A DNA stretch of 55,438 bases, taken from assembly GCA_025055575.1 (NCBI GenBank), contig JANWWP010000062.1:1-55438 (forward strand), given 5' to 3'. Under the pieces are notes generated by a model. The model ran no database searches. It was not told where the DNA came from and saw only the letters and a list, made by a program, of their open reading frames with translations. The position numbers and the translations under genes are program-made. The number at the start of each line of letters is the position of its first letter. Position 1 is the stretch's first letter. Of this stretch, positions 1-55,438 are shown piece by piece. Source of the DNA: Flavobacteriales bacterium. Lineage in GTDB: Bacteria; Bacteroidota; Bacteroidia; CAIKAF01.

Positions 1-501
1 ACCAAAGCCCGCATCCATGACGACCTGCTGCAGGAAGGGCTGAAGAAAAAGCCCGGACAACGTGCCGCAAGTTTCGTAACCATTGGCGAACCGGACATTG
101 TTTTGCACAAAGACGGCAAAACCGTTTCGGTAGAAATACAGGGTTTGGATATTTACGACCCCATCAAAGACGAAGTAAAAGCCCGCAACCTTGCAGACAT
201 TGCCTACTGGATGGTAGATGATGATTATGACGGCAGCAACTTTATTGTAAAGCAGGTCTTTTTCTGCGGTGGCGACAAAGACGAGTTTGACAAGTGGAAG
301 AAAGGACTGGAAAGTCTTGCCAAAGTCGGCACCAAAAAGAAAGTAGAGAAAACCCTGAAAATCGAGATTGACGATGAAGCTTTTGACCGTCTTTACGGAT
401 ACATTTCGCATCCCATAGAAGTAAAAAGGCCGGGGCAGAAAATTGCCGTTCGGGTGATTTCGCAATTCGGAGAAGAGAGCACCAAAGTTTTGACGGTGTA
501 A
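1..501 (+). CDS. C-terminal part of a DNA methyltransferase-like protein (5' end outside the window)
   Basis: An open frame runs from base 1 to a TAA at 499-501 with no start of its own, so only the last 166 residues are present. The visible part (motifs FVTIGEPDI, then [11 protein letters not shown], then [12 protein letters not shown], ending [19 protein letters not shown]) resembles the C-terminal domain that follows the catalytic region in some type III-like adenine-specific DNA methyltransferases. This is recall of family-like sequence, not a search, and no catalytic motif (DPPY, FxGxG) lies inside the window. If right, a restriction-modification or orphan methylase locus lies to the left. 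The next gene starts 86 bases downstream with its own promoter-like box. Confidence 0.5.
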
Positions 502-575
502 TCCAGAATTCCGAAAAGGTTCCGGGGCGGTTCCGCTGGCTATTCTCGCTGCTCGGCTATCGCCTCGTGGGTTCA

Positions 576-583
576 TAAATTCG
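576..583 (+). promoter_or_regulatory. -7 box (TAAATTCG) for the MDR oxidoreductase
   Basis: One mismatch to the Bacteroidota -7 consensus TAnnTTTG. It ends five bases before the ATG at 588, so the transcript would have almost no leader. No clear -33 TTTG is visible at the usual distance. Confidence 0.35.
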
Positions 584-587
584 CGGC

Positions 588-1562
588 ATGAAAGCCGCCC
601 GACTGAATGCCATTCACTCTCCTTTGCAGTTGGAAGATGTGCCCCTGCCGCCCATGGATCCGCCGCACAGGGTGCGGGTGAAGCTGCAGGCGGCCGCGCT
701 GAACCACCGGGATGTGTGGATTCAAAAAGGACAATACGCTGCCATCGTGACGCCTGTGACCTTGGGCAGCGACGGCTGCGGCGTACGCGAAGACAACGGG
801 GAACCTGTCATTATCAATCCCGGCAGCCACTGGGGGCCGGATGAGCGGGTCCAGAGTCTGGCCTATACCATATTGGGAATGCCGGATGACGGCACTTTGG
901 CCGAGTGTGTATCGGTGCCGGCCGATCGTCTGCATCCCAAGCCGCCCCACCTGAGCGCTGAAGAGGCGGCGGCTTTGCCTCTGGCCGGGCTCACAGCCTG
1001 GAGAGCGCTCTGCGTGCGCGGGGCAGCCCGTCCCGGAGATCGGGTTTTTGTGAACGGCATCGGGGGCGGCGTGGCCTGGTTTTGTATGCAATTTGCCCTG
1101 GCCTTGGGTTGCCAGGTGTATGTGAGTTCTTCTTCGGAGGAGAAACTGGCGGAAGCCCGCGCAGCCGGAGCCCATGGCGCGGTGAACTACCGCCAGCCCG
1201 GCATTTTTAAAGAACTCGCAGCCCACAACGAGCTGTTTGACGTGATTGTGGACTCGGCCGGCGGCGAACCTTTTGCCCAGTTGCTATTCATTGCAGCGCC
1301 CGGCGCCCGAATTGTGACCTACGGCGGCACTCTGGGAAAAATTACCCAGCTGAGTCCTCAGATCATCTTTTGGAAACAACTGTCCATTCTGGGGTCTACC
1401 ATGGGCAGCGACGCCGATTTTGCGGCGATGTTGGATTTTGTAAACCGTCATCAAATCCGGCCCCGCATCGCCCGGATTTTTCCGTTGGAGGAAGCCCAAG
1501 CCGCCATGGATTTCCTGGCTTACGGAGCGCAAATCGGCAAGGTGGTGGTGCGCATCGCTTAA
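588..1562 (+). CDS. Medium-chain dehydrogenase/reductase (quinone oxidoreductase / zinc-type alcohol dehydrogenase-like)
   Basis: 324 residues. The N-terminal GroES-like fold shows AAALNHRDVWIQKG and LGSDGCGV; the Rossmann domain has GIGGGVAWFCMQFALALG around residues 155-172, followed by a basic/serine stretch (SSSSEEK) suited to NADP(H). This pattern is known from MDR enzymes that reduce quinones or enones with NADPH. The cluster of structural-zinc cysteines of classical alcohol dehydrogenases is not obvious, so substrate and metal content are open. The gene stands alone; its TAA shares the palindrome TTAA with the TAA of the convergent gene to its right, a 4-base overlap of stop codons. 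Confidence 0.8.
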   Translation: MKAARLNAIHSPLQLEDVPLPPMDPPHRVRVKLQAAALNHRDVWIQKGQYAAIVTPVTLGSDGCGVREDNGEPVIINPGSHWGPDERVQSLAYTILGMPDDGTLAECVSVPADRLHPKPPHLSAEEAAALPLAGLTAWRALCVRGAARPGDRVFVNGIGGGVAWFCMQFALALGCQVYVSSSSEEKLAEARAAGAHGAVNYRQPGIFKELAAHNELFDVIVDSAGGEPFAQLLFIAAPGARIVTYGGTLGKITQLSPQIIFWKQLSILGSTMGSDADFAAMLDFVNRHQIRPRIARIFPLEEAQAAMDFLAYGAQIGKVVVRIA

Positions 1563-4500
1563 GGCTTTCTAAAGATCCAGAGTCGGTTGGAGGTACGGCG
1601 CTGCTGGTGCTCTTCCAAAATTTCCAGGTTGTGGCGCACACAAAAATTTTCCACATCCGAATTCTTCAAAAAGTGCAAACCGGCAGCGGCTTTGTTAAAC
1701 ACTGTGAGGCGGGTGGAAAAAAATTCGGACAGACGCGTGAGGCCATGCCCGCTCGGCATATCTGAAAGTCCATCCCGCAGGAAAAGGAGAGCGCCGGAGG
1801 GAAGCCTTTCCGTCCATCGGTCCATCAGCGGCCACTGGGCTTCGGGCGGCAAATAGTGTAATACATCCGAAACGATAAGGGCCTCACAGGGCTGCGGTTC
1901 CACATGCAGGATGTTGGCATGTTCAAAAACCACTTTGTCTTGGAGGGGACTCCGCCGCGAACGGGCCAAGCGGATTTTTTCCTCATCCCAGTCAAAACCG
2001 GTGTACGACCTGGAAGGAAAATAACAGGTGAGCATGTGGCCAATGAGACCGAGTCCACAGCCCAATTCCACAATATGGGCGTCCGAAGGGATGCGGCGGT
2101 GGAAGGACTCATAGTAATTTTCCAAGCGCAACTTTAAACGGATATAAGGGACAAGCCAGGGATTAATATACAAGAAACGGTGGCGCACCCAATCTGCGGC
2201 CACAGGCCCGCCCGCCCAGGCCCGGGCGACCTCCTCATAGCGGCGCCTGAGCGTGGCGGCCATGCGGTGGGCTAGCCGGCGGGCGGCCCCTGGTTCGGTA
2301 TCCGGTTCGGGAACAACAGGGGGGCCCACTTCCATAATCAAATGCTGACGGCTACCCCAGAATGCGCCTTTGGGCAACAGGTGTCCGGTGCCCACAAACA
2401 ACACCGGCATCAAAGGTTTTCCGGTACTTAAAGCCAGGTCGAACAACCCGCTGTGGAATCGGTGGATTTTGAAATCCGGAGAGCGGGTACCTTCCGGAAA
2501 CAAGGCAAAACTGCGGCCGGCTTGGAGCTCTTTAATAAGGCGCGGCTTATACTTCTCATGACCCAGGCTCACGTTGATGTAGCCGCACAGCCGGCTCACC
2601 GGGCCGAAAACAGGATGGTTGTAGATACTGTTTTTTGTCCCAATGATCAGCCGGGGGCTGAGGGAAAATATCAACGCGGTGTCGATAAACGACTGGTGGT
2701 TGGCAAAGACCAAATGGGGTCTGCGAAAATCCGCCTCCCTCCAGCACACATAGCGCCGACGACCCAAGAAGACGAGGTTTATATACAGACGGGCCCACAT
2801 CCATATATAGTGCCTGAAGAAAGACTGAATCCATTTTTTACGACCCACCAAGAGCAGACTCACCGGCAGTGCCAACGCCACGGCTCCGGCAAATGGCAGC
2901 AAGACACCAAGCCATACCACCAGGGTGCTCAAGAGGTTTTTAAGGGTGTGGAGCTTGTAGCCTTTTTCTAAAGGCTTTTTCACCAACCAGCCAAAGATCG
3001 CCGGCGTGAGAAAAGCGGAAAACAACCCCACCGCACCCAATCCGGCCACACTTAAAAGGCCTACAGAATTTAAGGCGGGATGGCGGCTGAACATCAGACC
3101 TCCGGTGGCCAAAAGCGTGGTGGCAGCAGAGAAAAAAACCGCCCTGGCTGTGGCGGCATCCGGCCTTTCGCCGGCACTGCAAGCCCGCATCTCCCGATGG
3201 AGGTAAAACACCGAATAATCCACTCCAAGACCAAAGATGAAACTGCATACAATCAACGAAACAAAGTTGAAACTGAGCCCTCCCAAGTGCATTAGGGCCC
3301 CCACCCACACCCAGGAAAGGGCCAAGGGCAGCAAAGCCAGAATGGCGAGCTCGATGCGGCCAAAGCCTAAAAGCAAAAGAACGACAACCACCAACAGGGA
3401 GCCGCCCACCACCTGCCCAAAGTCCTTTTCTAAAAATTCAAAACCACTTTGCGTGAAGCTTTTTCGGTCCACAATAGTGAGGTCCGCGGACCCACGTTCT
3501 AATTGTTTTTTCACGTCGTCGTAGCGGCTTTCCGGAACCCTCAGGACCCCTACAAAACGGGGCGGGGCTCCGGACGGGGCACACACAAAAAGATCGCGGA
3601 GGCCGCGGGGCAAAATCCCCATCAAATCGGATGCCGAGGGCGCTTGACGTTCGGAGGCGGACGGCTGAAAAAAAAACGAAGCAAAAGCTTCGGCACGGAA
3701 GCCCTCTTTCTCAGCACGTTTTTTAAGAATTTCATACGCCACACGACGCCGGTCGGGAGAAAATACGGAATCCCAGACGATCGCGCTTCGCCGTCTGAGT
3801 TCCGGATCGGGAAACAAACGGGTGTAACTGAGCCAGGATCCGCCGGGTTCCAAGGCTTGGGATTCGGCAAGCATCGTCCCCACCCGGGCTGTTTCATCAA
3901 ACCATTTTTTCTCGTCTTCATCGGAAGAAACCAGCAGAATATTTCTTAAAGAAACTCCGGCCGCTTCGTCCAATATGGCCTGATCGGCTGCCAGATCGGG
4001 CGGGGTGTAAGATAATTTTTCCACGTCGCTGTCCAAAGGTGGCGTCCGGTAGAAGTACAAGGCGCACACAGTGATGAAAACCAAAAAAATACGCAGAACA
4101 AAAAGAGCTTTCGGAGGAACCTTCAGACCCCAATGTGCCGAAGTCACTTTTTTCTGTCCTTCGAGGAAATGAGGAGCCCAAAGGAGTGCGGCCAGACAGG
4201 CCCCCAGAATGCCCCCGGCGGCCATCCAGCCAAAAGCCCGTGTGACGGGGGATCGGGTGAAGGTGAGCACGGCAAAGGACGCCACGGTGGTGAGCATACT
4301 GAGGAGCATGGGGGGGGCCACTTTCTTTAGAATCTCTTCCGGCGTCGCGCCCGCTGCGCGGCTCACCAAAAGGTGTAAAGCATAATCCACGCTGATGCCC
4401 ACAAACACCGCTGCAAGTCCGAGACTGAGGGCCGGGACATGGGGGGTGGCCAAAGCCGCGGCCAAGCTTGCGCCGGCGGCGCCACCGGCCAAGGTCACAA

Positions 4501-5377
4501 GAAGGGTCGGTAAAAAATGCCACGAGCGAAAGCCAAAAGCCAAAAGAAGAAGGATGCCCAGCAAAGTCAGGCCCATGGTAATCTGCACATCTTTTTTGAT
4601 GCGTTCCGCATTCTCGGCCGCCATCAAAGGCGCCCCAAAAAACCCAAACCGGATGCCCTGGGCTTGAAGCCGCGCCTTCACACGGTCCATGGCTTCCATG
4701 AGGGCCGCCCCGTGCCGCACGTCTTCAGCAGGCCGGCGACTCACAAGAGCGCCCAGCAAGCGGCGGCCGCTTGCGTCGGTAAGCACACCTTCGGGGGTGT
4801 ATGCATAGGTACTGCCACTTAAAGTTTCCAGCTTTTGAAACCAGAGCGCCGAAAGGCCCAAAGGATCCTCTGTCAGGTCTTTTTGTAAAAACCGCGCACC
4901 GGGAGATAGCAACAAATGAAAGATCCGATCCAACTGGGCCTCCCAGGCATCAGTGCGGACCCATTTTTCCCCGGCCCTACAAATTTCATCTGGGGTAAGA
5001 ATCCAAGGCAGCCACTGGAGGACTCTCTTTCTTAAGGAATCCAGTTCTGCCTCACTTTGGCGCACCTCCAGCCGTAGCCATAAAGCCGAATCCTCCCGCG
5101 CCCAGGCCGCCTCCACCGCGGACGCCAAATAGGATGGATCGGGCGGTGTATCCCCTGCCGCTTCAGCAAAAAACAGGATGCGCTTCTGCAGGGGATGATG
5201 CGCCAAAATCTCCCGCACCACTTTGCCAGATTCTGGACCCACGAGCAAGGAGGATATGTCTGTCTGAACTTTAACTTGAGAAAGGCCCCATAATCCCAAG
5301 GCAAAAAGCCCAAAAAGAGTACCCCAAAAGGCGATCTTTCTGGCTTGAAATATTTTGAAAATCTTAATAAGAATCAT
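1559..5377 (-). CDS. Trifunctional fusion: MMPL/RND-type exporter + lysophospholipid-type acyltransferase + SAM methyltransferase
   Basis: 1272 residues from the ATG at 5377; a TTG at 5392 would add five. Residues ~1-790 look like an RND/MMPL permease: an N-terminal membrane helix, a periplasmic loop, and two blocks of hydrophobic helices around 255-400 and 640-780, with a short hydrophobic stretch after them. Residues ~850-1060 carry acyltransferase motifs NHQSFID (NHx4D, ~890) and FPEGTRS (~962). Residues ~1080-1272 are a class I methyltransferase with VELGCGLGLIG near 1104 and FDWDEEK just after it. The inference is one membrane machine that acylates, methylates and exports a lipid-like product, as the separate proteins are proposed to do in aryl polyene and flexirubin clusters. 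No carrier or ketosynthase gene adjoins it. I recall the same three-domain order in other Bacteroidota. Confidence 0.85.
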   Translation of the reverse strand: MILIKIFKIFQARKIAFWGTLFGLFALGLWGLSQVKVQTDISSLLVGPESGKVVREILAHHPLQKRILFFAEAAGDTPPDPSYLASAVEAAWAREDSALWLRLEVRQSEAELDSLRKRVLQWLPWILTPDEICRAGEKWVRTDAWEAQLDRIFHLLLSPGARFLQKDLTEDPLGLSALWFQKLETLSGSTYAYTPEGVLTDASGRRLLGALVSRRPAEDVRHGAALMEAMDRVKARLQAQGIRFGFFGAPLMAAENAERIKKDVQITMGLTLLGILLLLAFGFRSWHFLPTLLVTLAGGAAGASLAAALATPHVPALSLGLAAVFVGISVDYALHLLVSRAAGATPEEILKKVAPPMLLSMLTTVASFAVLTFTRSPVTRAFGWMAAGGILGACLAALLWAPHFLEGQKKVTSAHWGLKVPPKALFVLRIFLVFITVCALYFYRTPPLDSDVEKLSYTPPDLAADQAILDEAAGVSLRNILLVSSDEDEKKWFDETARVGTMLAESQALEPGGSWLSYTRLFPDPELRRRSAIVWDSVFSPDRRRVAYEILKKRAEKEGFRAEAFASFFFQPSASERQAPSASDLMGILPRGLRDLFVCAPSGAPPRFVGVLRVPESRYDDVKKQLERGSADLTIVDRKSFTQSGFEFLEKDFGQVVGGSLLVVVVLLLLGFGRIELAILALLPLALSWVWVGALMHLGGLSFNFVSLIVCSFIFGLGVDYSVFYLHREMRACSAGERPDAATARAVFFSAATTLLATGGLMFSRHPALNSVGLLSVAGLGAVGLFSAFLTPAIFGWLVKKPLEKGYKLHTLKNLLSTLVVWLGVLLPFAGAVALALPVSLLLVGRKKWIQSFFRHYIWMWARLYINLVFLGRRRYVCWREADFRRPHLVFANHQSFIDTALIFSLSPRLIIGTKNSIYNHPVFGPVSRLCGYINVSLGHEKYKPRLIKELQAGRSFALFPEGTRSPDFKIHRFHSGLFDLALSTGKPLMPVLFVGTGHLLPKGAFWGSRQHLIMEVGPPVVPEPDTEPGAARRLAHRMAATLRRRYEEVARAWAGGPVAADWVRHRFLYINPWLVPYIRLKLRLENYYESFHRRIPSDAHIVELGCGLGLIGHMLTCYFPSRSYTGFDWDEEKIRLARSRRSPLQDKVVFEHANILHVEPQPCEALIVSDVLHYLPPEAQWPLMDRWTERLPSGALLFLRDGLSDMPSGHGLTRLSEFFSTRLTVFNKAAAGLHFLKNSDVENFCVRHNLEILEEHQQRRTSNRLWIFRKP

Positions 5378-5729
5378 TTTCCAAAAAAACAACCTTCTTC
5401 ATCCCATTCAATCCCTATCCAAAATGCCGCAAAATAATAGATATTACAATGGTTGAAACGTTCAATTAATCATTTAAACACATTACAGATTCCCTTTCAA
5501 TCGTTTCTCTCTGCCAAAAAAATACTAACCATTTTGGATAACATCCAGATTTCCTCAAGAGTTTCATTTCATTTTTAATGTATTTGCAAAATGGCGGGCC
5601 TGAAACTTCATTCAAACTCATAAAGCAGTAATTTAGAAGGCCTGGTAAGGAAATTGAAAGCCGGTACCCACCGGCTTTTTTTTTGAACTCTTTATAGGTT
5701 TATTTTGTGTTTTAAATATCGAAACCGTA
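5378..5729. other. AT-rich divergent intergenic region (352 bases)
   Basis: No open frame of credible length was seen. It lies between the 5' ends of the exporter fusion (minus) and the secreted IgGFc/SprB protein (plus). It contains a strong plus-strand terminator at 5657-5684 and near-consensus -7 boxes: CAAAATAA at 5430-5437 (minus) and TTATTTTG at 5700-5707 (plus, 22 bases before the ATG). What the terminator ends is unclear. Confidence 0.6.
5657..5684 (+). terminator. Rho-independent terminator with no gene in front of it
   Basis: Perfect 9-bp stem AAAGCCGGT / ACCGGCTTT (5657-5665 and 5670-5678), 4-base loop ACCC, followed by a T run to 5684. It points rightward, but the nearest plus-strand gene on its left ends at 1562 and the whole interval between is minus-strand coding or AT-rich spacer. 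It lies 45 bases before the start of the secreted protein gene, so it may close a small RNA or attenuate a leader. Confidence 0.75.
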
Positions 5730-8270
5730 ATGAGAAAGCCTCTGCGATTTTTTATTTATTCATTCGTAATTTTTTCATTTCCTTGTCTTCTTTATGCCCA
5801 GAAAGATACCCTTTTTTGGTTTGTAGCGCCCGAGGCCACCTCGGCCCATGGTGATGCGCCGATTTACTTCCGTTTGTCTTCTTTCGGAGGCTCTGCCGAC
5901 GTGACCATTGACCAACCCGCCAACCCCGGATTCACCCCGATCAGTGTCACCATCCCTCCGAATTCCAGCCAAACCGTGGACCTCACGGCCTTTTTGGCCA
6001 CCACGGAAAATGCGCCTCCGGATCAGGTGTTGAACTATGGCTACCGTATTCGCAGCACAGCCATTATTTCAGCGTATTACGAAGTGTTTACCTCCTGCCA
6101 ATGCAATCCTGAAATTTATGCTCTAAAGGGAAAAAATGCCTTAGGCACCGAATTCCGAATTCCTTTTAATGACGTCTGGGCTAATGGCAGTTATTCTCCT
6201 CCGGCGCTTTCGGCTATTGACATTGTGGCCACGGAAGACAATACCCAAGTGACCATCCTTCCGTCCAAAGACGTGGTGGGCCACCCTGCGGGCGTTCCTT
6301 ACACCATTACCCTGAACAAAGGTCAAACATACTCGGCTGCAGCCGCAGGCACTGGGGCTGCTGATCAGTTAGGAGGCAGCATCGTTACCTCCAACAAACC
6401 CATTGCCGTCACCATTAAGGATGACAGCATGAGTTTTCAGGGGTGTCGCGACCTATGCGGCGACCAGCTCATCCCTCTGCCTCTGATTGGCCGGGAATAT
6501 GTCGTGGTACGCGGTTCCCTGAACGTAACAGACCGGGTGTGGATTTTGGCCACCCAGAACAATACACAGGTTTCCATCAACGGGACTGCCGTGGCCACTC
6601 TGAATGCCAATCAGTCTTATATGCACCAGTTGACCAGCCCGGCTGTGTCCTGTTATATTCTCACAAACAACCCTGTGTATGTACTCCACTACACGGGATT
6701 CGGCTGCGAATTGGGATCGGCTATTGTGCCGCCTGTAAAATGCACGGGCACGCAGGAAGTGAGCGTCACACGATCCACTTCGGAGTATTTTGGTTTGATG
6801 TTGTTCACACAGGCGGGCAATGAAAGCAGTTTTTTGCTGAATGGGAATGCCGGCTTAATCACTGCCAGTCAGTTTTCGCCTGTGCCTGGGACGGGTGGGG
6901 CCTGGGTGGCCGCACTCATTCCCTTTGGCACCACCGAAGTGCCTGTGGGGACGCCCTCCGTCGTGGCCAATACCAGCGGCCTTTTTCACATGGGCATTGT
7001 CAACGGTGGGGCAAGTTCTGGATGCCGGTATGGCTTTTTTTCCGACTTCAGTGGGGTTTCGTTCAACCTGAACGCCGACCAGACAGTCAGCTGCCCTGGG
7101 GCTGACGATGGCCAGGCCAGCGTGGTCGTATTGGGCGGGGTGCCGCCCTATTCCTACCAGTGGAGCACCGGCGACACCACCTCTATTGTGAGTGGGCTTC
7201 CCACAGGGACCTATACGGTTGTGGTATCGGATGCGGCTGGGTGTAGCGACAGCCTTTCCATCCAGATTCCGGAGCCGCCCCCCATGGCCTTTATCACGCA
7301 AACGATTCAAAATGTCACGTGCCACGGAGGGTCTGACGGTGCCGTATTCACCAGCCCCGGCGGTGGCACGCAACCTTATACTATCATCTGGAACACAGGA
7401 GCTCAGACGCAGAACTTGCAAAACCTGACAGCCGGAACTTACACGGCCATCTTCACCGATGCCAACAATTGCGACACGCTCACCCTTTCCGCCACGGTCA
7501 CCGAACCCCCGCCGATTAATCCTGTAGCCACCGCTTCGCCGGCCCAGATTTGTTATGGCAGCACAGCCACGTTGCAAGCCAATGGCAATTTCTCAGTGCA
7601 ATGGTCTCCGTCCACAGGGCTCAGCAGCACCAGCGGCAACAGCGTCACAGCGCAGCCGGATCAAACCACCACCTACACAGCCACCGTCACCGATTCCGCA
7701 GGCTGCCAGGAAAGCGCCGCTGTCACGGTGAACGTGTTTCATTTTCTGGCAGATTTGGATACGGTACAGGCGAATCCTCAGTGTTTTGGAAAAGTTCAGT
7801 TCAACGCCCTTTTAAAATTCCCCAACCGCTTAGCCAGTGCCGATTGGCAATTCGGTGACGGAAATTCCGGATCCGGCATTCCGACGGAACACATGTACCA
7901 ACTTGACGGCATTGTGAATGTAACCGTCACTTTTACCGATACGTTGGGCTGCGATACCACCGTGACGCTGGCCGTTCAGGTGAAAGCCAACTCTACGCAG
8001 ACACTGACGAATATTCCCAACATTCTTACGCCCGATGGCGATAATCTCAATGACGTATTAAAATTGAATCCCGACTTCGTGGAATGCAATCCTTTCACCC
8101 TGACCATCTTTAACCGCTGGGGCAATATTGTCTTTGAAAGCCGCAACAACGACCCGCCTTTTGAAGGAAAAAACCAACAGGGCCAATGGTTAAGTCCTGG
8201 TGTTTATTTCTATTATTTGAAATCGGAAAAGCAGGAACTTTCAGGTCATATTAGTATCGTACGTCCATAA
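5730..8270 (+). CDS. Secreted T9SS-type protein: IgGFc-binding-like domain, SprB repeats, gliding-motility-associated C-terminal domain
   Basis: 846 residues. Signal peptide at residues 1-23 (hydrophobic core ending LLYAQ). Residues ~30-440 resemble the IgGFc-binding N-terminal domain, with repeated DVWANGSYSPPALSAIDIVA- and SNKPIAVTIKDDS-type segments. Two SprB repeats follow (~453-517 and ~527-595; each begins with Cys and contains PPYSYQWSTG or QPYTIIWNTG, then TGTYTV or AGTYTA). Then come an Ig-like domain (~605-668), a PKD-like domain (~673-752, DWQFGDGNSG) and a C-terminal domain (~758-846) starting NILTPDGDNLNDVL and ending in FYYLKSEKQELSGHISIVRP. That last domain is the CHU_C-type sorting signal for type IX secretion. 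The protein is expected on the surface or released, possibly as an adhesin. SDR gene follows after 3 bases. Confidence 0.9.
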   Translation: MRKPLRFFIYSFVIFSFPCLLYAQKDTLFWFVAPEATSAHGDAPIYFRLSSFGGSADVTIDQPANPGFTPISVTIPPNSSQTVDLTAFLATTENAPPDQVLNYGYRIRSTAIISAYYEVFTSCQCNPEIYALKGKNALGTEFRIPFNDVWANGSYSPPALSAIDIVATEDNTQVTILPSKDVVGHPAGVPYTITLNKGQTYSAAAAGTGAADQLGGSIVTSNKPIAVTIKDDSMSFQGCRDLCGDQLIPLPLIGREYVVVRGSLNVTDRVWILATQNNTQVSINGTAVATLNANQSYMHQLTSPAVSCYILTNNPVYVLHYTGFGCELGSAIVPPVKCTGTQEVSVTRSTSEYFGLMLFTQAGNESSFLLNGNAGLITASQFSPVPGTGGAWVAALIPFGTTEVPVGTPSVVANTSGLFHMGIVNGGASSGCRYGFFSDFSGVSFNLNADQTVSCPGADDGQASVVVLGGVPPYSYQWSTGDTTSIVSGLPTGTYTVVVSDAAGCSDSLSIQIPEPPPMAFITQTIQNVTCHGGSDGAVFTSPGGGTQPYTIIWNTGAQTQNLQNLTAGTYTAIFTDANNCDTLTLSATVTEPPPINPVATASPAQICYGSTATLQANGNFSVQWSPSTGLSSTSGNSVTAQPDQTTTYTATVTDSAGCQESAAVTVNVFHFLADLDTVQANPQCFGKVQFNALLKFPNRLASADWQFGDGNSGSGIPTEHMYQLDGIVNVTVTFTDTLGCDTTVTLAVQVKANSTQTLTNIPNILTPDGDNLNDVLKLNPDFVECNPFTLTIFNRWGNIVFESRNNDPPFEGKNQQGQWLSPGVYFYYLKSEKQELSGHISIVRP

Positions 8271-8273
8271 TCC

Positions 8274-9032
8274 GTGGAAAAAAAGCGCATCTTAATCACC
8301 GGTGCCACCTCCGGGATTGGCGCCGCCACAGCCCGTTGTCTTGGACTGCTCGGACATCCTTTGGTTCTCTGCGGGCGGCGGCAGCAACGCCTGGAGGCTT
8401 TAGCACAGGAACTAAGTTCCACAACACAAGTTTTCACCCTTGGCTTTGATATCTCCAAACGACAGGAGGTGGTAGCTGCCATAAGTTCCCTCCCCTCTGC
8501 ATGGAGCGCCATAGATGTATTGATCAACAATGCCGGCAACGCCCATGGGTTGGACCTCATCCACGAAGGTCAAATAGAGGACTGGGAGGCCATGATAGAC
8601 ATCAACATAAAAGGTCTTTTATATCTCACCCGCCAGGTGGTGCCGGGCATGGTGGCCCGTGGCCGGGGGCATATCATTAACATAGGCAGTATTGCAGGAC
8701 GCGAGCCCTATCCGGGAGGCAATGTCTATGGTGCTACAAAGGCCGCTGTGGACCTTCTGACGCAAGGCATGCGCATGGATTTATTAGACAAAGGCATTAA
8801 AGTGAGCGCCATTCATCCCGGCCTTGTGGAAACAGAATTTTCTTTAGTCCGGTTTAAAGGTGATTCTGAAAAAGCCCGCCGAGTGTACGAAGGATATCAG
8901 CCACTCCGGCCCGAAGACGTGGCCGATCTTATCAGGTATATGGTGGAAGCCCCGGAACACGTTAATCTGGCCGATGTGCTTCTGCTGCCAAAAGCCCAGG
9001 CCGCTGTGCGCATGGTACATAAAACAACTTAG
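8274..9032 (+). CDS. Short-chain dehydrogenase/reductase (YdfG-like, NADP-dependent)
   Basis: 252 residues from a GTG three bases after the preceding stop; no ATG lies close by in frame. The classical SDR signature is complete: TGATSGIGAAT near the N-terminus for cofactor binding, LINNAGNA, and the catalytic YGATKAA with an upstream Ser in GSIAG. The closest overall pattern is the YdfG group (3-hydroxy acid / L-allo-threonine dehydrogenase), including the HPGLVETEFSLVRF segment after the active site. The tight spacing suggests co-transcription with the secreted protein, although the two functions have no obvious link. It converges on the carboxyltransferase gene across a 42-base hairpin-containing gap. 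Confidence 0.85.
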   Translation: MEKKRILITGATSGIGAATARCLGLLGHPLVLCGRRQQRLEALAQELSSTTQVFTLGFDISKRQEVVAAISSLPSAWSAIDVLINNAGNAHGLDLIHEGQIEDWEAMIDINIKGLLYLTRQVVPGMVARGRGHIINIGSIAGREPYPGGNVYGATKAAVDLLTQGMRMDLLDKGIKVSAIHPGLVETEFSLVRFKGDSEKARRVYEGYQPLRPEDVADLIRYMVEAPEHVNLADVLLLPKAQAAVRMVHKTT

Positions 9033-9041
9033 TATTCCTGC

Positions 9042-9068
9042 GGCGTCCAAAGAGACCTTTGGTACGCC
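9042..9068. terminator. Hairpin between convergent genes, possible bidirectional terminator
   Basis: GGCGT CCAAAG agac CTTTGG (T) ACGCC: an 11-bp stem with one bulged base and a 4-base loop, in the 42-base gap between SDR (plus) and carboxyltransferase (minus). The T tracts on both sides are weak (TTTACATT on the right), so its strength as an intrinsic terminator is uncertain. Confidence 0.45.
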
Positions 9069-9074
9069 TTTACA

Positions 9075-10619
9075 TTACAAAGGAATGTTGCCATGTTTGC
9101 GGCGCGGTGGCTCTTTTCTCTTGGTTTGAAGCATCTCCAGGCCCCGCAGAATTTTTAAACGGGTCAGGCGGGGGGGTATCACTTCATCCACATAGCCGCG
9201 TTCCGCGGCGCTGTAAGGATTAGCAAACAGTTCAGCATATTCGGCTTCTTTTTGCCTCCATGTGCTCTCAGGATCAGGGGATTCGCTGATTTCTTTTTTG
9301 AAAATGATTTCGGCCGCCCCTTTTGCGCCCATTACGGCAATTTCAGCACTGGGCCAGGCAAAATTGAGGTCAGCGCCAATATGTTTGGAGTTCATAACAT
9401 CGTACGCACCGCCATAGGCTTTTCGGGTGATAACGGTGATTCGGGGTACAGTGGCCTCGCAAAAAGCATAGAGAAGTTTAGCCCCATGGGTGATGATGCC
9501 ATTCCATTCCTGATCGGTGCCGGGTAGAAAACCGGGAACATCCTCAAAAACCACAAGAGGAATGTTAAAGCAATCACAGAAACGCACAAACCGAGCGCCT
9601 TTAATAGAAGCTTTTATATCCAGAACCCCTGCCAAGTGCGCCGGCTGGTTGGCCACAATGCCTACGGCATGGCCCCCAATGCGGGCAAAACCCACCAAAA
9701 TATTTTCTGCATACTGCTGGTGCACTTCCAGAAAGCTGAGGGGATCCACCACTTCCATGATTACCTCCCGCATATCGTAAGGCTGCGCACTGTGCACCGG
9801 GATGAGGCCATCCAGCCGCGGACGCAGATGATCGTCCGGCGTAAGGTAAGGCCTGAAAGGCGGTTTTTCATGACATGAGGCCGGCACATAGGATAGGAGC
9901 CGACGGGCAGTGCGCATGAGGGCCGCCTCGTCTTCACATGTAAAGTGCGCCACACCGCTGCGGGAAGCATGGGTGGCGGCCCCCCCAAGGTCTTCGCTGC
10001 TCACCTCTTCATGGGTCACCGCTTTCACCACATTGGGGCCGGTAACAAACATGTAGCTGGTGCCTTCGGCCATTAAAATAAAGTCGGTAATTGCAGGCGA
10101 ATACACAGCACCGCCTGCACAAGGTCCAAGAACCAGGCTTATCTGGGGAATTATTCCGGAGGCCAATGTGTTGCGATAAAAAATGTCGGCATAGCCACCT
10201 AAAGACACCACCCCTTCCTGAATGCGCGCTCCGCCTGAATCGTTGAGTCCTATAATGGGAATGCCACTTTCGAGGGCCATGTCCATGATCCGGCAAATTT
10301 TCTGGGCATGTGCTTCGGCCAGGGACCCTCCCAGTACTGTAAAATCCTGGGAAAATACGTACACCGGACGGCCGTTTATCGTGCCGTACCCGGTGACCAC
10401 GCCATCCCCGGGAAATTTTTGTTTGTCCAAGCCAAAATGAGTGCTGCGGTGGGTGACCAGCATGCCAAATTCTTCAAAGCTATCGGGGTCCAGCAAGGCA
10501 TTCAGTCGTTCCCGTGCTGTCAGTTTCCCTTTGGCATGTTGGGCCTTAATTTTATTTGGACCGCCTCCCTGAAGGGCTTGTTTTTTGAGTTTTTCGAGAC
10601 GTTGAAGTTTATCTTTCAT
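9075..10619 (-). CDS. pccB: Acyl-CoA carboxylase carboxyltransferase (beta) subunit, propionyl-CoA carboxylase-like
   Basis: 514 residues from the ATG at 10619; an upstream in-frame start would run into the neighbouring amidohydrolase gene and precedes the conserved start ([21 protein letters not shown]). Both halves of the carboxyltransferase crotonase fold are present: [13 protein letters not shown] near residue 125, [16 protein letters not shown] near 163, then the C-terminal half with [36 protein letters not shown] and [13 protein letters not shown]. The enzyme transfers carboxyl from biotin to an acyl-CoA, most likely propionyl-CoA (first step to methylmalonyl-CoA). It is the last gene of the minus-strand block that begins with biotin carboxylase. 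No biotin carrier protein is encoded nearby. Confidence 0.88.
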
Positions 10620-10645
10620 GAAGAGTGTAGACGACTTAAAAGATT

Positions 10646-11422
10646 TCAAAGTAAGAGAAAGGCATCCGAATCCTGCTGAAAGGGCAAGGCTTTTCGAAAT
10701 TGAATAAGTTTTTCCATGAATATGGTGGCCATGCCACACCCGGGATGGAAAGGAGGAATGGCGGCTAACACGTGGCCGGAAAAATCCACTACCTGTGAAT
10801 CTCCGGCATGAAGAACCCCCGCGCCATCGTAGCCACAGCGGTTAACAGCCACCACGTAACTCTGGTTCTCTATGGCCCTGGCCTTGAGCAAAGCCCGCCA
10901 GGCATAGCTGCGCCGCTCGGGCCAGCTGGCCACAAATAGCGCCACATCATAATCAAAATCAGGTCGGCGTCGGCACCACACAGGAAAGCGCAGGTCATAA
11001 CATGTGAATAAAGCTATTTTCCAGTCCTTCCACACCACGAGGCATTGGGTTGTGCCGGGTGAAAAAACTTTATCCTCTCCAGCTAAGGTAAAAAGATGTT
11101 TCTTGTCGTACCATGATAATTGCCCCGTGGGCTCTGCCCAATAAAGGCGATTGAAATATTGAGAGCCTTCGCGGGTCATCACACTTCCAACCATCACCAC
11201 ACTGCGCCGGGCGGCTTCCTTCAGAAGCCACTGGCAGGCCGGGCCGCCCGGTGGTTCTGCCAGGTCAGTATTCATGGTGTACCCGGTATTGAACATTTCC
11301 GGAAGCACTACGATGCTATCCTGAGGAATATCCTGATCGGAAGGCTCGGGAATCCACAGATTGAGGTCTGGTCTTTCCCAGGCTGGGTTCGTCTGTACTA
11401 AACAGAAACTTAAAGGCTGCAT
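10646..11422 (-). CDS. Omega-amidase / carbon-nitrogen hydrolase (YafV, Nit2 type)
   Basis: 258 residues, nitrilase superfamily. The catalytic Glu-Lys-Cys triad is visible: [11 protein letters not shown] (Glu ~40), WYDKKHLF (Lys ~105) and [12 protein letters not shown] (Cys ~140). Members of this subgroup hydrolyse alpha-ketoglutaramate or alpha-ketosuccinamate, the keto products left when a transaminase uses glutamine or asparagine as amino donor. The gene overlaps the 3' end of the aminotransferase gene by 13 bases, so the two are almost certainly co-translated; that supports a joint role in methionine salvage. Carboxyltransferase follows 26 bases downstream. Confidence 0.87.
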
Positions 11423-12540
11423 AAAATTTCGGCCGCTGTGCGCAGGGTATCATCAGATTTGGCAAAGCACAACCGCAACAATCTGTGATCCTCCCGCCGA
11501 TGGTAAAAAAATGAAACCGGTATCAGGGTGAGTTTTTTCTCCTGTGTCAGGCGCTCAGCAAAAGCCAAATCGTCTTCAGGTGTAATTTCTCCATACTGTA
11601 GCAATTGAAAATAGGTGCCCCTAGCCGGTTGAATGTGGAATTTGGATCCCTGCATCCAGGAAATGAACAAATCGCGCTTTCTTTGAAAATAAGGCCCAAG
11701 CGAAGCAAACCAAGTGTCGTTTTCTAAAGCTTGTGCTAAAGCTGACTGCAAGGGCGTATTGACCGAAAAGACATTGTATTGATGCACCTGCCTGAACTTT
11801 TCGGTGAGGCGGGGTCCTCCGACAATGTAACCCATTTTCCAGCCTGTGCAATGGAAAACTTTCCCAAAAGAATAAACGCTAAGACACCGATTTTCCAGGG
11901 AGGGAAGCGTACAAAGCGGGATGTGTTTGCGTCCATCAAAGGTGATGTGCTCATAGACCTCATCGCTCAAAACCAGAAAGGGATGCTGGCTGGCCAGCGC
12001 ACTCAGGGCGGCATAATCTTCTTCGATCCAAACAGCCCCACTAGGATTATGCGGCGTGTTGAAGATAATCATTCGGGTGTGCTCAGTGAGCCGGGAGCTA
12101 ATAATGTTCCAGTCCGGACGAAAAGTTTTTTCATTCAAGGGAACAAAAACACAGCGTCCGCCTACCAACTCTACAGCCGGAGCATAGCAATCGTACGCCG
12201 GTTCAGGAATGATGACCTCGTCCCCTGGTTGTACCAAGGCAGCAATAGCAGTAAAAAGGGCTTGGGTGCCGCCGGCGGTTACCGTGATTTCTTTCTCTGG
12301 ATCGGACCTGTATCCATAATTTTTGAAAATTTTTTTGGAAATGGCCTCCCGCAATTCCGGCACTCCCGCCATTGGGGCGTATTGATGGAAACCGGATTGT
12401 ATCACACGCGTGACCGCCTCGATTAAAAAATCCGGAGGGCCTTCGTCCGGAAATCCCTGACCTAAATTGAGCGCCTGATGCTGGCGGGCCAAGGCGCTCA
12501 TGCGCGTGAAAATGGTGGTCTCCGGCGAGAGGACGCCCAT
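11410..12540 (-). CDS. Class I/II PLP aminotransferase, methionine / glutamine transaminase K type
   Basis: 376 residues. It shows the fold-type I pattern: LNLGQGFPDEGPPDFL at the N-terminus, TAGGTQALFTAIAALVQPGDEVIIPEPAYDCY for cofactor phosphate and substrate, NTPHNPSGAVW, LSDEVYEH, and the PLP lysine in SFGKVFHCTGWKMGY near residue 225. The subgroup (YbdL / kynurenine aminotransferase-like) transaminates methionine or its keto acid KMTB with glutamine. The overlapping omega-amidase gene would pull the reaction forward by destroying ketoglutaramate. The preceding membrane protein gene ends 6 bases upstream. Substrate choice between methionine, kynurenine and phenylalanine cannot be settled from sequence alone. 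Confidence 0.88.
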   Translation of the reverse strand: MGVLSPETTIFTRMSALARQHQALNLGQGFPDEGPPDFLIEAVTRVIQSGFHQYAPMAGVPELREAISKKIFKNYGYRSDPEKEITVTAGGTQALFTAIAALVQPGDEVIIPEPAYDCYAPAVELVGGRCVFVPLNEKTFRPDWNIISSRLTEHTRMIIFNTPHNPSGAVWIEEDYAALSALASQHPFLVLSDEVYEHITFDGRKHIPLCTLPSLENRCLSVYSFGKVFHCTGWKMGYIVGGPRLTEKFRQVHQYNVFSVNTPLQSALAQALENDTWFASLGPYFQRKRDLFISWMQGSKFHIQPARGTYFQLLQYGEITPEDDLAFAERLTQEKKLTLIPVSFFYHRREDHRLLRLCFAKSDDTLRTAAEILCSL

Positions 12541-12546
12541 AAGACA

Positions 12547-13077
12547 CTAAAAAAGACGCCGGGCTTCGTTTCTTAAAATATCCATGGCCACCTGGGTGGG
12601 CATTTTTTCCACTTTTATGGTCACTTCCAAAATGAGCTTGCTCAAGTCAAGGCCGTCTTTCACATCGCCTGTCTGTGTGAACGCCATGTTGATCAGTTTA
12701 ACTATTTCCTCCCGGGCCGTTTTTACGGCTTCCCAGGCTTCGTTGCTTACATATACCTGCTGGGTGAGGTTATGATCAAATTCGTCGCGTATTACTTTCA
12801 ATAGTTCTGCGTGCAGTTGTCGTGTGGTTTTGCCATGGGGCGGCACGCGCATCAGTAAATTGCCCGGGGTGATGCGTTCCATAAGCAAAATAAGCCGCTC
12901 ATAGGCCTGCAAACGCAAAGGAAGGGTGATGTTGCGGTTTTGACTTAAAAGTCTGAAATAACGGGCTTTTTCCTGTTTTTTCAGCATGTAGTCGTTCATG
13001 ATCCAGACGGCGAGTGCCACTATTAAGGGAGGCACCAGCAATCGGATGATTTCAAGACCAATATTTAGGGCATCCAT
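12547..13077 (-). CDS. Conserved small membrane-anchored protein of unknown function
   Basis: 176 residues. One N-terminal membrane helix (about residues 8-26, IRLLVPPLIVALAVWIMND) is followed by a charged, helix-rich cytoplasmic part with LRLQAYERLILLMERITPGNLLMRV and QLHAELLKVIRDEFDHNLTQQVYVSNEAWEAVK-like content. No catalytic motif or cysteine cluster is seen. It sits 15 bases after biotin carboxylase and 6 bases before the aminotransferase, so it is an operon member rather than a stray frame. I do not recognise an assigned function; it resembles uncharacterised Bacteroidota proteins of the same size. Confidence 0.75.
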   Translation of the reverse strand: MDALNIGLEIIRLLVPPLIVALAVWIMNDYMLKKQEKARYFRLLSQNRNITLPLRLQAYERLILLMERITPGNLLMRVPPHGKTTRQLHAELLKVIRDEFDHNLTQQVYVSNEAWEAVKTAREEIVKLINMAFTQTGDVKDGLDLSKLILEVTIKVEKMPTQVAMDILRNEARRLF

Positions 13078-13092
13078 ATATTCAATTTGAAA

Positions 13093-14535
13093 TTACTCTC
13101 CCAGCCATTCCCGATACAATATACCTGCCACGCCCGCCGCGGCCATGGCTTCCTCTGGACTCAATCGGGATTGGCATTTGTCGGGAGAGAAGTATTTTTC
13201 TACAAATTTGGTAGTAAAAGTTCCCTTGCGAAAATCTTCGTGATCCAGAGCGAAAGCACAAAAGGGAAGCGTGGTTTCAATGCCCCCCACAGCAAAATTT
13301 TGAATGGCTTCCAACATCCTCTGAATGCACTGATTTCTATCCGGAGCCCACGCTATCAGTTTGGCGATCATCGGATCGTAATAAATTGGGATGTCACGGT
13401 CGGCTGTGTATCCTCCGTCCACCCGAATGCCTTCTCCCTCCGGCGGCTGATACACTGTGAGCCGGCCCGTGTCAGGAGAGAAATTGTTGGCAGGATCTTC
13501 GGCGTACACGCGCGCTTCGATGGCATGGCCATGGCGTGGAACAGCGTCTTGGGAAAGCGGCAAAGGCGCCCCTTCCGCCACGCGAATCTGAAGCTCCACC
13601 AAGTCCAGGCCTGTGATCATTTCTGTGACGGGGTGCTCCACTTGAAGGCGCGTATTCATTTCCAGAAAATACAGCCCCCCACCCGGTTCATATATGAACT
13701 CTACCGTACCTGCTCCCCGGTAGTTGCAGGACCTGGCTACATTGACGGCATGACGACCGACTTCCTGCCGTTGATGTTCGGTGAGTGAAGGACTGGGGGC
13801 TTCTTCTATCACTTTTTGATGTCGTCTTTGAATGCTGCACTCTCTTTCCCACAGATGGATGATTTGGCCATGCATGTCAGCCATCACCTGAACCTCAATA
13901 TGTTTGCTTTCGGGGAGATATTTTTCTAAAAAAACACTTTTGTCTCCAAAAGCCGAAAGCGCTTCACTTTGGGCCCGGGCCAGGTTTTCTTCAAATTCTT
14001 CCGCCCGCCATACCACGCGCATACCCTTTCCGCCCCCTCCGGCCGATGCTTTTATCAGTACTGGAAAACCAATGTCTTCCGCGATTTTTTGTGCCTGAGC
14101 AGCATCCTCCACGGCATCAATCGTGCCCGGAACCAGAGGAATCCCATAGCGGGCCACGGCTTTTTTGGCTGCGATTTTGGACCCCATGATTTCCATGGAT
14201 TCGGCCGTCGGCCCTATGAAAATCAATCCAGCGTCCTCCACGGCTCGCGCAAAAGCCGGATTTTCTGACAAAAATCCATACCCGGGATGGATGGCTTCTG
14301 CTCCTGTTTTGCGGGCGGCATCCAATATAGCCGCAATGTTTAGATAGCTTTGAGAAGAAGGCGCCGGGCCAATGCACACGGCTTCGTCTGCCATTTCCAC
14401 ATGCAGCGCCCACCGATCGGCTTCTGAATACACCGCAACTACGCCAATTCCAAGCCGATGACAGGTGCGTGCCACACGGCAGGCTATTTCTCCACGGTTG
14501 GCAATAAGGATTTTTTGTATTTTCTTAATTGCCAT
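13093..14535 (-). CDS. Biotin carboxylase subunit of an acyl-CoA carboxylase (no carrier domain)
   Basis: 480 residues. It begins with the typical KILIANRGEIACRV, has the ATP-grasp glycine loop KASAGGGGKGMRVVW near residue 165, and EMNTRLQVEHPVTEMITG near 295. It ends shortly after the biotin carboxylase C-terminal domain with MAAAGVAGILYREWLGE; the Ala/Met-Lys-Met biotinylation motif and a BCCP domain are absent. It carboxylates biotin on a separate carrier protein using ATP and bicarbonate. With the carboxyltransferase at the far end of the same block it likely forms a propionyl- or acetyl-CoA carboxylase whose BCCP is encoded elsewhere. Its TACTTTCG box lies 20 bases before the ATG. Confidence 0.9.
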   Translation of the reverse strand: MAIKKIQKILIANRGEIACRVARTCHRLGIGVVAVYSEADRWALHVEMADEAVCIGPAPSSQSYLNIAAILDAARKTGAEAIHPGYGFLSENPAFARAVEDAGLIFIGPTAESMEIMGSKIAAKKAVARYGIPLVPGTIDAVEDAAQAQKIAEDIGFPVLIKASAGGGGKGMRVVWRAEEFEENLARAQSEALSAFGDKSVFLEKYLPESKHIEVQVMADMHGQIIHLWERECSIQRRHQKVIEEAPSPSLTEHQRQEVGRHAVNVARSCNYRGAGTVEFIYEPGGGLYFLEMNTRLQVEHPVTEMITGLDLVELQIRVAEGAPLPLSQDAVPRHGHAIEARVYAEDPANNFSPDTGRLTVYQPPEGEGIRVDGGYTADRDIPIYYDPMIAKLIAWAPDRNQCIQRMLEAIQNFAVGGIETTLPFCAFALDHEDFRKGTFTTKFVEKYFSPDKCQSRLSPEEAMAAAGVAGILYREWLGE

Positions 14536-14554
14536 CGAAGCGGCTTAGTTCTGG

Positions 14555-14562
14555 CGAAAGTA
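14555..14562 (-). promoter_or_regulatory. -7 box (TACTTTCG) for the biotin carboxylase block
   Basis: One mismatch to TAnnTTTG on the minus strand, about 20 bases upstream of the biotin carboxylase ATG. It suggests the five genes 14535 to 9075 form one transcript separate from the acyl-CoA dehydrogenase gene upstream. Confidence 0.4.
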
Positions 14563-14622
14563 TGAAAAGCAGGAATTTTTCCGGCCAATATGGTGCTCTC
14601 TGCCGGATAGAGAAATCCATTG

Positions 14623-15804
14623 TCACTTAAAGGCACTGAGTCCGGTAATGTCCATCCCTGTGATGAGCAGGTGGATATCGTGGGTGCCTTCGTAAGTGAT
14701 CACACTTTCCAGATTCATCATATGCCGCATGATGCTATACTCACCAATAATTCCCATTCCGCCCAAAATTTGACGCGCTTCCCGAGCCACCGTAAGAGCC
14801 ATGTGAACGTTGTTGCGCTTGGCCATGGAAATCTGGGCCGGTGTGGCACGGTTTTCATTTTTTAAAATTCCCAGACGCCACACCAGCAACTGGGCCTTGG
14901 TGATTTCTGTGATCATTTCGGCCAGCTTTTTTTGCTGAAGCTGAAAAGAAGCTATGGGTCTTCCAAATTGATGTCGTTCCAGACTATAGCGCAAGGCCGT
15001 GTCATAACAATCCAAGGCCGCTCCAATAGCACCCCAGGCAATTCCGTAGCGTGCAGAATTCAAGCAACTCAAAGGTCCTTTGAGGCCCTTCACCCCGGGA
15101 AGGACATTTTCTTCAGGGATAAACACATTGTCAAACACCAATTCCCCTGTGGCAGAGGCGCGCAGGCTCCATTTTTTGTGGGTTTCCGGTGTGGAAAAAC
15201 CTTCCATCCCGCGCTCCACAATCACGCCGCGAATCGTACCTTCCTCGTCTTTGGCCCACACCACAGCAATATCGGCGAAAGGGGCGTTGGAAATCCACAT
15301 TTTAGCGCCGTTCAGGAGATACCCCTGACCATGGCGCCGAAGGCTGCTTTCCATGGAACCGGGATCGCTGCCGTGGTTGGGCTCCGTGAGACCAAAACAA
15401 CCCATGATCTCACCCCGAGCCAGGCGCGGAAGGTATTTTTGCTTTTGTTCTTCACTTCCAAAAGCAAAAATGGGATACATCACTAATGAGGATTGCACGC
15501 TGGCGGTGCTGCGGATACCGCTGTCACCCCTTTCCAACTCCTGCATAATGATGCCATAGGCTATCTGGTCTAATCCGGCGCCGCCGTATTCCTGCGGTAT
15601 ATACGGGCCGAATGCTCCGATACCGGCGAGACCCGGTATCAAATGAGATGGAAATTCAGCCCGTTGGGCATAATCTTCAATTATCGGGGTCAGTTCTTTT
15701 TTAACCCAAGCCCGCACAGATTCCCTGATGAGCCTGTGCTCATCGGTCAACAATTCTTCTACGAGATAATAATCGTGGTATTGAAACTTGTCAGAAAAAG
15801 CCAT
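14623..15804 (-). CDS. Acyl-CoA dehydrogenase, glutaryl-CoA dehydrogenase-like
   Basis: 393 residues. FAD-binding and active-site patterns of the acyl-CoA dehydrogenase family are clear: CFGLTEPNHGSDPGSMES in the middle domain, WSLRASATGELVFDNVFIPEENVLPG, RHQFGRPIASFQLQQKKLAEM, and the catalytic Glu in VITYEGTHDIHLLITG near residue 371. The overall pattern (YHDYYLVEELLTDEHRLIRESVR at the start, GTHD rather than GTNE) matches glutaryl-CoA dehydrogenases, which oxidise and decarboxylate glutaryl-CoA to crotonyl-CoA in lysine and tryptophan breakdown. Substrate is therefore a good but unproven guess. It stands alone between queA and the carboxylase block. Confidence 0.85.
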   Translation of the reverse strand: MAFSDKFQYHDYYLVEELLTDEHRLIRESVRAWVKKELTPIIEDYAQRAEFPSHLIPGLAGIGAFGPYIPQEYGGAGLDQIAYGIIMQELERGDSGIRSTASVQSSLVMYPIFAFGSEEQKQKYLPRLARGEIMGCFGLTEPNHGSDPGSMESSLRRHGQGYLLNGAKMWISNAPFADIAVVWAKDEEGTIRGVIVERGMEGFSTPETHKKWSLRASATGELVFDNVFIPEENVLPGVKGLKGPLSCLNSARYGIAWGAIGAALDCYDTALRYSLERHQFGRPIASFQLQQKKLAEMITEITKAQLLVWRLGILKNENRATPAQISMAKRNNVHMALTVAREARQILGGMGIIGEYSIMRHMMNLESVITYEGTHDIHLLITGMDITGLSAFK

Positions 15805-15848
15805 TAGAAATAATTTGAGCTATACTAACAAACAGGTAAAGTTTCGGA

Positions 15849-16898
15849 TTAAAGAATCAGCATCGCATCGCCATAGCAGAACAGCCGATACTTTTCTTTC
15901 ACAGCCGTTTGATAGGCCTCTTCCAAAAGTTCGATTCCGCAAAAGGCCGCAGCGGCCATCATCAGTGTGGTTTCGGGCTGGTAAAAATTGGCCACCATAC
16001 AGGTGGGAACCTGAAAATTGTAAGGGGGAAAAATGAATTTGCTGGACCACCCCTTATAGGCTTTCACCTGGCGATCGGTGCTCACGCAAGACTCCAGCGC
16101 TTTGAGCACCGATGTGCCCACCGCGCAAATCTGTCCCCTGTTGCGCACTGTGGCATTGATTAGGGCAGCATTCTCCTTATCAATCATCACCTCCTCCGAC
16201 TCTGTTTTGTGTTTGGTAAGGTCTTCCACCTCCACTGGACGGTAGCCTCCCGGACCGATGTGTAGTGTGATTTCTGCTTTGTTTATCCCCAAAATCTCCA
16301 TGCGTTTGAGCAATTCACGGCTAAAATGCAAAGAGGCGGTGGAGGGACTGGTGGAACCTTCAATTTTAGCCAGAAGTGATTGATATCTTTCCTCATCGAT
16401 GGGCTCCGCTTCCCGCCCCAAATAGCGCGGAATGGGCGTGTGCCCAAGGCTGAACAACAACTTCCGAAAATCCTCGTGCTTGCCGTCAAAAAGAAATCTC
16501 AAGGTGCGTCCACGCGAAGTGGTGTTGTCTAAAACTTCCGCCACCAGCTCTTCATTATCACCAAAAAATAATTTATTGCCAATTCGAATTTTCCGGGCCG
16601 GCTCCACGAGCACATCCCAGAGTTTGCTTTCCGGGTCCAGCTCTCTCAATAAAAAGACCTCTATGATGGCTCCGGTTCTTTCCTTATTCCCATAAAGACG
16701 GGCGGGAAATACCTTGGAATTGTTGAAGACGAAAGTATCCCCTTCTTTAAAATATTCCAGAATATCTTTAAAGACTTTATGCTCAATTTTGCCCGTGTTC
16801 CGATGCACCACCATCAGCCGGGACTCATCCCGGTGGTGTGTGGGGTACTTGGCCACAAGTTCTTCCGGATATTTGTATTTGAACCGGGAAAGTTTCAT
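15849..16898 (-). CDS. queA: S-adenosylmethionine:tRNA ribosyltransferase-isomerase
   Basis: 349 residues, full length for the family. It starts MKLSRFKYKYPEELVAKYPTHHRDESRLMV and contains FVFNNSKVFPARLYG, EGSTSPSTASLHFS, TLHIGPGGYRPVEVEDL and GTSVLKALESC, all QueA hallmarks. The enzyme transfers the ribosyl part of SAM to preQ1 in tRNA wobble position 34, giving epoxyqueuosine. No other queuosine gene lies in the window. It has its own well-formed promoter in the 80-base gap after glmS, so it is probably expressed separately from the upstream minus-strand genes. Confidence 0.95.
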   Translation of the reverse strand: MKLSRFKYKYPEELVAKYPTHHRDESRLMVVHRNTGKIEHKVFKDILEYFKEGDTFVFNNSKVFPARLYGNKERTGAIIEVFLLRELDPESKLWDVLVEPARKIRIGNKLFFGDNEELVAEVLDNTTSRGRTLRFLFDGKHEDFRKLLFSLGHTPIPRYLGREAEPIDEERYQSLLAKIEGSTSPSTASLHFSRELLKRMEILGINKAEITLHIGPGGYRPVEVEDLTKHKTESEEVMIDKENAALINATVRNRGQICAVGTSVLKALESCVSTDRQVKAYKGWSSKFIFPPYNFQVPTCMVANFYQPETTLMMAAAAFCGIELLEEAYQTAVKEKYRLFCYGDAMLIL

Positions 16899-16917
16899 CG
16901 ATTTTGAAAAATGGGCA

Positions 16918-16949
16918 CAAAAGTAGGATTTTAAAAACTTTTAAACAAA
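16918..16949 (-). promoter_or_regulatory. Promoter of queA (-33 TTTG, -7 TACTTTTG)
   Basis: On the minus strand TTTG (16949-16946) and TACTTTTG (16925-16918) are separated by 20 bases, close to the spacing of Bacteroidota housekeeping promoters. The predicted start site lies about 16 bases before the queA ATG. This is the most complete promoter in the window. Confidence 0.65.
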
Positions 16950-16978
16950 TTGGCCCGACAGGCCCTGCGCATATAGAA

Positions 16979-18820
16979 TTATTCCACCGTCACCGACTTG
17001 GCCAGATTCCGGGGCTGATCCACATTGCACCCGCGCATCACGGCGATGTGGTAGGCCAAAAGCTGCAAGGGCACACTGTTGACGATGGGAGAAAAGGCAT
17101 CTTCCACTTCGGGCACCTCAATGATGTGGTCTGCCAGGTTTTTCACCGTTTGGTCTCCAGCGTTCACAAGGGCTATTATACGGCCTCCGCGGGCTTTAAC
17201 CTCCTGGATGTTGCTGATAATTTTTTCATAGTGGCCTCTGCGCGTGGCGATCACCACCACCGGCATATTTTCGTCAATTAGCGCAATTGGACCGTGCTTC
17301 ATTTCTGCGGCCGGATAACCTTCAGCATGAATGTACGATATTTCCTTCAACTTCAGGGCTCCTTCTAGGGCTACTGGAAAATTAAACCCTCTTCCAAGAT
17401 ACAAAAAGTTAGAAGCGTCTTTATAGAGATGCGCGATTTCCCTCACCCGCGCCTCCGTGCGCAGAGCTTCTTCCACTTTTTGAGGGAGATCATCCAATTC
17501 ATTGATGAGCCTGAAAAAATCTTTCTGAGCCAAATGTCCCAGGCTGCGACCCAGGTAGAGGGCAATGAGCGAAAGCACCGCCACTTGGGCCGTGAAAGCC
17601 TTGGTGGAAGCCACGCCAATTTCCGGGCCGGCATGTGTGTAGGCTCCGGCATGGGAGGCCCGCGCAATGGACGATCCCACCACATTGCATATACCAAAGA
17701 TGGTGGCCCCTTTGGATTTAGCCAGTTCGATGGCGGCCAGGGTGTCCGCTGTTTCCCCGCTTTGGGAAATAGCCACTACGATATCCCGGTCGCTTACGAC
17801 CGGATTGCGGTATCGAAACTCGGAGGCGTATTCCACCTCGACGGGAATTCTGGCAAACTCTTCGATCAGGTATTCCCCTACAAGGCCCGCATGCCAGCTG
17901 GTTCCGCAGCCCACGATGATGATGCGGTCGGCCGTTTTAAACTTATGATCGTAATCTATGAGCCCTGCCATGGAAATCCGCCCCGTCTGTACATCCAACC
18001 GCCCCCGCAGACTGTCTCGAATGGAGCGGGGTTGTTCAAATATTTCCTTCAGCATGAAGTGTTCATAGCCCCCTTTTTCTATGGCCTCCAATTCCAGCTC
18101 CAATTCATGAATAACGGGTGTAATTTGAATGTTTTTAATGGTTTTAACGATCAATGGCTCCCCCTTTTTGAGAATGGCCATTTGTTCGTCTTCCAGGTAT
18201 ATGACGTTGCGCGTGTACTCAACGATGGGTGTGGCATCGGAAGCCAAATAGTATTCTCCATGCTCACCCAATCCAATCACCAGGGGACTTCCTTTTTTGG
18301 CAGCCACAATGGTGTCCGGCCAGTCTTTGTGCATCACGGCAATGGCATAGGCCCCCACCACTTCATTCAGCGCTTTACGAACGGCTTCATCAAAGGGCAC
18401 TTTTTCTTCGCGCATGATGAAGTCCGTAAGGTTCACGACGACTTCGGTATCGGTGTCGCTTCTGAATTTATAGCCGCGTTTTTGCAGTCCTTCCTTGAGG
18501 GCTGCATAGTTTTCAATGATACCATTGTGAATGATCACCATGGACTCTGAATCCGAGAGATGCGGATGGGCATTTTTGTCATCGGGCGGACCGTGTGTGG
18601 CCCAGCGTGTGTGGCCAATACCCATAGAGGAATGCACATTTTGACTTTGGGCCAGGGCTTCTAAATCGGATACTTTCCCTTTGCATTTGATCACGCGGAT
18701 TCCCCCATTCATCAGGGCCACGCCCGCGCTGTCATAACCTCTGTATTCCAAACGCTTTAGGCCTTTAATTAGAATTGGATAGGCTTGAGCGTTACCGATA
18801 TATCCTACAATACCACACAT
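16979..18820 (-). CDS. glmS: Glutamine-fructose-6-phosphate aminotransferase (isomerizing)
   Basis: 613 residues. It begins MCGIVGYIGN with the nucleophile Cys2 of the glutaminase domain (to ~240; GHTRWATHG, HNGIIENYAALK), followed by two SIS domains (CGTSWHAGLVGEYLIEE and SQSGETADTLAAIELAKSKGA; then YLGRGFNFPVALEGALKLKEISYIHAEGYPAAEMKHGPIALID). It ends LAKSVTVE, the conserved C-terminal tail that channels ammonia. The enzyme makes glucosamine-6-phosphate for peptidoglycan and lipid A. No glmS ribozyme is visible in the 31-base upstream gap. A TACTTTTA box lies 18 bases before the ATG. Confidence 0.97.
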   Translation of the reverse strand: MCGIVGYIGNAQAYPILIKGLKRLEYRGYDSAGVALMNGGIRVIKCKGKVSDLEALAQSQNVHSSMGIGHTRWATHGPPDDKNAHPHLSDSESMVIIHNGIIENYAALKEGLQKRGYKFRSDTDTEVVVNLTDFIMREEKVPFDEAVRKALNEVVGAYAIAVMHKDWPDTIVAAKKGSPLVIGLGEHGEYYLASDATPIVEYTRNVIYLEDEQMAILKKGEPLIVKTIKNIQITPVIHELELELEAIEKGGYEHFMLKEIFEQPRSIRDSLRGRLDVQTGRISMAGLIDYDHKFKTADRIIIVGCGTSWHAGLVGEYLIEEFARIPVEVEYASEFRYRNPVVSDRDIVVAISQSGETADTLAAIELAKSKGATIFGICNVVGSSIARASHAGAYTHAGPEIGVASTKAFTAQVAVLSLIALYLGRSLGHLAQKDFFRLINELDDLPQKVEEALRTEARVREIAHLYKDASNFLYLGRGFNFPVALEGALKLKEISYIHAEGYPAAEMKHGPIALIDENMPVVVIATRRGHYEKIISNIQEVKARGGRIIALVNAGDQTVKNLADHIIEVPEVEDAFSPIVNSVPLQLLAYHIAVMRGCNVDQPRNLAKSVTVE

Positions 18821-18837
18821 GCTTGTATTTTTTTCAC

Positions 18838-18845
18838 TAAAAGTA
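18838..18845 (-). promoter_or_regulatory. -7 box (TACTTTTA) for glmS
   Basis: One mismatch to TAnnTTTG, minus strand, predicting a leader of about 14 bases. A TTTT sits at the -33 position 20 bases further upstream. It lies in the 31-base gap after the DUF4270 gene. Confidence 0.4.
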
Positions 18846-18851
18846 TGTATT

Positions 18852-20198
18852 TCAAGGAATAGAAGAAAAATAAATTCTAAGCCTGGGCGCCGATATGGCC
18901 GGAAAAAGCTGAGGACCGTAAAAAATCACAGCATCCGCCCGAGAGGCTTTATATTCAACATAATCTACCAAAAGTGGAAGGTTTTCGATTTGGCCGCTGC
19001 GCATCTTAACGATGTGCTGGGTTATGTTGAAAACATAATGTTTTTTCTTTTCATCCCAAATACCGGCCACGTAAGCCATGCCTGCGGCATCCTCCAAAAC
19101 CCCAAGGGAACCCTCCTTCCGTATAATAAACATTCCTAAAATCTGGGGTAGAGCTTTGTTGCCTTGGACGTTTTCCGCCACGGGTAGAATGATTTCCGCT
19201 TTGCTGATGGCCAGGGCTTCCGATTTTTGCACAGAATAAGGTAAAGCAATATTTAACTTCAAGCGGCAACCCCCCATAGGCTGCAAATACGCCAGCTGCA
19301 TCGATTCGAATTGTTGTTGGTTTTGAAACGGCAGCTGCGACACAGAATAATTATGCACAAACTGATTGACCCAGACATTGCTCTCCCGAACCCCCAGCTC
19401 AAATACAGAGGTGTCGTTATAATAAATTTTTAAATACGTGGCAGCGGAGGGCATATTAAAAAATAAAAAAGCTCCAAAGCCCAAGGCTGGCGCGGGTGTT
19501 GCTTTAATGTAGAGACCCTTGAAAAATTGACGGAACAAACCATCATCTGAAAGCGCGGTAGGATTTTGAGTCAGCAATTTGTAGCCAAATGCCGGATCCA
19601 GGCGCAACCTCAGTTGAGGAGGTTCTTTCAAGCCGTTCACCACCACAGAATCATAGACGCGGGGTATGAAAGTGTGTTGCCCGATAACTGCCGGTTTCAC
19701 AGCAAGCACCGTATCGTACGGGTAGCCCCGCGTGCCCTGGGGACGCAATTCCAAAGAATCTTCCAATTCATACACTTGCACGGTTTGTAGGCCCCTATAT
19801 TTACTGATATCTCCATAAAATCTTGGGGACGCATAAGGCAAACAGAGGATCACCGAGTCCACCTTGTCCACTATGCCCACACCCGATGCATAAATTTGGT
19901 TAAGACGGAAGTTGGTATATATGGAAGCTGTGGTGATTCCAAAAATGGGATCCCAAAGTGACCCCAAAATCCCATACAGCGCACGATCCGAACGAAAAAA
20001 AGTATCCCTGACGACTGTTATTTTGAAGGTGGTATCCACGTAATGGGCTGACAGGCCTGCATCTGCCAAATCCTTATCAGGGCCCAGCTTGTCCTGCGGT
20101 TTTTTACACTGACAAAAGAAAAGAATAGTAAAAAAGAGAGTACTCCAGATTGGGAGATTTAAAAACCTTCGCATTCCCGGATGCCCGGCAGTCTTCAT
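18852..20198 (-). CDS. DUF4270-type surface lipoprotein
   Basis: 448 residues from the ATG at 20198 (a second ATG at 20174 is also possible); longer in-frame extensions would overlap the upstream GT5 gene and lack a signal. A lipoprotein signal follows, hydrophobic WSTLFFTILFFCQCKK with the acylated Cys in FCQC. The mature part starts DKLGPD and contains VDTTFKITVVRDTFFRSD, typical of DUF4270 proteins as I recall them. The rest is beta-rich with LQPMGGCRLKLNI and AISKAEIILPV. Function is unknown; the neighbourhood with the GT5 protein, panC and panD recurs in Bacteroidota. It lies 25 bases after the GT5 gene and is probably co-transcribed with it. Confidence 0.8.
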   Translation of the reverse strand: MKTAGHPGMRRFLNLPIWSTLFFTILFFCQCKKPQDKLGPDKDLADAGLSAHYVDTTFKITVVRDTFFRSDRALYGILGSLWDPIFGITTASIYTNFRLNQIYASGVGIVDKVDSVILCLPYASPRFYGDISKYRGLQTVQVYELEDSLELRPQGTRGYPYDTVLAVKPAVIGQHTFIPRVYDSVVVNGLKEPPQLRLRLDPAFGYKLLTQNPTALSDDGLFRQFFKGLYIKATPAPALGFGAFLFFNMPSAATYLKIYYNDTSVFELGVRESNVWVNQFVHNYSVSQLPFQNQQQFESMQLAYLQPMGGCRLKLNIALPYSVQKSEALAISKAEIILPVAENVQGNKALPQILGMFIIRKEGSLGVLEDAAGMAYVAGIWDEKKKHYVFNITQHIVKMRSGQIENLPLLVDYVEYKASRADAVIFYGPQLFPAISAPRLRIYFSSIP

Positions 20199-20223
20199 GA
20201 TGTCGCGGGCCAGGCCTTGAATA

Positions 20224-21063
20224 TTATTTTGTTTCGGACAAAAGAGATTGTTCTTGAAGCACTGAAGAAAACACTTTTTCCATAAAATCCCCCGCCGGCT
20301 CTTCGCCTTGATACACCATGGTTTTTTCGCGCACCGCATCGAAGTTGAGAAGGTATTTTGATGCGTTGGCCTCCGGAAGCACCACGGCGTCTGCATAATG
20401 GGCTGCGCAGGACATCATGGCTTTAAAATCCGAAGGGCCTTCCAGCCAGGCCGGCATATCGGCATCCGGAAAATCCATAATTTTGGATGTAAATTCTCCT
20501 GACATGGTGCCAGAGAATTTGTCCTGATCGTAAACTACATACACCACTTTACTATCCGAAAACAAGGGATTGTCTTGCAACTGGGTTTTTAGATAGTAGG
20601 GTACAAGGCTGGAAAACCAGCCGGCACAAAAAACAATATCCGGAGGCCAGCCCAATTTTTTTACGGAATCTAAAACCCCTTTACAGAAAAACAACAATCT
20701 CTCTTCGTTGTCCGGATAAAACTGCCCGCTCTCATCCCAAAAAGTGTTTTTTCTTGCAAAATACTCATCGTTGTCTATGAAATACACTTGTACGCGTATC
20801 TGCGGAATGGAAGCTACCTTGATTACAAGGGGCTGATCAGACCCATTCACAATAATGTTGATCCCGGATAAACGGATCACTTCATGGAGTTGATGCCGTC
20901 TTTCATTGATGTAACCAAACTTGGGCATAAAATTCCGGATTTCGTGCCCCAGGTCGTACATTTTTTCAATAACCTCCCGCACCTGGAGTCCCATGGGCGC
21001 ATTTTCTGTTGGAAGGTAGGGAGATATTTCACTGGAAATAAACAAAATTCTGGATTTTTCCAT
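20224..21063 (-). CDS. Half-length glycogen/starch synthase-like protein (GT5 N-terminal domain only)
   Basis: 279 residues, against about 450-500 for a complete glycogen synthase. It covers only the N-terminal Rossmann half: ILFISSEISPYLPTENAPMGLQVREVIEKMYDLGHEIRNFMPKFG at the start, YFIDNDEYF, LLFFCKGVLDSVKKLGWPPDIVFCAGWFSSLVPYYLK. The C-terminal GT-B half with the ADP-glucose site (KTGGL / PxRxEPCGL) is missing. The KxGGL loop at the N-terminus is also altered (NAPMGLQ). Such short proteins are common in Bacteroidota between DUF4270 and panC genes. Catalysis is doubtful; a sensing or partner role is possible. Confidence 0.82.
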   Translation of the reverse strand: MEKSRILFISSEISPYLPTENAPMGLQVREVIEKMYDLGHEIRNFMPKFGYINERRHQLHEVIRLSGINIIVNGSDQPLVIKVASIPQIRVQVYFIDNDEYFARKNTFWDESGQFYPDNEERLLFFCKGVLDSVKKLGWPPDIVFCAGWFSSLVPYYLKTQLQDNPLFSDSKVVYVVYDQDKFSGTMSGEFTSKIMDFPDADMPAWLEGPSDFKAMMSCAAHYADAVVLPEANASKYLLNFDAVREKTMVYQGEEPAGDFMEKVFSSVLQEQSLLSETK

Positions 21064-21112
21064 AGATGGGCGCCTGCTATTCTTTCAAAAAACGATTTAG
21101 GAAAATCTTCTG

Positions 21113-21120
21113 CAAAGGTA
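21113..21120 (-). promoter_or_regulatory. -7 box (TACCTTTG) for the GT5/DUF4270 unit
   Basis: Exact TAnnTTTG on the minus strand, about 50 bases before the GT5 ATG. The divergent panC has a near match TAATATTG at 21196-21203 on the plus strand, 13 bases before its GTG. Confidence 0.5.
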
Positions 21121-21216
21121 GATAAAAAAAACGGGTTTAAATAACAACTTTAAATGACAAATTTTGCAACACCACCTCCAACGCAAGATTGGCTTTAATA
21201 TTGCACCGCTTAGTTT

Positions 21217-22083
21217 GTGGAAATTATTGAAGACCGCCAGGCTCTGGCTACTTATTTAGAAAAAAACGTTCCTGGGGAGGCCTCGATAGGTTTCGTGCCC
21301 ACGATGGGGGCCTTGCATGAGGGCCATTTGGCTTTGGTTCGTAAAGCGCGGGCTAACAGTAGCCTGGTGGTGGTTTCCCTGTTCATCAACAGGCGACAAT
21401 TTAATAATCTGGATGATTATGAAAAATATCCGCGCAATGTGCAGGCTGATCTTTCTCTTTTGGAGACCGTAGGGCCTGATGTGGTCTTTCTTCCGGAAGA
21501 AGATAACCTTTTCCGGGGTGTGGCATTTCCTGTTTTTGATCTGGGTTCTTTGGATGACCGCCTGGAAGGAAAATTCCGACCCGGACACTTCAGAGGTGTT
21601 TTCGAGGTGTTGTGGGTATTTTTTTCCCTTATCCGACCACGTTATGTTTTCATGGGGCAAAAAGACCTTCAGCAATGTGCGGTGGTGGAAAAGTTGCTCA
21701 AGCAACACTTTCCTTTCACCACCCTTTGCATGGTGCCCACAGTGCGCGACAAGGACGGTCTGGCTCTTAGCTCCAGAAATCTTCGATTGACCCCGGAGGA
21801 GCGAATAAAAGCGGCCGGGGTATCCAGAGCGCTCCTCTCCGCCGCCAACGCTCTGCCTGGAATGGCCTGGACACAACTCCGGCAGGATCTCCTGGAGACG
21901 ATACACCAAGCGGGTTTTTCATCGGAATATGTGGAGTTAATTCAATATCCGGAATTTTCCATGGAACAACGCTACAAGCCTGGTAGCCTGCAAGCCATTT
22001 GTCTGGCTTATTATACAGAATCCGTGCGACTCATCGATAATGCTTGGGTGAAGAGTCCGCTGAGCGCAGGCCTTTTTTCTTAA
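21217..22083 (+). CDS. panC: Pantoate--beta-alanine ligase
   Basis: 288 residues starting at GTG 21217 (VEIIEDRQAL); the family start lies here and no ATG precedes it. ATP-binding HIGH-like motif FVPTMGALHEGHLALVRKA, then SLFINRRQFNNLDDYEKYPRN, VFMGQKDLQQCAVVEKLL and LALSSRNLRLTPEE are all as expected, although the usual NP in 'NPxQF' reads NRRQF. It joins pantoate and beta-alanine to give pantothenate. panD, which supplies beta-alanine, follows after 18 bases with its own promoter box. It is divergent from the GT5 gene. Confidence 0.95.
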   Translation: MEIIEDRQALATYLEKNVPGEASIGFVPTMGALHEGHLALVRKARANSSLVVVSLFINRRQFNNLDDYEKYPRNVQADLSLLETVGPDVVFLPEEDNLFRGVAFPVFDLGSLDDRLEGKFRPGHFRGVFEVLWVFFSLIRPRYVFMGQKDLQQCAVVEKLLKQHFPFTTLCMVPTVRDKDGLALSSRNLRLTPEERIKAAGVSRALLSAANALPGMAWTQLRQDLLETIHQAGFSSEYVELIQYPEFSMEQRYKPGSLQAICLAYYTESVRLIDNAWVKSPLSAGLFS

Positions 22084-22084
22084 T

Positions 22085-22092
22085 TACCTTTG
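22085..22092 (+). promoter_or_regulatory. -7 box (TACCTTTG) for panD
   Basis: Exact TAnnTTTG placed two bases after the panC stop and ending 9 bases before the panD ATG. The predicted transcript would have a leader of about six bases. Confidence 0.45.
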
Positions 22093-22101
22093 CGGCCCGT
22101 C

Positions 22102-22449
22102 ATGCACATCACTGTACTGAAATCCAAAATTCATCGGGTGCGTATTACAGAAGCCGATTTGAATTACATTGGCAGCATCACCATTGATGAAAATCTGATG
22201 GAAGCTGCAGGACTTATCGAAAATGAGCAGGTGCATGTGCTCAATTATTCCAATGGGGAACGGCTGATCACTTATGTCATTCGCGGGGAGCGGGGCAGTG
22301 GCATTATCTGTATGAATGGTCCCGCCGCCCACAAAATGCGTGTGGGGGATCACGTCATCGTTTTGTCCTATGCTCAAATTCCGGCTTCAGAAGCCTCCGC
22401 TTTCAAGCCCAAAATTGTTTTTCCCGATCCGGAAACCAACTCTCTCTAA
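22102..22449 (+). CDS. panD: Aspartate 1-decarboxylase (pyruvoyl enzyme)
   Basis: 115 residues from ATG 22102 (MHITVLKSKIHRV); a TTG at 22090 would place the start inside the -7 box and is rejected. The self-cleavage site Gly-Ser is present in LNYIGSITIDENLMEAAG, where the Ser becomes the pyruvoyl group. YSNGERLITYVIRGERGSG and NGPAAHKMRVGDHVIVLSY complete the family pattern. It makes beta-alanine from aspartate for panC. The 3' end overlaps the next frame if that gene starts at its ATG. Confidence 0.95.
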   Translation: MHITVLKSKIHRVRITEADLNYIGSITIDENLMEAAGLIENEQVHVLNYSNGERLITYVIRGERGSGIICMNGPAAHKMRVGDHVIVLSYAQIPASEASAFKPKIVFPDPETNSL

Positions 22450-23452
22450 AGCTTTGGTTTCTTTGCGAAGCTGGAAATGGCCCGGCCGGATCGTTCAATC
22501 TTTGGTCCTCGCAGCCGCTGGAGTTGCCATATTGGTGTACACCCTTCGCAACACGCCGTGGACCGACTTTAAATCCGCGCTTCACGCCGTGCAACCTGCC
22601 TGGCTTTTAGCACTTGGCGCCATTATTTTTTTAAGCCATTTCCTGCGGGCTTGGCGTTGGCAATTGCTGTTTCAAAAAGAAAACCGAAGACCCGGTCTTT
22701 GGGCTTGTTTCCACGCGCTCATGGCCGGATATCTCGTCAACCTCATTCCTCCCCGGGCCGGCGAGATTGTTCGGGCCGCCCTGCTGAGTCGCTCTGCAGA
22801 TATTCCTGTGGAAAAAACTTTAGGTACTGTTTTGTTGGAACGCCTTTTGGATCTTGTGACACTCCTAATTCTTTTTATCCCGACGCTTGGGTTTTCAGGA
22901 CCGACCCTGTATCACTATGCGCAGATTCACATCTTAGAACCCCTAAATGCTTCTCAAAAAATCTTTTGGATGGGTGGTTTGACGTTTCTTCTGATTGCGG
23001 CAGTCGTATTCTTTATCCTCTTGAAATCTCCCTGGGGGATGAAAAAAGTGCCCGTCTTGAATAGATTTTGGGAAGGCCTCACCGCTTTTTTAACCCTGCA
23101 AAAACCCTTTCTTTTCCTTTTCCTAACTTTAGCCATTTGGGGCTGTTATTGGCTGGTGAACCTCATTGGATTTCAAAGCGTAGGACTCATCCCGGAACAG
23201 CCGGCTGCTGCGGCTTTGGCCCTGATGACCGTGGGAACCATCGGGATGATTGTGACACCTGGCGGCACCATCTATCCTTTAATGGCAGCCGGTATTTTAA
23301 GTTTGTGGAATGTATCTTATAAAGAAAGCCTGCTTTTAGGTTGGCTTTTATGGGGAAGCCAGATGTTGTTGTTTTTGGCCCTGGGAGCTCTGGCTTTTTT
23401 TATTTTGCCCCTCACAAAAACCCGCCATGCCCAGCACACTTCAAAACATTGA
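22370..23452 (+). CDS. Lysylphosphatidylglycerol synthase-type membrane protein (UPF0104 flippase family)
   Basis: 360 residues if started at ATG 22370, which overlaps panD by 80 bases. A TTG at 22454, four bases after the panD stop, gives 332 residues and may be the real start. About eight hydrophobic helices are visible. Family signs are WLLALGAIIFLSHFLRAWRWQLL, HALMAGYLVNLIPPRAGEIVRAALLSR, TLGTVLLERLLDLVTLLILF and TVGTIGMIVTPGGTIYPLMAAGIL. Related proteins are the membrane half of MprF or stand-alone lipid flippases; substrate is unknown. It overlaps rfaE2 by 26 bases and may be translationally coupled to it. Confidence 0.85.
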   Translation: MLKFRLQKPPLSSPKLFFPIRKPTLSKALVSLRSWKWPGRIVQSLVLAAAGVAILVYTLRNTPWTDFKSALHAVQPAWLLALGAIIFLSHFLRAWRWQLLFQKENRRPGLWACFHALMAGYLVNLIPPRAGEIVRAALLSRSADIPVEKTLGTVLLERLLDLVTLLILFIPTLGFSGPTLYHYAQIHILEPLNASQKIFWMGGLTFLLIAAVVFFILLKSPWGMKKVPVLNRFWEGLTAFLTLQKPFLFLFLTLAIWGCYWLVNLIGFQSVGLIPEQPAAAALALMTVGTIGMIVTPGGTIYPLMAAGILSLWNVSYKESLLLGWLLWGSQMLLFLALGALAFFILPLTKTRHAQHTSKH

Positions 23453-23915
23453 AAAACGAATTTTTAAAGACTCCCTAAGCTTTAAACGTCAGCTTCACCG
23501 ATGGCGTTTTCTTGAAAAAAGCATCGTTTTTACGAACGGTTGCTTTGACCTGCTCCATCCGGGGCACATTCATTTGCTTTCCGAAGCGGCCGATATGGGC
23601 GATATTCTTTTGGTGGGTCTTAATTCCGATGCCTCTGTGGGCCGCCTTAAAGGCGCCGACCGACCGCGTATTAAAGAAAGTCTTAGGGCCCTACAACTGG
23701 CCTCTTTGTTTTTTGTGGATGGTGTGATCCTCTTTGAAGAAGACACCCCGGAAGCTCTCATCCGTGAAGTAAAGCCAGACGTCTTGGTGAAGGGGGGCGA
23801 TTATTCTCCTGATCAGATTGCAGGGGCTGATTTTGTGAAAAGCTATGGAGGGCGTGTGGAAATTGTACCTCTTTTAGAGAACTTTTCTACATCTAAATTA
23901 CTTACAAAAATTTAA
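23427..23915 (+). CDS. rfaE2: D-glycero-beta-D-manno-heptose 1-phosphate adenylyltransferase
   Basis: 162 residues. Nucleotidyltransferase motif FTNGCFDLLHPGHIHLLSEAADMGD, then VGLNSDASVGRLKGADRPRIKESLRA and the C-terminal VDGVILFEEDTPEALIREVKPDVLVKGGDY, ending in FSTSKLLTKI. It corresponds to the C-terminal half of HldE and activates heptose-1-phosphate to ADP-heptose for LPS inner core. The kinase half (HldA/RfaE1) is not in the window. Its start lies inside the 3' end of the flippase-like gene. Confidence 0.92.
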   Translation: MPSTLQNIEKRIFKDSLSFKRQLHRWRFLEKSIVFTNGCFDLLHPGHIHLLSEAADMGDILLVGLNSDASVGRLKGADRPRIKESLRALQLASLFFVDGVILFEEDTPEALIREVKPDVLVKGGDYSPDQIAGADFVKSYGGRVEIVPLLENFSTSKLLTKI

Positions 23916-23925
23916 AAATCATATC

Positions 23926-23933
23926 TAAATTTG
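23926..23933 (+). promoter_or_regulatory. -7 box (TAAATTTG) for the small lipoprotein gene
   Basis: Exact TAnnTTTG, 20 bases before the ATG at 23954 and just after the rfaE2 stop; the unit may run on into radA. Confidence 0.45.
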
Positions 23934-23953
23934 CAGAAATCTCAAATCTTTCT

Positions 23954-24373
23954 ATGAAAAAATTTTCGTTTTTTCTCATAATCCTTGTAGGCCTGGCCTT
24001 TTGGACTGCCTGTTCCAAATCTTTGGAAAATAAATTGCGCGGCACCTGGGTGGTGGAAAACACCCGTCTTCCCCAGTATCCCAAACCCAGCGACTCCACC
24101 TATTGGCATTTTGAGGGGGGCACCCTTGCAATCCGTTACGTTCTTCTGAATCGTACAGATACCGCTTCTTACACTTTTAAACGTAAGGGCACCAGCCGTT
24201 ATCTCGTTATCTCCTGTGATAAAGATAGTCCGGCGCTATTTGGTTCCGGCACAAAAGACTGGTTTGTTGTGCGCCTCAAAAAGGATCAGTTGCGCCTGGC
24301 TTATGGGATTGTGGACGATGAAGGCCGGCAAAGAGGGCTTGAGCAATATGATTTAATCCGTATTGGCGATTAA
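23954..24373 (+). CDS. Small lipocalin-like lipoprotein, function unknown
   Basis: 139 residues. Lipoprotein signal with FFLIILVGLAFWTAC, so Cys20 is the likely lipidated residue, followed by SKSLENKLRGTWVVENTRL. The motif LxGTWxxxxxxxxxP and the alternating beta pattern (YWHFEGGTLAIRY, SYTFKRKGTSRYLVISC, WFVVRLKKDQLRLAY) resemble the lipocalin-like domains common in Bacteroidota lipoproteins. No catalytic residues can be named. It precedes radA by 23 bases. Confidence 0.75.
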   Translation: MKKFSFFLIILVGLAFWTACSKSLENKLRGTWVVENTRLPQYPKPSDSTYWHFEGGTLAIRYVLLNRTDTASYTFKRKGTSRYLVISCDKDSPALFGSGTKDWFVVRLKKDQLRLAYGIVDDEGRQRGLEQYDLIRIGD

Positions 24374-24396
24374 AAGCAGGGGGCTTTCTAAAGCCT

Positions 24397-25782
24397 GTGA
24401 AGCCCAAAAAAATCTTCTACTGCTCAGCATGCGGCCAGGAATCTGTCCAGTGGATGGGCCGTTGCCCTTCATGCAATGCATGGAATTCTTTTAAGGAAGT
24501 TCCGACAACAAAAAGCCGTCTCCTTAACGGGGAGCCCGAAGGGCTTTTCGAAAGCCATAACGCGCTGCAACTTCTCTCGGACATTCGTCCTGACACTTTG
24601 GAACGGGTGAAGACCCCGCTGGAAGATCTGAATTTGGTTCTGGGCGGTGGCTTTGTTCCTGGGTCCATGGTCCTCCTTGCGGGAGAACCCGGCATTGGTA
24701 AAAGCACTCTGGCACTTCAAAGCATATTAGGTCTTCCAAACCAAAAAACATTGTATGTGACGGGAGAAGAAAGCGCTGCTCAGATCTGGCAAAGAGCTCA
24801 GCGTATAGGCCTGAAGCCCGGCGCTTGTCACGTGCTCCCGGATGTCACGCTCGAGGCGCTTCTGCAAACCCTTTCCGATCTGAGGCCATCGCTCACCGTA
24901 GTGGACTCCATACAGACGCTGTCAGACCCTAGATTAGAAGCCTCTCCGGGCTCAATAGTTCAAATAAGGGAATGTGCAGCTCGCATCACACGGGCTGCGC
25001 GGGGCCTTCACATGCCGGTTCTCCTGATTGGCCATGTGAACAAAGAAGGGGATGTCGCTGGCCCTAAGCTTCTCGAGCACATGGTGGACGTAGTGCTTTA
25101 TTTTGAAGGGGACCGTCACCACCATTTCCGACTTCTGCGGGCTCAAAAAAATCGTTTCGGAAGCACTCAAGAACTGGGCATATTCGAAATGGGACCTTCT
25201 GGCCTTCGAGAGGTTCGGGATCCTTCACGGGTTCTGATCTCTGCCACACGGGAGGCCTGCAGCGGCTCTGTTCTTTGCCTGGCCTCAGAAGGCACCCGGT
25301 CTTTTCTGGTAGAAGTGCAGGCGTTGGTTTCGCCGGCGGTGTACGGTACACCTCAGCGTATGTCTTCGGGTTTTGATATCCGCCGGTTGAATATGCTTTT
25401 GGCTGTCCTGGAAAAACGCTGTGGAATGCGGATGAGCCAAAAAGATGTTTTTGTTAATGTCACGGGGGGTATCCGCCTGGAAGATCCTGCGGCGGATCTG
25501 GCTGTCGTGGCGGCGCTTTGCTCCTCCTGGCTGGATGCGCCGCCGCCCCCGCGCGCGGCCTTCTCTGGCGAGGTGGGCCTCACCGGTGAAGTACGGCCCG
25601 TTCTCCGCCTGGAACAGCGCCTATCTGAAGCCTCCCGCATGGGCATCGAATGTATTTTCTTGTCTGCTGCCCATAAAGAAGCCCTCAGGCCTGAGGCACC
25701 AGAAAGTGTTTTGGTTTCTTCTGTGCGGCAATTGATGCACCGGACCTTTAACCCTGCTGGGCCCGAACCTGTTCCGGTATGA
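24397..25782 (+). CDS. radA: DNA repair protein RadA (Sms)
   Basis: 461 residues starting with GTG (VKPKKIFYCSACG). Order of domains: C4 zinc finger (CSACGQESVQWMGRCPSCNAW, ~8-28); RecA-like ATPase with Walker A LLAGEPGIGKSTL near 95; the RadA-specific QKNRFGSTQELG near 249; and the C-terminal Lon-like domain (VNVTGGIRLEDPAADLAVVAALCSSWLD, FSGEVGLTGEVRPV). It promotes branch migration during recombinational repair. The same KNRFG lysine is essential in known RadA proteins. It converges on the LpxH-like gene with a 30-base gap. Confidence 0.96.
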   Translation: MKPKKIFYCSACGQESVQWMGRCPSCNAWNSFKEVPTTKSRLLNGEPEGLFESHNALQLLSDIRPDTLERVKTPLEDLNLVLGGGFVPGSMVLLAGEPGIGKSTLALQSILGLPNQKTLYVTGEESAAQIWQRAQRIGLKPGACHVLPDVTLEALLQTLSDLRPSLTVVDSIQTLSDPRLEASPGSIVQIRECAARITRAARGLHMPVLLIGHVNKEGDVAGPKLLEHMVDVVLYFEGDRHHHFRLLRAQKNRFGSTQELGIFEMGPSGLREVRDPSRVLISATREACSGSVLCLASEGTRSFLVEVQALVSPAVYGTPQRMSSGFDIRRLNMLLAVLEKRCGMRMSQKDVFVNVTGGIRLEDPAADLAVVAALCSSWLDAPPPPRAAFSGEVGLTGEVRPVLRLEQRLSEASRMGIECIFLSAAHKEALRPEAPESVLVSSVRQLMHRTFNPAGPEPVPV

Positions 25783-25812
25783 TTTTCCTGTGAACCCCTG
25801 CCGGACCCCTCT

Positions 25813-26655
25813 TCAGATCCGCGGCAAATCGTCCAGCAACCTTACCACCGGAGCAAATTCGTCCGCCAATTCGGTGTCGTCATTGTCGTCATCCTCCTCA
25901 ATAGCGCCCATCTCCTGATGTTTGTACAAACTCCATTGGCCCTCCGAGAATTCCAATGCGGTTAAATTTTCTACCCAATCCCCCGAATTCAGGTAAAGAA
26001 TTTTGTGTCCGTTATGAACCCTGAAAGTGATGGAAGGCTGATGAATATGCCCGCAAATGACCGTATCATAACCGTGATGAATCGCCATTTCCACAGCGGT
26101 TTCTTCAAAATCTGCAATGTATTTGACGGCGCGTTTTACTTTGTTTTTCACCATTTTGGATATGGAAACCCGCTCTTTTCCCATGGCCAACAACAGATGG
26201 TTAATGGTCCGGTTCATAAGGATGAGAAGGTCGTAGCCTTTGCCCCCGATTTTAGCCAGCCATTTGGCGTTGATGATGGACGGGTCAAAAACATCGCCGT
26301 GAAAAATCCATGTTTTTTGGCCTTGTACTTCAATAATTAATTTGTCCACCAAAGAAAAATTGGCCAAGTGAAAATCCGAAAAACGGCGCAACATTTCATC
26401 GTGGTTTCCTGTCACATAATACACTTTGACACCCTGCACGATCATTTTTAAAATGCGGTTCACCACTTTCATGTGCGCTTTGGGCCAATAGTTTTTACTA
26501 AAATTCCAAATGTCTATGATGTCGCCATTGAGAACTAAAACCCGGGGAGAGATGCTTTTCAGATAGGCATTGAGTTCTTCGGCATGACAGCCGTAAGTGC
26601 CCAAATGCACATCGGAAATAACCACTATCTCCACTTCCCGCTTTTCTTTTTTCAT
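25813..26655 (-). CDS. UDP-2,3-diacylglucosamine diphosphatase-like metallophosphoesterase
   Basis: 280 residues from ATG 26655; a TTG nine bases upstream is less likely. Calcineurin-type metal motifs occur in order: VVISDVHLGTYG, LVLNGDIIDIW, YYVTGNHDEMLRRF, IFHGDVFD and ICGHIHQPSITF. The pattern fits the LpxH/LpxH2 group of Bacteroidota that releases lipid X from UDP-diacylglucosamine in lipid A synthesis. The acidic tail (EEDDDNDDTELADEF) is unusual and probably disordered. A GTACTTTG box ends only six bases before the ATG. Confidence 0.85.
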   Translation of the reverse strand: MKKEKREVEIVVISDVHLGTYGCHAEELNAYLKSISPRVLVLNGDIIDIWNFSKNYWPKAHMKVVNRILKMIVQGVKVYYVTGNHDEMLRRFSDFHLANFSLVDKLIIEVQGQKTWIFHGDVFDPSIINAKWLAKIGGKGYDLLILMNRTINHLLLAMGKERVSISKMVKNKVKRAVKYIADFEETAVEMAIHHGYDTVICGHIHQPSITFRVHNGHKILYLNSGDWVENLTALEFSEGQWSLYKHQEMGAIEEDDDNDDTELADEFAPVVRLLDDLPRI

Positions 26656-26661
26656 ACCTAA

Positions 26662-26669
26662 CAAAGTAC
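26662..26669 (-). promoter_or_regulatory. Near-consensus -7 box (GTACTTTG) abutting the LpxH-like start
   Basis: One mismatch to TAnnTTTG on the minus strand, six bases before the ATG at 26655, predicting an mRNA with a leader of about three bases. Confidence 0.35.
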
Positions 26670-26834
26670 GAACAGGCGGGTTACGGCATTATTGCTGAAC
26701 TTTTAAGACTTTAGAGAAAAGACCGCGCTTTTGATTAATTTTTTGTTAAATAAGCCCCTTCTAAAGTTCACTTTTTCAACTCATTATGATGATAATTGGG
26801 TCCTTTTTATGAGGCTTGCATACTTTCGGGCACT

Positions 26835-27848
26835 TTAGGGACGAAATCCGGATTGTAAAAAGATCGTCTGTAAATCCTGGATTTTCATGAGACTGTCTAA
26901 CGTCACCTGCGGATGCTGATCCAAATAATTTTCGACTATTTTCCAGCCCAGCCAAATGCCCGTGCGGCCGGGGGTTTCCGAGGGCATGCCGTAAGAAAAG
27001 GGCGCTTCTTCGAAATATCGGGAAACATCTCTACTTTCCCGGCTCTGCAACAAGCCTGCATCCACAAAATATTGCCAAATATTCCGAAGATTTTTTTCGC
27101 AAAAATCCCATTGTTCCTTGGTATATCCCATGATGTAGTAAGGCTTTTCATCCGGCAAGATTTTTCTAAGAATGGTCATGAGGCGGCCATGATATATCAG
27201 ATTTTCTGAAAAAGTGGGCCTGTCTGCCGTCATAGGAAATTCCGTCAGAAGCCAGGCTCTCAGGCTTTCGGAATGCAAAAATTCAGGTTCACGCCTTTTT
27301 CTGATGTATGCGGGCATATTCATGGCCAGATAGGCTTCAAAATCCTGGCCCAGGTACATATCTATGCCCACGAATAAGGTGGAATCATTCACTGCGGCGG
27401 CATAATTCAAGGCCGAAATACAAACCACCACACGGGGCACTATTTTTTTCGGAAAATAATAATTATACCGGCCCAATCCAAGCATCAGCTTTTTAAATGG
27501 CGCGCTTCCTGTGCCATAGCGTTGAAGGGCTTTTTCATATAATTGTTTCATGTAAAAATCGTTTCGAAAACCCGCCAACTGTACTGAAAAGGTCGAGTCG
27601 TCTGGATTACCCAACCTAAGGATGCCCTTGAAATAGTCTTGATAGGCAAAAGGCAGCGCTTTTTTCAGGCTGTCCAGAAGTTCTTTGTGGCCCAGAGGAG
27701 AGGCAAAAAGGGCTATATCGAGCCGGGCCAAAAAAACAGGTGTTTTTTCTGCATGCTTTGTGGCTCGGCGCTCTTCAGCACTTCGGCACCGCCAGGCAAA
27801 AAGACATACAAAAACAATACAAACTCTTAGGATACATTTCTTTGACAC
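26835..27848 (-). CDS. gldB: Gliding motility lipoprotein GldB-like
   Basis: 337 residues from GTG 27848. A TTG at 27884 would extend the frame but lies upstream of a perfect -7 box, so GTG is preferred. Lipoprotein signal VCIVFVCLFAWRC with the Cys in FAWRC. The body matches GldB: LDIALFASPLGHKELLDSLKKALPFAYQDYF, then DSTLFVGIDMYLGQDFEAYLAM, and the C-terminal SYGMPSETPGRTGIWLGWKIVENYL. GldB is needed for gliding and stability of the type IX secretion/gliding apparatus in Flavobacterium; other gld genes are absent from the window. This fits the T9SS cargo at 5.7-8.3 kb. Confidence 0.88.
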   Translation of the reverse strand: MSKKCILRVCIVFVCLFAWRCRSAEERRATKHAEKTPVFLARLDIALFASPLGHKELLDSLKKALPFAYQDYFKGILRLGNPDDSTFSVQLAGFRNDFYMKQLYEKALQRYGTGSAPFKKLMLGLGRYNYYFPKKIVPRVVVCISALNYAAAVNDSTLFVGIDMYLGQDFEAYLAMNMPAYIRKRREPEFLHSESLRAWLLTEFPMTADRPTFSENLIYHGRLMTILRKILPDEKPYYIMGYTKEQWDFCEKNLRNIWQYFVDAGLLQSRESRDVSRYFEEAPFSYGMPSETPGRTGIWLGWKIVENYLDQHPQVTLDSLMKIQDLQTIFLQSGFRP

Positions 27849-27853
27849 AGCCC

Positions 27854-27861
27854 CAAAGTTA
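27854..27861 (-). promoter_or_regulatory. -7 box (TAACTTTG) abutting gldB
   Basis: Exact TAnnTTTG on the minus strand, five bases before the GTG at 27848. The predicted start site is at about 27850, which implies a leaderless or nearly leaderless mRNA. Confidence 0.5.
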
Positions 27862-27912
27862 GGAGCCGCCGCCGCCTGGGGCAACTAAAGCCTTCCCATG
27901 CTCTGCCAGGGC

Positions 27913-27920
27913 TAATTTTG
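27913..27920 (+). promoter_or_regulatory. -7 box (TAATTTTG) for the class III aminotransferase
   Basis: Exact TAnnTTTG, 16 bases before the ATG at 27937. No clear TTTG at -33. Confidence 0.45.
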
Positions 27921-27936
27921 TCGCGAATTTTGAAGT

Positions 27937-29277
27937 ATGCCTAATACACCGGACTTAAACAATCCTTATCCCTGTTTAGACAAATCACTGGCCCTGCTGG
28001 CTCATGCCCGTTCCTTTATGACGCCGGTATCGCAAACCTTGGCCAAAGGTCCTGGCCAATATTCCGAAGGCGCCAGCCCGGTGTATTTGGAACGCGGAGA
28101 GGGCTGTCGCGTATGGGACATTGACGGGAATGAATACATTGACCTCAATGCCGCCATAGGCCCTCTTTCCCTGGGTTACAATGTGCCGGAAATAAATCAG
28201 GCCATTCAGGCCCAATTGCAGAAAGGTATCACATTTTCTTTACCACATCGTCTGGAAGCTGAACTTGCAGAAAGAATTCACCATATTATTCCCAATGCCG
28301 AAGCCGTGCGCATCAGCAAAAGCGGGGCGGATGTCTGCAGCGCGGCAGTGCGTGTGGCCCGTGCCTACACAGGAAGAAAAAAAGTGTTGTGCTGCGGATA
28401 TCACGGATGGCACGACTGGTATATCAGCGTCACGTCCCGCTCGGCCGGCATTCCGGAGGAAGTGCGAAATCTCACCTTCACATTTGATTACAACAATCTG
28501 GCCTCTCTGGAAAATGCTTTGGATTCGGATGTGGCCTGCGTGATCATGGAACCCTTCGTTTTTGATCCTCCGCACGAAGGTTATCTCCAAAAAGTACAGG
28601 AACTCTGTCGTCAAAACGGGAGCCTATTTATTTTGGATGAAATGTGGACCGGCTTCAGGCTGGCCTTGGGCGGAGCTCAGGAATATTTTGGTCTTCGACC
28701 GGATTTGGCCACCTACAGCAAAGCCGTAGCCAACGGAATGCCGATTGCCCTCCTCACGGGTCGGCGGGAGATTCTTCAACTTTTCGAAGAGGACGTTTTC
28801 TTTTTTACCACCTTCGGAGGAGAAGCGCTCTCCCTTGCCGCGGCATTGGCCACCCTGGATTACATGGTTCAAAATAATGTGATTGCGCGGATTGCAGAAA
28901 CCGGCGCCTACATTAAGAACCGACTCAATACCTTAATTCAAGAACTGGGCTTTGATAAATACTTCGTATGCAAAGGCTTTCCCTGCCGCACCACTTTGCA
29001 CATCCATCCGGAAGCCGGGGATGCTCTTTTGTTGAAAACCTATATTCAGCAAGAAATGATCCGCATGGGTGTGCTGTGGCAAGGCAACCATAACATTATG
29101 CTGGCCCACACCACCGATGATCTGGATTTCGTTCTTTCGGCCTATCAGATAGCTCTCACGGGCGCCATTCAACATCTACGGGAGGGAACCCTTCAAAAAG
29201 CTCTGAGAGGAAAAAAACTAGAGCCTGTTTTCAGGAAGGTGGATAACTTTAATATGAAGCCCGCGGCCTCCCGTTAA
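27937..29277 (+). CDS. Class III aminotransferase, glutamate-1-semialdehyde aminomutase-like
   Basis: 446 residues. It shows the class III layout: VWDIDGNEYIDLNAAIGPLSLGY, a substrate/PLP segment with RISKSGADVCSAAVRVARAYTGRKKVL, YHGWHDW, FILDEMWTGFRLALGGAQEYFGLRPDL near 235 and the PLP lysine in TYSKAVANGMPIALLTG near 261, then TTFGGEALSLAAALATLDYM. HemL proper usually has FGKVIGGG at the lysine, and here the sequence is YSKAVANG, more like aminotransferases of surface-polysaccharide or secondary-metabolite loci. It stands alone between gldB and murF-alr, so substrate cannot be inferred from neighbours. Confidence 0.8.
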   Translation: MPNTPDLNNPYPCLDKSLALLAHARSFMTPVSQTLAKGPGQYSEGASPVYLERGEGCRVWDIDGNEYIDLNAAIGPLSLGYNVPEINQAIQAQLQKGITFSLPHRLEAELAERIHHIIPNAEAVRISKSGADVCSAAVRVARAYTGRKKVLCCGYHGWHDWYISVTSRSAGIPEEVRNLTFTFDYNNLASLENALDSDVACVIMEPFVFDPPHEGYLQKVQELCRQNGSLFILDEMWTGFRLALGGAQEYFGLRPDLATYSKAVANGMPIALLTGRREILQLFEEDVFFFTTFGGEALSLAAALATLDYMVQNNVIARIAETGAYIKNRLNTLIQELGFDKYFVCKGFPCRTTLHIHPEAGDALLLKTYIQQEMIRMGVLWQGNHNIMLAHTTDDLDFVLSAYQIALTGAIQHLREGTLQKALRGKKLEPVFRKVDNFNMKPAASR

Positions 29278-29298
29278 ATTACAATAATTTTTCTACGA

Positions 29299-31779
29299 TT
29301 ATTCTTTAACGATAATCCGGCGCACACGAAGGTTTATTCCGGTAAGAACTTCGTAAGGTATAGTACCCAAGAGGCGCCCCATTTCCTCCGGACCCCAACC
29401 GGGATGAAAGACAGCCGCCGTGTCACCGGGCTGAACCTGTAATTCGGTGACATCGCACAACGTCATATCCATACATATTCTACCCACGGTGGGAGCCCGC
29501 CCGTCAGAAAACCGAAACGACCAGACCCCGCGGCCCAGACGACGTGAAAAACCATCGGCATAGCCCAAACCTAAAACAGCTATTTTTCTCTCTCTGTCGG
29601 CCACTCCCTCCAGCCCATATCCCACGGGTTCTCCGGGAGGCACAAGCTTCACCGCCAATACTGTGGTATACCAGGAAAATGTTCCGCGTAAATCCAAGCC
29701 GGCCTGACCTTCACCATAGCCATAAAATCCTATACCTAAACGCACCATATCCAAAGCCATTTCAGGAAAGCGAAAAGCGGCCGCGCTGTTGGCAATATGG
29801 GCCAGCACACCCTGCCCGAAGGCTTGTTTCGCCTGCTGGACCCAGGGTAAAAATCTTTCAAATTGTTTCCTTGTAAAATTTTCCATGGCTGGGTCGTCCG
29901 CGCCGGACAAGTGAGAAAAGATCGACCTGACGTGAAAAAATTTTTGAGCCGCTTCCACCATTTGGGGCCATACTTGGGACATGGTATCGTGGGGAAAGCC
30001 CAGCCTGTGCATTCCAGTATCTACTTCAAAATGTGCAGGCACTTTCTCCGCACCCAAATCTCTCAATGCCAAAACCCATTCTTGCATATACTCCGCGCTG
30101 TGAAGCACAGGTTCCAAACGGTATTCCAGGGCAGTGGGAATAAATGCCGGCGGCACATGCATCACCATCACAGGCAGTTGCAGACCGCGCCGCCTCAATT
30201 CCACCCCTTCGTCCGGATAGGCCACAGCCACATAATCGGCCGCCACCTGACGAATGGCAAAAGCCATGCCTTCTCCACTGCCATATGCGGCCGCCTTTAA
30301 CATCAGCATGATACGGGCTCTTTCCTTTAGGTACACTCGGTATTGATGCACGTTGTGACGCAGGGCATCTGCAGAAATTTCTACCCATGTTTGTTGGGTC
30401 TTCCGGCTCAATAGCCCTATCACACGTTCCAGAGCGTATTTGCGGGCACCTTTAAATAAAATTGTTTCATCATGAAAATTGAACTCTGCCAATCTGTCGA
30501 TCAGCTCTTCTGTTGTTTTTAAGCATATAAATCCCGGATTACCCTGAACATGCTCAAGCCATCCGGCACCCACTGTAATAATACGCTGGATGTTGAGGGG
30601 CCGACGCATTTCTTCCAGCACTTTTTTCCAATAGGCCCAGTCTTGCTTGATATCATCAAAATCGGTGATGACGGCTGTTTTGGGGCCTAGGCCTGCCACT
30701 TCGGCCAGCTTCCCTAAGGCAATTTGAAATGATTCCGGGTCCGAGCTGTAGGTATCATTAATTAAGATTGTATTGCGCAGTCCTTCGTCCACACTCAGGC
30801 GCATAGGCAATGGATACCATTGCGCCGGAAGGGCCTCCATATGACGCACAGGCACCCCGGAAAAAACCAAAAATGCTAACACATGCAAGGCATTTTCGAT
30901 GTTGTATTCCTCAGAAAAGGGAAGTATGATGCCTCCTTCGTCCCAGACAATTTCGGTCCTGTTGGAAGACACCTTTTTTATCTTCGGGCGCCAGACACCC
31001 TGCGCTCCCCATGACCACATGTGTATGCCCCGCTCCCGGCAAAAGGCTTCTACATATTCTCCGGGAAAGGAACGATCATTTCTGAAGACTAAATATTTAC
31101 AATTTCGGAATAGAATGAGTTTTTCTTGAAGTTTATGAAGATCCCCTTCAAAGTGGGCGCTGTGGGCACTGCCCAGATTGGTAAAAATTCCATGTGTCGG
31201 CTGGATAATAGCTTCCAATTTTCCCATCTCGCCCGGTTTGGAAATGCCCGCTTCAAACAAGCCGAAATCATGCCCGGCATCTAACTGCCATACTGAGATA
31301 GGAACCCCCAGTTGAGAATTATAACTCAGAGGACTGCGGCACACTTTTTTTCCTAAGGACAATAAGGCCCGTGCCAGCCATTCCTTTACAATGGTTTTTC
31401 CATTACTGCCCGTGATGGCCACGACATTTTTTTCCGGAAATCTTCTTCTTTGCCAGGCGGCGAGCTTCTGCAACGCCTCTAAGACATTTGGAACCACCAC
31501 ATAACTTTTTTGTTGCCACTCCGGTTTTACCTTGTATTGATCCGAAACCACCACGGCAGGCACTCCGGCTTCAAATGCCGCAGTCACAAAATCTTCACCA
31601 TGTCTGGAAGGCCCTTTAATGGCCCAGAACACGGTGGAAGGCCCGTCCCAAATTTGACGTGTGTCAAATACAAGACGGGGTTTCTGTGTCCAGGCAACGT
31701 CCGGACCTTGAAGTTGGCCCCGCACCACATGGGCTATGTGAGACAAAGTATATGACTCCCGGACTTCTGCCTTTTCCAT
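29299..31779 (-). CDS. Bifunctional MurF ligase / alanine racemase
   Basis: 826 residues. The MurF part (to ~455) has the Mur ligase P-loop ITGSNGKTIVKEW near 125, LGVPISVWQLDAGHDFGLFEAGISKPGEM and NDTYSSDPESFQIAL. The alanine racemase part (~465-826) has the PLP lysine in MLKAAAYGSGEG near 493, MHRLGFP, NSAAAFRF, RLGIGFYGYGEG, LGLGYADGFSRRLG and GRICMDMTLCDV. The fusion makes D-alanine and adds D-Ala-D-Ala to UDP-MurNAc-tripeptide; it is typical of Bacteroidota. Its ATG overlaps the stop of the M28 peptidase gene (TGATG), so translation is coupled. Confidence 0.95.
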   Translation of the reverse strand: MEKAEVRESYTLSHIAHVVRGQLQGPDVAWTQKPRLVFDTRQIWDGPSTVFWAIKGPSRHGEDFVTAAFEAGVPAVVVSDQYKVKPEWQQKSYVVVPNVLEALQKLAAWQRRRFPEKNVVAITGSNGKTIVKEWLARALLSLGKKVCRSPLSYNSQLGVPISVWQLDAGHDFGLFEAGISKPGEMGKLEAIIQPTHGIFTNLGSAHSAHFEGDLHKLQEKLILFRNCKYLVFRNDRSFPGEYVEAFCRERGIHMWSWGAQGVWRPKIKKVSSNRTEIVWDEGGIILPFSEEYNIENALHVLAFLVFSGVPVRHMEALPAQWYPLPMRLSVDEGLRNTILINDTYSSDPESFQIALGKLAEVAGLGPKTAVITDFDDIKQDWAYWKKVLEEMRRPLNIQRIITVGAGWLEHVQGNPGFICLKTTEELIDRLAEFNFHDETILFKGARKYALERVIGLLSRKTQQTWVEISADALRHNVHQYRVYLKERARIMLMLKAAAYGSGEGMAFAIRQVAADYVAVAYPDEGVELRRRGLQLPVMVMHVPPAFIPTALEYRLEPVLHSAEYMQEWVLALRDLGAEKVPAHFEVDTGMHRLGFPHDTMSQVWPQMVEAAQKFFHVRSIFSHLSGADDPAMENFTRKQFERFLPWVQQAKQAFGQGVLAHIANSAAAFRFPEMALDMVRLGIGFYGYGEGQAGLDLRGTFSWYTTVLAVKLVPPGEPVGYGLEGVADRERKIAVLGLGYADGFSRRLGRGVWSFRFSDGRAPTVGRICMDMTLCDVTELQVQPGDTAAVFHPGWGPEEMGRLLGTIPYEVLTGINLRVRRIIVKE

Positions 31780-33335
31780 CAGTTAAGAGCCGGGCGGTCT
31801 TTGCGGTTGGCTAAGCGCCAAAGGGTTTCAAAAACAAGGCGGGTTCGGCGGGTTAACAAAGAAAAATCTATTTTTTCGGCTGTATCGGTGGTGGCATGAT
31901 AGTCTTCATGCAGACCGGAAAAATAGAAGATACAGGGAATTTTGTGCAGGGCAAAATTGTAATGATCGCTACGGAAATACAGACGGTTCGGATCCTCTAA
32001 TGTGTTAAAAGAATAATCCAATTCCAGCCCGGCACAGCCTGCATTCGCTTCTTCGTTGATATCATGCAGCTCCTGGCTGAGAAAATGGCTTCCTATAATG
32101 TACACATAGTCCCCCCCTTCCGCGTGGCGCGCATCCCGCCTCCCCACCATATCGATATTCAGATTGGCCACTGCATCGCTCAAAGGCTTCCGAGGATAAT
32201 CCGTGTAATAGGCTGAACCTAAAAGCCCTTTTTCCTCTGCTGTGACGGGCATTATCAAAATACTGCGACGTGGCCGTACGCCTTTGTCTGCTGCCCACCT
32301 GAGCACGCGGGCTATTTCCATCAAAGCAGCTGTGCCGGAACCATCGTCATCCGCACCATAAAACGTCCCCTCAGCATTTTTGCCGAGATGGTCATAATGG
32401 GCTGTAAGTATCACATGTTCCTGGCTCAGATCCGTACCAGGCCACCAGGCCACCACATTTTCGGTGGGAAGCAAGGTATCCTTATACGCCACTTCCATAG
32501 AAAATTCCACAGGAATTTTAACGCAGGGTGTTTTCTTTTTCTTTGAGTATTTTTCTTTCCATTGGTCAATGCTAGCTATTCCGCCTCTCTGGAGAATTTC
32601 CTCAGCCTGGTCGGGATGGATGTAAAGCACCGGCACATCGTCGTACTTAAAAGTCTTATCCTCCCGTGCAATGCGGGTTTTTTCCAAATAATGTCCCCAT
32701 TTCTCCAGATCGTCTGAAAAAAACCGGGCCACCATCAGGATAGCGGCAGGCCGCTGGCTTTTTAGAAAGTCCGTCTTTTTGCGGCTGCTCCGACTCCAGT
32801 CGGACAATTTTTCTTTTCCAGTAATGGCCGAAAATCCGTTCGCGAGCATGGGCTCATCCTGCAAAACCATTACAACCTGGCCTTCCACATTGTAGCCCAT
32901 AAAATTGTCATAACCCGAATCTTCGTCCCGAATTCCATACCCCGCAAAAACAATTTCTTTTTTTTCCAGCTTCAGGGCCGGCAAGCCCGGCCAATGGTAA
33001 TATTCTTTAAGAAAATTCCAGGGAATACCACCTACGGATACATTCTTTTTTGCAATTCTTTCCTGTCTCAGACGGAAGGTCTGAAAAAATCCATCATTTC
33101 CTGCCGGTTCACATCCCAAACGTCCAAAATGACGGGCCAGATAATGCGCCGCTTTTCGTTGACCAGGCTGGCCTGCTTCGCGGCCCTCCAAACTGTCCGA
33201 AGCTAAAACCTGAAGATACCGGTACAGACTGTCCCCCGAAAAAACAGAACCAAAACCCGAGCAGTTTTGAGAAAAGCCAATTTTCAGCCCAATGCCTGAA
33301 AAAAATAGAAATAGAGGTAGAGATAACCTTTTCAT
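31779..33335 (-). CDS. Secreted M28-family zinc aminopeptidase
   Basis: 518 residues from ATG 33335, which overlaps the rpiB stop in an ATGA; another ATG lies at 33341. Signal peptide MKRLSLPLFLFFSGIGLKIGFSQ. A PA-like insertion with metal-independent fold occupies ~95-290. Zinc ligands of the M28 family are visible: AHYDHLGKNAEG near 313, GADDDGSGTAALMEIARV, TAEEKGLLGS, NIDMVGRRD, and the final His in GLHEDYHATTDTAEKI. It probably works in the periplasm or at the surface on peptides or peptidoglycan stems. The position between rpiB and murF-alr with overlaps at both ends shows one operon. Confidence 0.88.
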   Translation of the reverse strand: MKRLSLPLFLFFSGIGLKIGFSQNCSGFGSVFSGDSLYRYLQVLASDSLEGREAGQPGQRKAAHYLARHFGRLGCEPAGNDGFFQTFRLRQERIAKKNVSVGGIPWNFLKEYYHWPGLPALKLEKKEIVFAGYGIRDEDSGYDNFMGYNVEGQVVMVLQDEPMLANGFSAITGKEKLSDWSRSSRKKTDFLKSQRPAAILMVARFFSDDLEKWGHYLEKTRIAREDKTFKYDDVPVLYIHPDQAEEILQRGGIASIDQWKEKYSKKKKTPCVKIPVEFSMEVAYKDTLLPTENVVAWWPGTDLSQEHVILTAHYDHLGKNAEGTFYGADDDGSGTAALMEIARVLRWAADKGVRPRRSILIMPVTAEEKGLLGSAYYTDYPRKPLSDAVANLNIDMVGRRDARHAEGGDYVYIIGSHFLSQELHDINEEANAGCAGLELDYSFNTLEDPNRLYFRSDHYNFALHKIPCIFYFSGLHEDYHATTDTAEKIDFSLLTRRTRLVFETLWRLANRKDRPALN

Positions 33336-33778
33336 AAACATCCTTTATCCACCATTTCTACGCGCCTGAGATGTCTTCCCCCTTCGAATTCTTCCTCCAT
33401 AAAGGCAAATACTATTTCTTTGGCTTCTTCCACCGTGATGAAGCGGGCCGGCAAGGCCAGCATATTGGCGTTGTTATGCGCCCTACCCAATCTGGCCACT
33501 TCGCGGTTCCAAGCCAGACAGCAACGCACGCCAGGGCATTTATTGGCCACCATACTCACACCATTGCCACTTCCACATATCACAAGGCCCATATCTGCCA
33601 CACCTTCTCCAACAGCCTTAGCTGCTTTTCCCGCAAATATTGGATAATCGCAACTTTCCGCAGTATGCGTACCTGCGTCCATTAATTCTATATCCGACCA
33701 TTGGCTTTTCAAAAACTCCTTAAGAGATTCCTTCAAAGAATAACCGGCATGGTCACTGGCTAAAACAATTTTTTTCAT
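33332..33778 (-). CDS. rpiB: Ribose-5-phosphate isomerase B
   Basis: 148 residues, usual size. VLASDHAGYSLKESLKEFL, DAGTHTAESCDYPIFAGKAA, the active-site Cys in VICGSGNGVSMVANKCPGVR, and LGRAHNNANMLALPARFITVEEA are all present. The enzyme interconverts ribose-5-phosphate and ribulose-5-phosphate. It is the first gene of the operon rpiB, M28 peptidase, murF-alr. A TAATTTTA box (one mismatch) lies about 12 bases upstream in the AT-rich gap. Confidence 0.94.
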   Translation of the reverse strand: MKKIVLASDHAGYSLKESLKEFLKSQWSDIELMDAGTHTAESCDYPIFAGKAAKAVGEGVADMGLVICGSGNGVSMVANKCPGVRCCLAWNREVARLGRAHNNANMLALPARFITVEEAKEIVFAFMEEEFEGGRHLRRVEMVDKGCL

Positions 33779-34150
33779 CGCGATTGTGTAAAATTAATGT
33801 TAATAACTCGGATCTTTTTTTGATTTCCCGAATTAAAAAAGGTATCATGGTATAAAGACGAATTGGACAAATTTTTTTCCGAACAAAAAATTGCCTTAGA
33901 TATGAACAAAATTTTAATTTTTTGTGGTGTTAATATTTCCTTTTTTTTCAAAAAGGCATTTTTTTAACCTTGTGTTAATAAGTTAATAAAACCTCATACT
34001 CAGAATTTTAAAATGAAAAAAGGAGTGGATTTTTTGTGAATAATCAAAATTCCAAATAATCAATTCAAAATTTTTCAGCAAATGAACAGCCTCTATTATC
34101 ACTACTGGAAATTTTTTTTATATTCATAAGTATACATCATGAGAAGTTCA
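33779..34150. other. AT-rich 372-base gap without genes
   Basis: No credible open frame. The stretch is very AT-rich with many A and T tracts. It carries the probable rpiB promoter at its left edge and two matches to the DnaA-box pattern TTWTNCACA, both on the minus strand: 33785-33793 (TTTTACACA) and 34035-34043 (TTATTCACA). The right edge borders the holB terminator hairpin. A replication-origin role is conceivable but unproven. Confidence 0.5.
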
Positions 34151-35320
34151 TTAAACAGGCGTTTTTAAACGCCTGGCTGCTTCCTTAAATTCTTTTCCTA
34201 TGTCCAGAGAGAGATTGAGCAAAACAAGTCGGGTAGCAGCATTGCGTTCCAAATAATACAAAGCCTTCTCGAGACGCTGACGCACGCTGTACAGCATAGA
34301 GTCGTCCAGAGCGGGCTCAAATTTTTTGAGCCACACGGCTTCGTGAGGTTGTGTTTTAGAGATATGGGTGTGTCCCTTTTTACGGTTACAGGCTTCCCTG
34401 AATACATGGAGAGAGAAAAGAAAAAAGTTTTTTTGCTGTTCTCTGGGATATTTTTCCAATTGTTGGATTACCTGAAAAATTTCGGGTACATTGAAACTGT
34501 AACTGGCGCGCATCCAGTTTTGAAAGAGGGGGAAAAAGACGGTGGTTTCTTCTTCTCCGATAAGCCGTAAAGCCATGGATACGTTACCGTCGCAGATATT
34601 CACGATTTCGCCCAGTTTTTTAAAATCTCTTTTGTCCTCTGGCAGGGTGTTAAACAGAAATTCCAGGAGATTGACTTCATTAACTGGTGGTACGCGGAAA
34701 ATCTGGACTCTGGAAAGGATGGTTGGTAAAATGTTGACCTGGTCTTCCGTGGCTAGGATAAATAAGGTGTCATCCGGTGGCTCTTCCAGAATTTTTAAGA
34801 GTTTGGGAATGGCAGCGTGGTGGAATAGTTCAGGTAGCCAAATAATAATCACATTCCAGGGGGCCAACATTGGCTTCAAACGGGCTTCCCTATGGATCTG
34901 AGTGATTTGGCTTTTGTAAATTAAAAGTTGCTTGTTTTTGGCTTCCAGCTCCCTCAGCAAATAATTTTTCCAGTCTGTGGCTGACATGTAAGGATTTTGG
35001 CTTATGGCTGCCCGAAAAATGGCGAGGTTTTCGTTGTTGTATTCGGTTTCCGAATCCGGTTGGGCTTCTGAGGGGAAAAAAAATTTGATATCAGGATGCA
35101 CGCCATGAGCTGCTTTTTTGCAGTTATCACAGATGCCACAGGCGTCGTTAGCTGTTTTGTTTTGACAGAGAAGCAGAGTGGCCGTTGCTATGGCAAAAGC
35201 CAAAGCTCCGCCTCCTTCTGTAGAAGAAAACATCATGGCTGAAGGAATACGGCCCCGGAGGATCATTCCGGCTATAGAATTCTTAAAATCTTCGTTCCCT
35301 GCAATTTCTCTCAACAACAT
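34151..35320 (-). CDS. holB: DNA polymerase III delta' subunit
   Basis: 389 residues. AAA+ clamp-loader layout: N-terminal REIAGNEDFKNSIAGMILRGRIPSAMMF, a zinc-binding CGICDNCKKAAHGVHPD, then IIIWLPELFHHAAIPKLLKILEEPPDDTLFILATEDQVNILPTILSRVQ (sensor and SRx motif region). The Walker A position reads STEGGGALAFA and lacks the GKT lysine-threonine, as in delta' subunits that do not hydrolyse ATP. The C-terminal collar domain is helical. It loads the sliding clamp during replication. The gene is divergent from pgk with a 37-base gap that holds both promoters. Confidence 0.88.
   Translation of the reverse strand: MLLREIAGNEDFKNSIAGMILRGRIPSAMMFSSTEGGGALAFAIATATLLLCQNKTANDACGICDNCKKAAHGVHPDIKFFFPSEAQPDSETEYNNENLAIFRAAISQNPYMSATDWKNYLLRELEAKNKQLLIYKSQITQIHREARLKPMLAPWNVIIIWLPELFHHAAIPKLLKILEEPPDDTLFILATEDQVNILPTILSRVQIFRVPPVNEVNLLEFLFNTLPEDKRDFKKLGEIVNICDGNVSMALRLIGEEETTVFFPLFQNWMRASYSFNVPEIFQVIQQLEKYPREQQKNFFLFSLHVFREACNRKKGHTHISKTQPHEAVWLKKFEPALDDSMLYSVRQRLEKALYYLERNAATRLVLLNLSLDIGKEFKEAARRLKTPV
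34154..34175 (-). terminator. Hairpin at the end of holB, probable terminator
   Basis: Perfect inverted repeat CAGGCGTTT / AAACGCCTG (34156-34164, 34167-34175) overlapping the last codons of holB, followed on the minus strand by TTTAATGAAC. The stem is strong but the T tract is short. Confidence 0.5.
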
Positions 35321-35328
35321 AGCCGCTT

Positions 35329-35336
35329 TATTTTTG
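35329..35336 (+). promoter_or_regulatory. -7 box (TATTTTTG) for pgk
   Basis: Exact TAnnTTTG on the plus strand with TTTC at 35305-35308, exactly 20 bases upstream, as a -33 element. That -33 lies inside the holB coding start. The predicted leader to the pgk GTG is about 18 bases. Confidence 0.55.
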
Positions 35337-35340
35337 CTTC

Positions 35341-35348
35341 CAAAGTTA
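35341..35348 (-). promoter_or_regulatory. -7 box (TAACTTTG) for holB
   Basis: Exact TAnnTTTG on the minus strand, 20 bases before the holB ATG and only four bases from the opposing pgk -7 box. Confidence 0.5.
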
Positions 35349-35357
35349 GGTGTTCCT

Positions 35358-36557
35358 GTGCTAAAGCCTTTTCAAGACTATCAATTTAAAGATCAGAGAG
35401 TTCTGGTCAGGGTGGACTTTAACGTTCCCTTGGACGAAAATTTTGAAATTACCGATACGACGAGGATTGATGAAAGCTTACCAACACTCAGAAAAATTAT
35501 CCATGATGGCGGCATTCCCGTAATAATGTCGCACCTGGGCCGGCCCAAAAGTGGCTATGAAGAAAAATATTCGCTGAAACACGTTTTCGATTATCTTTCT
35601 TCTTCTTTAGGCTCTCCTGGAATTTTTTCCACCGATTGCGTGGATGAGAAAGCGCATTCGGCTGTAAAGGAATGTCCTCCCAATGGATTTGTATTGCTGG
35701 AAAATTTAAGGTTTCATTCCGAAGAGGAGAAAGGCGATCTTGGATTTGCTGCCGCCTTAGCCGAATTGGGTGATTTTTATGTAAATGACGCCTTTGGTAC
35801 AGCGCATCGTGCACATGCCAGCACCGCCATTGTGGCCCGTTTTTTTCCCAAGCGTTGTGCCTTTGGGTTTTTAATTGAAAAAGAATTAGAAGCCTTAGAA
35901 AAAGTTTTATTTCGACCTGAGAGGCCTTTTTATGCTGTGATTGGAGGGGCCAAAGTTTCCGATAAAATAGGTGTGCTGGAAAAGTTGCTCGAAACGGCAG
36001 ATGGTATTTTGGTAGGCGGTGCTATGGCCTTTACTTTTCTGGGGGCGCAAGGTGCTCGGGTAGGTCATTCTCTTTGTGAACCGGATAAGTATTCGGTCTG
36101 TCTCGGGCTTATTGAAAAAGCAAAAAATCTCGGTAAAAAGCTTCTTTTTCCTTTGGATGTTCGGATTGCACAGGAAATAAAAGATTCCGCTCCAGTAAAA
36201 ACTTGTTTATCCAACGAAATTCCAGAAGGATGGAAAGGTTTGGATATTGGTCCTGAAACTGTTGAACTCTTTATTCGGGAGTTAAAAAATGCGCGGACTA
36301 TTTTATGGAATGGACCTATGGGTGTTTTTGAAGTTCCGGCCTTTCGTTTTGGTACCGAAGAGGTCGCCAAAGGCATTGCTATGGCCTCACGATTTGGTGC
36401 CTTTTCTGTAGTGGGAGGAGGGGATTCTGTAGCGGCTGTTCATTTGCTGGGATTAAAAAACCAAGTTTCTTATGTATGTACGGGGGGTGGTGCCATGTTA
36501 GAATTTGTGGAGGGAAAGGAGTTGCCAGGGATTGCTGCTATTAGGGAATACGCATGA
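35358..36557 (+). CDS. pgk: Phosphoglycerate kinase
   Basis: 399 residues from GTG 35358 (VLKPFQDYQFKDQRVLVRVDFNVPLDE); the frame is open further upstream but only antisense to holB, and the -7 box at 35329 rules those starts out. Family motifs: RVDFNVPLD, MSHLGRPKSGYE, LLENLRFHSEEEKGD, NDAFGTAHRAHAST, AVIGGAKVSDKIGVLEKLL, WNGPMGVFEVPAF and the C-terminal VVGGGDSVAAV plus VCTGGGAMLEFVEGKELPG. It makes ATP in glycolysis. The last four bases (ATGA) overlap the next gene. Confidence 0.95.
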   Translation: MLKPFQDYQFKDQRVLVRVDFNVPLDENFEITDTTRIDESLPTLRKIIHDGGIPVIMSHLGRPKSGYEEKYSLKHVFDYLSSSLGSPGIFSTDCVDEKAHSAVKECPPNGFVLLENLRFHSEEEKGDLGFAAALAELGDFYVNDAFGTAHRAHASTAIVARFFPKRCAFGFLIEKELEALEKVLFRPERPFYAVIGGAKVSDKIGVLEKLLETADGILVGGAMAFTFLGAQGARVGHSLCEPDKYSVCLGLIEKAKNLGKKLLFPLDVRIAQEIKDSAPVKTCLSNEIPEGWKGLDIGPETVELFIRELKNARTILWNGPMGVFEVPAFRFGTEEVAKGIAMASRFGAFSVVGGGDSVAAVHLLGLKNQVSYVCTGGGAMLEFVEGKELPGIAAIREYA

Positions 36558-36955
36558 AAAAAATCGATCCTTTTCAAGAGGAATGGTTTCGTTTTTTGAA
36601 ACAGTTTGAAAGAAGGTTTAATTTGGAGGGGATTACCCCTGAAGGAATTCTTTTTTTAGTGGGTGTGAATGTTTTGGGAATGGGCGTCAGGAAGTTTTCC
36701 CGTCACGAAAAAGAAGATGTTATTCATGTTGGGATGTGCGAGGTATTGACCTTGTTTGGATATTTTGAAAAATCTGGAAAAGGGGATGATGGATGGCCTC
36801 GATATGACCTGAAAAAAAAAATGCCCCGACTTGGCGGGGCTGAGCAGGAAAGACTTGTTAAACTTGGAATACTCGAATATTTTAAAAAGGAAGAATTAAT
36901 AGATGGTGATGACCGATGTATTGGTCTGTCCAGGTTTCACGCGGAGGATTCCTGA
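36554..36955 (+). CDS. Small conserved-looking protein, translationally coupled to pgk
   Basis: 133 residues, no signal peptide. It starts on the ATGA of the pgk stop. Sequence features: FQEEWFRFLKQFERRFN, a hydrophobic ILFLVGVNVLGMGVRKF segment, then HEKEDVIHVGMCEVLTLFGYFEKSGKGDDGWPRYDL and a lysine-rich helix near the end. I do not recognise a family. Residues around 86-96 are encoded by bases that on the other strand form the terminator of the convergent lipoprotein gene. The last 60 bases overlap that gene. Confidence 0.7.
   Translation: MKKIDPFQEEWFRFLKQFERRFNLEGITPEGILFLVGVNVLGMGVRKFSRHEKEDVIHVGMCEVLTLFGYFEKSGKGDDGWPRYDLKKKMPRLGGAEQERLVKLGILEYFKKEELIDGDDRCIGLSRFHAEDS
36812..36840 (-). 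terminator. Rho-independent terminator of the small lipoprotein gene, inside the convergent gene
   Basis: On the minus strand GCCCCG (36840-36835), loop, CGGGGC (36828-36823), then A and ten T residues (36821-36812). It is a textbook intrinsic terminator 55 bases beyond the lipoprotein stop, lying within the plus-strand unknown gene. Confidence 0.75.
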
Positions 36956-37216
36956 CCCCATTTGGGTCCCGCGGCGTGCCTCCACATTTAAAATGACCTC
37001 CAACTTGTTTTCATAAGTGCATACCCCATTGACATCTGTCATCATAGTTTCATTGATGTTTCCGTTAGACAGCTTAACGGTTGCATTGGGTACCCGGTTT
37101 TTGCTGGCGTTGATAACAATCACTCTGCCCACGCCAGGTTTTGGCTCCTTATAGCAAGATGGAAAAAAAAGAAGTAAGCCAATGAGAGAAATGAAAAAGA
37201 AGATGTTTTTTTTCAT
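36896..37216 (-). CDS. Small lipoprotein with carboxypeptidase-regulatory-like beta fold
   Basis: 106 residues. Lipoprotein signal MKKNIFFFISLIGLLLFFPSC with Cys21 as the lipidation site. The mature part is a single beta-sandwich: GRVIVINASKNRVPNATVKLS, MTDVNGVCTYENKLEVILNVEARRG, in which the DxNGxxxYxN pattern matches carboxypeptidase-regulatory or Big-like domains. Function unknown, probably periplasmic. It overlaps the unknown plus-strand gene by 60 bases at its 3' end and has its own promoter box and terminator. Confidence 0.75.
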   Translation of the reverse strand: MKKNIFFFISLIGLLLFFPSCYKEPKPGVGRVIVINASKNRVPNATVKLSNGNINETMMTDVNGVCTYENKLEVILNVEARRGTQMGSGILRVKPGQTNTSVITIY

Positions 37217-37230
37217 AAGAGGTAGCGTTA

Positions 37231-37238
37231 TTACTTTG
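37231..37238 (+). promoter_or_regulatory. Near-consensus -7 box (TTACTTTG) for pheS
   Basis: One mismatch to TAnnTTTG, 32 bases before the pheS ATG, with TTTT 20 bases upstream. It lies four bases from the opposing box of the lipoprotein gene. Confidence 0.35.
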
Positions 37239-37241
37239 CAA

Positions 37242-37249
37242 CAAATTTA
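37242..37249 (-). promoter_or_regulatory. -7 box (TAAATTTG) for the small lipoprotein gene
   Basis: Exact TAnnTTTG on the minus strand, 25 bases before the ATG at 37216, facing the pheS box. Confidence 0.45.
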
Positions 37250-37270
37250 CATTAAAATCAACGGTTTACG

Positions 37271-38263
37271 ATGAAAAATATTCTGGAAAACATCGATGAT
37301 GTTATTGATGATATTAAAAAATTTGAAATTCAGTCAATTACTGACAAATTAGAATTTCAGAGAAAATTTTCTGGGAAAGAGGGCTTATTGCCGCAGGTCC
37401 TTTCCTATTTTAAAAATTTAGAATCTTCCGAAAAAAGAAAGTTTGGACCTCAGGTGAATCGGTTAAAAAATGCGGTTGAAGAAAAAATAAGAACTTTTAA
37501 TAAGCATTTAATAAAGGAAGATGTTTCTTATTTTGATCCTACCAGACCATTGGACCTTTTTTTTCCGGGTTCTTGCCATGTTCTAAATCTTGTAACTGAG
37601 GAGGTCTGCGCAATTTTTAATGAAATTGGGTTTGAGATTGAGGAAGGTCCTGAGGTGGAGGATGAATTTTATAATTTTTCTGCTTTAAATTTTCCTGAGG
37701 ATCATCCTGCACGAGATATGCAGGATACCTTTTTTTTGGATGTAACAGGAAAATCTTGGCTTCTTCGAACTCATACCAGTCCTGTTCAGATACGGGTTAT
37801 GCAGTCCGGAAAGCCGCCTTTTAGGTTTCTAGCTCCCGGAAAAGTTTTTCGTTGTGACCATGATGCCACACATTCTCCTGTATTTCATCAAATCGAAGGA
37901 TTGTTTGTGGACAAAAATGTGCGGTTTTCTGACCTCAAGGGAATATTAGAATATTTTGCCGTACGTTTTTTTGGACCGGGCACCCAGATCCGTTTTCGTC
38001 CCAGCTTTTTTCCATTCACAGAGCCCAGTGCGGAAGTGGATGTTCTTTGGAGTCAATACGGGAATCGCTGGCTGGAGATTTTAGGATGTGGGATGGTTCA
38101 TCGAAAAGTTTTGGAAAATTGCGGATTGGATCCGGAAGAATGGAGGGGTTTTGCTTTTGGGATGGGTGTGGAAAGATTGGCCATGCTGCGCTATGGTATC
38201 GATGACATCCGGCTTTTTTATGAGAACGATTTGCGCTTTTTATCGGCCGAGATGGACCATTAA
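37271..38263 (+). CDS. pheS: Phenylalanine--tRNA ligase alpha subunit
   Basis: 330 residues. An N-terminal coiled-coil region binds tRNA (to ~95). The catalytic core follows: SCHVLNLVTEEVCAIFNEIGFEIEEGPEVEDEFYNFSALNFPEDHPARDMQDTFF-type motif 1 region, LLRTHTSPVQIRVM, motif 2 FRCDHDATHSPVFHQIEGLFVD, FRPSFFPFTEPSAEVDV and motif 3 FAFGMGVERLAMLRYGIDDIRLF. It charges tRNA-Phe with the beta subunit, which is not in the window. The 3' end overlaps mnmG by 24 bases in convergent orientation. Confidence 0.96.
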   Translation: MKNILENIDDVIDDIKKFEIQSITDKLEFQRKFSGKEGLLPQVLSYFKNLESSEKRKFGPQVNRLKNAVEEKIRTFNKHLIKEDVSYFDPTRPLDLFFPGSCHVLNLVTEEVCAIFNEIGFEIEEGPEVEDEFYNFSALNFPEDHPARDMQDTFFLDVTGKSWLLRTHTSPVQIRVMQSGKPPFRFLAPGKVFRCDHDATHSPVFHQIEGLFVDKNVRFSDLKGILEYFAVRFFGPGTQIRFRPSFFPFTEPSAEVDVLWSQYGNRWLEILGCGMVHRKVLENCGLDPEEWRGFAFGMGVERLAMLRYGIDDIRLFYENDLRFLSAEMDH

Positions 38264-40114
38264 AATGGAAATATCCGATGGTGATACCCCACTGATGCGG
38301 GAGGCTTCACCTAAAGTTGTGGGCTTTAATGCCGAAAGTTTTTGCCGTGCTTCTGTAGATAAAGCCTGGAGTGCATGGTAATTCAAAGTGGGTGGTAATT
38401 TAAGATTTTCTAGTTTTTGTATTTTTTCGGCTAACATTTTTTCCCTGTCCAGATAACCGGCATATTTTATTTCTACCTCAGCAGCTTCTAAAACTGAATT
38501 ATCATTTTCAGTTATACGTTGGATTTTTGTATAAATTTCAGGGAGAAAGTTTATTAAATCAACAATAGAAATTTGGGGACGTGACAATAAGGTTTTTATC
38601 TTTAACTTTTGATTAATGGGTGTTGTACCCACCTTTTCCAAAAAAGGATTTATGGCTTCCGGATCTATGCTGGTTTCTGATACAAAACCAATGACTCTTT
38701 CTATCTTTTCTTTCTTTTTTAAGAAAAATTGATACTTGTTCTTTTCCAATAAACCGATTTGATAGCCTATGGGGGAAAGTCTGGCATCTGCATTATTATG
38801 GCGGAGGGTTATTCTAAATTCTGCCCGTGAAGTAAACATTCTATAGGGCTCTTCTGTGCCTTTGTAAACAAGGTCATCTATTAAAACTCCGATATAAGCC
38901 TCGTGGCGTTTTAGAACCAAACCCTCTTTTTCATGAATTTTTAAATGGGCGTTTATACCGGCCATTAATCCTTGGGCAGCGGCTTCTTCATAGCCTGTTG
39001 TGCCATTAACCTGACCGGCAAAAAATAAATTATCAATGTATTTAGACTCTAAGGTTGGATAAAGTTGTGTAGGAAAAAAGAAATCGTACTCTATGGCATA
39101 TCCGGGTCTGAATATTTTGGCATTTTCCAAACCTGGGATATGTTTTAATGCTTTCAATTGGACTTCCAGGGGAAGGCTTGAAGAAAAACCATTCAGATAA
39201 TATTCCACCGTATTTCTTCCTTCAGGTTCCAGGAATAGTTGGTGTTCCTTTTTTTCTGAGAATCGAACGATTTTATCCTCGATGGAAGGACAATATCGTG
39301 GACCCATTCCTTTGATTTTTCCTGTGAACATGGGGGATTGCTCAAAACCCTCTTGAAGTATCGTATGGACTTTTGGATTCGTATAAGTTAAGTAACAATC
39401 CAGTTGATTTTCTACCGGTTTCGTTTCTGGCCAAAAAGAAAATTTTTCTGGTTTTTCATCACCTGGTTGTTTTTCCAAGGAAGAAAAATCAATGGTTCGG
39501 CCATCTATTCTCGGGGGCGTTCCCGTTTTCATTCGTCCTTTTTTGATGCCCACGGTTTCTAATTGTTCTGATATTCCGGTAGACGACTTTTCTCCAATTC
39601 TTCCGCCTGTTGTTTGGTTTTGGCCAACGTGGATGATCCCGTTTAAAAATGTTCCTGATGTAATAATTACCGCAGAGGAATAAAACTTTATACCCATGTT
39701 TGTTTCAACCCCTCTTACTTTATTCTTTTCCAATATCAATCGGGTTACAGTATCTTGCCAGAATGATACGTTCGATATTTCTTCCAGTTTTTTTCTCCAA
39801 GTTTCTGCAAATAGCCATCTGTCGTTTTGTGTTCTCGGACTCCACATGGCAGGTCCCTTGGAACGATTTAAGATTTTAAATTGTATCGCAGAGAGATCCG
39901 ATACAATTCCGGAAAGGCCTCCTAAGGCATCAATTTCACGGATTAGTTGACCCTTTCCTATGCCTCCCATAGCCGGATTGCAAGACATTTGACCAATTTT
40001 AGTCATGTCCATAGTTATCAAAAGGACCTTACTTCCCATTCTGGCCGCTGCCGCTGCCGCCTCAGTACCTGCGTGGCCGGCTCCTATTATAATTATGTCA
40101 AAATCTGTTTTCAT
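38240..40114 (-). CDS. mnmG: tRNA uridine-5-carboxymethylaminomethyl modification enzyme
   Basis: 624 residues. FAD-binding IIIGAGHAGTEAAAAAARMG at the N-terminus, CNPAMGGIGKGQLIREIDALGG, TPPRIDGRTIDFSSLEKQPGD, GPRYCPSIEDKIVRF, FPTQLYPTLESKYIDNLFFAGQVNGTTGYEEAAAQGLMAG, and the C-terminal ARRISGVSPSDIS-like region (EASRISGVSPSDI). With MnmE it installs the cmnm5 group at wobble U34. It shares an ATGA overlap with ybeY upstream. Low G+C, like its neighbours. Confidence 0.97.
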   Translation of the reverse strand: MKTDFDIIIIGAGHAGTEAAAAAARMGSKVLLITMDMTKIGQMSCNPAMGGIGKGQLIREIDALGGLSGIVSDLSAIQFKILNRSKGPAMWSPRTQNDRWLFAETWRKKLEEISNVSFWQDTVTRLILEKNKVRGVETNMGIKFYSSAVIITSGTFLNGIIHVGQNQTTGGRIGEKSSTGISEQLETVGIKKGRMKTGTPPRIDGRTIDFSSLEKQPGDEKPEKFSFWPETKPVENQLDCYLTYTNPKVHTILQEGFEQSPMFTGKIKGMGPRYCPSIEDKIVRFSEKKEHQLFLEPEGRNTVEYYLNGFSSSLPLEVQLKALKHIPGLENAKIFRPGYAIEYDFFFPTQLYPTLESKYIDNLFFAGQVNGTTGYEEAAAQGLMAGINAHLKIHEKEGLVLKRHEAYIGVLIDDLVYKGTEEPYRMFTSRAEFRITLRHNNADARLSPIGYQIGLLEKNKYQFFLKKKEKIERVIGFVSETSIDPEAINPFLEKVGTTPINQKLKIKTLLSRPQISIVDLINFLPEIYTKIQRITENDNSVLEAAEVEIKYAGYLDREKMLAEKIQKLENLKLPPTLNYHALQALSTEARQKLSALKPTTLGEASRISGVSPSDISILMVHLGR

Positions 40115-40542
40115 GATTTTGTTCCACGTGAAACATTTTCTAGTAAAAACCTTATTGCTTTTTCTTCTTCTCTTCTCATTCGTTTTTTTTCAATTTTAGT
40201 ATTGTCTTTAAGTCCCATAAGGTGTAAAATTCCATGTGCCATAACCCTCAGCAATTCCTCCTCGAAAGGGATTTTTAGTTTCGTTGCATTGTCTTTAACT
40301 CGTTCTAGACTAATAAAAATTTCTCCTGATAAAATCTCTTTATCAGAATAATCAAAAGTAATTATGTCCGTTAAATCGTAATGGTTCAAAAACCTCTTGT
40401 TTATTTCAAGGAGATCATCATCATTGACAAGATAGTAGAAAATAGGGCCTGTTTTAAAATCCTTCCCACTAATAAAATCTTCCAGACTTTTTTGAAGATT
40501 TTTTTTCGGGAAAGGAAGCCTTGGTCCTAAAATTTTTATCAA
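40111..40542 (-). CDS. ybeY: Endoribonuclease YbeY (rRNA maturation)
   Basis: 143 residues. The metal-site motif reads HGILHLMGLKD: the first two histidines are kept, but the third ligand position is Asp instead of the His of E. coli YbeY, a substitution I believe is frequent in this phylum. FLNHYDLTDIITFDYSD and GEIFISLERVKDNA are the other family marks. It processes 16S rRNA 3' ends and ribosome quality control. It lies between the ATPase and mnmG genes, overlapping mnmG by four bases. Confidence 0.9.
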   Translation of the reverse strand: MIKILGPRLPFPKKNLQKSLEDFISGKDFKTGPIFYYLVNDDDLLEINKRFLNHYDLTDIITFDYSDKEILSGEIFISLERVKDNATKLKIPFEEELLRVMAHGILHLMGLKDNTKIEKKRMRREEEKAIRFLLENVSRGTKS

Positions 40543-40558
40543 AATGCGCCCTGTTTTT

Positions 40559-40984
40559 CTAAGAAAAGGCGGGAGAAGTCTGCTTACAAAATTTCAGAAT
40601 TACGGTTTTGCCATTATCTTGAAAATCCAGGTAATCACTTAAGTTTTTCATGATAAAAACCCCGCGCCCGTTGATTTTTGTTATATTTTCCGGGTCGGTG
40701 GGGTTTGGCAGATGACGATAGTCAAAACCTGATCCCTCATCCGTGATGGTAAATTCATAGTAATCTCCTGATTCTCTGATATTTAAATAAATTTTCTTTC
40801 GTGCATCGTTTTGATTTCCATGGAGAATGGCATTGTTCACAGCCTCTGTTAAGGCTATCAGGATCTTTGAGTACAGATCTTCCGGGATTTCTGGACCCAA
40901 AGCGGACTGAATAATGGAGTCCAGAGCCAGAAGGGAATCCATACTCGAACTCATCTGGTGCGCAGCAAGATCTTTAGACAACAC
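40559..40984 (-). CDS. Anti-sigma-factor type histidine-kinase-like ATPase (RsbW family)
   Basis: 141 residues from GTG 40984; an ATG at 40954 (MSSSMDSLLALDS) would give 131. The HATPase fold shows LIALTEAVNNAILHGN (N box), ITDEGSGFDYRHLPNP (G1) and NGRGVFIMKNLSDYLDFQDNGKTVILKF (G2). Such proteins bind and phosphorylate anti-anti-sigma factors or serve as general switch kinases; the partners are not in the window. It heads the unit with ybeY and mnmG; a TAATTCTG box lies about 20 bases upstream (41004-41011). Confidence 0.85.
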   Translation of the reverse strand: MLSKDLAAHQMSSSMDSLLALDSIIQSALGPEIPEDLYSKILIALTEAVNNAILHGNQNDARKKIYLNIRESGDYYEFTITDEGSGFDYRHLPNPTDPENITKINGRGVFIMKNLSDYLDFQDNGKTVILKFCKQTSPAFS

Positions 40985-41027
40985 GGAAAAGATTTTTTAA
41001 CAACAGAATTATTTTACGAACCCTCCC

Positions 41028-41050
41028 CAAAAAGGTTTGTTAAAAACCTC
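41028..41050 (-). terminator. Probable terminator after the DegT aminotransferase
   Basis: Immediately after the TAA, the minus strand reads AGGTTT, loop TTAAC, AAACCT, then a short T run and GGGG. The stem is only six pairs, so it is a moderate candidate. Confidence 0.4.
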
Positions 41051-42190
41051 TTATTTTTTGAAAAAAGAGAAGATATTATCGCTTATAAATTCCTGTTGTT
41101 CTTGGGATAGTTCTGTGTGCATTGGAAGAGATAGGACCTCTTGACAAAGCTTGTTGCACACTTCCAGCGAAGTGGGGGTTTTACAAATTTCCCTGAAAGC
41201 ATTTTGGTTTTGAAGCGGCACCGGATAATATACCATCGTGGGGATGCCCCGTTCCTGAAGGAAATTTTTTAAAGCATCCCGACGGCCTCCGGAGATTTTG
41301 AGAGTATACTGGTGAAAAACATGGGTGGAATAAGGCGCACGAACGGGTAATTGCACATCCGCACAACCGCTCAGATAGGCATCATAACGGGCTGCGGCGG
41401 CTTGCCTTTGAGCACAATAGGTGTCCAGATGCCGGAGTTTCACCCTTAAGACAGCGGCCTGAACAGTATCCAGTCGGGAGTTTACGCCCAGGATTTCGTG
41501 ATAATATTTCTTCTGTTGTCCGTGGTTGGCGATCATCTTAATTTTCTCAGCCAACTGGGGGTCGTTTGTCATTAAGGCGCCGCCATCCCCATAACATCCC
41601 AGGTTTTTGGAAGGGAAAAAAGAGGTGCAACCTATGTGGCCCATAGCGCCTGTTTTGAAGCATCGTCCATCGGCAAAGCGGTACTGGGCTCCTATGGCCT
41701 GGGCATTATCCTCCACCACAAAAAGTCCATGCTTTTTTGCAAAATCCAAAATGGGCTCCATGTACGCGCTTTGACCAAACAAATGCACGGGCACTATAGC
41801 TTTGGTCTTAGGGGATAAAGCGGCTTCCAGGTAAGCCACATCCAGGTTAAAAGTATCGGGATCCACGGGCACCAAAACCGGCACCAGACGCAGCAATCCA
41901 ATTACTTCTGCAGTGGCCACATAGGTGAAAGCCGGAACAATGACTTCATCGCCGGGTTGGAGGTCTAAGGCCATCAAAGCGATCTGCAAGGCATCCGTGC
42001 CATTGGCACAGGGAATGACGTACCTTACCTCATTCCATGTGGCCAACTCTTCAGCGAAAGCCTGGACGTCAGGGCCCTGAATAAATGCGGTATCTTCTAT
42101 GACTTTTTGAATGCCCTGAAGCACCTCCTCTTTTATTTTTTCGTACTGGCCCCTAAGGTCCACCATGTGAATTTTCTGAATATCTGCCAC
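41051..42190 (-). CDS. DegT/DnrJ/EryC1/StrS-family sugar aminotransferase
   Basis: 379 residues from GTG 42190 (VADIQKIHMVDLRGQYEKIKEEV), chosen because an exact -7 box ends 23 bases upstream; ATG 42166 is the alternative. Family marks: CANGTDALQIALMALDLQPGDEVIVPAFTYVATAEVI, VPVDPDTFNLDVAYLEAAL, KAIVPVHLFGQSAYM, VVEDNAQAIGA, PLP lysine in TSFFPSKNLGCYGDGGAL, and YYHEILGVNSRLDTVQAAVL. It transfers an amino group to a nucleotide-linked keto sugar for surface polysaccharide. No other sugar genes are adjacent, so the substrate is unknown. Confidence 0.9.
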   Translation of the reverse strand: MADIQKIHMVDLRGQYEKIKEEVLQGIQKVIEDTAFIQGPDVQAFAEELATWNEVRYVIPCANGTDALQIALMALDLQPGDEVIVPAFTYVATAEVIGLLRLVPVLVPVDPDTFNLDVAYLEAALSPKTKAIVPVHLFGQSAYMEPILDFAKKHGLFVVEDNAQAIGAQYRFADGRCFKTGAMGHIGCTSFFPSKNLGCYGDGGALMTNDPQLAEKIKMIANHGQQKKYYHEILGVNSRLDTVQAAVLRVKLRHLDTYCAQRQAAAARYDAYLSGCADVQLPVRAPYSTHVFHQYTLKISGGRRDALKNFLQERGIPTMVYYPVPLQNQNAFREICKTPTSLEVCNKLCQEVLSLPMHTELSQEQQEFISDNIFSFFKK

Positions 42191-42198
42191 TACTTTTG
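42191..42198 (+). promoter_or_regulatory. -7 box (TACTTTTG) for the DarA-like gene
   Basis: Exact TAnnTTTG, 23 bases before the GTG at 42222. It starts at the base next to the first codon of the divergent DegT gene. Confidence 0.5.
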
Positions 42199-42212
42199 AA
42201 ATAAAATCGCGG

Positions 42213-42220
42213 CAAAAATA
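42213..42220 (-). promoter_or_regulatory. -7 box (TATTTTTG) for the DegT aminotransferase
   Basis: Exact TAnnTTTG on the minus strand; it ends one base before the start codon of the divergent DarA-like gene. Predicted leader about 18 bases to GTG 42190. Confidence 0.5.
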
Positions 42221-42221
42221 C

Positions 42222-43187
42222 GTGAAGCCCTCCACGACTCCTCCTTTGAACATTTGGGCTATAGTATATTCACATTCGGGTCAAAGCCGACAAGCCCTAG
42301 AGGCTTTCTGTTCGGCTCTACCCCAGGAAAAATTCAGGGTTTGGAGAAGTGAGATTGTTCCTGAGAAAACCATTCCTTTTCCTTGGAATCCCTTTGAATT
42401 TTTTAATGCTTTTCCTGAGACGGTGCAGTGGCGGCCACTTCTGGTAAGGCTGGATCCGGAGCCGGACTTTACGAAGCACTGCCCGGCCGCCCTGATTTTT
42501 TGTTTTCCACCTTGGTTTTTGACACCGGCCTTGCCATTTGTATCTTTTTTAAAATCAGAGTATTTCTCTAAAATACCCAAGGATATTCCCGTGCTGGTCT
42601 TGATGACGTGTCGTAATATGTGGATGGCGGCCATAGACGACATCAAAGAAATATTGGGGGATCGGCTTGCAGGCTTTTTAGTCCTAGAGGATCCCCACCC
42701 CAACGTCGTGAGCTTGTTCACCACCCTGCGCTGGCTGCTCCGTGGAAAACAACGGCTTTTCGGCACCTGGGGTCCGCGGGCCGGCGTGAATCTTCCGTTT
42801 CATGACTCCCAAATTCGAGCCGCTGCCAGTGTGCTGGAAGAAGCTCTTGAAAAGAATGATATGAGTCAGCTCCATCCCCGTTGGCTGGAACTTGGGGCCG
42901 CTCGAATAAAACCTTCCCTTCTCCTCATGGAAATGCGAGGCCGAAAAAATTTTGCACGGTTTGCTCGGTTTATCCTAAAATCTCCGACTCCTAAAGCACG
43001 CCGTCTTCGGGTGCAGCTCCTGGCAATTCTATTGCCCTTGGCCGTCCTGGTACTGAGTCCTATCATGGCCATCCAAAAAGCGGTTCTTCAACGCACCCGG
43101 GCCGCTCGTTTACGCAGGCTTTGCCGCGTCGCGGCGAGTCTTGAACCACTCCCGGAAGGCACTTTTGAAAAGGCCTGGAAGCCATGA
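42222..43187 (+). CDS. DarA-like protein (dialkylresorcinol biosynthesis family), tentative
   Basis: 321 residues from GTG. The N-terminus IWAIVYSHSGQSRQALEAF resembles the FMN-binding loop of flavodoxins, and IVPEKTIPFPWNPFEFFNAFPETV follows. This combination recalls the family annotated as dialkylresorcinol condensing/aromatizing enzyme DarA of Chitinophaga and Flavobacterium. Further on come VLVLMTCRNMWMAAIDDIKEIL, WLLRGKQRLFGTWGPRAGVN and a C-terminal membrane helix (LLAILLPLAVLVLSPIMAI) with a basic tail. DarB (ketosynthase) and DarC are not adjacent. The link rests on remembered motifs only. It overlaps the next gene by four bases (ATGA). Confidence 0.5.
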   Translation: MKPSTTPPLNIWAIVYSHSGQSRQALEAFCSALPQEKFRVWRSEIVPEKTIPFPWNPFEFFNAFPETVQWRPLLVRLDPEPDFTKHCPAALIFCFPPWFLTPALPFVSFLKSEYFSKIPKDIPVLVLMTCRNMWMAAIDDIKEILGDRLAGFLVLEDPHPNVVSLFTTLRWLLRGKQRLFGTWGPRAGVNLPFHDSQIRAAASVLEEALEKNDMSQLHPRWLELGAARIKPSLLLMEMRGRKNFARFARFILKSPTPKARRLRVQLLAILLPLAVLVLSPIMAIQKAVLQRTRAARLRRLCRVAASLEPLPEGTFEKAWKP

Positions 43188-43807
43188 CTTTTGCAAAAAA
43201 ATCGGGTATTATTTTGGGTTTATTATTCGTTGTGGGTGGGCTGGTATGGATATTTAAAAAACCTATTCTAAAGACTGTTGCAGGATTTTTAGTGAAGGAA
43301 AGTTCCTGGCACAATAAAATCTATGATTATGCCGTAATACCTGGAGGCCAGCCCGAAGAAAGAGGGCGCTTTGCTGCAGAATTGTATCATAAAGGCCGAG
43401 TCCGGCACCTGGTGTGTCTGGGGGGCAATTATCCCCGCCTGCTCCGTCTGGCGGATGACACCTGTTCTGAAGGCCGTCTCACCGCCTTGCAGCTTTTGAA
43501 ACTGGGCGTGCCGGACAGCTGTATGACAGTGATTGCTGAAGGGACCTCTACGCAGGAAGAATTGGCGGCTTTTTTGAAATATTATTCCCACAAAGAGGGC
43601 ACCCTCTTGCTGGTGTCCAGCCGGTTTCATACCCGTCGTGTGCACATGAGCCTCAGGAAGTTGCTGCGGAATCTGCCCCGGAAATTTGACATGGCCGGTG
43701 CACCCAGCATCCTTTTTGACGAAAGCAATTGGTGGCGTCATGAGGAGGGGCTCATCACCATCAATAATGAGTATTTGAAGCTACTATATTACCTTTACAA
43801 ATACTAA
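43184..43807 (+). CDS. DUF218 / YdcF-SanA-ElyC family membrane-anchored protein
   Basis: 207 residues. One N-terminal membrane helix (IILGLLFVVGGLVWIF) is followed by the DUF218 fold: YDYAVIPGGQPEERGRFAAELYHKGRVRHLVCLGG, a middle segment with EGTSTQEELAAFLKYY and the conserved LLLVSSRFHTRRVHMSLRKLL. Relatives affect envelope barrier function and peptidoglycan or polysaccharide precursor handling, with unknown chemistry. It is translationally coupled to the DarA-like gene by an ATGA overlap. Confidence 0.8.
   Translation: MTFAKKSGIILGLLFVVGGLVWIFKKPILKTVAGFLVKESSWHNKIYDYAVIPGGQPEERGRFAAELYHKGRVRHLVCLGGNYPRLLRLADDTCSEGRLTALQLLKLGVPDSCMTVIAEGTSTQEELAAFLKYYSHKEGTLLLVSSRFHTRRVHMSLRKLLRNLPRKFDMAGAPSILFDESNWWRHEEGLITINNEYLKLLYYLYKY
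43790..43797 (+). promoter_or_regulatory. Near-consensus -7 box (TACCTTTA) for the SUI1/YciH gene
   Basis: One mismatch to TAnnTTTG, overlapping the last codons of the DUF218 gene, 27 bases before the ATG at 43825. Confidence 0.35.
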
Positions 43808-43824
43808 AATAATCATAAAAAGCC

Positions 43825-44211
43825 ATGGGCTCCAAAGAAAAAAAAATAAAGATTCGGGCCGGGGAAGAGGGCGGGCTGGTGTATTCCACACAAAAAGACA
43901 CCATGGCCGAGCTCCTGGCGGCCGCCTTAGGAAAAAACAGTTCTTCGGATAAGCAGGATTTTCCTGAACCAGAAGGCGCCGCCCGGGCCAAGCTGCGTCT
44001 TGAGAAAAACGGGAGAGGTGGTAAAACCGTGACTGTGATCTATGATATTACCTCAGCCCGGCATTCCCTTTTGGAGGTGTGCCAAAGGTTAAAAAAATCC
44101 TTAGGATGCGGTGGCGCTGTGCAAAATGATACTATTTTGATACAAGGGGATTTTAGGGAAAAAATCCGTGCACATCTTGAAAAAGAAGGCTTTCAAGTAA
44201 AGGGCGGCTAA
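43825..44211 (+). CDS. yciH: SUI1/eIF1-like translation factor (YciH)
   Basis: 128 residues. The N-terminal part is variable and charged (GLVYSTQKDTMAELLAA). The C-terminal SUI1 fold is clear: AKLRLEKNGRGGKTVTVIYDI, LLEVCQRLKKSLGCGGAVQNDTILIQGDFREKIRAHLEKEGFQVK. Bacterial YciH is proposed to act in start-site or initiator fidelity, perhaps with leaderless mRNAs. It is followed after 19 bases by comEC. Confidence 0.9.
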   Translation: MGSKEKKIKIRAGEEGGLVYSTQKDTMAELLAAALGKNSSSDKQDFPEPEGAARAKLRLEKNGRGGKTVTVIYDITSARHSLLEVCQRLKKSLGCGGAVQNDTILIQGDFREKIRAHLEKEGFQVKGG

Positions 44212-44230
44212 ACCCTCAGAGAGAGGCCCT

Positions 44231-46246
44231 GTGAGCCGTCCCCCGCATCTGTTGTTCGATCCACCGGCGCGGGCATTTTCCTCCGTGCCGATGCTGCGCC
44301 CTGCTATTCTGCTGGCCCTGGGCATTTGGGCGGGGAGTGCGTCGCCCTGCGCTTTGGAAGAAAGCGCTGTGTGGGGGATGCTTCTTTGTGTCTTTGCCCT
44401 TTTGGCGGGCCTGTTTTTTGCTCCACTTATTTCAAGAAGTTATGGAAAGACTTCCCCACAGACCTTTTGGCCGTTCTTGGTGTTTCCTGTTTTGGGATTT
44501 GTCCTGTTCGTCCAATCCGAGAAAAACAGGGGGCCGGTGTATGTATCCGCAGAGTATCAAAAACGGACCCTGGTGGTGGAAGAACCCTGGAGCCTGAAGC
44601 GTTATGGATGGGAAGTAAAAGGCCTGCTTCGGATAAGGGACCCAGAAGAAAAAAAGATCGTTTGGCAAAAGTACCAGATCACAATGGATGGAAACCTGGG
44701 AAGCCCTCCTCAGGCAGAGCCGGGGGACACTCTCTTTTTCTCGGGGCCTATTTTGCCTTTGCCTCCGGCAAAATTTCCCGGGGGCTATGATGGCCGCAAG
44801 CAAGGACAACGCGGCGGGGTTCAAAGCGCCACGCGGTTGTATTCCCTTCAATCGCTTGCTTTGACTAAAGGACAAAGGAATAAGAACTTTTTTCATAAAG
44901 TGCGTACCTTTTGTCAAGAAAAAGCAGGCCGGTATTTTTTAGATGATAATGCCCGGGGCATTGTGCTCCAGATGCTGCTCGGGATCCGTTCGGAATTGGA
45001 TGAAGACACCCGGCAGGCTTTCCGGAATACAGGTGTTATGCATATTCTGGCAGTTTCCGGCTTGCATGTAGGTATTATTTATTTGGTTTTAGTGTTATTG
45101 GGGAAGCCGTTGTTGCCGAACCGGCCTTTGACACGGTGGCTGTGGACCCTTCTTACTCTCGCTGTGGTGTGGGTCTATGCTGCCCTGGCCGGGATGCGGC
45201 CCAGTGTGATGCGCGCGGCGTGGATGCTGAGCATATTGGCGCTCGGCCGGCTGGCATCGAGGCCTGTGCCCCTTTTGAATGCCCTGGCTGTTGCGGCTTT
45301 TGTAAATCTGGTCTGGCGCCCTCAGGATTTGTTTGACCTTGGCTTCATGCTGTCTTATGCGGCCGTGGCAGGGATTGCGCTATTGTACGAACCGCTGGTG
45401 AGCCTGTGGAGTCCCAAACAACTTGTCTTAAAAAAACTGTGGGAGCTTTCCTGTGTTTCCGTGAGCGCGCAGGCGGCCACCACCGGAATTGCGTTGGTGT
45501 ATTTCGAGCGATTTCCGACCTATTTTGTAGTGGCCAATTGGTTGGCCGTGCCAGCCGCTTCCGTGATACTTTATGCCGGACTGGTTTTCTTTTTGTTGCC
45601 GGGGGGTCTGATTTCGGACATGATGAGCCGTGCTTTGGAGTTGTTTATCCAGATCCTAACTAAAACGTTAAAACTCTTGGATGACGCTCCTGGCGCCGTC
45701 ATGTCTATTACTTTAAATCCTGCTCAGGCCGCTTTTTGGACGGTCATGCTCTTTCTGTTTGTTGGAATGCTGGCCTATCCGGGATTTCAGCGGGTCAAAA
45801 TGTGTTTTGTCGCTGTGCTGGTCGGGCAGATATTTTTTCTTTTATGCGATGTTTGGACTGGTTTCCAGAAGCCCCGGTGGGCCCTGTGGGGAGGCCGGTT
45901 GGCCGGGGTGTATGTCACACGGGGTTCTGTGGCGCGGCCGGCGCTTTCCCCGAATTCCCTGCCCGGGGAAGCTGCGGCGGTTCGGCTCTCGGCGGAGGGA
46001 ATGGACACTTTGGTAGTTGTTTTTAAGCCTCAATATGCAGTTTCCGATTGGGGTGGGTCTAGGCAGGTTTGGTATTTCAAAAATCGTTTCACTGAGCCGC
46101 CGATCCGGCAGCTTTCCAATATTTCTGAAATTTGGTTAGGACCAGACATTAGCGCGCGAAAAGCTTTAATTCTCAAAAAGAAATTAAATGAACATGGGAT
46201 GAAGGTGCACGCCGTGAACCTGGATGGATTCCTTACATCGAATTGA
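44231..46246 (+). CDS. comEC: ComEC/Rec2 family DNA-uptake channel
   Basis: 671 residues from GTG 44231; ATG 44291 (MLRPAILLALG) is an alternative. A periplasmic OB-like (DUF4131) domain follows the first helices: TLVVEEPWSLKRYGWEVKGLLRI. The competence domain has RGIVLQMLLGIRSELDEDTRQAFRNTGVMHILAVSGLHVGIIYL near 276, then many membrane helices with GMRPSVMRAAWMLSI and DLGFMLSYAAVAGIALLY. The metallo-beta-lactamase domain found in many ComEC proteins is absent, as usual in Bacteroidota. Other competence genes are not nearby. The stop overlaps a TTG of the next frame. Confidence 0.9.
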   Translation: MSRPPHLLFDPPARAFSSVPMLRPAILLALGIWAGSASPCALEESAVWGMLLCVFALLAGLFFAPLISRSYGKTSPQTFWPFLVFPVLGFVLFVQSEKNRGPVYVSAEYQKRTLVVEEPWSLKRYGWEVKGLLRIRDPEEKKIVWQKYQITMDGNLGSPPQAEPGDTLFFSGPILPLPPAKFPGGYDGRKQGQRGGVQSATRLYSLQSLALTKGQRNKNFFHKVRTFCQEKAGRYFLDDNARGIVLQMLLGIRSELDEDTRQAFRNTGVMHILAVSGLHVGIIYLVLVLLGKPLLPNRPLTRWLWTLLTLAVVWVYAALAGMRPSVMRAAWMLSILALGRLASRPVPLLNALAVAAFVNLVWRPQDLFDLGFMLSYAAVAGIALLYEPLVSLWSPKQLVLKKLWELSCVSVSAQAATTGIALVYFERFPTYFVVANWLAVPAASVILYAGLVFFLLPGGLISDMMSRALELFIQILTKTLKLLDDAPGAVMSITLNPAQAAFWTVMLFLFVGMLAYPGFQRVKMCFVAVLVGQIFFLLCDVWTGFQKPRWALWGGRLAGVYVTRGSVARPALSPNSLPGEAAAVRLSAEGMDTLVVVFKPQYAVSDWGGSRQVWYFKNRFTEPPIRQLSNISEIWLGPDISARKALILKKKLNEHGMKVHAVNLDGFLTSN

Positions 46247-46293
46247 AAGAACTTCCTACTTTAGCCCCAGAACCTATTCCATCCAAAGAAGTC

Positions 46294-47043
46294 ATGAATG
46301 CTCTATTGAAAGGAAAAAAAGTCATCATCACCGGAGGCTCCCGGGGCATTGGCAGGGGCCTTGTCCTAGCCTGTGCCCAGCACGGTGCCGATGTAGTGTT
46401 TTCCTATGCTGGCAATACCTCGGCGGCTGAAGCCACTTTGGCTGAAGCCTTATCCTTTGGCACGCGGATTTTCGCTTTGCAGAACAATGCCGCCATTTCC
46501 AGCGAAGCCGAAAGGCTCGTAGCATTTACCCTGGAAAAGCTCGGAGGAGTGGACATCCTTATCAATAACGCCGGGATCACACGGGATGGTTTGTTGATGC
46601 GCATGACGGAAGAGAGCTGGAACCAAGTGCTGCACACCAATCTCACCAGCTGTTTTTTCACTGTGAAAGCCGTTCAGAAGCACTTCCTCAAACAGCGCAG
46701 CGGCGTTATACTTAATATCAGTTCGGTGGTGGGCGCCAGCGGTAATGCCGGGCAGGCCAACTACGCCGCCTCCAAAGCCGGTTTGAATGGTTTCACAAAA
46801 TCCGTTGCCAAAGAACTGGGTTCAAGGAACATTCGTTGTAACGCCATTGCTCCCGGATACATTGAAACGGAGATGACAGGGCAATTGGATGAAAACACCC
46901 GAAAAGCCTGGACGGAAAGCATTCCCCTGAAACGGGCCGGCACGCCGGAGGATGTGGCCCAGCTGGCCGTCTTCCTGGCTTCGGACATGGCTTCCTACAT
47001 CACAGGACAAGTGATTAACGTGTGCGGCGGACTCCAGATGTAA
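46294..47043 (+). CDS. fabG: 3-oxoacyl-[acyl-carrier-protein] reductase
   Basis: 249 residues from ATG 46294 (MNALLKGKKVIITGGSRGIGRGL); a TTG at 46243 overlapping comEC is rejected as the longer start adds no family sequence. SDR motifs: TGGSRGIG, INNAGITRDGLLMRMTEESWNQVLHTNLTS, NISSVVGASGNAGQANYAASKAG with catalytic Ser, Tyr157 and Lys, and IAPGYIETEMT. It reduces 3-oxoacyl-ACP with NADPH in fatty acid elongation. It is five bases from tpiA and probably co-transcribed. Confidence 0.92.
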   Translation: MNALLKGKKVIITGGSRGIGRGLVLACAQHGADVVFSYAGNTSAAEATLAEALSFGTRIFALQNNAAISSEAERLVAFTLEKLGGVDILINNAGITRDGLLMRMTEESWNQVLHTNLTSCFFTVKAVQKHFLKQRSGVILNISSVVGASGNAGQANYAASKAGLNGFTKSVAKELGSRNIRCNAIAPGYIETEMTGQLDENTRKAWTESIPLKRAGTPEDVAQLAVFLASDMASYITGQVINVCGGLQM

Positions 47044-47048
47044 GTGGT

Positions 47049-47798
47049 ATGAAACGGGTATATGCCAACTGGAAACTGAATCTCCCTCTGCCGGAAGCCG
47101 TGGAATATGCCAAGGCCTTGTTTAATGCCACACAAGAAGAAGCCCGTTATACGGAAATCGTTGTGTTTGTGTCCCACTCTCAAATTTTTCCGGTAAGCGC
47201 TGTTCTGCAAAACACTTTTTTACAGGTGGGCGCTCAGGATTGTTCCCAATTCGACAAAGGCGCCTACACGGGAGAAGTCTCAGCCCGGATGTGTTCCGCG
47301 GCCGGAGCGGCTTTTGTACTCCTGGGACACAGCGAAAGACGACGGTTCTTTGGGGAGAAAGAAGACCTCTTGCGTCTTAAAATGGAACGCGCTCTCGAGG
47401 CCGGGCTACAGCCCGTGCTGTGCGTGGGCGAAACGCTTGAAGAGCGGAAGGCGGGTCTTGTGGAAACGATTATTCAGAATCAATTGTCCATACTACCGCA
47501 AAATTCAATCGGCGCACGCTCCTGGATTGTGGCTTACGAACCGGTGTGGGCCATAGGCACGGGGATGAATGCCTCGGAGGAACAAATTGAGGCAGTGCAT
47601 CATTTTATCAAAGACCGGATCGCTCAGGTTTCCGGCAATACGCCGATTGTGCTTTATGGAGGCAGCGTGAGTCCGGAGAATAGGACCGCTATTCTGGCTT
47701 TAGATTCCGTGGATGGGGTTTTAGTGGGCGGGGCTTCGCTTCAATTAGAAACTTTTTTGCCTATCGTACAGGAGGCAGCCCGCTTAGGGAAGCACTAA
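47049..47798 (+). CDS. tpiA: Triosephosphate isomerase
   Basis: 249 residues from ATG 47049, five bases after fabG. ANWKLN at residues 6-11 holds the substrate Asn and Lys; the electrophile His is in LLGHSERRRFF (~92) and the base Glu in VAYEPVWAIGTGMNASEEQ (~163). The phosphate loop is YGGSVSPENRTAI and GVLVGGASLQLETF. It interconverts dihydroxyacetone phosphate and glyceraldehyde-3-phosphate. An upstream in-frame start at 47022 lies inside fabG and adds no family residues. Confidence 0.95.
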   Translation: MKRVYANWKLNLPLPEAVEYAKALFNATQEEARYTEIVVFVSHSQIFPVSAVLQNTFLQVGAQDCSQFDKGAYTGEVSARMCSAAGAAFVLLGHSERRRFFGEKEDLLRLKMERALEAGLQPVLCVGETLEERKAGLVETIIQNQLSILPQNSIGARSWIVAYEPVWAIGTGMNASEEQIEAVHHFIKDRIAQVSGNTPIVLYGGSVSPENRTAILALDSVDGVLVGGASLQLETFLPIVQEAARLGKH

Positions 47799-47910
47799 GG
47801 GTTTTAATAGAAATTCAACAACCGCAGCTTGGGTTTCCGTACAACCAGACAGAACCTTGCAAAAGTCCATATCCGGCATAGATGTAGATTAAAGATTCCC
47901 GCCATAGACC

Positions 47911-48807
47911 ATGAAGGCTGATTCAGATTCTTCCTCGTCCGCATCTAATGCAGGAGTCTGGAAGCTTGTCCTCAAAAAGTTGAGCCGCAACACTGGAATA
48001 CCTGCATTGTGGCAGGAAATATGGCTGGCCGAGTTGGAAGAAATGGGTTTTTATGCTTTTGAAATGGGGGAAGACCACCTGGAAGCTTATGCGGAAAGCG
48101 AAGTGGTCGCGCAGAAGGGCCAGGAACGGATCCGGATACAAGGAGATCCGGACTGGTTTTGCCGTCTTGAATTTATTCCCCAACGTAATTGGAATGCGGA
48201 ATGGGAAACCCGGCAAGAACCGGTGGTTCTGGAAGAAAAAAAATGGTATATCCGCTTTCCCCATCATCCGCCGGCCCCGGAAGGCTGGAAAGATATCCAA
48301 TTACAGCCGGATTTGGTCTTTGGCACGGGTCACCATCCTACCACGCGCCTGGCCCTGGAATGGATGCAGGAGAAAGATTTTCTGGAAAAAGCTGTTCTGG
48401 ATCTGGGCTGTGGGACCGGGTTATTGGCTATCGCGGCGTGTTTTAATGGGGCTGCCCGCGTGGTGGCGGTGGATACAGATGCAAAAGCCTTGACCAACAC
48501 CCGTGCGAATATGCGCTTAAACTTTAAGTCTGCTGTGCCAATAGCTTTGGTTCATGAGTTAAAAGATGCAGACGGGCCTTTTGATGTGATTCTGGCCAAT
48601 ATTTCCCGGAACGCCTTGATAGAATTATCCGAAGCCTTGACCCGCAAGGCCGCTCCTGGTGCACATTTGTTCATCAGCGGCTTTTTCCCGGAAGACATAC
48701 CTTCCTTAGAGCAGGTTTACAGCAACATGGGTTGGAAAATTAAAAGTACGCGGAAGCTTCACAACTGGGCCGGGGTTGAATTCGAGGCCGTTGTCAGACG
48801 TCTTTGA
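47911..48807 (+). CDS. prmA: Ribosomal protein L11 methyltransferase
   Basis: 298 residues. An N-terminal substrate-recognition domain with WLAELEEMGFYAFEMGEDHLEAY, then DLVFGTGHHPTTRLALEWM, the SAM motif AVLDLGCGTGLLAIAACFNGAARVVAVDTD near 163 and FDVILANISRNALIELSEAL. It trimethylates L11. The order tpiA-prmA recurs in Bacteroidota. The 112-base gap before the gene shows no clear -7 box. Confidence 0.93.
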   Translation: MKADSDSSSSASNAGVWKLVLKKLSRNTGIPALWQEIWLAELEEMGFYAFEMGEDHLEAYAESEVVAQKGQERIRIQGDPDWFCRLEFIPQRNWNAEWETRQEPVVLEEKKWYIRFPHHPPAPEGWKDIQLQPDLVFGTGHHPTTRLALEWMQEKDFLEKAVLDLGCGTGLLAIAACFNGAARVVAVDTDAKALTNTRANMRLNFKSAVPIALVHELKDADGPFDVILANISRNALIELSEALTRKAAPGAHLFISGFFPEDIPSLEQVYSNMGWKIKSTRKLHNWAGVEFEAVVRRL

Positions 48808-48854
48808 TCCAATTGAAAAATTTGGCCCTAAGCCCCAGTGCCTTTTGGGGCAAA

Positions 48855-48862
48855 TAATTTTG
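48855..48862 (+). promoter_or_regulatory. -7 box (TAATTTTG) abutting mfd
   Basis: Exact TAnnTTTG, four bases before the GTG at 48867, so the predicted start site falls on the start codon. A GCCCCA/TGGGGC hairpin at 48832-48851 lies directly upstream; it may end prmA transcription but has no T run. Confidence 0.5.
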
Positions 48863-48866
48863 CCAT

Positions 48867-51800
48867 GTGTCGGCGGATTTAAAAGCGCTGTGGGAGTATT
48901 TTGAAAAACATCCCGCCACAGCGGAGTTACAACAAAAATTAAAGGCGGATCAGGAAATTTCCGTAGGCGGACTGGCCGGATCCTCGGGCGTATTCCTTTC
49001 TACTGTATTATTAAAGAATTACCCACGGCAGGTGCATATATTTCCGGAGTCGGAGGCTGCTGCGCAGTTTTTGAATGATTTGGAAAATGTCGGCCAGAAA
49101 TCGGCCTATTATTTTCCATCTTCTTTAGCGCGACCCGGGGAGGAAGAGGGCGACAGTGGCATGATGCTGTTGCGAACCAAAGCGGTGCGTGAAGTACAAG
49201 ACGCCCCACACTGGACATGGGTAACCTATAAAAAAGCCCTTTTGGAAAAGGTGGTGCCTGCGGACCAGTTGAAGAAAGCCGGCATCCGCCTGAGCGTCGG
49301 CGAGAAAATTTCCCACGATTTTCTGACGGAGTGGCTGGAGACTATGGGATTCACTCTGGCTCCCATGGTGTATGCTCCAGGCCAGTATGCACTGAGAGGA
49401 GGTTTGATAGATGTTTTTTCATATGCTTCAGAGTGGCCTTTGCGCGTGCTTTTTGACGAAGAAAATGTGACCGGATTGCGCTTTTTTGATCCGGTAGATC
49501 AACGCTCCAAGGGCCATGTGGAAAATGTGGAGATCCTTCCCGATCCGTCGCGCATGACGGAAGCCTGTTTTCCTGCATCGTTGTGGCCGCGGGACACTCT
49601 GGTGTGGCTGTGGGATGCTGCCATGCCGGAAAATGCCCTGGAAATCCAGGACGAAGAAGCTGCATGGCGTCCTTTGGCGGGACTGCGGCGAATTGTGACG
49701 GGAAGCCTATCCGGACCGGCATCCCTAAATTATGACTGCCGGCCACAGCCTGCTTTTCACAAAAATTTTGAACTTTTAGCCCAAACTTGGCGTTCTCTCC
49801 ACGAAGCGGCGCGCCCCATTTTGTTTTTTTCGGACCAGGAGAGTCAGGCCGAACGCATGCGGGAAATAATGGCGGCCCTTCAGGGCCCGCCCTTTTCATG
49901 TGTGCCATTCTCGCTGCAATGCGGCTTTTTTTGTGGCGCCACGGGACCGGCTTGTTTTGCTGACCACCTCCTCTTCGACCGCTATCGCCGCTTCCGGCTC
50001 AAAGTGCATTACGTGCGCGAAGGGAGCCTCACCTTACGCGACCTGGGCCGCCTTCGTCCGGGCGATTTTGTGACCCACATGGACCATGGCGTGGGCCGAT
50101 TTGCGGGCCTGGAAAAAGTGCAAAACGGCAGTCAAGTCCAGGAATGTATTCGGCTTATTTACAAGGATGGAGACACTCTGTTGGTGGGGCTTCACAACCT
50201 TCATAAAATTGCCCGCTACAGCGGGGCCGAGGGCCAGGAACCCGCGCTCCACAAACTGGGCGGTACGGCCTGGAAAAACACCAAGAACCGGACTAAAAAG
50301 CGGATTAAACAACTGGCATTTGACCTGATCAAGCTCTACGCCCGCAGAAAATTGCAACCCGGCTACGCCTTTTCGCCAGATACATATTTGCAACAGGAGT
50401 TGGAATCCTCTTTTTTATTTGAAGATACGCCGGATCAATTAAAAGCTACGCAAGAAACCAAAGCCGACATGGAAAAGCCCTGGCCCATGGACCGGCTGAT
50501 TTGCGGCGATGTAGGGTTCGGGAAAACCGAAATTGCCATCCGCGCCGCCTTTAAAGCGGCCTGCGATGGCAAACAGACAGCCATGCTGGTGCCCACCACC
50601 ATTCTGGCCCTTCAACATTTTAAAACCTTTTCGGCACGTCTCAAAGATTTCCCGGTTCGGGTGGAATATTTGAGCCGTTTCAGAACCCCGGCCCAGAAAA
50701 AAGCCATTCTGCAGGATGTGGCTTCAGGAAAAATAGACATTCTCATAGGCACCCATCTGCTCACCTCGGACGGCGTGCAATTCAAGGATTTGGGCCTTTT
50801 GATTATTGATGAAGAGCAAAAATTCGGGGTGAATGTGAAGGAAAAAATTAAAAATCTGAAAACCCACGTGGACACGCTCACCCTCACAGCCACGCCCATT
50901 CCACGCACTCTGCAGTTTTCCCTTTTGGGAGCCCGGGATATGTCGGTGATCCGAACCCCCCCTCCGAATCGGCAGCCAGTGACCACAGAGCTCCACACAT
51001 TCAGTGAATCTTTTATTAAAGAGGCCATCCAATTTGAGCTGCAGCGGGGCGGACAAGTGTTTTTCATACACAACCGGGTGCAGGACATCCATGACATTGC
51101 GGCCATGGTGCAGCGCTTGGCGCCTGCAGCGAAGGTGGGTGTGGCCCATGGGCAAATGGAGGGACGCCAACTGGAAGAGGTGATGATCGATTTTTTGGAA
51201 GGACGCATCCGAATTCTGGTTTCCACAGCCATTGTGGAAAGCGGTTTGGATGTGCCGGAAGCCAACACCATGATCATCCATAATGCGCATCATTTTGGGT
51301 TGAGCGATCTTCACCAATTGAGAGGCCGGGTGGGCCGAAGCAACCGAAAAGCTTTTTGTTATCTCATAACACCCCCGCTCAGCCTGCTTACGGAGGAGGC
51401 CCGCAAAAGACTGAAAGCCCTGGTGGAATTTTCGGATCTGGGCAGCGGTCTCCATATTGCACTTAGGGATCTTGACCTAAGGGGCGCCGGCGATCTCCTG
51501 GGTGCCGAACAAAGCGGCTTCATTTCAGAAATGGGCTACGATGCCTATCAAAAAATACTTCAGGAAGCCATGCGCGAATTAAAAAAAGAAGAAGCCCTGA
51601 CCGATGACGCACAGATAACCAAGGCCTCGGCGTCTTCCTTTTCCGTAGACTGCCAGCTGGAAACGGATTTCAGTTTGCTCCTGCCCGACACGTACGTGGC
51701 GGACATGGCCGAAAGGTTGGCGCTGTACAGAGAACTGGATGACCTGGAGGACAACGAAGCGCTCAACGCCTTCAAAGAGAAAATGGAGGACCGCTTTGGG

Positions 51801-52130
51801 CCACTCCCCCCGGAGGCCCACGCTTTGTTAGACTCCATGCGGCTGCGCAATGCGGCAGGGCGGCTGGGCATTGAAAAGCTGACGCTCCGCTCTGGAAAGA
51901 TGAGCCTATACTGGATGGCCGATGCTAGATTTTACACCACGGCGCCGGTATTTGAAAAAGCTTTGCATTGGATACAAACAGAGCCGGAGGGGCGCCTCAT
52001 TCAAAAACCTGACCGCGTGGTGATGGTGGTGTCGGGGGTGCAGGATGTGCAATCGGCTCTGGAGAAAATACAGCGACTGGAAAACCTCTGTTCCATCCAA
52101 ATAGACCCGGCGACCACTACAAGCGATTGA
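48867..52130 (+). CDS. mfd: Transcription-repair coupling factor
   Basis: 1087 residues from GTG 48867 (VSADLKALWEYF). Domains in order: UvrB-homology module (to ~330; FLSTVLLKNYPRQVHIF, LRGGLIDVFSYASEWPLRVLFDEE), CarD-like RNA polymerase interaction domain (~385-450; LRPGDFVTHMDHGVGRFAGLEKV), RecG-like translocase with Walker A CGDVGFGKTEIAIRA (~546), DEEQ box IIDEEQKFGV (~648), SATPIPRT-type TLTATPIPRTLQFSLLGARDMS, STAIVESGLDVPEANTMII and QLRGRVGRSNRKAFCYLI, and the C-terminal TRCF domain. It removes stalled RNA polymerase and recruits UvrA. Confidence 0.97.
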   Translation: MSADLKALWEYFEKHPATAELQQKLKADQEISVGGLAGSSGVFLSTVLLKNYPRQVHIFPESEAAAQFLNDLENVGQKSAYYFPSSLARPGEEEGDSGMMLLRTKAVREVQDAPHWTWVTYKKALLEKVVPADQLKKAGIRLSVGEKISHDFLTEWLETMGFTLAPMVYAPGQYALRGGLIDVFSYASEWPLRVLFDEENVTGLRFFDPVDQRSKGHVENVEILPDPSRMTEACFPASLWPRDTLVWLWDAAMPENALEIQDEEAAWRPLAGLRRIVTGSLSGPASLNYDCRPQPAFHKNFELLAQTWRSLHEAARPILFFSDQESQAERMREIMAALQGPPFSCVPFSLQCGFFCGATGPACFADHLLFDRYRRFRLKVHYVREGSLTLRDLGRLRPGDFVTHMDHGVGRFAGLEKVQNGSQVQECIRLIYKDGDTLLVGLHNLHKIARYSGAEGQEPALHKLGGTAWKNTKNRTKKRIKQLAFDLIKLYARRKLQPGYAFSPDTYLQQELESSFLFEDTPDQLKATQETKADMEKPWPMDRLICGDVGFGKTEIAIRAAFKAACDGKQTAMLVPTTILALQHFKTFSARLKDFPVRVEYLSRFRTPAQKKAILQDVASGKIDILIGTHLLTSDGVQFKDLGLLIIDEEQKFGVNVKEKIKNLKTHVDTLTLTATPIPRTLQFSLLGARDMSVIRTPPPNRQPVTTELHTFSESFIKEAIQFELQRGGQVFFIHNRVQDIHDIAAMVQRLAPAAKVGVAHGQMEGRQLEEVMIDFLEGRIRILVSTAIVESGLDVPEANTMIIHNAHHFGLSDLHQLRGRVGRSNRKAFCYLITPPLSLLTEEARKRLKALVEFSDLGSGLHIALRDLDLRGAGDLLGAEQSGFISEMGYDAYQKILQEAMRELKKEEALTDDAQITKASASSFSVDCQLETDFSLLLPDTYVADMAERLALYRELDDLEDNEALNAFKEKMEDRFGPLPPEAHALLDSMRLRNAAGRLGIEKLTLRSGKMSLYWMADARFYTTAPVFEKALHWIQTEPEGRLIQKPDRVVMVVSGVQDVQSALEKIQRLENLCSIQIDPATTTSD

Positions 52131-52132
52131 TG

Positions 52133-52140
52133 TACCTTTG
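52133..52140 (+). promoter_or_regulatory. -7 box (TACCTTTG) close to the pseudouridine synthase start
   Basis: Exact TAnnTTTG two bases after the mfd stop and eight bases before the ATG at 52149; predicted leader about five bases. Confidence 0.45.
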
Positions 52141-52148
52141 GTGAATTG

Positions 52149-53027
52149 ATGAACCGCAAAAGACCGGCCAAACCTCCCCGGGAGGCCCCATCCAAAGGCC
52201 ATGATAAGCCACAAGGCAAGAGACATTCGGCTGGAAAAGAGGCCGCTCAAAGAAAACCTCATAGTTGGAGTGCCAAAAATTCTGGGCCCCGGCCTTCCAA
52301 AAAATTGGCTGCCCAGGCCGGAATGCGGCTGAACCGCTATTTGGCACATGCCGGGATTTGCAGCCGCCGCGAAGCGGACGGCCTGATAGCCCAGGGCTTG
52401 GTGAAAGTCAATGGCCGGGTGGTCCAGACCATGGGATATATCGTCCAGCCCGAAGATGTGGTGCAATTCGACGACCGGCGTATATATCCGGAAAAGCCGG
52501 TGTACATCCTTTTGAACAAACCCAAGGACTACATCACCACCACCGACGACGAGAAAGGCCGCCGCACCGTGATGGACCTTGTGCGGGACTGTGGGGCCAC
52601 ACGGCTTTTTCCCGTGGGACGCCTGGACCGGCACACCACCGGACTGCTCCTTCTGACCAATGACGGCGATTTGGCGGAAAGGCTGGCCCATCCCCGACGG
52701 CGGGTGGAAAAATTGTATAAGGTGACTCTGGACAAAAATTTGAAATCGGAGGATTTCGAAAAACTGCGCACAGAAGGCGTTCAGCTGGAAGACGGCCCTT
52801 TCAAGCCCGATGAGATAGAGTATGTGGATGGGGCGGGCCGTAATACCCTGGGTGTGCTCATCCACTCGGGGCGCAACCGGATCGTGCGCCGCATGTTTGA
52901 AGCCCTGGGCTACACTGTCACGCGTCTGGATCGCGTGATGTATGCCGGCCTCACCAAAGCCCGGCTCCCCCGCGGAAAATGGCGCCCGCTGACTCCGGCC
53001 GAAGTGGGGCGCTTAAAAAAGTTATAA
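52149..53027 (+). CDS. rluB: Ribosomal large-subunit pseudouridine synthase B-like (RluB/RsuA family)
   Basis: 292 residues from ATG 52149; a TTG three bases earlier is in frame. A 55-residue basic, proline-rich N-terminal extension precedes the S4 RNA-binding domain (MRLNRYLAHAGICSRREADGLIAQGLVKVNG, ~59-90). The catalytic domain has VGRLDRHTTGLLLLTNDGDLAERLAHP with the nucleophile Asp near 161, and GRNRIVRRMFEALGYTVTRLDRVMYAGL. It converts a uridine in 23S (or 16S) rRNA to pseudouridine. The extension is typical of Bacteroidota versions. Confidence 0.92.
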   Translation: MNRKRPAKPPREAPSKGHDKPQGKRHSAGKEAAQRKPHSWSAKNSGPRPSKKLAAQAGMRLNRYLAHAGICSRREADGLIAQGLVKVNGRVVQTMGYIVQPEDVVQFDDRRIYPEKPVYILLNKPKDYITTTDDEKGRRTVMDLVRDCGATRLFPVGRLDRHTTGLLLLTNDGDLAERLAHPRRRVEKLYKVTLDKNLKSEDFEKLRTEGVQLEDGPFKPDEIEYVDGAGRNTLGVLIHSGRNRIVRRMFEALGYTVTRLDRVMYAGLTKARLPRGKWRPLTPAEVGRLKKL

Positions 53028-53034
53028 AGCCGTC

Positions 53035-54288
53035 ATGCTACAGCGCTGGACACTGCTGCTGCAGGAAAGTTTTCGTATGGCGCTGGGCGCCCTGCGCACC
53101 GAAAAACTCCGCGCTTTTCTTTCCCTGAGCGGTATCATCATCGGCATTTTTACAATTATCGGTGTGCTGGCCGCCGTGGATTCCCTGCGGCGGGATGTCC
53201 GGCGCAATATTGACAGCCTCGGCAGCCAGCTTTTGTACGTGAGCAAGTGGCCCTGGAGCGGCATGGACAGCGGGTATCCCTGGTGGAAATATCTGAGCCG
53301 CCCGGTGCCCACATGGCAGGAGGCCCGGGAATTGAGACTGCGCTTAACCACGGCCCGGCATGTTTTGTTTTGGGCGGAAGCCTCGGGCCGGGCCGAATCC
53401 GGAGAGCAAACGCTGGACAACGTCCGGTTGCAGGGCATCACCTCAGGATTTGCCCAGGTGTGGCAAGTGCGCCTGGCCTCAGGCCGATTCCTTTCCGAAG
53501 CAGAATTTCAAAGTGGGCAGCCCGTGGCAGTGATTGGGGACGGAGTGGCCCGTAAACTTTTTGGAGGGCTCAACCCCCTGAACCGCACCCTTCAGTTCCG
53601 GGGGCGTTCCCTCACCGTCGTGGGGGTTTTGGCACCGGAGGGCCGCAGCATCACCGGGGGTTTTTCGGATGAAAGCCTCTTTGTGCCGTACAATTTTTTT
53701 CGTACGGTTATCAACACCCGCCACCCCGACCTCTTCGCCCAGATTCTCGTGCAGCCTAAGGAAGAAGTGCCCCTTGCTGCCGCACGTGAAGAACTCCAGG
53801 GTGCCATGCGGGCCCTGCGTCGTTTGCGTCCCGGCGCCGAGGAGGATTTTTCCATCAACCAGACCGATATGCTGATGCGTCAAACCGCTTCCATTTTCGC
53901 TGTTCTGAACCTTGTGGCGGCCATTATCGGGGGCTTTTCCATTTTTATCGGGGGCTTTGGCGTGGCCAACATTCTGTTTGTGTCGGTAAAAGAACGCACC
54001 CGGCAGATTGGGATACAGAAAGCCCTGGGCGCCACACCGGGATTTATTCTGAGCCAATTTTTGCTGGAATCTGTGGCACTCTCCCTGGCGGGTTGTGTGT
54101 TGGGGCTTCTTTTGGTGGCCTTGGGCGTGAAGGTAGCTTCCGGCTTTCTTGGCTTTCCTATGACGCTCTCCGTGGCCAATATGAGCCTGGGGGTTCTGAT
54201 CAGCAGCCTCACGGGTCTGGTAGCAGGGATTTGGCCGGCCCGGACAGCGGCACGGCTTCAGCCTGCCGAGGCCATGCGCAGCCGGTAG
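53035..54288 (+). CDS. ABC transporter permease (MacB/FtsX-like)
   Basis: 417 residues. Membrane helix at ~28-49 (AFLSLSGIIIGIFTIIGVLAAV) is followed by a large periplasmic MacB-type domain, and then three C-terminal helices (~287-318, ~340-372, ~382-400). The cytoplasmic loop FVSVKERTRQIGIQKALGATPGFILSQFLLESVAL and the terminal ARLQPAEAMR are the family signature. Such permeases export lipoproteins, peptides or drugs with a separate ATPase, which is not encoded here. It starts seven bases after rluB. G+C is high. Confidence 0.9.
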   Translation: MLQRWTLLLQESFRMALGALRTEKLRAFLSLSGIIIGIFTIIGVLAAVDSLRRDVRRNIDSLGSQLLYVSKWPWSGMDSGYPWWKYLSRPVPTWQEARELRLRLTTARHVLFWAEASGRAESGEQTLDNVRLQGITSGFAQVWQVRLASGRFLSEAEFQSGQPVAVIGDGVARKLFGGLNPLNRTLQFRGRSLTVVGVLAPEGRSITGGFSDESLFVPYNFFRTVINTRHPDLFAQILVQPKEEVPLAAAREELQGAMRALRRLRPGAEEDFSINQTDMLMRQTASIFAVLNLVAAIIGGFSIFIGGFGVANILFVSVKERTRQIGIQKALGATPGFILSQFLLESVALSLAGCVLGLLLVALGVKVASGFLGFPMTLSVANMSLGVLISSLTGLVAGIWPARTAARLQPAEAMRSR

Positions 54289-54445
54289 CGTCCTTGTGCC
54301 TTAAATGTTCCAACGTCCCAAAGAAATTTTTGTTATGGATATCTTAAATGTCTTCTTAAAAAAACAGCTTTTTTGCTCATGAAAATAAAAATAAATGAGT
54401 TTGTACATTAATTTTGCTGGTCAAAACTTTCTAAAAAGTACCCAT
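54289..54445. other. Short intergenic region with a promoter box
   Basis: 157 bases, AT-rich on the right side. It contains an exact TAATTTTG box (54409-54416) and an A7/T6 tract pair around 54358-54375 that is too weak to call a terminator. No coding sign. Confidence 0.5.
54409..54416 (+). promoter_or_regulatory. -7 box (TAATTTTG) for the secreted-protein pair
   Basis: Exact TAnnTTTG, 29 bases before the ATG at 54446, in the AT-rich end of the 157-base gap. Confidence 0.45.
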
Positions 54446-55027
54446 ATGAAAATACAAAGAATCAGTCTGGTTGCAGGAATTGCGCTCTTTTTTATGGAAG
54501 GGAGCCCCATACTTGCACAAGACCTTAAAATAGAAGGATACCACGCCCGCCTCAGTTGGCCTGTGGTGGAAAAGATGCTATCGGAGGCCCCTGTTCTTAA
54601 GGAATTTTTAGCCGATGGCGACTACGAGACGTACGTGATGGTATACCATCCGGCGCCGGTTTGGGCTGTGAAGCGTGTCAACCCGGCTGCCGTTTTGGAG
54701 GAAACTGCCCTTAGCGAAGAGTGGAACGAAAAAGTGCGGCAGTCCTCGGAACAATGGGTCTCAAAAGATCCGCTTTGGAAGAAGCTCCTGTACGCTCCAG
54801 TACCCGACCTCCCCGCCGAAAACCCCATCCGGGGCCCAGAGTCGGAAATTCAACAGGCCGCGGTGGACATTCCGGAGGATCTGCTGAAGATGGATCGCAG
54901 CACCCTCTCCCAAAAGTTGGAAGATTTGCGCCGTATTTACCAAAGTGCCGGGCCGGAGTCCCGCCGCGCAGATCTGGAAAATGAAATTAAAATTTTAGAA
55001 GAAGCCCTGCGGCGCTCTGCTCATTAA
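54446..55027 (+). CDS. Secreted protein of unknown function
   Basis: 193 residues from ATG 54446. Signal peptide MKIQRISLVAGIALFFMEG to a likely cleavage after PILAQ (~25). The mature part begins DLKIEGYHARLSWPVVEKML and contains YETYVMVYHPAPVWAVKRV, a proline-rich linker (APVPDLPAENPIRGPESE) and a charged C-terminal helix (SRRADLENEIKILEEALRRS) that could form a coiled coil. No family recognised. The start upstream at 54395 would put the promoter box inside the gene and lacks a signal sequence. Confidence 0.7.
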   Translation: MKIQRISLVAGIALFFMEGSPILAQDLKIEGYHARLSWPVVEKMLSEAPVLKEFLADGDYETYVMVYHPAPVWAVKRVNPAAVLEETALSEEWNEKVRQSSEQWVSKDPLWKKLLYAPVPDLPAENPIRGPESEIQQAAVDIPEDLLKMDRSTLSQKLEDLRRIYQSAGPESRRADLENEIKILEEALRRSAH

Positions 55028-55070
55028 AACTCATTGAAATCAAAGGTCACAAAAATTAAAAGCAACTCTT

Positions 55071-55438
55071 ATGAAAACAACCGCTATCTCTAGATTTTTT
55101 AGCCGGGTGATGGCATGGGTTTTCGGTGTCGGTTTCCTGACGCCGGTATTGCGGGCCCAGCTGAATTATCAGCTTCAGTACATCACCAACAATTACGAAA
55201 CCCTCTCAGCGCCCACCCTTATACACGGAACGGGTCTGGACGACAACACGGCTTCCATTCCCTTGCCTTTCAATTTCACCTATGCCGGCACGAATTACAC
55301 CACCTCTCATTTTGTGCGGGTGTGCGTGAACGGGTTTGCGGTGTTGAACACAACTTCTGCAACGTCGCCGACCACTTTAACCAATCAGCTTGGCAATAAT
55401 ACCGTGGGCAATTTTGACCTGCTGGCGCCCTGGTGGGA
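55071..55438 (+). CDS. Secreted protein, N-terminal part (3' end outside the window)
   Basis: From ATG 55071 an open frame of 122 codons runs off the window. A signal peptide is visible (SRVMAWVFGVGFLTPVLRAQ, cleavage after LRA or RAQ). The mature N-terminus LNYQLQYITNNYETLSAPTLIHGTGLDDN and then IPLPFNFTYAGTNYTTSHFVRVCVNGFAVLNT resemble the opening domain of large Bacteroidota surface proteins that often end in a type IX sorting signal; that end cannot be seen. It follows the previous secreted gene by 43 bases. Confidence 0.7.
   Translation, partial: MKTTAISRFFSRVMAWVFGVGFLTPVLRAQLNYQLQYITNNYETLSAPTLIHGTGLDDNTASIPLPFNFTYAGTNYTTSHFVRVCVNGFAVLNTTSATSPTTLTNQLGNNTVGNFDLLAPWW

Follow-up and report, generated by a model that had tools for sequence, protein, structure and literature searches.

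The question raised by this locus was what a single protein combining an exporter, an acyltransferase and a methyltransferase would act on, and why it stood alone. The window, which is the whole stretch of DNA analysed (55,438 nucleotides of a contig from a Flavobacteriales bacterium), contained no pathway genes beside the fusion gene, which was neither inside nor adjoining a polyene cluster. The gene (1559 to 5377, minus strand) was a single uninterrupted frame of 1272 residues plus stop from an ATG start; an alternative TTG at 5392, 15 bases upstream, would give 1277 residues. Read on the plus strand, the interval was closed by many stops. Promoter and terminator scans around the gene gave nothing better than shuffles. 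Its divergent neighbour (5730 to 8270, plus strand) encoded an 846-residue surface protein with IgGFc-binding, SprB repeat, PKD and type IX secretion C-terminal domains. Elsewhere in the window (29299 to 31779, minus strand), an 826-residue protein joined a Mur ligase-like domain to an alanine racemase, possibly a cell-wall enzyme fusion.

The permease occupied residues about 1-800 (2978 to 5377; all features of the protein are on the minus strand) in two halves, as delimited by Pfam MMPL in two stretches (best 228-398), hydropathy, the alignment and a match to ApeM of Escherichia coli. The first half carried GISVDYALH and the second GLGVDYSVF, with D331-Y332 and D720-Y721 at the transmembrane sites where RND proteins typically have their proton relays. 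Hydropathy gave the segments expected of an RND permease and then a hydrophobic linker ahead of the acyltransferase (2867 to 2953; residues about 809-837), where an AlphaFold2 model covering residues 816-1272 (mean pLDDT 80, pTM 0.64) had two long helices (model residues 3-27 and 32-54). The PlsC-type acyltransferase domain (Pfam PF01553, residues 886-994, E 1.2e-15; 2396 to 2722) contained NHQSFID (2681 to 2701; residues 893-899) and EGTR (2483 to 2494; residues 962-965, within FPEGTR, 960-965), and its best PDB relative, by sequence and by fold, was the PlsC structure 5kym. The class I SAM-dependent methyltransferase domain (Methyltransf_25, residues 1102-1192, E 2.9e-7; 1802 to 2074) contained GCGLG (2048 to 2062; residues 1106-1110), followed downstream by an acidic loop, GFDWDEEKI, and by SDVLHYL; conserved residues and a fold search, in which the terminal part of the model matched class I methyltransferases, agreed with the assignment. 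NHx4D, EGTR and GCGxG were all intact in the window protein, and the domain identities and motifs that the earlier note had read from the DNA were borne out by Pfam, motif positions and fold search.

A frame break or assembly join between the domains, which the earlier note had named as a result that would go against it, was ruled out by full-length homologues in one frame in independent genomes. The first search found a match in 12 genomes, counting that of the window. The same-genus genome G001 had a full-length copy (49% identity to the window protein), nine relatives besides this genus-mate had matches of at least 1100 residues in a single open frame, and the G023 copy was cut off by a contig end. 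Key catalytic positions were invariant or nearly so in the alignment of 12 sequences, the exceptions being L024, where bases are masked, and G018, where NHx4D has E in place of D. In the tree, a very long stem (3.09) set the window protein and the same-genus copy apart. A scan of the contigs of the same genome with the single fusion sequence gave a distant permease match only, since this protein has diverged too far to be caught by peptide patterns. Viral contigs gave one weak match, restricted to residues 1028-1176.

The occurrence of the fusion across Bacteroidota pointed to a pathway, that of the yellow-orange polyene lipid pigments. In a draw of 395 genomes of the phylum, with the fusion and the polyene chain-length factor (CLF) each called at E ≤ 1e-50, the fusion was called in 33 genomes spanning 16 genera (these include G172 and G400, which had the permease half only, with a stop inside). 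The CLF was present in 32 of those 33 genomes versus 2 of the 362 without the fusion (Fisher p 1e-43, which is overstated since shared ancestry is ignored), and the two genes were at most 30 kb apart in 28 of 32 pairs. Among the window's own genome and its relatives, the CLF accompanied the fusion in 11 of 12. It was not detected in G056, which has the fusion, or in G400, which has a fusion-like match.

In Persicobacter pPP6 the homologue lay inside a complete polyene cluster, in the order aromatic ammonia-lyase, FabG, ketosynthases, carrier proteins, CLF, deacetylase, LolA, DUF2062 glycosyltransferase (GT), fusion, FAD oxidoreductase, C45 peptidase and AMP-ligase. L022, L023 and L024 had the same order (ACP, ketosynthase, CLF, deacetylase, LolA, GT, fusion). 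These placements and the co-occurrence with the CLF upheld the link to aryl polyene and flexirubin clusters that the earlier note had drawn. In Persicobacter, ApeJ was split between an acyltransferase gene and a GT gene, and a stand-alone ApeD was not found in the cluster, which fits with ApeD being the fused domain. The copies in the window, G001, G006, G018 and G056 had no polyene neighbours, and that in G002 kept the FAD oxidoreductase as its sole cluster neighbour.

The rest of an aryl-polyene/flexirubin-like gene set was found in the window's own genome (2.4 Mb, 84 contigs, 99.8% complete), spread over about ten loci and including the core genes (ketosynthase, CLF, ACP, dehydratase, LolA and GT). 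Contig C22 had a KS1-like gene (64% to Persicobacter), an ACP and a lipid-A-type acyltransferase; C26 had a ketosynthase-like gene; C79 had an ACP, KS2 and CLF at its right end, and also an FAD oxidoreductase; C51 had the end of the CLF and a deacetylase, and continues C79. An ApeI-like dehydratase and a GT were on C59, a LolA-like gene (25%) on C48, a tyrosine-ammonia-lyase-like gene (50% to the Persicobacter cluster lyase) on C23, a C45 peptidase on C83, and pieces of an AMP-ligase at the ends of C8 and C2. The LolA-like gene, at 25%, and the small proteins were the weakest of these assignments. The CLF gene was split at a contig boundary (L044:19213-19932 at the right end of C79, and L056:8-472 at the left end of C51); the two contigs overlapped by exactly 141 bases and the frame was open across the join. 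The left end of the window matched no other contig by end overlap.

The CLF and the fusion were on different contigs in G001, G002, G006 and G018 as well. Dispersal is thus usual in the lineage of the window, in assemblies whose fragmentation cannot prove loci unlinked, and the fusion gene is alone in the window because the pathway genes are scattered in the genus. The earlier note's description of a gene standing alone without ketosynthase, dehydratase or carrier genes, and so with a substrate unknown, was correct for this contig but not for the genome, which had polyene-type ketosynthases, CLF, carrier proteins, ApeI-like dehydratase, and lyase-like, LolA-like and GT genes at other loci. Beside these genes, C22 had a GH3-family protein (L045:2037-3560; plant-type acyl-amido-synthetase family) between the KS1/acyltransferase genes and a FabF-like ketosynthase. 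The genome had two aromatic amino acid lyases (L046:4401-5891 and L107), that on C23 with 50% and that on C26 with 35-36% identity to the lyase of the Persicobacter polyene cluster; the C26 lyase adjoined a 2OG-Fe(II) oxygenase and a histidyl-tRNA-synthetase-like protein.

The methyltransferase domain had a separate history. In the METHYLTRANSFERASE results, from a midpoint-rooted tree of 41 proteins, computed on the region ahead of the methyltransferase only, all 24 of the 41 sequences without GCGxG fell in one clade (100/100), so that one loss of the motif is enough. These 24 homologues (L069-L092; from two families in the phylum draw, f46 and f22) had the first half of the domain still recognisable (HMM positions about 13-102) and were about 50 residues shorter, and one subgroup of the clade had FPEAER or similar instead of FPEGTR in the acyltransferase. 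Loss of active-site residues in homologues, which the earlier note had also named as a result that would go against it, was therefore found for GCGxG, but the acyltransferase residues were kept almost everywhere and the window protein keeps GCGxG. Judged from these sequences, methylation is separable from acylation and export. The hand-over from acylation and methylation to export that the earlier note had suggested is plausible from acylation to export, but the decay of the methyltransferase in one clade argues against methylation as an obligatory step.

We consider it probable that the gene provides anchoring and export in a pigment-lipid pathway of the aryl-polyene/flexirubin type. At the cytoplasmic face the PlsC-like domain, as the equivalent of ApeD, would attach either the completed acyl chain of the polyene or a fatty acyl group to a lipid anchor. 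The RND/MMPL part, as the equivalent of ApeM, would use proton flux to extract the anchored lipid from the inner membrane and would deliver it to a LolA-like carrier bound for the outer membrane. For the methyltransferase domain an auxiliary tailoring role is likely, distinct from head-group methylation by ApeB and dispensable in one clade. We infer the substrate, the transport direction, the order of steps and the methyl acceptor; the mechanism is based on the study of ApeD and ApeM in E. coli (PMC8253772), and its transfer to the fused protein would hold by analogy. The substrate could have shifted in the window and same-genus copies, given their very long branch, and the product of this genome, in which ApeB was not detected, may differ from those described.

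Two other readings of the whole gene were weighed against the pigment-lipid pathway. The protein could acylate and methylate an ordinary phospholipid or ornithine-type lipid and flip or export it, as part of a general remodelling of membrane lipids independent of polyenes. The best sequence matches are in line with this, being PlsC and lyso-ornithine-lipid acyltransferases for the acyltransferase and HpnN for the permease, as are the lack of an operon with polyene genes here and the fusion in G056 with no CLF detected; against it stand the near-perfect co-occurrence with the CLF, the frequent placement in polyene clusters, the specific homology to ApeM and ApeD, and the polyene genes in the same genome. 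We regard it as rather unlikely, and independence from polyenes is unlikely given the co-occurrence and the gene set of the genome itself. A pathway decaying in the genus, with the fused protein a remnant deprived of its original role, would agree with the scattered genes, the fast-evolving sequence and the failure to find ApeB in this genome, but the full-length frame is open, both genus members keep all catalytic residues although only 49% identical, and the CLF frame is open across its contig join; this reading is very improbable.

The remaining alternative concerned the methyltransferase within the pigment-lipid pathway. If the fused domain replaced ApeB as the head-group methyltransferase, the protein would be a complete module for tailoring, anchoring and export, and the window's own genome, its genus-mate G001 and the G002 and G006 genomes of the same family, all with an intact fused domain, had no ApeB homologue found. 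The wider count was the opposite of this prediction: of the 15 genomes searched in which the fused domain is intact, 10 had ApeB, as against 2 (absent in 22) of the 24 in which it is decayed, so that ApeB and the fused methyltransferase go together instead of replacing each other. Replacement is accordingly an improbable explanation. Equating the fused domain with ApeB itself was rejected, as it matched ApeB only remotely (E 2e-6), Persicobacter had a separate ApeB orthologue (48% identity), and ApeB coexisted with it in most intact genomes; the earlier note's view of it as the usual methyltransferase of such clusters did not hold, since ApeB is a separate gene elsewhere. As a tentative reading, possible but short of probable, the fused domain may be an undescribed tailoring enzyme tethered to the transporter. 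It would methylate the polyene in its lipid-anchored state, or else the anchor, immediately ahead of export, and ApeB would modify the aromatic head independently; the fused domain may have been lost once and become vestigial in a large clade. A systematic difference of one methyl would then be predicted between the pigment lipids of the intact and vestigial groups.

Anchoring and outer-membrane transport of aryl polyenes and flexirubins are described as unresolved (PMC8253772, PMC3992019). A single chain with acyltransferase and exporter links the two steps physically, and makes a model of acylation followed by export directly testable. The one-time decay of the methyltransferase supplies natural variants for probing the role of that domain. 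Dispersed polyene pathways, as in this genus, are missed by searches limited to gene clusters.

HpnN and MmpL-type transporters have lipid cargo. The permease has the RND fold family in common with them (5khn, 6wu0), but matched over a partial stretch only (about 650-800), and HpnN is without fused enzymes; assignment as a hopanoid transporter was rejected by the NCBIfam HpnN models (113 bits with a cut-off of 752, and 54 with a cut-off of 1100). Profiles of the three fusion parts were searched against the aryl polyene cluster of E. coli CFT073 (L106). The permease part (HMM of residues 1-830) matched the RND transporter ApeM (E 1.8e-51) and the acyltransferase part the lysophospholipid acyltransferase ApeD (E 4.4e-24), whereas the methyltransferase part, matching ApeB no better than E 2e-6, had no close counterpart in the cluster. 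ApeM and ApeD come from separate genes in E. coli and form one chain in the window. In the model put forward by the E. coli study, anchoring is assigned to ApeD and ApeJ, and transport to ApeM together with Lol-like proteins; partial pigment remains after deletion of apeD (PMC8253772). Flexirubin is located in the outer membrane (PMC3992019). Among the flxP-flxU genes of Chitinophaga pinensis are one for a phospholipid/glycerol acyltransferase and one for a predicted exporter, next to genes for LolA, a deacetylase and a GT; they were compared by description only, from a paper that lists them by annotation and describes no fusion (PMC3992019).

The closest named comparison was the homologue of Aureispira anguillae pAUEa (WP_264793640.1), which matches the window protein from end to end at about 27-28% identity, its three domains following in identical order, and which has the RefSeq name 'trifunctional MMPL family transporter/lysophospholipid acyltransferase/class I SAM-dependent methyltransferase'. 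A literature search returned no paper using this product name, and no experimental or biochemical study of any fused homologue. The earlier note had treated the fusion as unusual, with separate genes as the usual state; separate genes are the E. coli arrangement, and the fusion is the common form in polyene-carrying Bacteroidota. The window protein has the named architecture, a single chain that runs from the permease through the PlsC acyltransferase to the class I methyltransferase; it differs from the RefSeq-named homologue in its strong divergence and in having the usual partners (FAD oxidoreductase, C45 peptidase and AMP-ligase) elsewhere in the genome. It is a diverged and dispersed member of a kind that already has a name.
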